From Pseudomonadota bacterium (lineage in GTDB: Bacteria > Pseudomonadota > Gammaproteobacteria > Burkholderiales > Burkholderiaceae_C), in assembly GCA_021805805.1 (NCBI GenBank), contig JAJZEB010000023.1, positions 1 to 35,855 on the forward strand: 35,855 nucleotides of DNA. Reading direction: 5' to 3'. Below, in pieces: positions 1-35,855 of the stretch (positions are counted from its first letter, which is position 1; each line of letters starts with the position of its first letter). The notes beneath the pieces are model-generated. The model saw only the letters and a list, made by a program, of their open reading frames with translations. It had not been told where the DNA came from and did no database searches. Both the position numbers and the translations under genes were made by a program.

Positions 1-1092
1 TAAGGCTCCGCGCTCCGTGTCCTGCACCAGAATTTCGAGCACAGAGCGCGGTCGTCCGTCTTGCGTAGGTTGGCGTGATCGAAATGTTGCGATCAATTCG
101 GCGACAAGACTGTCAAGATGCCCCATCGATCGTCTCAGTCGTCGATTGCTGAGCGTTGGCAGGACATTGAGGAGGGGCAGCATCCTTCTTGCAGGACTGA
201 ATACCTCCGACAGCACATGATCGGCCGCGAGCACGCCGCGATTGCGCGCTCCATGAAGGTGACGGAAGTCGTAGGTAAACAGGGCCTGGCCAGCATTATC
301 CAGGGAAACGGCCTTCAAGAGACGGGATAGGCGCACGATCTTGCTGCGCGGTGCTGCGTCATAGTGCAGCACCGAGCGAAGCGTTTCTATGAAATATTTC
401 GCATTGCTTTTAAATATCGGAAGAAAGTCGGTCGTGGCGCCAAGTGCCGGCATGATTCGGCTTCGGAGGTGCCGCCAGTGCCGCCCTTTTGCCAGTACGA
501 TATTATTGTTGCCAACCCATTTGAAGTAAAATGGCATACCGAGTTCTCTAGGGTCGCTTTTGCTGAATAGCTCGTATCTGCTCGATATTTCCTTGGCAAG
601 GTGCGGGCTGGTTACCATCACAATCGGTGTCGTGCCGGAATGCAATGCATAGATGGGTCCGTGTCTGTGCATTCTTTCGATTTCTATGGTGCGCGGATTG
701 CGCCACGCCGCGGAGATCATTTCCCAGAGTGTCCGCACCGGATGGTGCATCGGCATCAAGGCTTGCTTTCCTTGGCGATCGATTTTTTCGCGGTGGACAA
801 AGGTGGCTTGAAGCTCCCGCGCGTACCTATCGAGTGCGATGGCGGCAGCCGCGACGAACCCTAACGCTCCGGCGAGCAGCGTCAAAGGCAGTGAGGTTTT
901 AAATGCCCATGCTGAGGCCATAGGGATTAGCGTGCCCACTGCCGTGAGCGCAATGGACCGACGCTTCCATTTTGTGCGGATAGGCGCCATCCAGAAACGC
1001 GGCTGGAGAAGACGCAACGTGGGCGGTTCGTCGCCATGACCGGAAGCGATGTAAGGGCATTTCGGTTTCTCGTCTTCTTGGGGTTCAGTCAT
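1..1092 (-). CDS. Cytochrome P450, membrane-anchored, partial (C-terminus beyond left edge)
   Basis: An uninterrupted minus-strand frame of 364 codons runs from an ATG at 1092 to the window edge. The N-terminus is polar, followed by two hydrophobic segments (about residues 46-64 and 68-87), like the membrane anchor of microsomal-type P450s and unlike most soluble bacterial ones. Next come features of a P450 fold: the HGPIYALHSG segment (about 144-153), the helix C motif GRHWRHLR with W206 and R210 (W-x3-R, heme propionate contact), a YDF segment in the F-G region, and the helix G-H-like LPTLSNRRLRRSM. The heme-binding Cys loop and the ExxR motif would lie beyond the edge and cannot be checked. 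The base composition is clearly more A/T-rich than most of the window. The gene is divergent from the ispH homologue. Substrate unknown; a terpenoid is one possibility given the neighbour. The P450 call is strong in the middle of the protein, but it is unproven without the Cys loop. Confidence 0.78.
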   Translation of the reverse strand, partial: MTEPQEDEKPKCPYIASGHGDEPPTLRLLQPRFWMAPIRTKWKRRSIALTAVGTLIPMASAWAFKTSLPLTLLAGALGFVAAAAIALDRYARELQATFVHREKIDRQGKQALMPMHHPVRTLWEMISAAWRNPRTIEIERMHRHGPIYALHSGTTPIVMVTSPHLAKEISSRYELFSKSDPRELGMPFYFKWVGNNNIVLAKGRHWRHLRSRIMPALGATTDFLPIFKSNAKYFIETLRSVLHYDAAPRSKIVRLSRLLKAVSLDNAGQALFTYDFRHLHGARNRGVLAADHVLSEVFSPARRMLPLLNVLPTLSNRRLRRSMGHLDSLVAELIATFRSRQPTQDGRPRSVLEILVQDTERGAL

Positions 1093-1477
1093 CAATTTCT
1101 CTTTGCAAAATTTTCGCCCTGCCGATGGCATCTGCTCTAGATGGTTGATCTCTGTTGTGGGGGTATTTGGCTGCTGTTTAGGTTAAGCCGCGGTCGACGG
1201 AGGAGTCGGTAGGCGGTCGCCGAATTGGGCTTGCAGCATGATTGTCATCTACTCCGCCAGGACGCCGATAGCCTTTGCCTTGCGCATCTCGCATCAAAAA
1301 AGGTTTTTGTGCAGTGGGGAATTAAGGCCTTTGTGGTCCGCATATCGTGTATGTTAGCGGCAACCGTGGTCGGTCTCGATATAACCCCATGACCACTGCG
1401 GTATCGCGGCTCGGGCGATGTCTCGGACGGGGATGTGGGTAATTTGATAGATGATGGGGTCGATGCGCCGAGGTTCC
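1093..1477. other. Divergent intergenic region between the P450 and ispH genes
   Basis: This gap of about 385 bp holds no convincing gene on either strand. It must contain the promoters of both divergent genes, but I see no strong -35/-10 pair. An imperfect inverted repeat is present: GTGGTC at 1366-1371 pairs with GACCAC at 1391-1396, and an outer ACC/GGT can also pair if a 3-nt bulge is allowed. It could be an operator or a leader hairpin. Confidence 0.4.
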
Positions 1478-2410
1478 ATGCTTAAAATCATACTTGCGCA
1501 GCCGCGCGGATTTTGTGCCGGTGTGGTCCGGGCGATCGATATCGTGGAAGCCGCTTTGCGTAAATGGGGAGCGCCTGTATACGTCTTTCATCCCATTGTG
1601 CATAACGAGCGTGTAATCGATGTGCTGGCAAAGAAGGGTGCAGTTTTCGTTGCGGATATGGAGCATGTTCCGCGAGGCGCGACCGTGATATTCAGCGCAC
1701 ACGGTGTCGGGGTGCGCATGCGCCAAGCCGCAGAGTCGCGCGAACTCGAGGTGATCGACGCGACTTGCCCGCTGGTAGAAAAGGTGCACGCGGCAGTGCG
1801 CCGTTTCGATGCACTGGGGCGGCGCGTGGTGATCGTCGGCCATCGGGAGCACGACGAGGTGCAGGGGACCTTGGGGCAGATCTCGGCCCCAGCGCATGTC
1901 ATCTCATCAGCGGTCGAAGCGGGACATGTCGAGATCGACGGCGACGTTCCGCTGGCTTTCGTGACCCAGACGACGCTGAGTTCTACCGATGTCCGGGAGA
2001 TCGTGTGCATCCTCCGTGCGCGATTTCCTGGCATCGTCGGCCCTGATGCGGGTGATATTTGCTATGCGACTGAAAATCGGCAGCGCGCGGTACGCGCGCT
2101 TTGCGCAGTCGTGGACATCGTGCTGGTCGTTGGTTCGGCCAGCAGTTCCAACGCCAATCGGCTTTTGGATGTTGCCCGGGCAGAGGGCAGGCCAGCCTAT
2201 CTGCTTGCGGATGGACGAGGTTTGCAGACCGGCTGGTTCGATGGGCTGAGGACCATCGGATTGACGGCGGGTGCCTCGACCCCAGATGATGCGGTTGCGG
2301 ACGTACTTGCAGCGTTGGCGCGGATTGCGGAGACGGAGATCAGCGTGATGGCCGGGCCAAGCGAAACCGTCCATTTCAAGTTTCCGGCGGGCTTGGCCCC
2401 GATGCCGTGA
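1478..2410 (+). CDS. ispH: 4-hydroxy-3-methylbut-2-enyl diphosphate reductase (IspH/LytB)
   Basis: IspH catalyses the last step of the MEP pathway, reducing HMBPP to IPP and DMAPP with a [4Fe-4S] cluster. The protein starts MLKIILAQPRGFCAGV. The three cluster cysteines are present: C13 (RGFCAGV), C97 (DATCPLV) and C195 (DICYATENRQ). The acid-base region GHREHDEVQGTLGQ and the TQTTLS and GSASSSNANRL substrate loops match the family. Length (310 aa) is normal. In-frame ATGs also exist at 1451 and 1463; I chose 1478 because the protein then starts just before the conserved first Cys motif, with an AGG upstream. It stands alone, divergent from a P450 gene and convergent with a ketone-body gene. 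A solitary ispH next to a P450 could be the housekeeping gene or a second copy serving a terpenoid locus to the left. Confidence 0.93.
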   Translation: MLKIILAQPRGFCAGVVRAIDIVEAALRKWGAPVYVFHPIVHNERVIDVLAKKGAVFVADMEHVPRGATVIFSAHGVGVRMRQAAESRELEVIDATCPLVEKVHAAVRRFDALGRRVVIVGHREHDEVQGTLGQISAPAHVISSAVEAGHVEIDGDVPLAFVTQTTLSSTDVREIVCILRARFPGIVGPDAGDICYATENRQRAVRALCAVVDIVLVVGSASSSNANRLLDVARAEGRPAYLLADGRGLQTGWFDGLRTIGLTAGASTPDDAVADVLAALARIAETEISVMAGPSETVHFKFPAGLAPMP

Positions 2411-2585
2411 CTTCGGCTGGAGTTGCCTGGCACGCGCGGAATCTGGCCGCGCGGGAAACTTCGGGTGTGCTTGTCATGCTGCCCCCGGGCCCTGGCCATT
2501 CTGAACAGGCTGGATGCGAACGCGTCGCGGCGGCGGCGATGGCGGGCGCAGGCGCGCTTCGTGTCGGCAGCGCCCCGCATCGAAC

Positions 2586-3368
2586 TCACTGCATGAACCA
2601 GCCGTGGCTGACGACGAGCGACTGGCCGGTCAACGCGCTGGAGCCGAAGCTCGCGAACAGCAACGCCACTTCGGCGACGTCCTGTACCGTCGTGAACTCG
2701 CCGTCGACGGTCTCCCTGAGCATCACCTTGGAAATGACGTCGGCCTCGCTGAGGCCAAGTTCCTGTGCCTGCTCGGGGATCTGCTTGTCGACCAGGGGGG
2801 TGCGAACGAATCCCGGGCAGATGACGTTGGCACGGATGCCGTGCGCGCCGCCTTCCTTGGCCACCGTCTTGCACAGGCCGATCAGCCCATGCTTGGCAGT
2901 CACATACGCCGACTTCAGCACCGAAGCTTCCTTCGAGTGCACCGAACCCATGTAGATGATGCTGCCGCCCCGTCCCGAGGCCTTCATGTGCGGCAGGCAA
3001 GCCTTCGTCGTCAGGAAGGCGCCGTCGAGGTGAATCGCCAGCATTTTCTTCCATTCGGCGAAGGGGAATTCCTCCACCGGGTGGACGATCTGCACCCCCG
3101 CGTTGCTCACCAGCACGTCGACCCCGCCGTAGGCGGAGACGACCTTGGCCACTGCGGCGTCGACTTCGGCTTCGCTTGTCACATCCATGGTCACCGCCAT
3201 GGCCGTTCCGCCGAGCGCGGTGATCGCGTCGACCACCGCCTGGGCGGCTTGGAGATTGATGTCGGCAATGACGACCCTGGCGCCTTCGCGCGCGTAGGTC
3301 AGCGCGATCTCCTTGCCGATTCCGCTGGCTGCTCCGGTGACGATGCACACCTTGTTGTCGAGTTTCAT
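2586..3368 (-). CDS. bdhA: 3-hydroxybutyrate dehydrogenase (SDR family)
   Basis: This 260-aa classical short-chain dehydrogenase should interconvert D-3-hydroxybutyrate and acetoacetate with NAD. Visible features are the N-terminal TGAASGIG cofactor loop, NAG in [15 protein letters not shown], the catalytic Ser in YMGSVHS, the YxxxK motif in SAYVTAKHG, and the family-specific tail [14 protein letters not shown]. The segment around [20 protein letters not shown] is characteristic of bacterial 3-hydroxybutyrate dehydrogenases. The ATG is at 3368. It lies 61 bp downstream of the acetoacetate decarboxylase gene on the same strand, so the pair probably forms an operon: 3-hydroxybutyrate to acetoacetate to acetone plus CO2, or ketone-body/polyhydroxybutyrate turnover. 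Confidence 0.93.
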
Positions 3369-3429
3369 GAGTCCTCCGCGTCGTGAATGTCTGCTTCGCA
3401 GGTTGTCGATCGGTGCAGGCGAACGGCGA

Positions 3430-4167
3430 TCAACCCAGGTAGTCGTGCACCACCCTCCCCAGGCCGAGCGTGAGGTCGCTCAGCACATGAACTCCGGAGA
3501 CGACTTCCAGCACCGGAAGCCGCGCCACCGGCGCCAGCGCATGTTCCATCAGCTGCAGCGCCACCGGCCCGGTCCATGCGCCCTTGATCACCACGTCCTC
3601 CAGCCGATATTCGACGAGTTCGCAGATGCGCGGACTTCCGTCGACGTGAGGGATGATCTTCAGAAGGAAGTTGGGCTCGAGCATTCCGCGCAACACCTTG
3701 TCGGTGTCCAAGGCGCGGTGCTTGTAGCCCATGGTGGCGGTGGCCACACGCACGGACCCATAGTCCAGTGTCCCGAGCAGGGTATCGGTTTCTGCGCGAA
3801 GCGCAGGCGACGCAAGCTTCTTCGGGAATCCCCACAGCTCGCGGCCGCCGGCGATCGGTGCCTCGTCGTTGAGGAACATCGAGTGCACGTAGCTGCCGCT
3901 TCGGCCCTGGAATCGAACCGGGATCACCTGGCCCGATTCGGTGTAGTCGCCGAACCCGGTCGAATCGGGCATGCGAATGAACTCGTACTTGACCAGCGGA
4001 TCGGGGACCTCGAGCGGCTCGGGGACGACCTCGCGCAGGGCCGCCGGATCCGTGCGGTAGGTGATGACCAGAAATTCGCGGTTGACGAAGCGGTAGGGGC
4101 CCGGCGGGAAAGCCGGATTCGTCAGCGGCATGGCGAAGGCCTGCCGGCGCACGTCTTCAATGTTCAT
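3430..4167 (-). CDS. adc: Acetoacetate decarboxylase
   Basis: This 245-aa protein decarboxylates acetoacetate to acetone and CO2 through a Schiff base on a lysine. The motif [10 protein letters not shown] (about residues 109-118) carries the paired lysines of the acetoacetate decarboxylase active site. The N-terminus, with [20 protein letters not shown], and the internal VPEPLEV segment also match the family. The ATG at 4167 is preceded by a good GAGGAGA ribosome binding site, so longer in-frame upstream starts are unlikely. It is followed by the 3-hydroxybutyrate dehydrogenase gene, with which it is functionally linked. Confidence 0.93.
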
Positions 4168-4408
4168 CAGCGATCTCCTCGTTGCGGGTTGGGTCGGTGC
4201 GAGACGTCGAACGCGCTGCAGCGACGCCGGCACGTCGTGGACGCACCGCCTGATGCGCGCCCATTGCGCGTGCGCACAGCGTGGGGCGCGGTGCTGGTGC
4301 ACACAAGGTAGCAGCCGACGAAGCGTTCCGCTGTTACATATTCCTTTTGGTGCTTCGCGGTGCATCGAATCGGCACGCAGTCGCTGCGGCCGGCGCAAGA
4401 CGAATGCG

Positions 4409-4754
4409 CTACGCGCCGTTGGCGCGCAGTTCGAACAACAGCGTCGCCCAGCGCGTACCGGTTCGCTGCAGCGCGTCGTCGGCGTCCCAGCGCGCGATCA
4501 GGTGCAGAGTCCGTTGCGCTCGAACAGCAGCTGCGCCGCTTGCGGGGTCAGATGCGTGAACAGTCTTCTGTCGGCATCGCGGTTGTGCTGCAGTGGATCG
4601 CCACGGGTCAGCGGCACCGAGGCCAGCAATCGACCGTGCGGGCGGCGGCGTGTTGCGCGTAGTAGGCGGCGGTGGCCGGGTCCAAGTTCAGCTCGGTGCG
4701 CTGGCGGGGCGCCTCGCCGCGCAGTCGCTCGAAATCCTGACGGCCGTGCGTCAC
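4409..4754 (-). pseudogene. Frameshifted remnant of an unidentified small protein gene
   Basis: Three consecutive minus-strand segments read sensibly only if the frame is changed twice. From a GTG at 4754 the first segment runs through GRQDFERLRGEAPRQ and LNLDPATAAYYAQHAAARTVD; near 4630 the sense moves to a second frame (LASVPLTRGDPLQHN, then DADRRLFTHLTPQAAQLLFE); near 4500 it moves to a third ([15 protein letters not shown], ending FELRANGA then TAG at 4409). Each piece is protein-like and ends within a few codons of where the next begins, as expected for a decayed gene or for two indel errors. I do not recognise the family. The putative GTG overlaps the stop of the upstream membrane protein gene, so it probably belonged to the same operon. 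Confidence 0.5.
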
Positions 4755-4972
4755 AGCAGCCCGGCGGGCGGCGGCGCGCTCTTGCTGCCACGGCCACCGT
4801 GGGCTCGCCCAGCGCAGCGGCAAGCGCGCGGCTGGCGGAGGTACAGGGCCAGGCCGAGTGCGATCAACAGCAGCGGACCGATGAGGTGGAACATCTCGCT
4901 CGGGATGAGTCCCAGGTACTTGGCAACGCCGAGCGAGCCGATGACGATGAGTGCGACCGGGAAGATTCGCAT
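4751..4972 (-). CDS. Small membrane protein, LiaI/LiaF-TM-like
   Basis: This 73-aa protein has two predicted membrane segments, about residues 3-20 (FPVALIVIGSLGVAKYLGL) and 28-45 (FHLIGPLLLIALGLALYL), then a basic, proline-rich tail. This is the pattern of the LiaI/LiaF-type transmembrane domain. It is paralogous to the preceding gene: both start MRI-x-P and have a short loop of similar length (GLIP versus GLID). The ATG at 4972 follows a GGAGAACACC ribosome binding site. The gene lies 56 bp downstream of its paralogue and of the sigma factor gene, in one apparent operon. The tail may be altered, since the next gene is decayed. Function unknown. Confidence 0.68.
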   Translation of the reverse strand: MRIFPVALIVIGSLGVAKYLGLIPSEMFHLIGPLLLIALGLALYLRQPRACRCAGRAHGGRGSKSAPPPAGLL

Positions 4973-5028
4973 GGTGTTCTCCAACTCGAGTTGAGGGGGC
5001 GATGGGAATGGCTTGAAGCCGGCAAGCC

Positions 5029-5415
5029 TCAGGAGTGCTTGTCCGGCGCAGATGGTCGAGCGGACGCCGGCGAGGACGAGCCACGATTGCCGGCGGACTC
5101 CGGGCTGGATGCATCGCCGCCCGCGCCGCAATGCGACTGCCACTGCCGCATGCCGGCGCGAAAGCGCTCGCGCTCGTCTTCGCTCAGATTGGCCCAGCCG
5201 GGGCCGAAGTGGCGGTGCATGCGTCGCTCCCAGCGGTCTTGCATGCGCCCACGCATGTCCGCGCGCCAAAGCGGGCCCCGCGCAAGCATCGCCACGCCGA
5301 TGCCGATCAGAAGCAAGGGCCAGGACAGCTGCGCCAAAGCGGGATCGATGAGGCCGAAGTGGTTGAGCAACTCGAACACGCCAACGGCGATGAGGACGAG
5401 CGGAAGGATGCGCAT
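5029..5415 (-). CDS. Small membrane protein with LiaI/LiaF-TM-like domain and basic cytoplasmic tail
   Basis: This 128-aa protein begins MRILPLVLIAVGVFELLNHF and has a second hydrophobic stretch, LSWPLLLIGIGVAML, giving a two-helix hairpin of the LiaI/LiaF-TM type. The remainder is hydrophilic and Arg-rich, including RMQDRWERRMHRHFG and LSEDERERFRAGM, which suggests an RNA-, DNA- or phospholipid-facing tail or a partner-binding helix. The ATG at 5415 follows a GGAGAAAA ribosome binding site. It starts 35 bp after the stop of the sigma factor gene. Co-transcription suggests an envelope-related partner or target of that sigma factor, which is inference. Confidence 0.72.
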   Translation of the reverse strand: MRILPLVLIAVGVFELLNHFGLIDPALAQLSWPLLLIGIGVAMLARGPLWRADMRGRMQDRWERRMHRHFGPGWANLSEDERERFRAGMRQWQSHCGAGGDASSPESAGNRGSSSPASARPSAPDKHS

Positions 5416-5450
5416 GGTTTTCTCCAGGACGGGGGCGCGGCGCGTGCGCG

Positions 5451-6026
5451 CTAGACAATGAGGTCGCCGTATTCGGCGTGCAGCCGCGCGCGCAGCGCGA
5501 GCACGGCGTAGCGCTTGCGCGCGAGCAAGGTGTTCGGCGGCACGCGCCATCGCGCGGCCATGTCGGCGAACGAAAGGCCTTCGATCTCGTGCGCCACGAA
5601 GACGTCGCGCTGTGCCGGCGGCAGCGTTTGCAGCGCGGCTTGTATCGAGCCCAGCAGCACCGACCGGGCATAGGCTGCATCAGGCCCCGCGGCAGGGTCG
5701 GGCAGGTTGTCTTCGAGCCAGCTGCGGCCATCTCCATCATCGGCGGCCGGCAGCGGTTCCTCCTTCTTCTTGCGCGCGCGGTCGATGATGCGGTTCTTGG
5801 CCACTCGGAACAGCCACGCGCCGGCTTGCTCGATCGCATCCGCGGTCACGTAGAACTCGAGCAACACGTCCTGCAGGATGTCCTCGGCCTCGGCCGTATC
5901 GCGCACTTGGCGGAGGATGAAGCGACCCAACCGCGAGCGCTCGCGCTTGACGATTTCGGTGAAGCGCGGAGCGTCGACAGGCATGGAGGAGTGGGCTGGC
6001 GGCGGCAGGCTGGAGACGGCGTCCAT
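5451..6026 (-). CDS. RNA polymerase sigma factor, sigma-70 family (ECF-like)
   Basis: This 191-aa protein has ECF-type architecture. Region 2 lies at about residues 25-90, with AEAEDILQDVLLEFY and the GAWLFRVAKNRIIDRARKK motif that contacts the -10 element. A variable acidic linker follows. Region 4 lies at about 130-185 (LPPAQRDVFVAHEIEGLSFADMAARW) with its helix-turn-helix. ATG 6026 is chosen; an in-frame TTG at 6044 and an ATG at 5984 are alternatives, none with a strong ribosome binding site. No anti-sigma factor with a zinc-binding motif is encoded next to it. Instead two small membrane proteins follow in the same operon, so membrane sequestration by them is possible but unproven. Confidence 0.85.
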   Translation of the reverse strand: MDAVSSLPPPAHSSMPVDAPRFTEIVKRERSRLGRFILRQVRDTAEAEDILQDVLLEFYVTADAIEQAGAWLFRVAKNRIIDRARKKKEEPLPAADDGDGRSWLEDNLPDPAAGPDAAYARSVLLGSIQAALQTLPPAQRDVFVAHEIEGLSFADMAARWRVPPNTLLARKRYAVLALRARLHAEYGDLIV

Positions 6027-6098
6027 TTCAGGTAGACGCGTCAACGCGAAAAATATTGCGGGCCCGCTGCAGCAAAGCGCGGCGCGGCCGTGCCGGCG

Positions 6099-6749
6099 TC
6101 AGGCGCGCGGGCGAAGCATCTGGAACATGTCTCCCAGCGCGGCGTAGTCGCCCTGGTAGCCAGCGCGCAGGACCGGGCGGGCGGCGTGGGTGTCGAACAG
6201 GCCCTGCTTGAGGAAGACCTTGCGGATGTGCACGCCCACCACCTGACCCAGCGCCAGCCAGTTGTCCATCGGGCGACCGGCGACATCGTGCAGGCGGACC
6301 ACCTGCAGCAGCCGGCATTCGAGCGCGGCCGGGGACTCGCCGACACGCGGCACCGACACGTTGCGCCCAGCCACCGGAGTGAGGCCCGCGAGTTCGAATT
6401 CGTCGACCTCGGGCGCGACCGGCGCGGAGGTCCGGTTCATCCTGTCGGCAAGTTCGTGCGAGCACAGGTTCCAGACGAACTCCCCGGTCTGCTCGACATT
6501 GCGCAGCGTGTCCTTGCGGCCCTCGCTGCTGAATCCGATGACCGGCGGCGCGCTGGCGAAGGCGCCGAAAAAGCTGTAGGGCGCGAGATTGAGCCGCCCG
6601 TCGGCCGAGCGGGTCGACATCCAGCCGATCACCCGTGGCGCGACGATGGCCTTGAACGGGTCGTGTGCCAGTCCGTGGCCGGTGGCCGGATCGTAGAAGT
6701 GCACGTCCGATCCGTGGTCCGCGGTCTTGTCTTCCGAATGGGTCGTCAT
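6099..6749 (-). CDS. Flavin reductase family protein (FMN-binding split barrel)
   Basis: This 216-aa protein resembles the flavin reductase-like FMN-binding proteins. Visible signatures are APRVIGWMST and NLAPYSFFGAFASAPPVIGFSS, followed by KDTLRNVEQTGEFVWNL, typical of the FMN pocket of the family that includes many flavoprotein oxidoreductases annotated as nitrilotriacetate monooxygenase component B-like. The start at 6749 (MTTHSEDK) gives a normal length. It is transcribed away from the phosphonate operon with a 313-bp gap between the two starts, so it may share that regulatory region. It has no obvious step in the proposed phosphonate pathway. Substrate unknown. Confidence 0.85.
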   Translation of the reverse strand: MTTHSEDKTADHGSDVHFYDPATGHGLAHDPFKAIVAPRVIGWMSTRSADGRLNLAPYSFFGAFASAPPVIGFSSEGRKDTLRNVEQTGEFVWNLCSHELADRMNRTSAPVAPEVDEFELAGLTPVAGRNVSVPRVGESPAALECRLLQVVRLHDVAGRPMDNWLALGQVVGVHIRKVFLKQGLFDTHAARPVLRAGYQGDYAALGDMFQMLRPRA

Positions 6750-6937
6750 GGCAGTGCGCAGGGGGGCCGAGCGGCCCATGCTAGTCCACTGCGTCGGTGC
6801 GATCGCACCCCCGCCGGGGGACCATGGGGCGTCGAGCCGGGTCGCGCTTGCTCCGGCCAGGCGTGGGCATGGGCGACTGCGGCTGCTGCGCGCGCGAAAC
6901 GGTTGTCTGGCGCGCCGTGTGTTCGAGGACGCGCCAA

Positions 6938-6966
6938 TTGACCCTGTATGGTTATGCACTTTAAAT
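6938..6966 (+). promoter_or_regulatory. Candidate sigma-70 promoter P1 of the phosphonate operon
   Basis: TTGACC at 6938-6943 and TTAAAT at 6961-6966 are separated by 17 bp, the ideal spacing. They sit in an A/T-rich island that contrasts with the surrounding GC-rich DNA. Transcription would start near 6973, giving a leader of about 90 nt before the PEP mutase ATG at 7063. Confidence 0.55.
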
Positions 6967-6981
6967 AGTTGAGGCTATTTA
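6962..6981. promoter_or_regulatory. Palindromic operator overlapping the P1 -10 element
   Basis: TAAATAG at 6962-6968 and CTATTTA at 6975-6981 form a perfect inverted repeat with 7-bp arms around TTGAGG. It covers the candidate -10 box and start site, the typical position of a repressor operator. No regulator gene lies beside the promoter. A TetR gene lies just past the operon end but is better matched to its own divergent gene. Confidence 0.55.
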
Positions 6982-6999
6982 CCCAATTCAACCTGTCAT

Positions 7000-7029
7000 T
7001 TGACACGGAGTCGCAGCGCTGGGAACAAT
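7000..7029 (+). promoter_or_regulatory. Candidate second promoter P2 of the phosphonate operon
   Basis: A perfect -35 hexamer TTGACA at 7000-7005 is followed after 18 bp by AACAAT at 7024-7029, a 4/6 match to the -10 consensus. It would give a short leader of about 25-30 nt. The GAGAGG ribosome binding site at 7051-7056 serves the ATG at 7063. Confidence 0.35.
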
Positions 7030-7062
7030 GCGCTCTCAGTACGAACCACCGAGAGGTTGATC

Positions 7063-7980
7063 ATGACCGCGGTTATCCAGCACGGCACGCTCCCGAATTC
7101 CCGGGAATCGAATCGCCGCAGTCTGCGCGCAATACTCCGGGAGAAGCCATGCCTGCGGGTCATCGAGGCGCACAGCGCGATGTGCGCGATCCTGGCGGAT
7201 TCGGTCGGAATTCCGCACGAAGGCGACACGATCGAATATGACGCGTTCTGGTCGGGGTCGCTCACCGACGCGACCGCCAGGGGAAAGCCGGACTCTGGGG
7301 TTCTGGATATACGGCATCGCCTGTCGAACATCGATGAAATTCTCGACGTCACGCCGAAACCGGTGATTGTCGACGCAGACTCCGGGGGATATTCCGATCA
7401 TTTTGCGATCAACGTTCGCACGCTCGAGCGGCATGGTGTATCAGCCGTCATTATCGAAGACAAAACCGGATTGAAGAAGAATTCATTGCTCGGGAACACT
7501 GCGAAACAGGCCCAGGAATCGATTCCGGCGTTCTGCGACAAGATCGCGCGCGGCAAGCAGGCGCAGTCGACGCACGATTTCATGATCATCGCGCGCATCG
7601 AAAGCCTGGTGCTCGGCGCCGGCATGGGCGATGCGCTCGAGCGCGCGCGTGCCTATGTCGCCGCGGGCGCCGACGGCATCATGATCCACACGAATTGCCC
7701 GGAACCCGAAGAGGTCATCGAGTTCGCTGCGCAGTTCCGCGCCTTGCACCCGGGCATCCCCCTGGTGTGCGTTCCGACCCGGCTGGCCGGCGTGCGCTTC
7801 GACGAATTCGCGCGCCACCGTTTCAACGTCGTCATCTATGCCAACCAGTTGCTGCGCGCCGCCTACCCGGCGATGCGGCAGGTCGCTTTCGCGATCCTCA
7901 AGGACGGGCGCGCGCTGGAGGCCGAAGCGCATTGCATGTCGGTCGACGACATCCTGAGCCTGGTCCCAGGGACACGCTGA
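7063..7980 (+). CDS. Phosphoenolpyruvate mutase
   Basis: This enzyme makes the C-P bond of nearly all natural phosphonates, rearranging phosphoenolpyruvate to phosphonopyruvate. The 305-aa protein has the diagnostic EDKxxxKxNS motif at residues 132-141, which separates true PEP mutases from isocitrate lyase-family hydrolases. Other family features are the ADSVGIPHEGDT region, the Mg-binding IVDADSGGYSDHFAINV segment, and ARIESLVLGAGMGDALERARAYVAAGADGIMIH. ATG 7063 is chosen because GAGAGG lies 6 bp upstream; an in-frame upstream start at 7000 would lie in the promoter region. It is the first gene of a six-gene operon. The first part of the gene is less GC-rich than the rest, which may reflect transfer of the cluster. 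Confidence 0.95.
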   Translation: MTAVIQHGTLPNSRESNRRSLRAILREKPCLRVIEAHSAMCAILADSVGIPHEGDTIEYDAFWSGSLTDATARGKPDSGVLDIRHRLSNIDEILDVTPKPVIVDADSGGYSDHFAINVRTLERHGVSAVIIEDKTGLKKNSLLGNTAKQAQESIPAFCDKIARGKQAQSTHDFMIIARIESLVLGAGMGDALERARAYVAAGADGIMIHTNCPEPEEVIEFAAQFRALHPGIPLVCVPTRLAGVRFDEFARHRFNVVIYANQLLRAAYPAMRQVAFAILKDGRALEAEAHCMSVDDILSLVPGTR

Positions 7981-8000
7981 GACAACCCGGAGCCCGTGCC

Positions 8001-9161
8001 ATGGCCATTGCCGCGGATCGCTTCGTGGACCAGCTGGCGGAGCTGGGCGTGCACTGCGTGGCCGGAGTCCCGGACTCCGTGCTGCAAGCGCTCGGCATCG
8101 CGCTGGCGCGCGACGGCAGCCCCGTGCGCCATCGTGTCGCCTGCAACGAGGGCGCAGCGGTCGGCATGGCGATCGGCCATCACCTGGCCACAGGCGAGGT
8201 GCCGGCGGTCTACATGCAGAACTCCGGGCTGGGAAACGCGGTCAACCCGCTGGTGTCGATCGCGGCCGCCGACGTGTGCGCGATCCCGATGCTCCTGCTG
8301 GTCGGCTGGCGCGGCGAGATCGACGTCGCCGGCAGTCAGGTTGTCGATGAGCCGCAGCACGCCTTGCAGGGCAAGGTGACGCGGGGGCAGCTGGACCTGT
8401 TGGCGATCCGCCATGAGGTCGTCGGCGCCGATGTGGACGATGTGCGGCCGGTGCTGCAGCGTTTGCTGCGCCACGCGATCGATCGCCGCGAGCCGGTCGC
8501 CCTTGTATTTCGGCGCAATGCCTTCTCGGCAGGCGCCGAGCTGCCGGCGCGCGCGCGCGCCGCGTCGCGCGCGATGACGCGCGAACACGCCATCGAGGCC
8601 TGCCTGCGGGCCATTCCCCGCGGCACGGTCACCGTGACGACGACAGGCATGGCGGCGCGGGAACTGTTCGCGTTGCGCGACAAGCGAGGCGAGTCGCACG
8701 ACTTCGATTTCCTCGTCGTCGGCGCGATGGGACATGCCTCGCATATCGCGCTGGGCATTGCCGGCAGCCGGCAAGGCTGCGCAGTGGTCTGCCTGGATGG
8801 GGACGGCGCCGCGCTGATGCATCTGGGCGCCTTGCCGACGTGTGCGCGCGCGCCCGGCCTGGTCCACGTGGTGCTGAACAACGATGCGCACGAATCGGTC
8901 GGTGGGCAGCACACCTGCGTTCCGGGGCTGCGCTTCGCAAAGCTGGCGCGTGCCTGCGGTTACGCGAAGGTGTTCACCGTCCGCAGCGCGCAGGCGCTGG
9001 AAGCGATCGTCGCCGACGCCGTCGACGGCACCGGCAATTGTTTCATCGAAGTCATCTGCCGCGTCGGTCATCGCGCGGACCTGGGCAGGCCGACGGTTCG
9101 GCCAGGCGTCGCCAAGGAACAGTTCATGCGTGCCCTGCGGGGCGAATCCGGAGACCATTGA
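8001..9161 (+). CDS. Phosphonopyruvate decarboxylase
   Basis: This thiamine-diphosphate enzyme converts phosphonopyruvate to phosphonoacetaldehyde and CO2, pulling the unfavourable mutase reaction forward. The 386-aa protein has the N-terminal pyrimidine-binding part (GVHCVAGVPDSVLQAL, CNEGAAVGMAIGHHLAT with the catalytic Glu, and YMQNSGLGNAVNPLVS). The C-terminal diphosphate-binding motif starts at GDG (about residue 267) and ends at NN (GDG-x25-NN), followed by HESVGGQ. These match phosphonopyruvate decarboxylases rather than general acetolactate synthases. The length is typical. The ATG at 8001 lies 20 bp after the mutase stop. The stop TGA at 9159-9161 abuts the next gene's ATG, so the genes are coupled. 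Confidence 0.94.
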   Translation: MAIAADRFVDQLAELGVHCVAGVPDSVLQALGIALARDGSPVRHRVACNEGAAVGMAIGHHLATGEVPAVYMQNSGLGNAVNPLVSIAAADVCAIPMLLLVGWRGEIDVAGSQVVDEPQHALQGKVTRGQLDLLAIRHEVVGADVDDVRPVLQRLLRHAIDRREPVALVFRRNAFSAGAELPARARAASRAMTREHAIEACLRAIPRGTVTVTTTGMAARELFALRDKRGESHDFDFLVVGAMGHASHIALGIAGSRQGCAVVCLDGDGAALMHLGALPTCARAPGLVHVVLNNDAHESVGGQHTCVPGLRFAKLARACGYAKVFTVRSAQALEAIVADAVDGTGNCFIEVICRVGHRADLGRPTVRPGVAKEQFMRALRGESGDH

Positions 9162-10208
9162 ATGCGAGACGTGAAAGTTGTGGCGTCGAACGTTCGCGCG
9201 TTGACGCCGGCGATGCTCGGCGCATGCACGATCGCCCCGCATCCGGACGCTGCCGAAGGTGCCGTCGTGGTCGTCGAGGCGGTTTCGCGCGAAGGTTCGA
9301 TCCGTTCCGTCGAGAACCAGGCCGGGCGCGAGGTCGCGCTGTATCAAGGCGACCGTTTCGTCGGCGTTCTGGCCAACCGTCGCTCGAGCACGTCGGAGTA
9401 CGGCCACGTTCCGGCACCGTGCGCTCCCGGCGCGCTCCCGGAACTCGACCTGCTGTCGCACGGCGGAGTGATCGGGCAGGGATTGAGCATCCCGCCGTGT
9501 CGGGCGGCGTGCGGGTTCACCAAGGTCAAGGTGCTCGGTGCGCTGATGCACGGGGGGCGCGCGGTGTTCCTGCGCGACCTCTGTTCCGCCCCGGTCGCGC
9601 CGAGGCCGGCGCCTGCGGTCCCGACGATCCTGGTCTGCGGCAGCGCGGCCGAGGTCGGAAAGACCACCGCCTGCACGGCGCTGATTCGTGCGCTGAAGCG
9701 GCACGGGCTGAGCGTCGGCGGCGCCAAGCTCACCGGAACCGGCCGCCTGCGCGACATCCTCGGCATGCGCGATGCGGGCGCCGACCACGTGCTCGATTTC
9801 CCGTCGGTCGGTCTGGCCACGACGTATACGGCGCCCGCCGCGGTGCTCGACGCCGCGCGCGCCATCCTTTCCCACCTCGACTCGCGCGGGTGCGATATCG
9901 TCGTTGCCGAACTCGGCGGGGACATCATCGAAGCCTGCGCCGACCATCTGCTGCTGGATTCCGCGCTGGCGAAGCGGACCCACGCCATCGTCCACGTCGC
10001 AGGAGACGTCATCGGCATCATCGGCGCCGCCGAACTATACCGCCGTGCAGGACTGGCGGACCGTGTGCATCCGACCATCCCGAAGGACCGGAACCCGCTC
10101 GGAACGACCGAGCGGCTGCGCGCACTCGGCTGGACGGCGCTGGACGCGATGGATGCGGCCGCCTGCGATGCCTTCGTCGGCAGATGGATCGCGGGCGGCG
10201 ATGCTTGA
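9162..10208 (+). CDS. P-loop NTPase of unknown function in phosphonate operon (dethiobiotin synthetase/MobB/DUF1611-like fold)
   Basis: This 348-aa protein has two parts. The N-terminal part of about 150 residues contains VVVVEAVSREGSIRSVENQ, GVLANRRSSTSEY and GLSIPPCRAACGF; I do not recognise it. From about residue 155 there is a nucleotide-binding domain with Walker A GSAAEVGKTT at 160-169, followed by GGAKLTGTGRLRDILGMRDAGADHV, with VVAELGGDII as a Walker B-like segment and VHVAGDVIGIIGAAELYRRA. The layout resembles ATP-dependent ligase-like P-loop proteins such as dethiobiotin synthetase, and DUF1611 proteins, one of which I recall being described as an amino-acid N-acyltransferase. In this operon it is the only enzyme without an assigned step, so it is the best candidate for joining phosphonoacetate to an amino acid. 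That role is inference. It starts directly after the previous stop and overlaps the next gene by 8 bp. Confidence 0.8.
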   Translation: MRDVKVVASNVRALTPAMLGACTIAPHPDAAEGAVVVVEAVSREGSIRSVENQAGREVALYQGDRFVGVLANRRSSTSEYGHVPAPCAPGALPELDLLSHGGVIGQGLSIPPCRAACGFTKVKVLGALMHGGRAVFLRDLCSAPVAPRPAPAVPTILVCGSAAEVGKTTACTALIRALKRHGLSVGGAKLTGTGRLRDILGMRDAGADHVLDFPSVGLATTYTAPAAVLDAARAILSHLDSRGCDIVVAELGGDIIEACADHLLLDSALAKRTHAIVHVAGDVIGIIGAAELYRRAGLADRVHPTIPKDRNPLGTTERLRALGWTALDAMDAAACDAFVGRWIAGGDA

Positions 10209-10980
10209 CTCAGGACTCTGGCCCTCCGGCCTTCCGTGGCCGCATCCGGGAATCGGGCGCGAAGTCGCGTTCCTGTCGATCGTGCTTGTCTTCTCCGTCC
10301 TTTCGTCGGCTCTGGGAATCGGCGGCTTTGCCTTGCTGCCGCTGTTCGTTTGGCACTACGGCGCGAAGGCCGGCGTCACCGTCATCACCCTCTATTTCCT
10401 GTTCCAGAACGTCAGCAAGCTGGTGCTGCTGTGGCGTCACGTCGATTTCGCGGTGGCCTGGAAACTCGTCGCCTGGGCCGCACCGGGCGCGATCGCCGGA
10501 GGCGCGCTGCTGGTGGTGATTCCGGCGCAGCACTTCCAGCGCATCCTCGGCGCGGGGATCCTGCTGCTCGTGCTGGTGCCGCGCGTGCTGCCGAACCCAC
10601 GCCGGCCTTCGGCGACCATGCGGCGCGCAGGCTTTGCCTCGTTCGGTATCGCCTACGGCGTCGTCTCGGGCGTGCTCGGCAGCGGCAATGTGCTCAAGGG
10701 GCCGTTGCTGACGTCGATCGGAGTCCTCAAGGAACGATACATCGGAACCTACGCGCTGACCTCGCTGGCGTTGAACGTTCCGAAGCTCGTCGTCTACCAC
10801 GAGGGCGGCATCGCATCGTCCCAGCTGCTGGCCAGGTCATGGCCGCTTCTCGTCGTTTCGCTGACCGGCACCTATATCGGCAAGCGGGTCCTGCGCCACA
10901 TTCCCGATGCGGTGTTCGAGCGGGTGACGACGATCACGTTTGTCATTTCGGCACTTTTGATGATTCTGCTCCCGACATGA
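10201..10980 (+). CDS. TauE/SafE-family membrane transporter, putative phosphonate exporter
   Basis: This 259-aa integral membrane protein has about eight hydrophobic segments in the two-repeat pattern of the TauE/SafE (sulfite exporter) family. The first repeat contains SSALGIGGFALLPLFVW and the second GVVSGVLGSGNVLKGPLLTSIGV; the paired G-x-G-G/S motifs are typical. Family members move small organic anions such as sulfite, sulfoacetate and sulfolactate. A phosphonate-carboxylate product is a plausible analogue, and export is the likely direction in a biosynthetic operon; both are inference. ATG 10201 overlaps the upstream gene by 8 bp, and the stop overlaps the next start (ATGA at 10977-10980), so translation is coupled on both sides. 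Confidence 0.88.
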   Translation: MLDSGLWPSGLPWPHPGIGREVAFLSIVLVFSVLSSALGIGGFALLPLFVWHYGAKAGVTVITLYFLFQNVSKLVLLWRHVDFAVAWKLVAWAAPGAIAGGALLVVIPAQHFQRILGAGILLLVLVPRVLPNPRRPSATMRRAGFASFGIAYGVVSGVLGSGNVLKGPLLTSIGVLKERYIGTYALTSLALNVPKLVVYHEGGIASSQLLARSWPLLVVSLTGTYIGKRVLRHIPDAVFERVTTITFVISALLMILLPT

Positions 10981-12455
10981 ACGACATTTCCCGACACGCA
11001 GCGCCGACCGCCGGCTTTCGCAGCAGCGCTTTGCGGGCGGGCGACGAAGGTTCGCGCGTGGCCGGCGCGCGGTTGTCCGGGCCCGACAAGGTCGAGGTCA
11101 TCAACCCCCATGACGGCAGCGCGATCGCGACGCTCTCGGTCGCCGGCGCGGATGATGCCACCCGGGCGCTGGACCATGCGAGGACCTACCGCGCACGCCT
11201 GTCGCGGCACCGCAGGCGCGAGATACTGCTGCGCGCGGCGCAGGCGCTGGATTCCCGCTTCGACGAAGCGGCGACGCTGATCAGCCTGGAGTCGGGGCTG
11301 AGCCTGGTCGATACCGGGCGCGAGGTTCGCCGGGTGCTTGCCGTGCTGCAAACCGCTGCAGCGGAGTTGCTGCGCGACGATGCAGCCAGCTTCGCCGGCG
11401 ATACGACGCCTGAAGAAGCGCGGCGTCGGATCGTGACCAGCCGCGAACCGCTCGACGGCGCGATCCTTGCGATCACGCCGTTCAACCACCCGATGCACCA
11501 GGTCGCAGGCAAGGTCGTTCCTGCCGTCGCAACCAACAACAGGGTCGTGCTCAAGCCCTCGGAGAAGACCCCTCTTTCCGCGCTGTATTTTGCCGACCTG
11601 ATGCTCGATGCAGGGCTGCCTTCCCCGATGCTCCAGGTCCTGGTCGGACCTGCACCCAGCATCGTCGGTTGCCTGCTGCGCCGTCCGGAGATCGCGATGC
11701 TGAGCTTCACCGGAAGCGTCGAGACCGGGCGCATGCTCGCGTCGCGCACCGGCGCGCGGCGCCTGGTGCTGGAACTCGGCGGCAACGATGCGCTGATCGT
11801 GATGGACGACGCCGACGTGCAGCGGGCAGCGCTTCTCGCCGCCGAGGGTGCTTTCGCGAACTCCGGGCAGCGTTGCACCGCGGTCAAGCGCATCCTGGTG
11901 CAGCGGAGGCTGGCGGCGGATTTCACCGCCAGGCTTGCCGAGCTGACGGCGGAGTGGACCTGGGGCGATCCACGCACGACGCGCATCGGCACCGTCATCG
12001 ACGAAAGCGCAGCGCGACAGGTCGAGTCCAGGGTCGCTGCCGCGATCGACACCGGTGCGCGGCTGCTCGTCGGCCACCGCGTCGCCGGAGCCGCCTACGC
12101 GCCCACGGTCCTGGCCGAAGTCGACCCGGGAATGCGCCTGGTGCAGGATGAGACGTTCGGCCCGGTGGCGCCGGTCATCGCGTTCGACACCGTCGACGAG
12201 GCGATCGCGATCGCGAACGGAACCGCCTTCGGACTTTCCGCCTCGGTGTGCACGAACCGGCTCGACGTGATCGATCGCCTGTTCCACGCGCTTCGGGTCG
12301 GGGCGCTCAACGTCTGGGAGGTTCCCGGCTGGAGGACCGAACTGGCGCCATTCGGTGGAGTCAAGGCTTCCGGGCTCGGCGACAAGGAAGGCGTGCTCGA
12401 GGCAATGCGCGGGTACACCACGATCAAATCCCTTTCCATGCCTTGGGGGGCGTGA
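10977..12455 (+). CDS. phnY: Phosphonoacetaldehyde dehydrogenase (PhnY-like aldehyde dehydrogenase)
   Basis: This 492-aa aldehyde dehydrogenase should oxidise phosphonoacetaldehyde to phosphonoacetate with NAD(P). General family residues are the ELGGND motif with general-base E266 and the catalytic C300 in NSGQRCTAVKR. Features specific to the phosphonoacetaldehyde-type subgroup are ITPFNHPMHQVAGKV, the Arg just before the nucleophile (GQRC), and WRTELAPFGGVKASGLGDKEGV near the C-terminus. In known catabolic operons PhnY works with an AEP transaminase and the hydrolase PhnA; neither is present here. Sitting after PEP mutase and phosphonopyruvate decarboxylase, it would make the operon produce phosphonoacetate instead of 2-aminoethylphosphonate. 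The ATG overlaps the upstream stop, and the next gene starts 2 bp after its own stop. Confidence 0.9.
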   Translation: MNDISRHAAPTAGFRSSALRAGDEGSRVAGARLSGPDKVEVINPHDGSAIATLSVAGADDATRALDHARTYRARLSRHRRREILLRAAQALDSRFDEAATLISLESGLSLVDTGREVRRVLAVLQTAAAELLRDDAASFAGDTTPEEARRRIVTSREPLDGAILAITPFNHPMHQVAGKVVPAVATNNRVVLKPSEKTPLSALYFADLMLDAGLPSPMLQVLVGPAPSIVGCLLRRPEIAMLSFTGSVETGRMLASRTGARRLVLELGGNDALIVMDDADVQRAALLAAEGAFANSGQRCTAVKRILVQRRLAADFTARLAELTAEWTWGDPRTTRIGTVIDESAARQVESRVAAAIDTGARLLVGHRVAGAAYAPTVLAEVDPGMRLVQDETFGPVAPVIAFDTVDEAIAIANGTAFGLSASVCTNRLDVIDRLFHALRVGALNVWEVPGWRTELAPFGGVKASGLGDKEGVLEAMRGYTTIKSLSMPWGA

Positions 12456-12457
12456 CG

Positions 12458-13522
12458 ATGAACATGCAGCATCTGCTTTCGGTCGACCAGTTCGATCGCG
12501 ATCGCGTCGAAGCGCTGTTCGCGGTGGCGCGCGCGGCCGAGCCGGTGGCGCGACGCCGCAAGGTGTGCCGGGCCCTGGAAGGCGCGGTGCTCGGCAACCT
12601 GTTCTTCGAGGCCAGCACGCGTACCCGGATCAGCTTTGCCGCGGCGTTCTGCCGCCTCGGCGGCGCGGTGTGCGACACCACCGGGTTCACGTTCTCGTCG
12701 ATGGCCAAGGGCGAGTCGATCCACGACACCAGCCGGGTGATCAGCGGCTACGTCGACGCGCTGGTCGTACGCCACCCGGAGCGCGGCTCGGCCGCGCAGT
12801 TCGCGCAGGCCACCTGCATCCCGGTGATCAACGGCGGCGACGGACCGGGCGAGCACCCCAGCCAGGCGCTGCTCGACCTCTACACCATCGAGCGCGAGTT
12901 CGAGCGCGTGGGCCGCGAGGTCGACGGTGCGCATGTCGCGCTGATCGGCGACCTGAAATACGGCCGCACCGTGCACTCGCTGCTCAAGCTGCTGTCGCTG
13001 TACCGCGGCATGCGCTTCACGCTGATCGCCCCGCCCGGGCTTGAGATGCCGGCCGAGCTGTGCGCGGTCGTCGCGCGCCGCGGCCACCGGATCGACGTCC
13101 GCACGACGCTGCGCCAGCCCCTGGAGCAGCTCGACGTCGCGTACGCGACGCGGATCCAGCGCGAGCGGATCACCGACGAGGCGATCGACGGCTATACGCC
13201 CGAGTTCCGCGTCGACAAGGCGTTTGTCGATACCTGCTGCGGTCCGCGCACGGTGCTGATGCATCCGCTGCCGCGCGACAGCGCGCCCGGGGCCAACGAC
13301 CTCGGCACCGACCTGGACACCGACCCGAGAACGGCGATCTTCCGGCAGTCGGACAGTGGCGTGGCGGTGCGGATGGCGATTTTCGCGACCCTGCTCGGTG
13401 TCGACCAGAAGCTGCTCGGCCCGCTGCCGGACGCAGGCTGGCGCAGCCCGGAGCGCATCGGGCCCGATGATGCGCCGTTCTACACGCTGGCAGCGGCAAG
13501 CCGCGGCTTCGGAGCGGATTGA
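12458..13522 (+). CDS. pyrB: Aspartate carbamoyltransferase paralogue, putative self-resistance enzyme
   Basis: This 354-aa protein has a complete aspartate carbamoyltransferase active site. It has STRTR for carbamoyl phosphate at 53-57, MAKGES matching the 80s loop lysine, VVRHPERG, GDGPGEHPSQALLDL with the His and Gln, GDLKYGRTVHSL, the aspartate-binding TRIQRER at 231-237, and HPLPR at 269-273. The TRxQxER signature points to aspartate, not ornithine, as acceptor. The 240s loop region after HPLPR carries a longer DSAPGANDLGTDLDTDP stretch than in E. coli. No pyrI, pyrC or other pyrimidine gene is nearby. It is the last gene of the phosphonate operon, 2 bp after the dehydrogenase stop. Because PALA-type phosphonates inhibit this enzyme, an operon-borne copy is best read as a resistant or titrating target. 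Alternatively it could be a biosynthetic carbamoyltransferase. Confidence 0.92.
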   Translation: MNMQHLLSVDQFDRDRVEALFAVARAAEPVARRRKVCRALEGAVLGNLFFEASTRTRISFAAAFCRLGGAVCDTTGFTFSSMAKGESIHDTSRVISGYVDALVVRHPERGSAAQFAQATCIPVINGGDGPGEHPSQALLDLYTIEREFERVGREVDGAHVALIGDLKYGRTVHSLLKLLSLYRGMRFTLIAPPGLEMPAELCAVVARRGHRIDVRTTLRQPLEQLDVAYATRIQRERITDEAIDGYTPEFRVDKAFVDTCCGPRTVLMHPLPRDSAPGANDLGTDLDTDPRTAIFRQSDSGVAVRMAIFATLLGVDQKLLGPLPDAGWRSPERIGPDDAPFYTLAAASRGFGAD

Positions 13523-13538
13523 CGCGTTGCGCCCCGGG

Positions 13539-14156
13539 TCAGCCGGGCAGGATGCAGTCGGCGAACTGCGCAGCGACCGCGTCGATGTGCGCCTGCCGCA
13601 GCGCGTCCGTCTCGAACTGCCTGGCCAGCGGCCCGTCGATCAGCAAAAAGGCCAGGCCGTGGACGTGCGCCCACAGGATCGTGGCGTCGGTGGCTGCGGC
13701 GGCGGGCCCATGGACGATCGTGGCCAGGCGACGCAACTCGGCGAAGGCCCGCCCGCCTGCGTCGCGCACCTCGGTGAAGCGTTGCGGGTCGCACGCGTCG
13801 GCCCGGAACATGAGTCTGAAGACGCCCGGCTGGGACAACGCGAAATCGACATAGGCGCGGCCCGACGCGAGCAGGGTCGCGCGCACGCCAAGCGTCGGTG
13901 CGGCGTCGTTGCACGCGCGCAGACGCCTGGCAAGGTCGTCGAATGCCGTCGCGACGAGCGCGGCAAGCAGCGTTTCCCGATCCGCGAAATAGTGATAGGG
14001 CGCCTGGTGGGTGCAACCGGCCCGGCGCGCGACCTCGCGCATGCGCAGCGCGGCCACGCCGCCTTCCATCAGCAGTTCGCGGCCGATGCGCAGCAGGTCG
14101 GCGCGCAAGTCCCTGGCCGCGTCCGCCCTGGGTCGCCCGAGTCGCCTGGTTTGCAT
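13539..14156 (-). CDS. TetR/AcrR family transcriptional regulator
   Basis: This 205-aa regulator has an N-terminal TetR helix-turn-helix: VAALRMREVARRAGC, then HQAPYHYFADRETLLAAL at about residues 30-60. A helical C-terminal ligand domain of the WHG/TetR_C type follows, with FALSQPGVFRLMFRA and ATILWAHVHGLAFLLIDGPL. I take the ATG at 14156; a GTG at 14162 is also in frame. It is divergent from the oxidoreductase gene at 14257 across a strong promoter, so it most likely represses that gene. It is convergent with the carbamoyltransferase gene with only 16 bp between them, so a link to the phosphonate operon cannot be excluded. Confidence 0.9.
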   Translation of the reverse strand: MQTRRLGRPRADAARDLRADLLRIGRELLMEGGVAALRMREVARRAGCTHQAPYHYFADRETLLAALVATAFDDLARRLRACNDAAPTLGVRATLLASGRAYVDFALSQPGVFRLMFRADACDPQRFTEVRDAGGRAFAELRRLATIVHGPAAAATDATILWAHVHGLAFLLIDGPLARQFETDALRQAHIDAVAAQFADCILPG

Positions 14157-14187
14157 GGGCACCGAGCATAGCCGATCGCAGTGGAAT

Positions 14188-14216
14188 TTGACAGCGTCTA
14201 ATTAACCGTCTAGATT
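14188..14216 (+). promoter_or_regulatory. Sigma-70 promoter for the oxidoreductase fusion gene, with probable TetR operator
   Basis: A perfect TTGACA at 14188-14193, a 17-bp spacer and TAGATT at 14211-14216 make a strong promoter reading toward 14257. The spacer is A/T-rich and carries two direct GTCTA repeats (14196-14200 and 14208-14212) plus a TAATTA palindrome at 14199-14204, a likely binding site for the divergent TetR protein. Confidence 0.6.
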
Positions 14217-14256
14217 CGCGCTGTCCGACATTCGCGCGCTTCGGCGCATCGAGGCC

Positions 14257-16533
14257 ATGGAAGACAGTGCCCAGCAGTACGACGCCATCGTGATCGGTTC
14301 CGGAATCGGCGGCCTGACCACCGCCGGTCTGCTGGCGGGCGTGGCCGGCAAGGCGGTGCTGGTGCTCGAGAAGCACACCGAGCCGGGCGGCCTTACCCAC
14401 GTCTTCCGGCGCGACGGCGCGTGCTGGGACGTCGGGCTGCATTACGTCGGCGAAGTCGGGCCGGGCTCGCAGCCACGCGCGCTGTTCGACTACCTGTCCG
14501 GCGGGGCGCTGCGCTGGAACCGGATGCCCGAACGCTTCGAGCGTTTCATCTACCCGGAGCTCGAATTCGCCGTGCCGTCCGACCCCGCCGCGTACGAGCG
14601 GGCGTTGTGCGACGCGTTTGCCGACGAGGCGCCGGCGCTGCGGCGCTATTTCGCCGATGTCCGCCGCGCCGCGAACTGGGCCCGGCTGGGATTCGTGCGC
14701 GCCATGGTCCCGCGGCCGCTGGAGCCGCTGCTGCGGCTGTGGCAGGGCCTGAGCGGCGGGCTGGCCACGCGGACCACCGGCGAGGTGCTTGCGGCACGCT
14801 TTCGTTCGCCGGCCTTGCGCGCGCTGCTCGCCAGCCAGTGGGGCGACTACGGACTGCCGCCGGCGCGCAGCGCATTCGCGATCCATGCCCAGGTCGTCGG
14901 CCATTACCTGCACGGGGCCTGGTTCCCCGAGGGCGGGGCGGGTCGCATCGCGCGCACGTTCGAGCCGGGAATCGAGCGCGCCGGCGGCGCGATCCGCGTC
15001 GGCATGGACGTGCAGGGCATCGTGGTCGAAGGCGGGCGCGCGATCGGCGTGCGGGTGCTTGATCGCCGCGGACCTGATCCGGTGGCGCGCACCTTCCGGG
15101 CGCCGGTGGTCGTGTCCGGCATCGGCGCGCAGGCCACGTTCACGCGGCTGCTGCCGACCGACGGCAGCGTCGGCGCGATGACCGCGGCGCTGCGCGCGCG
15201 GCTGCAGCGCCTGCGCGGCGGTCTGTCCGCGGTGACCCTGTACCTGCGCCTCGCTGCGGACCCGCGCAGCCTCGGCGTGCAGGGCGAGAACTACTGGATC
15301 CACGCCGGCTACGACCATGACGACATCGCAGGCCAGACCCGCGCGCTGGTCGGCGGGCGGCCGAGCAGCCTCTACGTGTCGTTTCCGTCGGTCAAATCAG
15401 GCGACTCGCTGGCGCATACCGCGGAAATCATCGCCTTTGTCGACGACGGGGTGTTCGCGCCGTGGCGCGACCAGGTCACGGGCGCACGCGACGCCGGCTA
15501 CGCCGCGCTGAAGCAGCGCATCGCCGACGGCATGCTCGAACGGGCCGATGCCCACATCCGCGGACTGGCCGCGCTGGTGTCGTACGCCGAACTGTCGACG
15601 CCGCTGACGGTCGAGCACTACACCGGTCATCCGGACGGTCATTTCTACGGGCTGCCGGCGACTCCCGAGCGCTATCGCGGCAATCGTCTGCCGGGCCCGC
15701 GCACGCCGATCCAGGGGCTGTACCTGACGGGGTCGGACGCCGGCTGCCTGGGCATCGTCGGTGCGATGATGGGTGGCGTCGGCGCCGCCTGCCAGGTGCT
15801 GGGCGGCAGCGCGTTCCCGCGGATCCGATCGGCCCTCAGGGCCGGCCCGGCGCCTGCCGCCGGCGGCGCGTTGCCGGCGGGGAAAAGCCGCGCGCGGCTT
15901 GTCGCACGAAGCGCGCTGACGCCTTCGATCTGGCAACTGGATTTCGATCTCGACGCGGCGCCGCCGGTGTGGGCGCCGGGGCAGTTCGCGCGGCTGCGGG
16001 TCGGCGATGCCCAGTGGCGCGACTATTCGATCGCCGGCTGCGACGCCGGCCGCCTGCGGCTGCTGGTCAGCACCCGCACCGGCGGTCACGGGTCGCGCTA
16101 CGCGCAAAGCGCCGCGGTCGGCATGTCGACCGAAATCGAGTTGCCGCTCGGGCGGTACCGGCTCAGCGGCAGCGACCGACGCCAGGTGTTCGTGGCCACC
16201 GGCACCGGATTGGCACCTTTGCTGCCGATGTTCGCCTCACTGCGACTCCGGGGTCGGCTGGCCGACGCGGTGTTGCTGTACGGCTGCCGGACGCTTGCCG
16301 ATGACATCACCACCCGGTTCGAGCCGCTACCCGGGCGCGTCGTCCGCTGCCTGAGCCGCGACGCCGCGCCAGCCGGCGGCTACGCCGGCCGCGTGAGCGC
16401 GGCGCTCGACGGCTTCGCATTCGACCCCGAGGCGACCGATTTCTATCTGTGCGGGTCGTCGGCCATGGTTGCGGACTGCCGCGCGCTGCTGCAGCAGCGC
16501 GGCGCGCACCACCTGTTCACCGAGCTGTTCTGA
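14257..16533 (+). CDS. Phytoene desaturase/retinol saturase-like FAD oxidoreductase fused to a ferredoxin-NADP reductase-type domain
   Basis: This 758-aa protein joins two modules. Residues about 5-520 are a CrtI/retinol saturase-type flavoprotein: the dinucleotide motif VIGSGIGGLTTAGLLAG near residue 12, EKHTEPGGLTHVF, WDVGLHYVG, and the C-terminal FAD-binding GLYLTGSDAGCLGIVGAMMGG. Residues about 542-758 form an FNR-like domain: GQFARLRV, the FAD motif RDYS at 588-591, GTGLAP at 649-654 for NAD(P)H, and YLCGSSAMV near 731. No 2Fe-2S domain is present. The reductase module would feed NAD(P)H electrons to the first flavin, so reduction (saturation) of a polyene or enone seems more likely than desaturation; this is inference. 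The gene is under a strong promoter and divergent from a TetR gene. Confidence 0.85.
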   Translation: MEDSAQQYDAIVIGSGIGGLTTAGLLAGVAGKAVLVLEKHTEPGGLTHVFRRDGACWDVGLHYVGEVGPGSQPRALFDYLSGGALRWNRMPERFERFIYPELEFAVPSDPAAYERALCDAFADEAPALRRYFADVRRAANWARLGFVRAMVPRPLEPLLRLWQGLSGGLATRTTGEVLAARFRSPALRALLASQWGDYGLPPARSAFAIHAQVVGHYLHGAWFPEGGAGRIARTFEPGIERAGGAIRVGMDVQGIVVEGGRAIGVRVLDRRGPDPVARTFRAPVVVSGIGAQATFTRLLPTDGSVGAMTAALRARLQRLRGGLSAVTLYLRLAADPRSLGVQGENYWIHAGYDHDDIAGQTRALVGGRPSSLYVSFPSVKSGDSLAHTAEIIAFVDDGVFAPWRDQVTGARDAGYAALKQRIADGMLERADAHIRGLAALVSYAELSTPLTVEHYTGHPDGHFYGLPATPERYRGNRLPGPRTPIQGLYLTGSDAGCLGIVGAMMGGVGAACQVLGGSAFPRIRSALRAGPAPAAGGALPAGKSRARLVARSALTPSIWQLDFDLDAAPPVWAPGQFARLRVGDAQWRDYSIAGCDAGRLRLLVSTRTGGHGSRYAQSAAVGMSTEIELPLGRYRLSGSDRRQVFVATGTGLAPLLPMFASLRLRGRLADAVLLYGCRTLADDITTRFEPLPGRVVRCLSRDAAPAGGYAGRVSAALDGFAFDPEATDFYLCGSSAMVADCRALLQQRGAHHLFTELF

Positions 16534-16537
16534 GCCG

Positions 16538-16565
16538 GCGCTGCGGCGGCGTGCCGCCGCAGCGC
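16538..16565. terminator. Hairpin between convergent genes, possible bidirectional terminator
   Basis: GCGCTGCGGCGGC at 16538-16550 and its exact complement GCCGCCGCAGCGC at 16553-16565 form a perfect 13-bp inverted repeat with a 2-nt centre. It lies between the convergent stops at 16533 and 16580. There is no U-tract on either side, so it may act as an mRNA 3'-end stabiliser rather than an intrinsic terminator. Confidence 0.55.
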
Positions 16566-16579
16566 GCCAGGCCCCCCGC

Positions 16580-17269
16580 TCACCGCCCCGGCGGAGCCAG
16601 CAGCGCAGGCAGTTCGGCCAGGCTGCGCACCTCGTGGTCGGGCGCGCCGGGCAGGCACTCGCGGCGCTGGCCGTAGCGGTTGCACCAGACCACGCGCATG
16701 CCGAACGCCGAGGCGCCGAAGGCGTCCCAGCCGTTGGACGACTGGAACGACACCTGGTTGGCGGCCAGTCCGAGCTGCTCCAGGCCGTAGGCGTAGACCT
16801 TCGGGTGGGTCTTGAAGACCTTGACCGCGTCGGCCGACAGCACGGCGTCGAACAGGCCGTCGAGCCCCGCGCCGCGCACCGCGGCGTCGAGCATGGCGGG
16901 CGAGCCGTTGGACAGGATCGCGGTGACGAACCCCGCCTCGCGCAAGCGGCGCAGGGTGCCGGCGACCTCGGGGAAGGCCTGCAGCGTTTCGTACAGCTCC
17001 ATCAACCGCCGGTGCAGCGCCGGCGACGCAAGGCCGAGGCTGTCCAGCGTGAAATCCAGCGCGTCCGAAGTCACCTGCCAGAAATCGGCGTAGTCGCCTT
17101 GCAGCGTGCGCAGCCAGGTGTACTGCAGCTGCTTGTCGCGCCACAGCGTGGTCAGCGCGGTGCGCTTGTCCGCGGGAATATCGGCGCAGCGCGCCGCGGC
17201 GGACGCGAAATCGAACACGGTGCCATAGGCGTCGAAGACGCAGGCGCGGATTCCCTCCATCGGTGTCAT
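16580..17269 (-). CDS. Haloacid dehalogenase, type II (HAD superfamily)
   Basis: This 229-aa HAD hydrolase resembles L-2-haloacid dehalogenases, which replace the halogen of 2-haloalkanoates with a hydroxyl. The nucleophile Asp is D13 in CVFDAYGTVFD. The subgroup motif WRDKQLQYTWLRTLQGDYADFW is present with its Arg-containing and aromatic residues, then the Ser motif in AILSNGSP, Lys in VFKTHPKVYAYGLE, and SSNGWDAFGASAFGMRVVWCNR. The start at 17269 is preceded by a GGGGGACC ribosome binding site; its ATGA overlaps the stop of the preserved 3' end of the upstream redoxin gene, so the two genes were translationally coupled. True substrate not provable from sequence. Confidence 0.9.
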   Translation of the reverse strand: MTPMEGIRACVFDAYGTVFDFASAAARCADIPADKRTALTTLWRDKQLQYTWLRTLQGDYADFWQVTSDALDFTLDSLGLASPALHRRLMELYETLQAFPEVAGTLRRLREAGFVTAILSNGSPAMLDAAVRGAGLDGLFDAVLSADAVKVFKTHPKVYAYGLEQLGLAANQVSFQSSNGWDAFGASAFGMRVVWCNRYGQRRECLPGAPDHEVRSLAELPALLAPPGR

Positions 17270-17498
17270 CGGTAGGTCCCCCGGATCGGGTAGTCGTTGT
17301 CGATCACGAAGCGAATGCGTCGCGGCGCTGCTCGATCCCGGCCAGATAGGTCTTGCAGATCGGGCAGTGCTGGCCGCGCACGACGAACAGCGCCTGCCAG
17401 CTGCCGGGCGCGCCGAAGGTGTGGTCGTCGCCTTCGAGGCGCCGGAAGGTGACCGGCGCGAAGCGCTGGCCGGGATGCAGTTTGGTGGTCGTGTGCAT
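17266..17498 (-). pseudogene. Peroxiredoxin-like (AhpC/TSA redoxin) gene with large internal deletion
   Basis: From the ATG at 17498 the first 62 or so residues match the start of a peroxiredoxin-like redoxin: MHTTTKLHPGQRF, GAPGSWQALFVVRG and the CPIC motif in GQHCPICKTYLAGIE. The frame then stops at 17304. In a different frame the next bases encode RIRFVIDNDYPIRGTYR and a stop at 17268-17266, which is the usual C-terminal end of the same family. The middle, roughly 100 codons, is missing. The real 3' end overlaps the haloacid dehalogenase start, so the original gene was coupled to it. The junction sits near GCATTCGC, where sequence expected on each side looks alike, suggesting deletion between short repeats. 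The product is unlikely to be active. Confidence 0.78.
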
Positions 17499-17577
17499 AC
17501 GAGGTGTCTTGTCTTGTTGTGCGCGTTGTCGGTTGTTCCGCCGGGCCCTGCGCGTGGGGGCGCCGGCGCCGGGTGGG

Positions 17578-18282
17578 TCACGCCGCCGCCACGCACCTGG
17601 CCGAGCGTGCCAGGCCGCCGTAGGCGTCGAGCATGCGCTCGACCCAGGCCGTCACCGGGTCGTCGGCCGCGGTCAGCGCATGCGGGCTGATCACGCGCGC
17701 CCACTGGAACGCGCCGAACACGGCGTGGTCGGCGTAGGCCGGTGCCGCGCCGGCGACGTAGGGCTGCTTGAGCAGCACGCTGCGCAGCGGCGCCAGGGTG
17801 CGGCGCAGGTCCTCGCGTGCCGGCTCGCGCTCGGCGGCCAGTGATTCGAAACTGCGGCCGAACGCCGCCTCGCGCGTGGTGCGGAAATAGTCGCGGTCCT
17901 TCGCGTGCAGCGCTGCCGGAATGTCCGGGACGACGACGCGCGCGACCGCGGCGTGCAGCACTTCGCTGGCCCACTGGTTGACGAAGCGTGCCGTGGCGCG
18001 GCCCTGTGCGCAGCCGAACAGCGACGGCGTCTGCGGGTAGTGGTCCTCCAGGTACTCGGCGATGTCCCAGCTCTCGTGCAGCCACAGGTCGCCGACGACC
18101 AGCACCGGGACCTTGCCCTGTCCCGACGGCGCGATGGCGTCTTTTTCGGTGAAGCGCCAGGCGACGGTTTCGACCGGCAGGCCCTTGTGCGCCAGCGCCA
18201 TGCGGGTGCGCCAGCAATTGGGGCTGAAGCGGACGGCGTCGTCGGCGCCGGCCAGATCGAACAGGCGAATGGTGTCAGACAT
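17578..18282 (-). CDS. Glutathione S-transferase family protein (LigE/beta-etherase-like)
   Basis: This 234-aa protein has an N-terminal thioredoxin-like GST domain with FSPNCWRTRMALAHKGL, the cis-Pro loop in GKVPVLVV and the glutathione gamma-Glu motif in LHESWDIAEYLED. An all-helical C-terminal domain follows with AAPAYADHAVFGAFQWARVIS. The SPNCWRxRMALAHKGL pattern resembles the beta-etherase (LigE) branch, but etherase activity cannot be claimed. The ATG at 18282 overlaps the end of the upstream TetR gene by 8 bp, so the two are an operon. Downstream are the broken redoxin and the dehalogenase; together they look like an electrophile/oxidant detoxification operon. Confidence 0.9.
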   Translation of the reverse strand: MSDTIRLFDLAGADDAVRFSPNCWRTRMALAHKGLPVETVAWRFTEKDAIAPSGQGKVPVLVVGDLWLHESWDIAEYLEDHYPQTPSLFGCAQGRATARFVNQWASEVLHAAVARVVVPDIPAALHAKDRDYFRTTREAAFGRSFESLAAEREPAREDLRRTLAPLRSVLLKQPYVAGAAPAYADHAVFGAFQWARVISPHALTAADDPVTAWVERMLDAYGGLARSARCVAAA

Positions 18283-18883
18283 GCGCGGGCTCCGTGGAAG
18301 TCGGGGGCAGGGTGGACAAGGCATGGCGCGCCAGCGCGTGCATGCGGGTCGCGTCGGGATCGAGCCGGGCCATGACCCGGATCGCGAACACGACCCCCAG
18401 CAGCGCGGTGGCGTGGGCGGCAACGTCGGTGTCGCGCGCGATGGCGCCGCGGTCCACGGCGCGCTGCAGGCATTGCGCGAAGAAACGCTCGACTTCGCCC
18501 AGTCGGGTGCGCACGATGTCGCGCGCGGCACGCGACATCGTGGCTCCGTCGAGTGCGGTGTTGACCAGCAGGCAGCCCCGCTGCTGCGGGTCGGCCAGCG
18601 ACAGCGCGATCAGTTCGTCGAGAAAGGCTCCGATCGCGACCAGCGGTTCCGGCTGCGCCGACAGCCGCGCCAGCCGTGTCGACAGGCCGTCGTCGGCGTA
18701 GCGCCGCAGCGCCTCGACGAACAGTCCGTCCTTGTCGCCGAAGCGGTGGTACAGCGCCGATGCGCCGATGCCGGTGGCCTGCGTCAGCGCGCGCAGCGAG
18801 GTGCCCGCATAGCCGCTTTTCCAGAACACGTCGATCGCGCGCTGCAGCACGGCGTCGTCGGAAAGTGTGCGGGATCTGGGCAT
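18275..18883 (-). CDS. TetR/AcrR family transcriptional regulator
   Basis: This 202-aa regulator has the TetR DNA-binding domain at about residues 8-55: AVLQRAIDVFWKSGYAGTSL, then LTQATGIGASALYHRFGDKDGLF. The C-terminal domain has QQRGCLLVNTALDGA, a pattern seen in TetR proteins that respond to electrophiles or reactive small molecules, such as NemR-like members. It is the first gene of the operon with GST, redoxin remnant and dehalogenase, and divergent from the DsbA-like gene. An inverted repeat in the divergent gap is its likely operator, so autoregulation is expected. Confidence 0.92.
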   Translation of the reverse strand: MPRSRTLSDDAVLQRAIDVFWKSGYAGTSLRALTQATGIGASALYHRFGDKDGLFVEALRRYADDGLSTRLARLSAQPEPLVAIGAFLDELIALSLADPQQRGCLLVNTALDGATMSRAARDIVRTRLGEVERFFAQCLQRAVDRGAIARDTDVAAHATALLGVVFAIRVMARLDPDATRMHALARHALSTLPPTSTEPAHV

Positions 18884-18918
18884 CGGACTTGCTGGGATCG
18901 CTCGGTTGCTGCAGAATA

Positions 18919-18932
18919 ATCGAACGATCGAT
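18919..18932. promoter_or_regulatory. Inverted repeat, candidate TetR operator
   Basis: ATCGA at 18919-18923 and TCGAT at 18928-18932 are exact complements around ACGA. The context GAACGATCGATC resembles half of the common TetR-family operator with GAAC/GTTC arms. It lies between the divergent tetR and dsbA-like starts and could control both. Confidence 0.45.
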
Positions 18933-18988
18933 CCAGATCAAGTCGCGCGGCGCCCCGCGCCGCCCGTCCCCGATTGCGCCGAAGGAGA

Positions 18989-19672
18989 ATGACGTTGCAA
19001 GCGCCTCACCTGGTCTATTTCGCCGATCCGATGTGCTCGTGGTGCTGGGGGTTCTCCCCGGTGATTTCCGAGATCGCGCAGCGCCACGGCGACGCGCTGC
19101 CGATCCGTCTGGTGCTCGGCGGGCTGCGGCCGTGGACGCAGCAGCCGATGGACGCCGGCGAGCGCGCCGACGTCCGCAGCCACTGGGAGCATGTGCACGA
19201 GGCGTCGGGTCAGCCGTTCGATTTCGCGTTCTTCGATCGGCCTCGCTTCGTCTACGACACCGAGCCTGCCAGCCGTGCCGTCGTGGTGCTGCGCCGACGC
19301 GGCATGCAGACGGCGCTGGCCGCGCTGCAGCGCATCCAGCACGCGTTCTACGCGCAGAACCAGGACGTCACGGACGCCGGGACGCTGGCCGCGCTGGCTG
19401 CCGGGCTCGGTGTCGATGCGGCGGAGTTCCGGGCCGAATTCGCCAGCGAGCAGGCCATGCAGGAGACCCGCGCCGATTTCGCGATCGCGCAGCAGGCCGG
19501 GGTGCGGGGTTTCCCGACGCTGATCGCCGGCGACGGGCGCGATGGCCGCTACGCGCTGATCACCCATGGCTTCCAGCCTGCCGCGCGCATCCTGCCGGCG
19601 CTCGATCGCTGGCAGGGCAGCATCTCGGGCACCGCGGCGGACGCGGCCGGGCAATCGTGCGCGCTGCCGTGA
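18989..19672 (+). CDS. DsbA family thioredoxin-fold protein (cytoplasmic, CSWC)
   Basis: This 227-aa protein (from ATG 18989) has a thioredoxin fold with an inserted helical domain. The active-site motif CSWC is at residues 16-19 within YFADPMCSWCWGF, and the cis-Pro loop is GVRGFPTLI near residue 175. There is no signal peptide, so it acts in the cytoplasm, like the FrnE/DsbA-like oxidoreductase or isomerase branch. The start is ambiguous: the AGGAG at 18983-18987 lies only 1 nt before ATG 18989 but 7 nt before an in-frame TTG at 18995, which may be the real start. It is divergent from the TetR/GST operon and may be part of the same stress response. Confidence 0.88.
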   Translation: MTLQAPHLVYFADPMCSWCWGFSPVISEIAQRHGDALPIRLVLGGLRPWTQQPMDAGERADVRSHWEHVHEASGQPFDFAFFDRPRFVYDTEPASRAVVVLRRRGMQTALAALQRIQHAFYAQNQDVTDAGTLAALAAGLGVDAAEFRAEFASEQAMQETRADFAIAQQAGVRGFPTLIAGDGRDGRYALITHGFQPAARILPALDRWQGSISGTAADAAGQSCALP

Positions 19673-19691
19673 CGGTGCGCGCGGCGCTGGC

Positions 19692-20840
19692 TCAGGCCGG
19701 CGCGTCGGCGTTTGCGCCGTGGACCCGGGCCAAGGCGTCGACGGCGCACTGCGCGGCGTCGACGGCGCCGGCAACGTAGCCGGGGAACGGCACCGACCAC
19801 TCGCTGGCGATTCCGTGCAGCCGTGCGCGCCAGGCGCCCGAGTTGGCCGTGGCCTGCGCGGGTGCGCCGTGCCGGGCGCCGTCGTCCAGATCGGACGGTA
19901 CGGCCGTGCAGGGGTCGCGCGCCCAGTCCTTCAGGTCATCGAAGTCGGGCTCGGCCGCGCGCGGGCCGAACAGCCGCGCCAGCTGCGCGCGGCATGCGGC
20001 CTTGAGCTGCTCCGCGTCGAGATCAGCACGGGCGCGCGCGGGCACGGCGACGAAACCGAACAGCGCTGCGCTGCCGTCGGCGCTCGACGCATCGTGGATC
20101 TCGCCCAGCGGGCCGCGCGCGCTGTGCGCGAAACCCGACAATCCGTCGGCGCGCCAGAACGGCGCCGGGTAGACGGCGACGTACTTGGCCTGCGCCGCCA
20201 TCCAGGTCGGGGTCGCGCGCCAGTTCTGCGCCAGTGCCGGCTCCAGTGCGGGCTCGAAGGTGATCGCGGCCTCGGCCAGCCGCGGCGGCAGCGCCAGCAG
20301 CACGTGCTGCACGCCGTCGATCGTGCGCGCGCCGGCGGGCGTCTCGATATCGATCGCGATGTCGCCTGCGGCATCGCGGATGCGGCGTACCCGCGCCGAT
20401 GTCTGCACCCGTGTCGTGCGCAGCCGAGCGTGCAGCGCCTCGCACAGCGCGGTCATGCCGCCGCGCAGTCGCATCGAACGCGGTGACTGGACGTAGCCGG
20501 GCATGCGCAGCACTTGCGTGTGACCCGGATGCTCGAGCAGCATGTCGCCGTCGTCGTGCTGCGCGAAGCGCCCGATCCCGAGTTCGGTGACCAGCGCGTC
20601 GAGCTGCGGCTGCAGTGCGGGCCAGAACCAGGTCGCGCCGAGATCGACGCGCGCGGGCGGCTGGTTGCCGGCGGCTGCGGCGTGTGCATCGCCGGCGGTG
20701 TCGACCAGGCGCCCGCCGATGCGCGCGCGCGCTTCGAGCAGCGTGCAGTCGCAGATGCCGCGCCGCTCCAGCGCGTACGCCGCGTACAGGCCGCTGAGAC
20801 CCGCGCCGACGATGACCACGTGCGGCCGGCGCACGGTCAT
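19692..20840 (-). CDS. FAD-dependent amine oxidase family protein
   Basis: This 382-aa flavoprotein has the N-terminal dinucleotide motif VVIVGAGLSGLYAAYAL at about residues 8-24, followed by the ADP-ribose acid in LLEARARIGGRL. The substrate region begins at VDLGATWFWP. The C-terminal FAD motif appears in WSVPFPGYVAGAVDAAQ, where usual members have G-x-x-E/H-S/T-x-x-x-G-Y-M-x-G-A; the start of this motif (ASEWS) is somewhat degenerate. Likely a monoamine-oxidase-type enzyme oxidising an amine; substrate unknown. Its ATG overlaps the stop of the broken cupin gene upstream (ATGA at 20840-20837), so the two were coupled. Confidence 0.87.
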   Translation of the reverse strand: MTVRRPHVVIVGAGLSGLYAAYALERRGICDCTLLEARARIGGRLVDTAGDAHAAAAGNQPPARVDLGATWFWPALQPQLDALVTELGIGRFAQHDDGDMLLEHPGHTQVLRMPGYVQSPRSMRLRGGMTALCEALHARLRTTRVQTSARVRRIRDAAGDIAIDIETPAGARTIDGVQHVLLALPPRLAEAAITFEPALEPALAQNWRATPTWMAAQAKYVAVYPAPFWRADGLSGFAHSARGPLGEIHDASSADGSAALFGFVAVPARARADLDAEQLKAACRAQLARLFGPRAAEPDFDDLKDWARDPCTAVPSDLDDGARHGAPAQATANSGAWRARLHGIASEWSVPFPGYVAGAVDAAQCAVDALARVHGANADAPA

Positions 20841-21267
20841 TGCGCTGCCGCCGCCGTCATCGGCAGGCCGAGCTTGATGTAGACGGTGGCGCCGTCGGCG
20901 CCGGCATGCAGCGACAACCGGTCGCCGGCCGGCACCCGCGCCCAGCTCCAGCGCGGGGCATGACGGCCGGCGATGGTCAGTGCGCCATCGACGACCAGCA
21001 GCTCGGCGCCGCGCGCGGTCTGCAACGGCAGTGCCTCGGCGGCGGTCAGACGCTGCAGGAACACGGTCTCGTGCGCATCGGCGAACAACGGGCAGATCCG
21101 GCTTTGCGGCGTGTTCCGCCACGCTGCCGCGGCGCGCGTATCGATGCGCAACGGGGGCGTCGATTGCACCGGCATCCGATCACCGCGCCGCCGGCCGGCG
21201 ACGGCAGCCACGGCGTCTCTGCGGCGGTGACGACGACGCGGCGCGAGAAATCGGCATGGACCAGCAT
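20837..21267 (-). pseudogene. ChrR-like two-cupin protein gene with internal deletion and frameshift
   Basis: From the ATG at 21267 the reading begins MLVHADFSRRVVVTAAETPW, then LPSPAGG, the typical start of ChrR-like cupin proteins. After that the frame becomes meaningless. In another frame from about 21185 to the stop at 20837 the sequence reads TPPLRIDTRAAAAW, PLFADAHETVFLQRL, GAELLVVDGALTIAGR and GADGATVYIKLGLP, which matches the second cupin half of the same family. The first cupin, with the His metal ligands (about 90 residues), is missing. A short protein from ATG 21175 (112 aa) could still be made and would be coupled to the amine oxidase, but I see no good ribosome binding site for it. 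ChrR-like proteins sense oxidants or act as anti-sigma factors. Confidence 0.68.
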
Positions 21268-21430
21268 GGCAGGACTCGGGTTGCGGTTCGGAATCGGCCG
21301 TGCGCTCGGCGGAACCTTGCGCACCGGGCCGCACTCTCAGTCGATCAGCGCGCTCCGCGCGGGCTGTCCGGCGGACGCCGTGGGCCAGCACGCCGCGCTT
21401 CGATTATCCGACCACAAAGGAGTTAATGCC

Positions 21431-21616
21431 ATGCGATCGATCCGTGTCCCCATTCTGCTCTGCGCGCTGGCGCTCGGCCAGTCCGGCCCGGCGCTGTCCG
21501 ATGGACTGCTCGAGTCGCTGGTCGATCCGCACACCATCCGCACCGTCGACGTGCAGCATCGATCGCAGACGCGCTGGACGGTCGCCATCGATCCGCTGTC
21601 GCTCGATCATCACTGA
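21431..21616 (+). CDS. Small exported protein of unknown function
   Basis: This 61-aa reading frame starts at ATG 21431, 8 bp after a strong AAGGAG (21417-21422). It begins MRSIRVPILLCALALG followed by a likely signal peptidase site near GPALSDG, leaving a mature peptide of about 35-40 residues with DPHTIRTVDVQ and WTVAIDPLSLDHH. No cysteine occurs in the mature part. It is convergent with argP, and the 3' ends overlap by 7 bp. The good ribosome binding site and signal sequence support it as real; I do not recognise a family. Confidence 0.55.
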   Translation: MRSIRVPILLCALALGQSGPALSDGLLESLVDPHTIRTVDVQHRSQTRWTVAIDPLSLDHH

Positions 21617-22500
21617 AGCGCGGCGCGTGCCGCCGCCCGCACCGCCGCGGTCAGGGTCTCGAGCAGCGTGGACGCGGCGCGCGCGTGGTGCCAGTGCAGC
21701 GCCACGTCGAGCGTCGTTCCCGGGACGAGTTCGGCCAGCGCGCCGCTGCGCAGGTGCCCGGCGACCAGGGCCTGCGGGTGCATGCCCCAGCCCATGCCCG
21801 CCAGCGCCGCGCTGACGAAAGCCTGCGGCGACGGCAGCAGGTGCCGCGGCAGCTCCACGTCGCGGCGGCAGCGGCGGCGTACCCAGCGCGCCTGCAGCTC
21901 GTCCTTGGTGCTGAACATCAGGCTGGGCGCCTGCGCCAGGCTGGCGGCACCGACGCCGGCGGAAAAATGGCGTGCGATGAACGCCGGACTGGCCGCGGCG
22001 ACGTAGCGCATCGATCCCAGCGGCACCGTATTGCAGCCGCTCGGTGGGCGCGGCTGCGCCGACACCGCGGCCAGCACCGCGCCGCTGTGCAGCCACTGCG
22101 CGGTGTGGCTTTCATCGTCGACCGCGATGTCGAGCAGCACCGGCGCGCGCGCCGCGTAGGCCGCGACCGCCGGTGCGAACCAGGTCGCCAGGCTGTCGGC
22201 ATTGACCGCCACGCTCAGCGTGACCCGTGTGCCGGCCTGCGCGCCGGGCAGCGGCAGCGCATCGCGCAGTTCGTGCTCGAGCAGCCGCACCTGCTCGACG
22301 TGCTGGCACAGGCGCTGCCCGACCGCGGTGGCGCGACACGGCTGATCACGCACGACCAACGCGCAGCCGACGCGTTCCTCGAGCGCACGGATGCGCTGCG
22401 ACACCGCCGACGGCGTCACGTGCAAGGTGCGCGCGGCGCCGTCGAAACTGCCTTCGCGGACCACCGCGGCGAGCGCCGCAAGCGCTGCATAGTCGAGCAT
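21610..22500 (-). CDS. argP: LysR family transcriptional regulator ArgP (IciA)
   Basis: This 296-aa LysR-type regulator starts MLDYAALAALAAVVREGSFDGAARTL and has the winged helix-turn-helix in VTPSAVSQRIRALEERVGCALVVR, both typical of ArgP/IciA. The ligand domain has VTLSVAVNADSLATWFAPA and GWGMHPQALV, also family-typical. ArgP senses lysine and arginine and activates the basic amino acid exporter gene argO, which lies divergently next door here, the classical arrangement. The length is normal. A T-N11-A box lies 6 bp upstream of its start, fitting autoregulation. Confidence 0.93.
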   Translation of the reverse strand: MLDYAALAALAAVVREGSFDGAARTLHVTPSAVSQRIRALEERVGCALVVRDQPCRATAVGQRLCQHVEQVRLLEHELRDALPLPGAQAGTRVTLSVAVNADSLATWFAPAVAAYAARAPVLLDIAVDDESHTAQWLHSGAVLAAVSAQPRPPSGCNTVPLGSMRYVAAASPAFIARHFSAGVGAASLAQAPSLMFSTKDELQARWVRRRCRRDVELPRHLLPSPQAFVSAALAGMGWGMHPQALVAGHLRSGALAELVPGTTLDVALHWHHARAASTLLETLTAAVRAAARAALQ

Positions 22501-22505
22501 CGGAA

Positions 22506-22520
22506 ATTAGAAACGCTAAT
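22506..22520. promoter_or_regulatory. LysR-type (ArgP) binding box
   Basis: ATTAG-AAACG-CTAAT is a perfect inverted repeat with 5-bp arms and contains the T-N11-A core of LysR-family sites. It sits in the argP-argO divergent gap right beside the argP start, in an otherwise A/T-rich and purine-rich stretch. Confidence 0.7.
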
Positions 22521-22576
22521 GGAAAGAAAGAAAAGATAGTTTGCCTTTTCAAGAGTCGGCAAGCAAGCTGCTGCAT

Positions 22577-23218
22577 ATGAATCTGTATGCGCCAGCCTTC
22601 AGCGGTTTCTCGTCATTCGCCACAGGCCTGGGCCTGAGCTTCGGTCTGATCGTCGCGATCGGCGCGCAGAACGCGTTCGTGCTGCGCCAGGGAATCCGCC
22701 GCGAGCACATCGGCCCGGTCGTGCTGTTCTGCCTGCTGTCGGACGCGCTGCTGATCACCGCCGGGGTCGCCGGCATGGCCGAGGCACTCGGCCAGCGCGT
22801 CTGGCTGGCACGGTTGCTGGCGCTGGCCGGTGGCGGCTTTCTCGCGGTCTACGGCGCGCGTGCGTTGCTGCGCGCGCTGCGACCGCAGGCGCTGTCGGCC
22901 GCTGCCGGCGGCCCGCGGCAGGCGCTGCGCGCGGTGCTGGCGCAGACTGCGGCGTTCACGTTCCTGAATCCCCATGTCTACCTGGACACCGTGCTGCTGA
23001 TGGGCAACCTGGGTGCGCGTCAGCCGGCCGCGCTGCGATCGCTGTTCGTCGGTGGTGCCGTCACCGGCAGTGCGATCTGGTTCGTGCTGCTGGGCTTCGG
23101 AAGTCGCTGGCTGGCACCGTGGTTCGCCAGCACCCGGGCCTGGCAATGGCTCGACCTGCTGACCGGCGCAACCATGTGGGTCATCGCATGGCGGTTGCTG
23201 CCGCAGATCGTCGGCTGA
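22577..23218 (+). CDS. argO: LysE/ArgO family basic amino acid exporter
   Basis: This 213-aa membrane protein of the LysE/RhtB superfamily has about six hydrophobic segments. The family motif IVAIGAQNAFVLRQGIRR is near residue 25, and FLNPHVYLDTVLLMG near residue 130 is the signature of the LysE/ArgO branch exporting arginine and lysine. The ATG at 22577 gives normal length but has no clear ribosome binding site; an in-frame TTG at 22541 would add 12 residues. Regulation by the divergent ArgP through the box at 22506-22520 is expected. The six-codon ORF upstream is discussed among the findings. Confidence 0.92.
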   Translation: MNLYAPAFSGFSSFATGLGLSFGLIVAIGAQNAFVLRQGIRREHIGPVVLFCLLSDALLITAGVAGMAEALGQRVWLARLLALAGGGFLAVYGARALLRALRPQALSAAAGGPRQALRAVLAQTAAFTFLNPHVYLDTVLLMGNLGARQPAALRSLFVGGAVTGSAIWFVLLGFGSRWLAPWFASTRAWQWLDLLTGATMWVIAWRLLPQIVG

Positions 23219-23330
23219 CGCAGCGGGGCGCGCGACGCGCGCGCCGGGGCGGCGCGCCGTACCATCGACGCCAGACCGTGGAGCGCGCCACCGGGGGCGC
23301 AGCCGCGGTGCGCGACGGGAGGGCTCGGCG

Positions 23331-23957
23331 ATGACGGCGGGGGCAAGGCACGACACGGCGCTGGCCGCGGTGCAGGGCATCGTGCTGGCCGGCGGCGCGT
23401 CGCGCCGCTTCGGCAGCGACAAGCGCCTGGCCGAGGTCGATGGCGAGCCGCTGTTGTTGCGCGCGCTGCGGCCCTGGCTGCAGGCGTGCGGCGAAGGCCT
23501 GTGCGGCGTGCTGGTGGTGCTGCGCGCCGAGTCGCCCGGCGAACGCGCGCTGGCCGCGCGGATCCAGGCCCTGGGGGCACGGACGACGTTCTGCGCCGAT
23601 GCGGCGCTGGGCATGGGCCACTCGCTGGCCTGGGGCGTGGCGCAGACCGCCGCGGCCGCCGGCTGGGTGGTCGGGCTCGGCGACATGCCGGCGCTGCGCG
23701 CGGCCAGCATCGGCGCGGTGGCGCGCGCGCTGGGCGCCGGGCGGATCGTGCTGCCGATGCACGGCGGGCAGCGCGGCCATCCGGTGGGCTTCGATGCTGT
23801 ATTCGGCGACGCGCTGCGCGGCCTGCGTGGCGACACCGGAGCGCGCGCGCTGCTGCAGCAGCACGCCGCCGCGGTGCGGCGTATCGAACTCGACGATTCC
23901 GGCACGCTGCTCGACGTCGACGCTCCGGCGCAGCTGGGCGCGCTGCGCGGGCGCTGA
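23331..23957 (+). CDS. mocA: Molybdenum cofactor cytidylyltransferase (MocA-like)
   Basis: This 208-aa nucleotidyltransferase attaches CMP to molybdopterin to give the MCD cofactor required by xanthine-oxidase/CO-dehydrogenase family enzymes. It has the signature IVLAGGASRRFGSDKRLAEVDGEPLL near residue 16, VVGLGDMPALR with the metal-binding Asp near residue 118, and [29 protein letters not shown], which is the MocA rather than the MobA pattern. It is convergent with the cox operon with only 10 bp between the stops, and fits functionally as its cofactor-maturation enzyme. Confidence 0.9.
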   Translation: MTAGARHDTALAAVQGIVLAGGASRRFGSDKRLAEVDGEPLLLRALRPWLQACGEGLCGVLVVLRAESPGERALAARIQALGARTTFCADAALGMGHSLAWGVAQTAAAAGWVVGLGDMPALRAASIGAVARALGAGRIVLPMHGGQRGHPVGFDAVFGDALRGLRGDTGARALLQQHAAAVRRIELDDSGTLLDVDAPAQLGALRGR

Positions 23958-23967
23958 GCCGCGCGCG

Positions 23968-25146
23968 TCAGCGCGCAGCGAGCAGGGTGGCGATGGCCCC
24001 CGCCAGTTGTTCCAGGCTGGCCAGGTTGTGCACCGCCAGCATCGCGTCGGTGCCGGCGTGCAGCGCCGCGGCGCCGCGCGCCAGCGGCGCGTAGCCCTCG
24101 AAACGCAATAGGGGATTGAGCCACAGCACCCGGCGGCTGCGCCGTCGCAGCCAGGCCAGCTCGTCGCGCAGCGGTCCCGGCTCGCCGGTGTCCAGCCCGT
24201 CGCTGATCAGCAGCACCAGGGTGCGGCGGCCGACCAGGCGGCGGGCGTGCCGCTGGCGCAGCGTGGCCAGGCACTCGCCCAGCCGCGTGCCGCCGGCGAA
24301 GTCGTCGACCGCGGCCGCCGCCGCGCGCAGCATGTCGTCGGTGTCGGGCATCGCGAACGCATCGCCCAGGTCGGTCAGGCTGGTGCCGACGGCGAACACG
24401 TCGCGCCGCCGCAGCGTGCGCGTGGCGCTGTGCAGGAATGCGAGCAGCAGGCGCGCATAGCGCTCCATCGAGCCGGACACGTCGACCAGCAGCAGCAGCG
24501 GCGGCGGCTCGCGGCGGCGCTGCAGCCGCGGCAGCTCGATGCACTCGCCGTCGCAGCGCGCGGCGTGGCGCAGCAGCCGCGGCCAGTCGGCGCGGGCTCC
24601 GCGCGGCGCGGCGCGGGTGCGGCGCAGCGGCAGTTGCGGCAGCGCCAGCGGCAGGCTGCGCGCCAGGCGCTCGAGCAGCCGGTACTCGGTCGCGCTGACC
24701 GCGTTGAAATCGGCCTGGCGCAACTGCCGGCCGCGTCCCGCGGTCATCGCGGCGTCGAATTCGACCGCCTGCTCGGGCGGCGACGCCGCCGCGGTTGCCG
24801 CCGACGGCGGCCGCAGCGCTTCGCGCACCCGCGGCCGCTGCGTCGGCTCGACGCGGCCTTCGGCGCTGGGCAGCATCAGCGCCAGCAGCTTGGTCGCCAC
24901 CGCCGGGTCGCGGAAAAAGGCGTCGAACAGTTCGTGGAACACCGCGCGATCGCGTGCCTGGCTGACGAACACCGCTTCCAGCGCAGCGCCGAGATCGTCG
25001 CGCCGCGCGACGCCGACGGCCTGAATGGCCTGGCCGGCCAGCGCGACGCGCGAAGCGTCCACCGCGAGCCCGGCGCGGCGCAGCGCGCGGGCGAAGCCGA
25101 GCAGGTTCGGCAGCAGTTTGCCTCGGCGTGCGTCGCCGAGCAGCAT
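23968..25146 (-). CDS. coxE: CoxE-like von Willebrand factor A domain protein
   Basis: This 392-aa protein has a helical N-terminal part, then a VWA domain with the MIDAS motif DVSGS at 222-226 (LLLVDVSGSMERYARLLL), the Thr in GGTRLGECL, and the Asp in LLISDGLDTGE. Proteins of this type work with the MoxR-like CoxD ATPase in maturing the molybdenum-copper or molybdenum site of the CoxL subunit at the membrane. It is the last gene of the coxS-L-M-D-E operon, 21 bp after coxD. The order is that of known cox clusters. Confidence 0.9.
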   Translation of the reverse strand: MLLGDARRGKLLPNLLGFARALRRAGLAVDASRVALAGQAIQAVGVARRDDLGAALEAVFVSQARDRAVFHELFDAFFRDPAVATKLLALMLPSAEGRVEPTQRPRVREALRPPSAATAAASPPEQAVEFDAAMTAGRGRQLRQADFNAVSATEYRLLERLARSLPLALPQLPLRRTRAAPRGARADWPRLLRHAARCDGECIELPRLQRRREPPPLLLLVDVSGSMERYARLLLAFLHSATRTLRRRDVFAVGTSLTDLGDAFAMPDTDDMLRAAAAAVDDFAGGTRLGECLATLRQRHARRLVGRRTLVLLISDGLDTGEPGPLRDELAWLRRRSRRVLWLNPLLRFEGYAPLARGAAALHAGTDAMLAVHNLASLEQLAGAIATLLAAR

Positions 25147-25167
25147 CGGCCTGCCTGCCTCGCGGAC

Positions 25168-26126
<959 letters not shown>

Positions 26127-26130
<4 letters not shown>

Positions 26131-26921
26131 GCGCCCATCGCCCTGGCGACCGCGCGCTGCGCCATGACCCCGATCAGGCTGGCGCGGTACTCGGCGCTGC
26201 CGTGCAGGTCGCTGGCCAGACCGGTGGGGTCGATCGGCACCGAGGCCGCGGCGTTCGGCGTGAAGCTGGCATTGAGCGCGCGCTCGAGCCCGGCATGGCG
26301 GAACACGCCGCTGCCGCCGCCGGTCACGGCGACCCGCACGCCGGTCTCGAACTGGGCGACGAACACGCCGATCAACGCGAAGCGCGACGCCGGCTGGCGG
26401 AACTTGACGTAGGCCGCGCGCCGCGGCAGCGGGAAGTCGACCGCGGTGATCAGCTCGCCGTCGCCCAGCGCCGTGGTGAACACGGCGACGAAGAAGTCAT
26501 CGGCCGCGATCGCCCGGCTGGTGGTGTGCACCGTGGCACCCAGCCCGAGTACGGCAGCCGGGTAGCACGCGGCCGGGTCGTTGTTCGCCAGCGACCCGCC
26601 CAGCGTGCCCATCGTGCGCACCTGCCGGTCGCCGATGTGTCCGGCCAGGTCGGCCAGTGCGGGAATCGCCTGCTGCACCTCGGCACTGGCGGCAACGGCC
26701 GCGTGGCGGGTCATGGCGCCGACGCGCAGCGCGTTGCCGTGGCGGCCGATGCCGGCGAGTTCGGCAACGCCGCCGAGGTCGACGACGCTGTCGACCTGGG
26801 CGATGCGCAGCTTCATCGCGGTCACCAGGGTCTGCCCGCCGGCCAGCGGGCGTGCGCCGGTAGCGGCCAGGCGGGCGGCCTCGGCCGCGGTGGTGGCGCG
26901 TTGCAAGTTGAAGGCATACAT
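26127..26921 (-). CDS. coxM: CoxM-like FAD-binding medium subunit of a molybdenum hydroxylase
   Basis: This 264-aa flavoprotein subunit carries FAD between the iron-sulfur and electron-acceptor steps of a xanthine-oxidase-family enzyme. The FAD motifs are [13 protein letters not shown] near residue 27 and [19 protein letters not shown] near residue 105, followed by the C-terminal CO dehydrogenase flavoprotein domain with [21 protein letters not shown]. The start at 26921 has a GAGGAGA ribosome binding site 13 bp after the coxL stop. Length is slightly short of, but close to, that of usual CoxM subunits. Confidence 0.92.
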
Positions 26922-26934
26922 GGTTCGTGTCTCC

Positions 26935-29319
<2,385 letters not shown>

Positions 29320-29355
29320 TTCGGTTCTCCTGTCGGTTTGCGACCGCGCCGCGGT

Positions 29356-29826
29356 TCAGGCCTTGGTCATCGCGTCACGGCCCTGCTGCACCGCACGCAC
29401 GATGTTCTGGTAGCCGGTGCAGCGGCACAGGTTGCCCTCGAGCTGCTCGCGGATCTCGGCTTCTCCTGCCTGCGGGTGACGCTGGCACAGATCGATCGCG
29501 CTGAGCACCATGCCCGGGGTGCAGAAGCCGCATTGAAGCCCGTGGCAGTCCTTGAACGCGGCCTGCATCGGGTGCAGCGTGCCATCGGCCGCTGCCAGGC
29601 CCTCGATGGTCGTGATCTCGGCACCGTCGGCCTGCGCGGCGAGCAGGTTGCACGATTTCACCGCTGCCCCATTGAGCAGCACGGTGCACGCGCCGCACTG
29701 CGCGGTGTCGCAGCCGACATGGGTTCCGGTCAGGCGCAGGTGCTCGCGCAACGCCTGCACCAGCAGGGTGTTCGGGGCAACGTCGAGCGACGCGCGTTGT
29801 CCGTTGACGGTGAACGTGACTTGCAT
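29356..29826 (-). CDS. coxS: CoxS-like [2Fe-2S] small subunit
   Basis: This 156-aa iron-sulfur subunit has the plant-ferredoxin-type cluster motif in [18 protein letters not shown] with its partner Cys in VKSCNLLA, and the second cluster in [11 protein letters not shown] and [12 protein letters not shown]. Length and order match small subunits of the xanthine-oxidase/CO-dehydrogenase family. It is the first gene of the coxS-L-M-D-E operon. The start at 29826 is preceded by GGAGGAG. The operon promoter should lie in the 231-bp gap to the divergent regulator. Confidence 0.95.
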
Positions 29827-30057
29827 CGTGGGTCTCCTCCGGTGTGGCGTCGGCAGCAGCGTCGGCGCCGGAACGTGTTCTGCCGCTATTGTTGGAAGTG
29901 GAGGCGTCCAGCTCAAGCGTCCAGCTTCAGGGAAAACACCGAATCTGTTCGGGGCCTGCACGAAATTTCTCAAAATGGAACAATGCAAGGAGCTGCATAT
30001 GCACGCAGCTGCGCTCACCTCGCCGCAATCAACCGAGATTCGTCTGCGGAGGAATGG

Positions 30058-31269
30058 ATGGTCGTCGCCGACGTCGTAGCACCCGAGGCCAGGTTGCCCG
30101 CCATTGCGGCGGCGCGGCGCATCGCGATCGCCGAGGGCCGCACGTTGCCGCCAGCGCTGCTGGGTGCGCAGCGCGGCTGGATCGAACGCTCGTGGCGCCG
30201 CTGCCTGCAGTGCGGCCAGCAGCCGCAGCAGCCGCTGAGTTTCGATTGCGTCTCGCGCGCCCAGCTGCGCGCCGGCCGCGAGCGGCACCAGCCGTTGCTG
30301 CGTGCTGCCGCGCCGCTGCTCGACGCGCTGGCCAGGGCCGTGGCACGTGCCGGCTACTTCGCGATCCTGACCGACGCGCGCGGCGTCGCGATCGACGTGC
30401 GCGGCGCGTTCGACCGTCGTGACCGCCGGGTGCGCAGCATCGCGCGCGTCGGCGTCGACCTGTCCGAGGCCAGCATCGGCACCAGCGCGATCGGCGTCGC
30501 ATTGCACGAGCTGCAGCCGGTGTGGCTGCACCGCGGCGAGCACTTTTTCGGCGACGCGTCGTCGTTCAGCTGCGCCGGCGCGCCGGTGTTCGGCCCCGTG
30601 GGCGATTGCATCGGCATGATCGACGTCACCGGAGTCGATGCCGCCGAGCGCAGCGAGCTCGTGCACCTGGCCGCGCAGACCGCGCAGCGCATCGGCAACG
30701 CGCTGGTGCTGGAGTCGGCGCACGCGCTGGTGCTGCGGCTGAACTGGCCCGGCCATGCGCTCGGCGGCGACGACGATGCGCTGCTGTGCCTGGACGCCGA
30801 CGCCCGCGTATGCGCGGCCAACCGGGCCGCGCGCATGCTGCTGCCGCAGTTGGCGCACACCGGTGCGCCGGTGCATGCGGGCGAACTGTTCGCGCTGGCG
30901 CCGCAGCGGCTGTTCGAGCACGCGCGCGCGGCCGAACTGCTCGACACCGGGCCCATGGAAGTGCCGCTGTGGTCCGGACTGCTGGTGCAGCTGCGAGCGC
31001 GCCGTGCAGGCGCCGAACACGCCGTGCCGCTGGCCTCGGCGCGCAACCGCATGTCGCTGCAGCAGCTCGAGGACGCGCTGGTGCTGCAGGCCGTCGACAG
31101 TGCGCGCGGCAACGTGGCGCAGGCCGCGCGCACGCTCGGCGTCAGTCGCGCCACCGTCTATCGCAAGCTCGGTGCGCGGGGCGCGCGCTTGGCGACCGCC
31201 GAGCCCGGTACGCCTTGCGCAGCGCGCGCCCCGCAGCCGGGAACCGGCGGCAAGCCGGCAGCGGAATGA
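30058..31269 (+). CDS. AcoR-like GAF/Fis-type HTH transcriptional regulator without an AAA+ domain
   Basis: This 403-aa protein has an N-terminal region with [20 protein letters not shown] typical of AcoR-type regulators, a GAF-like sensory domain at about 80-230 ([52 protein letters not shown]), a PAS-like stretch ([22 protein letters not shown]), and a C-terminal Fis-type helix-turn-helix ([21 protein letters not shown], then [11 protein letters not shown]). The central sigma-54-activating AAA+ domain is missing, so it must act by another mechanism than open-complex remodelling. ATG 30058 has GGAGGA upstream; an in-frame ATG at 29983 is weaker. It is divergent from the cox operon and followed by coxG and xdhC/coxF, so it probably controls both units. 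Confidence 0.85.
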
Positions 31270-31291
31270 TCAATACGGAGGAGACCACCCG

Positions 31292-31957
31292 ATGGATGTC
31301 AAACTGGAACGGCGCTACCCGCTCGGCGTCGATGCGCAGCGCGCCTGGGCGCTGCTCAGCGACGTGCCCGCGGTGGCCGCGTGCGTGCCCGGCGCGCAGA
31401 TCATCGAGCAGACCGCGCCCGATGCCTACAAGGGCAGCGTGAAGGTCAAGGTCGGCCCCGCGCTGGCGTTGTTCAACGGCCAGATCGACGTGCTCGCGAT
31501 CGATCCGGCGCAGCGGCGTCTGGTGCTGCGCGGCAAGGGCGCCGACAAGGGCGGATCGTCGGCGTCGATGGAACTCGACGCGGTGATCGAAGCCGACGGC
31601 GAAGCCGACAGCGCGTTGCGCGGCCAGGCGCAGATCGTCGTCAGCGGCAAGTTCGCCCAGTTCGGCGCGCGCATGATGAGCCAGGTCTCGGACATGCTGC
31701 TCGAGCAGTTCGCCGAGCATTTCCGTGCCGCAGCGCAAGCGATGCCCGAGACTGGCGCGGCGGATCCGCCCGCCGGGCCGGCCGCAAGCGCTGCAACCGC
31801 CGGGTCTGCCGGGGGCGCCGCGCCGCAGGTGCGGGCATCACCGGTGCCGCGGCAGTCGGCACGCCCGCCGGCGGGCGAGATCAACGGCCTGGCGATTCTC
31901 TGGCGATTGTTGCGAAACTGGCTGGCCGGTCTGTTCGGCAGGCGCGGCGATTCCTGA
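31292..31957 (+). CDS. coxG: CoxG-like SRPBCC protein with C-terminal membrane-binding tail
   Basis: This 221-aa protein has a CoxG/SRPBCC-type fold at about 1-150 (AWALLSDVPAVAACVPGAQII, YKGSVKVKVGPALALFNGQI, SGKFAQFGARMMSQVSDMLLEQFAEHF). A low-complexity Ala/Pro linker follows, then a hydrophobic, basic C-terminal segment (NGLAILWRLLRNWLAGLFGRR) suited to membrane anchoring. CoxG proteins recruit CO dehydrogenase to the membrane or bind the quinone that takes its electrons. The ATG at 31292 lies 7 bp after GGAGGAG. It follows the regulator gene by 22 bp and precedes xdhC/coxF. Confidence 0.9.
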   Translation: MDVKLERRYPLGVDAQRAWALLSDVPAVAACVPGAQIIEQTAPDAYKGSVKVKVGPALALFNGQIDVLAIDPAQRRLVLRGKGADKGGSSASMELDAVIEADGEADSALRGQAQIVVSGKFAQFGARMMSQVSDMLLEQFAEHFRAAAQAMPETGAADPPAGPAASAATAGSAGGAAPQVRASPVPRQSARPPAGEINGLAILWRLLRNWLAGLFGRRGDS

Positions 31958-31986
31958 AGCCCGATGCGGCGCGTGGAGGTGAACGC

Positions 31987-32988
31987 ATGGATACCCTGGA
32001 TCTGGATGTGCTGCGCAGCGCGCAGCAGTGGATGCGCGGCGGCCACCGCGTGGTGCTCGGCACCGTGGTGCGCACCTGGGGCTCGGCGCCGCGGCCGCCG
32101 GGTTCGTTGATGGTCATCCGCGACGACGGCGTCGTCTCCGGCTCGGTCTCGGGCGGCTGCATCGAGGACGACCTGATCCGCCGCGTGGCCGCCGGCGAGC
32201 TGGCGCTGCAGGGCCCGCAGGTCACGACCTACGGCAGCACCGCCGAGGAGGCGCAGCGCTTCGGCCTGCCGTGCGGCGGCAGCGTGCAGCTGGTGCTCGA
32301 GCCGCTGCACGCGGCTTCCGGCGTCGACGAACTGCTCGACTCCATCGCCGCGCACCGCCGGATGCGCCGCACCCTGTTGCTCGACAGCGGCGTGGTGCGG
32401 CTGCAGCCGGTGGCCGACGGCGAACGGGTGCAGTTCGACGGCAGCGTGCTGCATACCGTGCACGGTCCGCGTTTGCGGCTGCTGATCATCGGCGGCGGGC
32501 AGTTGTCGCGCTACCTGGCGAGCATGGCGCTGATGCTCGATTACCGCGTCACGGTCTGCGAGCCGCGCGTCGAATACCACGACGGCTGGGACGCGGTGCA
32601 CGGGGTCGAGTTGTCGACGCAGATGCCCGACGACCTGGTGCTGGCGATGCAACTCGATGCGGCCAGCGCGGTGGTCGCGCTGACCCACGACCCCAAGCTC
32701 GACGACCTGGCGCTGATGGAAGCGTTGCGTACGCCGGCGTTCTACGTCGGCGCGCTCGGCTCGCGCGCGAACAACGCGCGTCGTCGCGAGCGGCTGCTCG
32801 GTTTCGACGTCACTGCCGAACAGGCCGATCGGCTGCACGGGCCGGTCGGCCTGCGGCTCGGCGGGCTGACGCCGCCGGAGATCGCGCTCAGCGTCCTGGC
32901 TGAAATGATCGCGGTGCGGCGCGGGGTCGACCTGCGCGGCTCGCTGGCCGACTGGAGCGCGTCGACCACGGCTTGCGCAGTGCCCTGA
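31987..32988 (+). CDS. XdhC/CoxF family molybdenum-enzyme maturation protein
   Basis: This 333-aa protein has the XdhC/CoxI N-terminal domain (VVLGTVVRTWGSAPRPPGSLM, SGSVSGGCIEDDLIRRV, FGLPCGGSVQLVLEPL) and a C-terminal Rossmann domain (LRLLIIGGGQLSRYLASMALML, AVVALTHDPKLDDLALMEAL, FYVGALGSRANNARRRERLLG, GLRLGGLTPPEIALSVLAEMIAVRRG). Such proteins bind the molybdenum cofactor and help sulfurate it before insertion into xanthine-oxidase-family enzymes. It is 29 bp downstream of coxG, and is the last cox-related gene. Full length and intact. Confidence 0.92.
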   Translation: MDTLDLDVLRSAQQWMRGGHRVVLGTVVRTWGSAPRPPGSLMVIRDDGVVSGSVSGGCIEDDLIRRVAAGELALQGPQVTTYGSTAEEAQRFGLPCGGSVQLVLEPLHAASGVDELLDSIAAHRRMRRTLLLDSGVVRLQPVADGERVQFDGSVLHTVHGPRLRLLIIGGGQLSRYLASMALMLDYRVTVCEPRVEYHDGWDAVHGVELSTQMPDDLVLAMQLDAASAVVALTHDPKLDDLALMEALRTPAFYVGALGSRANNARRRERLLGFDVTAEQADRLHGPVGLRLGGLTPPEIALSVLAEMIAVRRGVDLRGSLADWSASTTACAVP

Positions 32989-33027
32989 GGTCGAGCGCCC
33001 AGAGACGGGTGCGGTGCCGGCCGCTTT

Positions 33028-33054
33028 GTTTCGATCGTGAAACGGAATCGTTTC
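33028..33054. promoter_or_regulatory. Phased half-sites upstream of prpB, candidate PrpR-type activator site
   Basis: GTTTC at 33028, GAAAC at 33039 and GTTTC at 33050 alternate in orientation with starts exactly 11 bp apart, forming two overlapping inverted repeats (GTTTC-N6-GAAAC and GAAACG-GAAT-CGTTTC). They lie about 100 bp upstream of the sigma-54 promoter, the usual place for an enhancer-binding activator. Confidence 0.55.
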
Positions 33055-33150
33055 GCCGATGGAACAAATGGGCCCGCGCACACATCGTCGCCGCTGCGCG
33101 CATCCAGGTTTTGCGCGCATTTGCGCGTGCGTGCCGCGATCCGGATCGCC

Positions 33151-33166
33151 TGGCATGAGGTTTGCA
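33151..33166 (+). promoter_or_regulatory. Sigma-54 (-24/-12) promoter of the prp operon
   Basis: TGGCATGAGGTTTGCA is nearly the full sigma-54 consensus, with GG at 33152-33153 and GC at 33164-33165 separated by exactly 10 bp. Transcription would start near 33177, about 24 nt before the prpB ATG. Propionate operons of many proteobacteria are driven by sigma-54 with PrpR; no prpR gene is inside this window. Confidence 0.8.
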
Positions 33167-33200
33167 GCAGAGTGGATCGTCCGAACCCGAGGAAACTGCC

Positions 33201-34082
33201 ATGACGACTCCAGGAGCTGCCTTCCGCGCCGCGCTGCAAGCCGAATCGCCGCTGCAGGTGATTGGTGCGATCAATGCCAACCACGCGCTTCTGGCGCGCC
33301 GCGCCGGTTACCGCGCGATCTATCTGTCGGGCGGCGGCGTCGCCGCCGGCTCGCTGGGCATGCCCGATCTGGGCATCAACACCCTCGACGACGTGCTGAC
33401 CGACGTGCGCCGCATCACCGACGTCTGCGACCTGCCGCTGATCGTCGACATCGACACCGGCTTCGGCCCCAGCGCGTTCAACATCGCGCGCACGGTCAAG
33501 AGCCTGATCAAGTTCGGCGCCGCCGGCTGCCATATCGAGGACCAGGTCGGCGCCAAGCGCTGCGGCCACCGCCCGGGCAAGGAAATCGTCCCGGCGGCCG
33601 AAATGGCCGACCGCGTGCGCGCCGCGGCCGACGCGAAGACCGACCCGGACTTCTTCCTGCTCGCGCGCACCGACGCGCTGGCGGTCGAGGGCCTGGAGCC
33701 GGCGCTCGAGCGTGCCCGGCTGTGCGTCGAAGCCGGCGCCGACGGCATCTTCGCCGAGGCCGTTCCGGACCTGGCGACCTACAAGCGCTTCGTCGACGAA
33801 CTCGGCGTGCCGATCCTGGCCAACATCACCGAGTTCGGCAAGACGCCGCTGTTCACCCGCGACGAGCTGGCGTCGGTCGGCGTGGCCATCGCGCTGTACC
33901 CGCTGAGCGCCTTCCGCGCCATGAACAAGGCCGCCGAAATGGTCTACGAGACCCTGCGCCGCGACGGCACCCAGAGTGCGATCATCGACCAGATGCAGAC
34001 CCGCGACGAACTCTACGATCGCATCGGCTACCACGCCTACGAACAACGCCTCGACGCCGTTTTCGCGTCGGGCCGCAAGTGA
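33201..34082 (+). CDS. prpB: Methylisocitrate lyase
   Basis: This 293-aa isocitrate-lyase-family enzyme cleaves 2-methylisocitrate to pyruvate and succinate, the last step of the methylcitrate cycle for propionate use. The catalytic Cys is C121 in the [12 protein letters not shown] loop. [17 protein letters not shown] carries the metal-binding acids, and [16 protein letters not shown] and [14 protein letters not shown] are family-typical. ATG 33201 is chosen because GAGGAA lies upstream and the in-frame start at 33162 falls within the sigma-54 promoter. First gene of prpB-prpC-acnD. Confidence 0.95.
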
Positions 34083-34104
34083 CGCATTCACCACGGAGAC
34101 CGCT

Positions 34105-35256
34105 ATGACCGAAACCACCGCCGGCTTCAAGCCGAAGAAATCCGTCGCCCTGTCCGGTACCGTCGCCGGCAATACCGCGCTGTGCACCGTCGGGCGCAGC
34201 GGCAACGACCTGCACTACCGTGGCTACGACATCCTCGACATGGCCGAGGCCTGCGAGTTCGAGGAAGTCGCCTACCTGCTGGTGCACGGCAAGCTGCCCA
34301 ACGTGGCCGAGCTGGCCGCGTACAAGACCAAGCTCAAGGCGCTGCGCGGATTGCCCGCGGCGGTGCTCGACGTGCTCGAGTCGCTGCCGGCGGCCGCGCA
34401 CCCGATGGACGTCATGCGCAGCGGCGTGTCCGCGCTGGGCTGCGCGCTGCCGGAGAAGGACGACCACAACCTGGCCGGCGCGCGCGACATCGCCGACCGC
34501 CTGATGGCCAGCCTGGGATCGATGCTGCTGTACTGGTACCACTACAGCCACAACGGCCGCCGCATCGAGGTCGAGACCGACGACGACTCGATCGCCGCGC
34601 ACTTCCTGCACCTGCTGCACGGCCGCGCGCCGTCGCAGCTGTGGGTGCGCGCGATGCACACCTCGCTGAACCTGTACGCCGAGCACGAGTTCAACGCCTC
34701 GACCTTCACCGCGCGCGTCATCGCCGGCACCGGCAGCGATTTCCACTCGTGCATCACCGGCGCGATCGGCGCGCTGCGCGGCCCGAAGCACGGCGGCGCC
34801 AACGAAGTGGCGTTCGACATCCAGAGCCGCTACGCCGGCCCCGACGAGGCCGAGGCCGACATCGTGCGCCGGGTCGCGGCCAAGGAAGTCGTGATCGGTT
34901 TCGGCCATCCCGTCTACACCATCTCCGACCCGCGCAACGTGGTCATCAAGGGGGTGGCGCGCCAGCTGGGCGAGGCCGCCGGCGACCTGCGGATGTACGC
35001 TGTGGCCGAGCGCCTGGAAGCGGTGATGAAGCGCGAGAAGAACATGTTCCCGAACCTGGACTGGTTCAGCGCGGTGAGCTATTCGTTGATGGGCGTGCCC
35101 ACCGCGATGTTCACGCCGCTGTTCGTGATCTCGCGCACCAGCGGCTGGAGCGCGCACATCATCGAGCAACGCATGGATGGCAAGATCATCCGCCCGAGCG
35201 CCAACTACACCGGGCCCGAGGACCAGACCTTCGTGTCGCTGCAGCAACGCACCTGA
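34105..35256 (+). CDS. prpC: 2-methylcitrate synthase
   Basis: This 383-aa citrate-synthase-family enzyme condenses propionyl-CoA with oxaloacetate to 2-methylcitrate. The catalytic residues appear in [12 protein letters not shown] (H229), [18 protein letters not shown] (H268) and [15 protein letters not shown] (Asp). The N-terminal [31 protein letters not shown] segment is typical of methylcitrate synthases rather than GltA. It starts 22 bp after prpB and is followed by acnD 13 bp downstream, so the three are co-transcribed. Confidence 0.94.
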
Positions 35257-35269
35257 AGAAGAACGCACC

Positions 35270-35855
35270 ATGAACACCGGATACCGCAAGAAGCTTCCAG
35301 GCACCGATCTCGACTACTTCGACGCCCGCGCCGCGGTCGACGACATCCGCCCCGGCGCCTGGGACGGGCTGCCGTACACCGCGCGGGTGCACGCCGAGAA
35401 CCTGGTGCGCCGCTGCGACCCGCAGCTGCTGCGCGAATGCCTGACGCAGATCGTCGAGCGTCGCCGCGAACGCGACTTCCCATGGTTTCCGGCGCGCGTG
35501 GTGTGCCACGACATCCTCGGCCAGACCGCGCTGGTCGATCTGGCCGGGCTGCGCGACGCGATTGCCGCGCAGGGCGGCGATCCGGCCGAGGTCAATCCGG
35601 TGGTGCCGGTGCAGCTGATCGTCGACCATTCGCTGGCCGTCGAGTGCGGCGGCTTCGACCCGGACGCGTTCGCCAAGAACCGCGCCATCGAGGACCGGCG
35701 CAACGAGGACCGCTTCCACTTCATCGAGTGGACGCGGCTGGCGTTCGGCAACGTCGACGTCATCCCGCCAGGCAACGGCATCATGCACCAGATCAACCTG
35801 GAGCGGATGTCGCCGGTGGTCCACGCGCAGGACGGCGTGGCCTTTCCCGACACCC
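35270..35855 (+). CDS. acnD: Fe/S-dependent 2-methylisocitrate dehydratase AcnD, partial (C-terminus beyond right edge)
   Basis: The first 195 codons of an aconitase-family enzyme are present, starting MNTGYRKKLPGTDLDYFDARAAVDDI. The pieces LPYTARVHAENLVRRC, ARVVCHDILGQTALVDLAGLRDA, PVQLIVDHSLAVECGG and PPGNGIMHQINLERMSPVV match AcnD, which dehydrates 2-methylcitrate with an iron-sulfur cluster. The cluster cysteines lie further downstream, outside the window. AcnD-type operons usually continue with prpF, which would be the expected next gene. Confidence 0.93.
   Translation, partial: MNTGYRKKLPGTDLDYFDARAAVDDIRPGAWDGLPYTARVHAENLVRRCDPQLLRECLTQIVERRRERDFPWFPARVVCHDILGQTALVDLAGLRDAIAAQGGDPAEVNPVVPVQLIVDHSLAVECGGFDPDAFAKNRAIEDRRNEDRFHFIEWTRLAFGNVDVIPPGNGIMHQINLERMSPVVHAQDGVAFPDT

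Follow-up and report, generated by a model that had tools for sequence, protein, structure and literature searches.

A six-gene phosphonate cluster with a second aspartate carbamoyltransferase that may make PALA or a close derivative

Why should a set of phosphonate genes end in a gene for aspartate carbamoyltransferase? The question is raised by the window analyzed here, the whole 35,855-nucleotide stretch of a Pseudomonadota contig (JAJZEB010000023.1). At 7063-13522, on the + strand, six adjacent genes were read from the sequence, running from PEP mutase to the carbamoyltransferase (ATC):

7063..7980, + strand: pepM, phosphoenolpyruvate mutase, 305 aa (TIGR02320 score, EDKxxxKxNS)
8001..9161, + strand: ppd, phosphonopyruvate decarboxylase, single chain, 386 aa (TIGR03297 score)
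9162..10208, + strand: P-loop protein, BioD/DUF1611-like, 348 aa; proposed ATP-dependent N-phosphonoacetyl-aspartate synthetase (weak BioD likeness, clade)
10201..10980, + strand: TauE/SafE-type membrane protein, 259 aa; proposed exporter (PF01925 score)
10977..12455, + strand: PhnY-like phosphonoacetaldehyde dehydrogenase (ALDH), 492 aa (TIGR03250 score, 4i3t likeness)
12458..13522, + strand: ATC, second aspartate carbamoyltransferase, PRK11891 type, 354 aa; proposed self-protection enzyme (NF008853 score)

The genes are separated by 20 bp (pepM/ppd), 0 bp (ppd/P-loop) and 2 bp (ALDH/ATC), or overlap by 8 bp (P-loop/TauE) and 4 bp (TauE/ALDH). These coordinates agree with the run of overlapping or at most 20 bp junctions described in an earlier, sequence-only reading. 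Between the window and its relatives, non-synonymous differences were fewer than synonymous ones in all six genes (pN/pS, 0.24-0.53).

The pathway enzymes were analyzed by profile search. The PEP mutase scored 370.9 bits with the mutase equivalog TIGR02320 (cut-off, 319.55), and its translation contains EDKTGLKKNS, of the EDKxxxKxNS type; both confirm the earlier assignment. Phosphonopyruvate hydrolase was ruled out as its identity, since TIGR02321 gave 122.4 against a cut-off of 374.4. The pepM relatives in L040, L041 and L132 stand at 78%, 71% and 72%. The decarboxylase, which drives the second step of phosphonate biosynthesis, scored 425.9 bits with TIGR03297 (cut-off, 312.5), and the membrane protein scored 81.3 bits with PF01925 (cut-off, 32.6); the family names first given to the two are therefore correct. 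The dehydrogenase scored 630.2 with TIGR03250 (phosphonoacetaldehyde dehydrogenase), just below the cut-off of 635.65, and the same slight shortfall was observed in all six cluster genomes that carry it. Among proteins of solved structure, 4i3t (E 3.5e-119), presumably the PhnY of S. meliloti, is the closest by a wide margin. The original description, PhnY-like, is kept here.

PhnY is known from phosphonate breakdown and TauE-type proteins are general anion carriers, so a catabolic or phosphonate-storage set might be considered in place of antimetabolite production. However, the PEP mutase and decarboxylase equivalogs are phosphonate-making, none of the six genes matches C-P bond-cleaving or aminotransferase families, and breakdown offers no evident use for ATC. 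We regard a catabolic or storage role as very improbable.

Judged from the named enzyme families and printed precedent, the PEP mutase and the decarboxylase would lead to phosphonoacetaldehyde, which the dehydrogenase would oxidize to phosphonoacetate. This route, already proposed from the window sequence, is published for other clusters (PepM/Ppd/Adh; main text of PMC12723261). According to that text, the clusters of Streptomyces sp. NRRL F-525 and Kitasatospora fiedleri also reach phosphonoacetate by PepM, Ppd and a PhnY-like ALDH. In contrast to the single chain in the window, Ppd of these actinomycete clusters is encoded by two genes, and the F-525 product, O-phosphonoacetic acid serine, differs from an aspartate amide. 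The terms "carbamoyltransferase" and "phosphonoacetyl" are absent from the main text of PMC12723261.

The P-loop protein scored below every curated family cut-off. Its matches to AAA_26, CbiA and bioD were sub-threshold, the score with TIGR00347 (dethiobiotin synthetase) was 21.7 against 83.3, and DUF1611 (PF07755) gave no match at E 0.001; with PF07755, the relatives in L040 and L042 scored 16.9 and 20.1 (gathering score, 25). Among 31 relatives, a P-loop followed by K-x-TG is conserved. This arrangement is shared with the BioD/DUF1611 proteins, of which BioD is an ATP-dependent enzyme, whereas the window protein differs from them in an extra N-terminal half as well as in its scores. The five phosphonate-linked P-loop proteins have K-x-TGTG, save for one Ala/Ser-type change preceding it. 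BioD was also the best Foldseek match of the window protein, in a low-confidence model (pLDDT 57.6); with TM (query) values of 0.32-0.38 to BioD entries, a fold assignment was set aside. From the weak similarity, an ATP-dependent ligase activity is predicted. The P-loop proteins of the genus clusters and one protein of Priestia form a single clade (99/97).

A related P-loop clade is located in arginine operons. Full-length ArgA was not detected in the six genomes with these relatives, which suggests that the relatives N-acylate amino acids. The carbamoyltransferase adjoining the P-loop relative in these operons was an N-acetylornithine carbamoyltransferase in both of the two examined, each over the cut-off.

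The last gene of the window set encodes a complete aspartate carbamoyltransferase, as had been claimed: ATC scored 583.9 with NF008853 (cut-off, 560) and 287 with TIGR00670 (cut-off, 236.95), and the curated score together with the catalytic residues places it in the PRK11891 type. It is not the sole ATCase of the cell, since the genome also possesses pyrB, in a pyrR-pyrB-pyrC-like run, and argF, both outside the cluster. pyrB was present in three further cluster genomes checked. Accordingly, the housekeeping target enzyme exists alongside ATC, as in duplicated-target self-resistance. PALA (N-phosphonoacetyl-L-aspartate) is the classical inhibitor of ATCase, as the sequence-only reading had it and as a passage of PMC8931299 supports.

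Fourteen ligand and catalytic residues are invariant in the seven cluster copies of ATC, and the same residues occur in 29 relatives, except that position 81 is Ala in ten. Since these residues are those of ordinary ATCases, no resistance change is visible in the active site. Eight positions outside the 14 distinguish the cluster copies from the 29 relatives; at each, the cluster residue recurs in no more than one relative.

We propose that the cluster produces phosphonoacetate, couples it to aspartate and exports the resulting PALA or close derivative, with ATC as the self-protective enzyme; on the sequence evidence, we put the chance of this at roughly one in two. The P-loop protein would activate phosphonoacetate with ATP and join it to the amine of aspartate, as suggested by its likeness to BioD, by its clade and by the location of relatives in arginine operons. 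The TauE protein, by its family, would export the product. ATC would sustain pyrimidine synthesis in the producer and in kin holding ATC alone, and would thereby confer resistance.

The six-gene set was found in 7 of the 28 genomes of the genus, with identical gene order as far as the contigs extend. Three sets are complete (window, L040 and L132), three more agree from their contig start onward, and one has no dehydrogenase (L041). In L041, ALDH is reduced to a 45-residue remnant, and no other enzyme of PhnY grade is present in that genome. In all seven genomes carrying the clade P-loop protein, the set ends with ATC. PEP mutase heads the set in the four genomes, the window included, whose contig fully reaches pepM; its 3' end is visible in a fifth, and two contigs begin further inside the set. 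Thus, the association of the carbamoyltransferase with PEP mutase, whose absence from related genomes would have counted against the antimetabolite idea, is conserved. The cluster does not belong to a larger conserved block, as four flank genes of the window were unmatched in the other six loci within contig reach. When flank ORFs were compared all-against-all, L041 shared genes with L132, and L133 with L134; beyond these two pairs there was a single match, between L041 and the window, at 38%.

In the stretches fetched around 33 PEP mutase-like loci from elsewhere (27 over the family cut-off), neither a P-loop relative nor a carbamoyltransferase was found. Likewise, no match to PEP mutase, the decarboxylase, the P-loop protein or TauE was obtained at 14 ATCase loci from outside the genus (10 over the PRK11891 cut-off), and PRK11891-type genes elsewhere were on this basis rejected as hidden phosphonate clusters. 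ATCases of this type therefore also exist away from phosphonate genes, and within the genus ATC occurs without a clade P-loop gene in five genomes, three of them with enough surrounding sequence to judge. Together with a phosphonoacetate-serine natural product from another cluster (Freestone 2017, cited in the main text of PMC12723261), these cases speak for a product other than PALA: a conjugate with another amino acid, an ester, or plain phosphonoacetate, with ATC as an ordinary, co-travelling second ATCase. However, an ordinary passenger does not readily explain that ATC is terminal in 7/7 clusters and more conserved than any other gene of the set in 6/6 genus comparisons, or that a matching OTCase-like gene is present in a separate phosphonate cluster that shares the P-loop clade. 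We consider such a product unlikely, although it is the most probable of the rival readings.

Among the lone ATC genes, that of G1240 has an adjoining ALDH relic (94% DNA identity to an intact cluster; ATC pN/pS, 0.20), which lies within 0.7 kb of a contig end. No dehydrogenase relic was found beside the other two. In L243 and L244, cluster-gene remnants were sought upstream of the lone ATC, but no match rose above chance level (E >= 0.02). At position 70, two lone copies carry Ser instead of Ala. The presence of ATC without the cluster in three sister genomes is what a resistance gene might show.

The separate phosphonate cluster is on a Priestia megaterium plasmid (NZ_CP085446.1, L038). As in the window, a PEP mutase-like gene and a carbamoyltransferase gene are combined with a decarboxylase (here split) and a P-loop protein from the same clade. 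The carbamoyltransferase is, however, of the ornithine type, and instead of ALDH there are two ATP-grasp ligases, an M20 peptidase and a luciferase-like monooxygenase. The PEP mutase and OTCase-like proteins are under their family cut-offs; the decarboxylase subunits scored better with sulfopyruvate decarboxylase models, also under the cut-off. No second plasmid of this type was found among 72,556, so that the parallel is a single record. In the alignment, the HCLP, SMG and 80s-loop motifs of the OTCase-like protein deviate from those of ordinary OTCase. PALO is the classical inhibitor of ornithine carbamoyltransferase, analogous to PALA.

The carbamoyltransferase could instead be biosynthetic: the P-loop protein would make the acyl phosphate of phosphonoacetate, and ATC would transfer the phosphonoacetyl group, in place of carbamoyl, to aspartate, with no self-protection. 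The intact active site of ATC, the joint occurrence of carbamoyltransferase and P-loop genes in the window and Priestia clusters, and the motif deviations of the Priestia protein are consistent with this. In contrast, sister genomes hold ATC without a clade P-loop gene, one of them with the dehydrogenase relic and few non-synonymous changes; a dedicated transferase is disfavored because lone ATC would there have no substrate. Moreover, the arginine-operon carbamoyltransferase beside the P-loop relative has a role of its own. A transferase role for ATC appears improbable, more so than a different phosphonoacetate product.

Synthesis of PALA with ATC as protection is supported by the P-loop clade being common to the Priestia cluster with its OTCase-like gene. 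The antimetabolite operon first suggested is partly supported: the conserved association, the Priestia parallel, the lone ATC genes and the arginine-operon relatives all agree with it. It is weakened by the unchanged ATC active site, the lack of ALDH in L041, the sub-cut-off ALDH score and the weak P-loop similarity, and further because the Priestia parallel is single and sub-cut-off and the G1240 relic is near a contig end. DgcN, a characterized relative of the P-loop protein, is reported to be an acetyltransferase and not a ligase, and this also weakens the proposal.

More tentatively, and with odds somewhat against it, PALA and, separately, PALO may both be natural bacterial antimetabolites made through a hitherto unassigned BioD/DUF1611-like P-loop family that forms N-acyl amino acids. 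The same family would give N-acylglutamate in arginine operons without ArgA, and the matching carbamoyltransferase would be an immunity gene kept by kin after loss of production. Work on PALA as a transition-state analogue and drug candidate goes back to the 1970s. If the proposal is true, bacteria also use as a natural weapon what textbooks present as a synthetic inhibitor, with a biosynthetic route given by the cluster. The pairing with a carbamoyltransferase, of the aspartate type here and ornithine-like in Priestia, would suggest a general rule by which the target of a phosphonate cluster can be read from DNA. It would also give the P-loop family its first function and a testable connection with the initial reaction of arginine synthesis in lineages in which no ArgA was found.

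In the open-licence literature, among the matches listed, there was neither a natural PALA or PALO pathway nor a description of the NZ_CP085446.1 cluster. The phaseolotoxin cluster, according to passages of PMC4530439, likewise combines a carbamoyltransferase-directed antimetabolite with a second carbamoyltransferase for self-protection, the resistant OTCase ArgK. Its product is, however, a sulfodiaminophosphinyl-ornithine peptide from a 23-gene cluster, whereas the window cluster would direct a C-P phosphonate warhead against ATCase.

The six plus-strand genes lie where the sequence-only reading had placed them, with junctions of 20, 0, -8, -4 and 2 bp. Family searches agree with the enzyme types it had given for five of them; the P-loop protein returned sub-threshold matches only.

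Genes of the cluster, window 7063-13522, plus strand, in order, with family scores
PEP mutase (pepM): TIGR02320, 370.9 bits against a cut-off of 319.55
Phosphonopyruvate decarboxylase (ppd): TIGR03297, 425.9 against 312.5
P-loop protein: AAA_26, CbiA, BioD, CobB and MobB models, all sub-threshold
TauE: PF01925, 81.3 against 32.6
Aldehyde dehydrogenase: best NCBIfam model phosphonoacetaldehyde dehydrogenase, 630.2, slightly below the cut-off of 635.65
ATC: PRK11891-type aspartate carbamoyltransferase, 583.9 against 560

The closest solved structure to the dehydrogenase is 4i3t, which we take to be S. meliloti PhnY (E 3.5e-119; runner-up 1e-71). The P-loop protein matched solved dethiobiotin synthetases at E 0.004. 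Its structure model was poor (pLDDT 57.6), and the best Foldseek matches of the model were dethiobiotin synthetases and SRP GTPases intermixed. Two further proteins of the window were noted. One (14257-16533, 758 aa) has a carotenoid isomerase/desaturase-like FAD domain fused to a ferredoxin-reductase-like domain. The other (33162-34082) is a second member of the PEP mutase/isocitrate lyase superfamily (PF13714, 156.9 bits), with about 30% identity to pepM across most of its length and no TIGR02320 match at E 1e-50.

The ATC had been proposed to be a second target enzyme, and it is indeed additional to a housekeeping pyrB elsewhere in the genome, which carries three carbamoyltransferases (argF, pyrB and ATC). 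As read by eye from translations, argF adjoins an argD-like gene and pyrB lies within a pyrR-pyrB-pyrC-like run. The ATC shares about 30% identity with this PyrB. In the three other cluster genomes checked, pyrB (91-98% to the window genome's own), argF (84-94%) and ATC were all present, and one of them, G1020, has a fourth carbamoyltransferase. No resistance change was visible in the ATC at 14 residues, chosen by E. coli ATCase numbering; all were the same as in ordinary relatives. ATCases can differ in sensitivity to N-phosphonoacetyl-L-aspartate (PALA), the proposed product; the malarial enzyme is described as poorly inhibited in passages of PMC8931299.

Contigs of species genomes were scanned with an alignment of the P-loop proteins of the window and of a Priestia plasmid, and at least three close relatives were detected (loci L040, L041 and L042, all in MAGs). 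The co-occurrence that the sequence-only reading called for was found within the genus: 7 of 28 genomes, these three among them, carry a P-loop protein of the same clade (348-666 bits), and the six-gene set is complete in the window, L040 and L132. Eight more genomes gave P-loop matches of just 82-95 bits. Because their contigs end there, L042, L133 and L134 begin within pepM, ppd and the P-loop gene, respectively; from the contig start onward they match the cluster order. In L041, the dehydrogenase is reduced to a 45-residue tail, and the next best such enzyme of that genome scored 323 bits. Since the flanks of L041 are common with those of the complete L132 (most matches 87-96%), this loss is either recent or an assembly gap. 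Four flank genes of the window had no match in the fetched stretches, some of them short, of the six other loci. The cluster genes showed pN/pS of 0.24-0.53, and ATC was the most conserved in all six comparisons: its identity to the window was 86, 83 and 74% in L040, L041 and L042, against 74, 68 and 49% for the P-loop protein.

ATC of the cluster type (at least 67% identity) was detected in 12 of the 28 genus genomes, five of which have no clade P-loop protein at E 1e-15. These five are drafts, 92-95% complete, in which the other cluster genes were looked for beside ATC only. In G1233 and G1237 the contig end cuts ATC, so that they are uninformative on neighbours. In G1225 and G1234, with 9 and 2 kb of upstream sequence, respectively, ATC has no cluster gene as a neighbour; as no relic is present either, the pathway may have been lost from these genomes or may always have been absent. 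The flanks of the lone ATC genes at L243 and L244, in two genomes, are homologous, with repeated and inverted segments, which suggests a rearranging or mobile locus. In G1240, the final stretch of a dehydrogenase gene, matching that of L042, immediately precedes ATC; the contig ends about 0.6 kb further upstream, and the sequence in between is unrelated. G1240 and L042 share 94% DNA identity over 1704 bp, from the dehydrogenase tail to beyond ATC. Between their ATC genes there are 19 synonymous and 11 non-synonymous differences (pN/pS 0.20, partly perhaps older than the loss). A Fic/DOC family gene lies close to the lone ATC and relic (L245:6941-8122).

The three lone ATC copies all fall inside a ten-member ATC group (97/99). 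The G1240 copy is placed beside that of L042 (100/99), and those of G1225 and G1234 pair (96/87), adjoining the remaining cluster copies. An ATC kept after the making genes were lost is what an immunity gene would predict. A dedicated biosynthetic transferase would be unlikely to survive that loss. The ATC may instead have an ordinary pyrimidine role, as in G1225 (95% complete) a housekeeping pyrB was not found at the limit used. For the immunity reading there is a known parallel: according to PMC4530439, a second carbamoyltransferase confers self-resistance in the phaseolotoxin system, and the same is proposed for the window's ATC.

In wider samples of the class, order and family, the clade P-loop protein was confined to the genus. 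Among 369 class genomes and 300 order genomes, both sets drawn evenly, it was detected in the window's own genome only (next best scores 110 and 118 bits, respectively), and the family sample gave 2 of 200 genomes, both genus members already counted. As a control, all 33 non-window TIGR02320 places (E <=1e-50; 27 above the cut-off) of the class sample were analyzed. A decarboxylase matched at 25 of them, and the P-loop protein, five carbamoyltransferase queries, the dehydrogenase and TauE at none (E 1e-5); four of these contigs are shorter than 8 kb, so part of the neighbours is unseen. The PRK11891 cut-off was exceeded in 12 of 398 phylum genomes, the window's own included. At 14 of 29 ATCase loci outside the genus from this phylum search (10 of the 14 above that cut-off), PEP mutase, decarboxylase, P-loop protein and TauE had no match; one locus has two ordinary ALDHs (29%).

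We also analyzed 20 P-loop relatives outside the clade, mostly the best scorers of the class and order samples. In the fetched stretches, none has a PEP mutase nearby and six have a carbamoyltransferase. These six (L176, L180, L181, L189, L191 and L194) belong to a supported seven-member P-loop clade (100/99); the contig of the remaining member is 4.8 kb long.

Neighbours of P-loop genes named by HMM
L191: argC, argD-like transaminase (below cut-off), N-acetylornithine carbamoyltransferase (above cut-off), argB, argH
L194: argG
L180: N-acetylornithine carbamoyltransferase

Beyond these genes, the arginine-operon contexts were assigned by BLAST and reading by eye. How the arginine-operon clade, the phosphonate clade and a third group branch from one another is not settled by the tree. 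A full match to the ArgA model TIGR01890 is present in the window's genome. In the six arginine-operon genomes, a search with this model alone gave no full-length ArgA and matched the kinase part only; two of the six also show a short, weak hit (23-28 bits) to its acetyltransferase part. Thus, the P-loop protein of these operons may be the source of N-acylglutamate and a candidate new enzyme. DgcN, of the DUF1611 type, N-acetylates D-glutamate; passages on DgcN describe its involvement in D-Glu conversion, with no mention of DUF1611 in them. From this analogy and the arginine-operon context, N-acylation of an acidic amino acid is the natural guess for the window protein.

The PepM-Ppd-Adh route to phosphonoacetate is already described in passages of PMC12723261, which also cite a phosphonoacetate-serine product. 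The sequence-only reading knew of no described pathway with this composition; in searches of an open-licence library, the phosphonoacetate route combined with carbamoyltransferase self-resistance, an ATCase and the P-loop family did not appear among the matches listed.

The top plasmid match of the P-loop protein is on a Priestia megaterium plasmid (NZ_CP085446.1, cluster at L038:4688-13376); no second plasmid of this type was found among 72,556. Its PEP mutase scored 318.3 with TIGR02320, below the cut-off of 319.55. The other genes encode a two-gene decarboxylase, an ornithine carbamoyltransferase (OTCase)-like protein, two ATP-grasp ligases, an M20 peptidase and a luciferase-like monooxygenase. 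The cluster is bordered on either side by one IS6-family transposase gene. For the decarboxylase subunits, sulfopyruvate decarboxylase models score higher, likewise below cut-off. A tree of 38 P-loop proteins places the Priestia protein and the four included genus members in one group (99/97; one change in 100% of 200 bootstrap trees). This grouping needs caution, as the Priestia protein has a long branch and a composition that differs from that of the alignment. PALA is a bisubstrate analogue for ATCase (passages of PMC8931299), and N-phosphonoacetyl-ornithine (PALO) is the corresponding one applied to OTCase (passages of PMC7004355). A P-loop clade common to the two clusters beside differing carbamoyltransferases, each with a known matching phosphonoacetyl inhibitor, is the strongest hint at the predicted product. 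The Priestia cluster is possibly a PALO-peptide cluster; a bolder reading would make both PALA and PALO natural products of a novel family of N-acyl amino acid synthetases. The Priestia OTCase-like protein is below every cut-off of its families. In the alignment its HCLP, SMG and 80s-loop motifs are altered, and thus it may be a resistant or otherwise altered enzyme.
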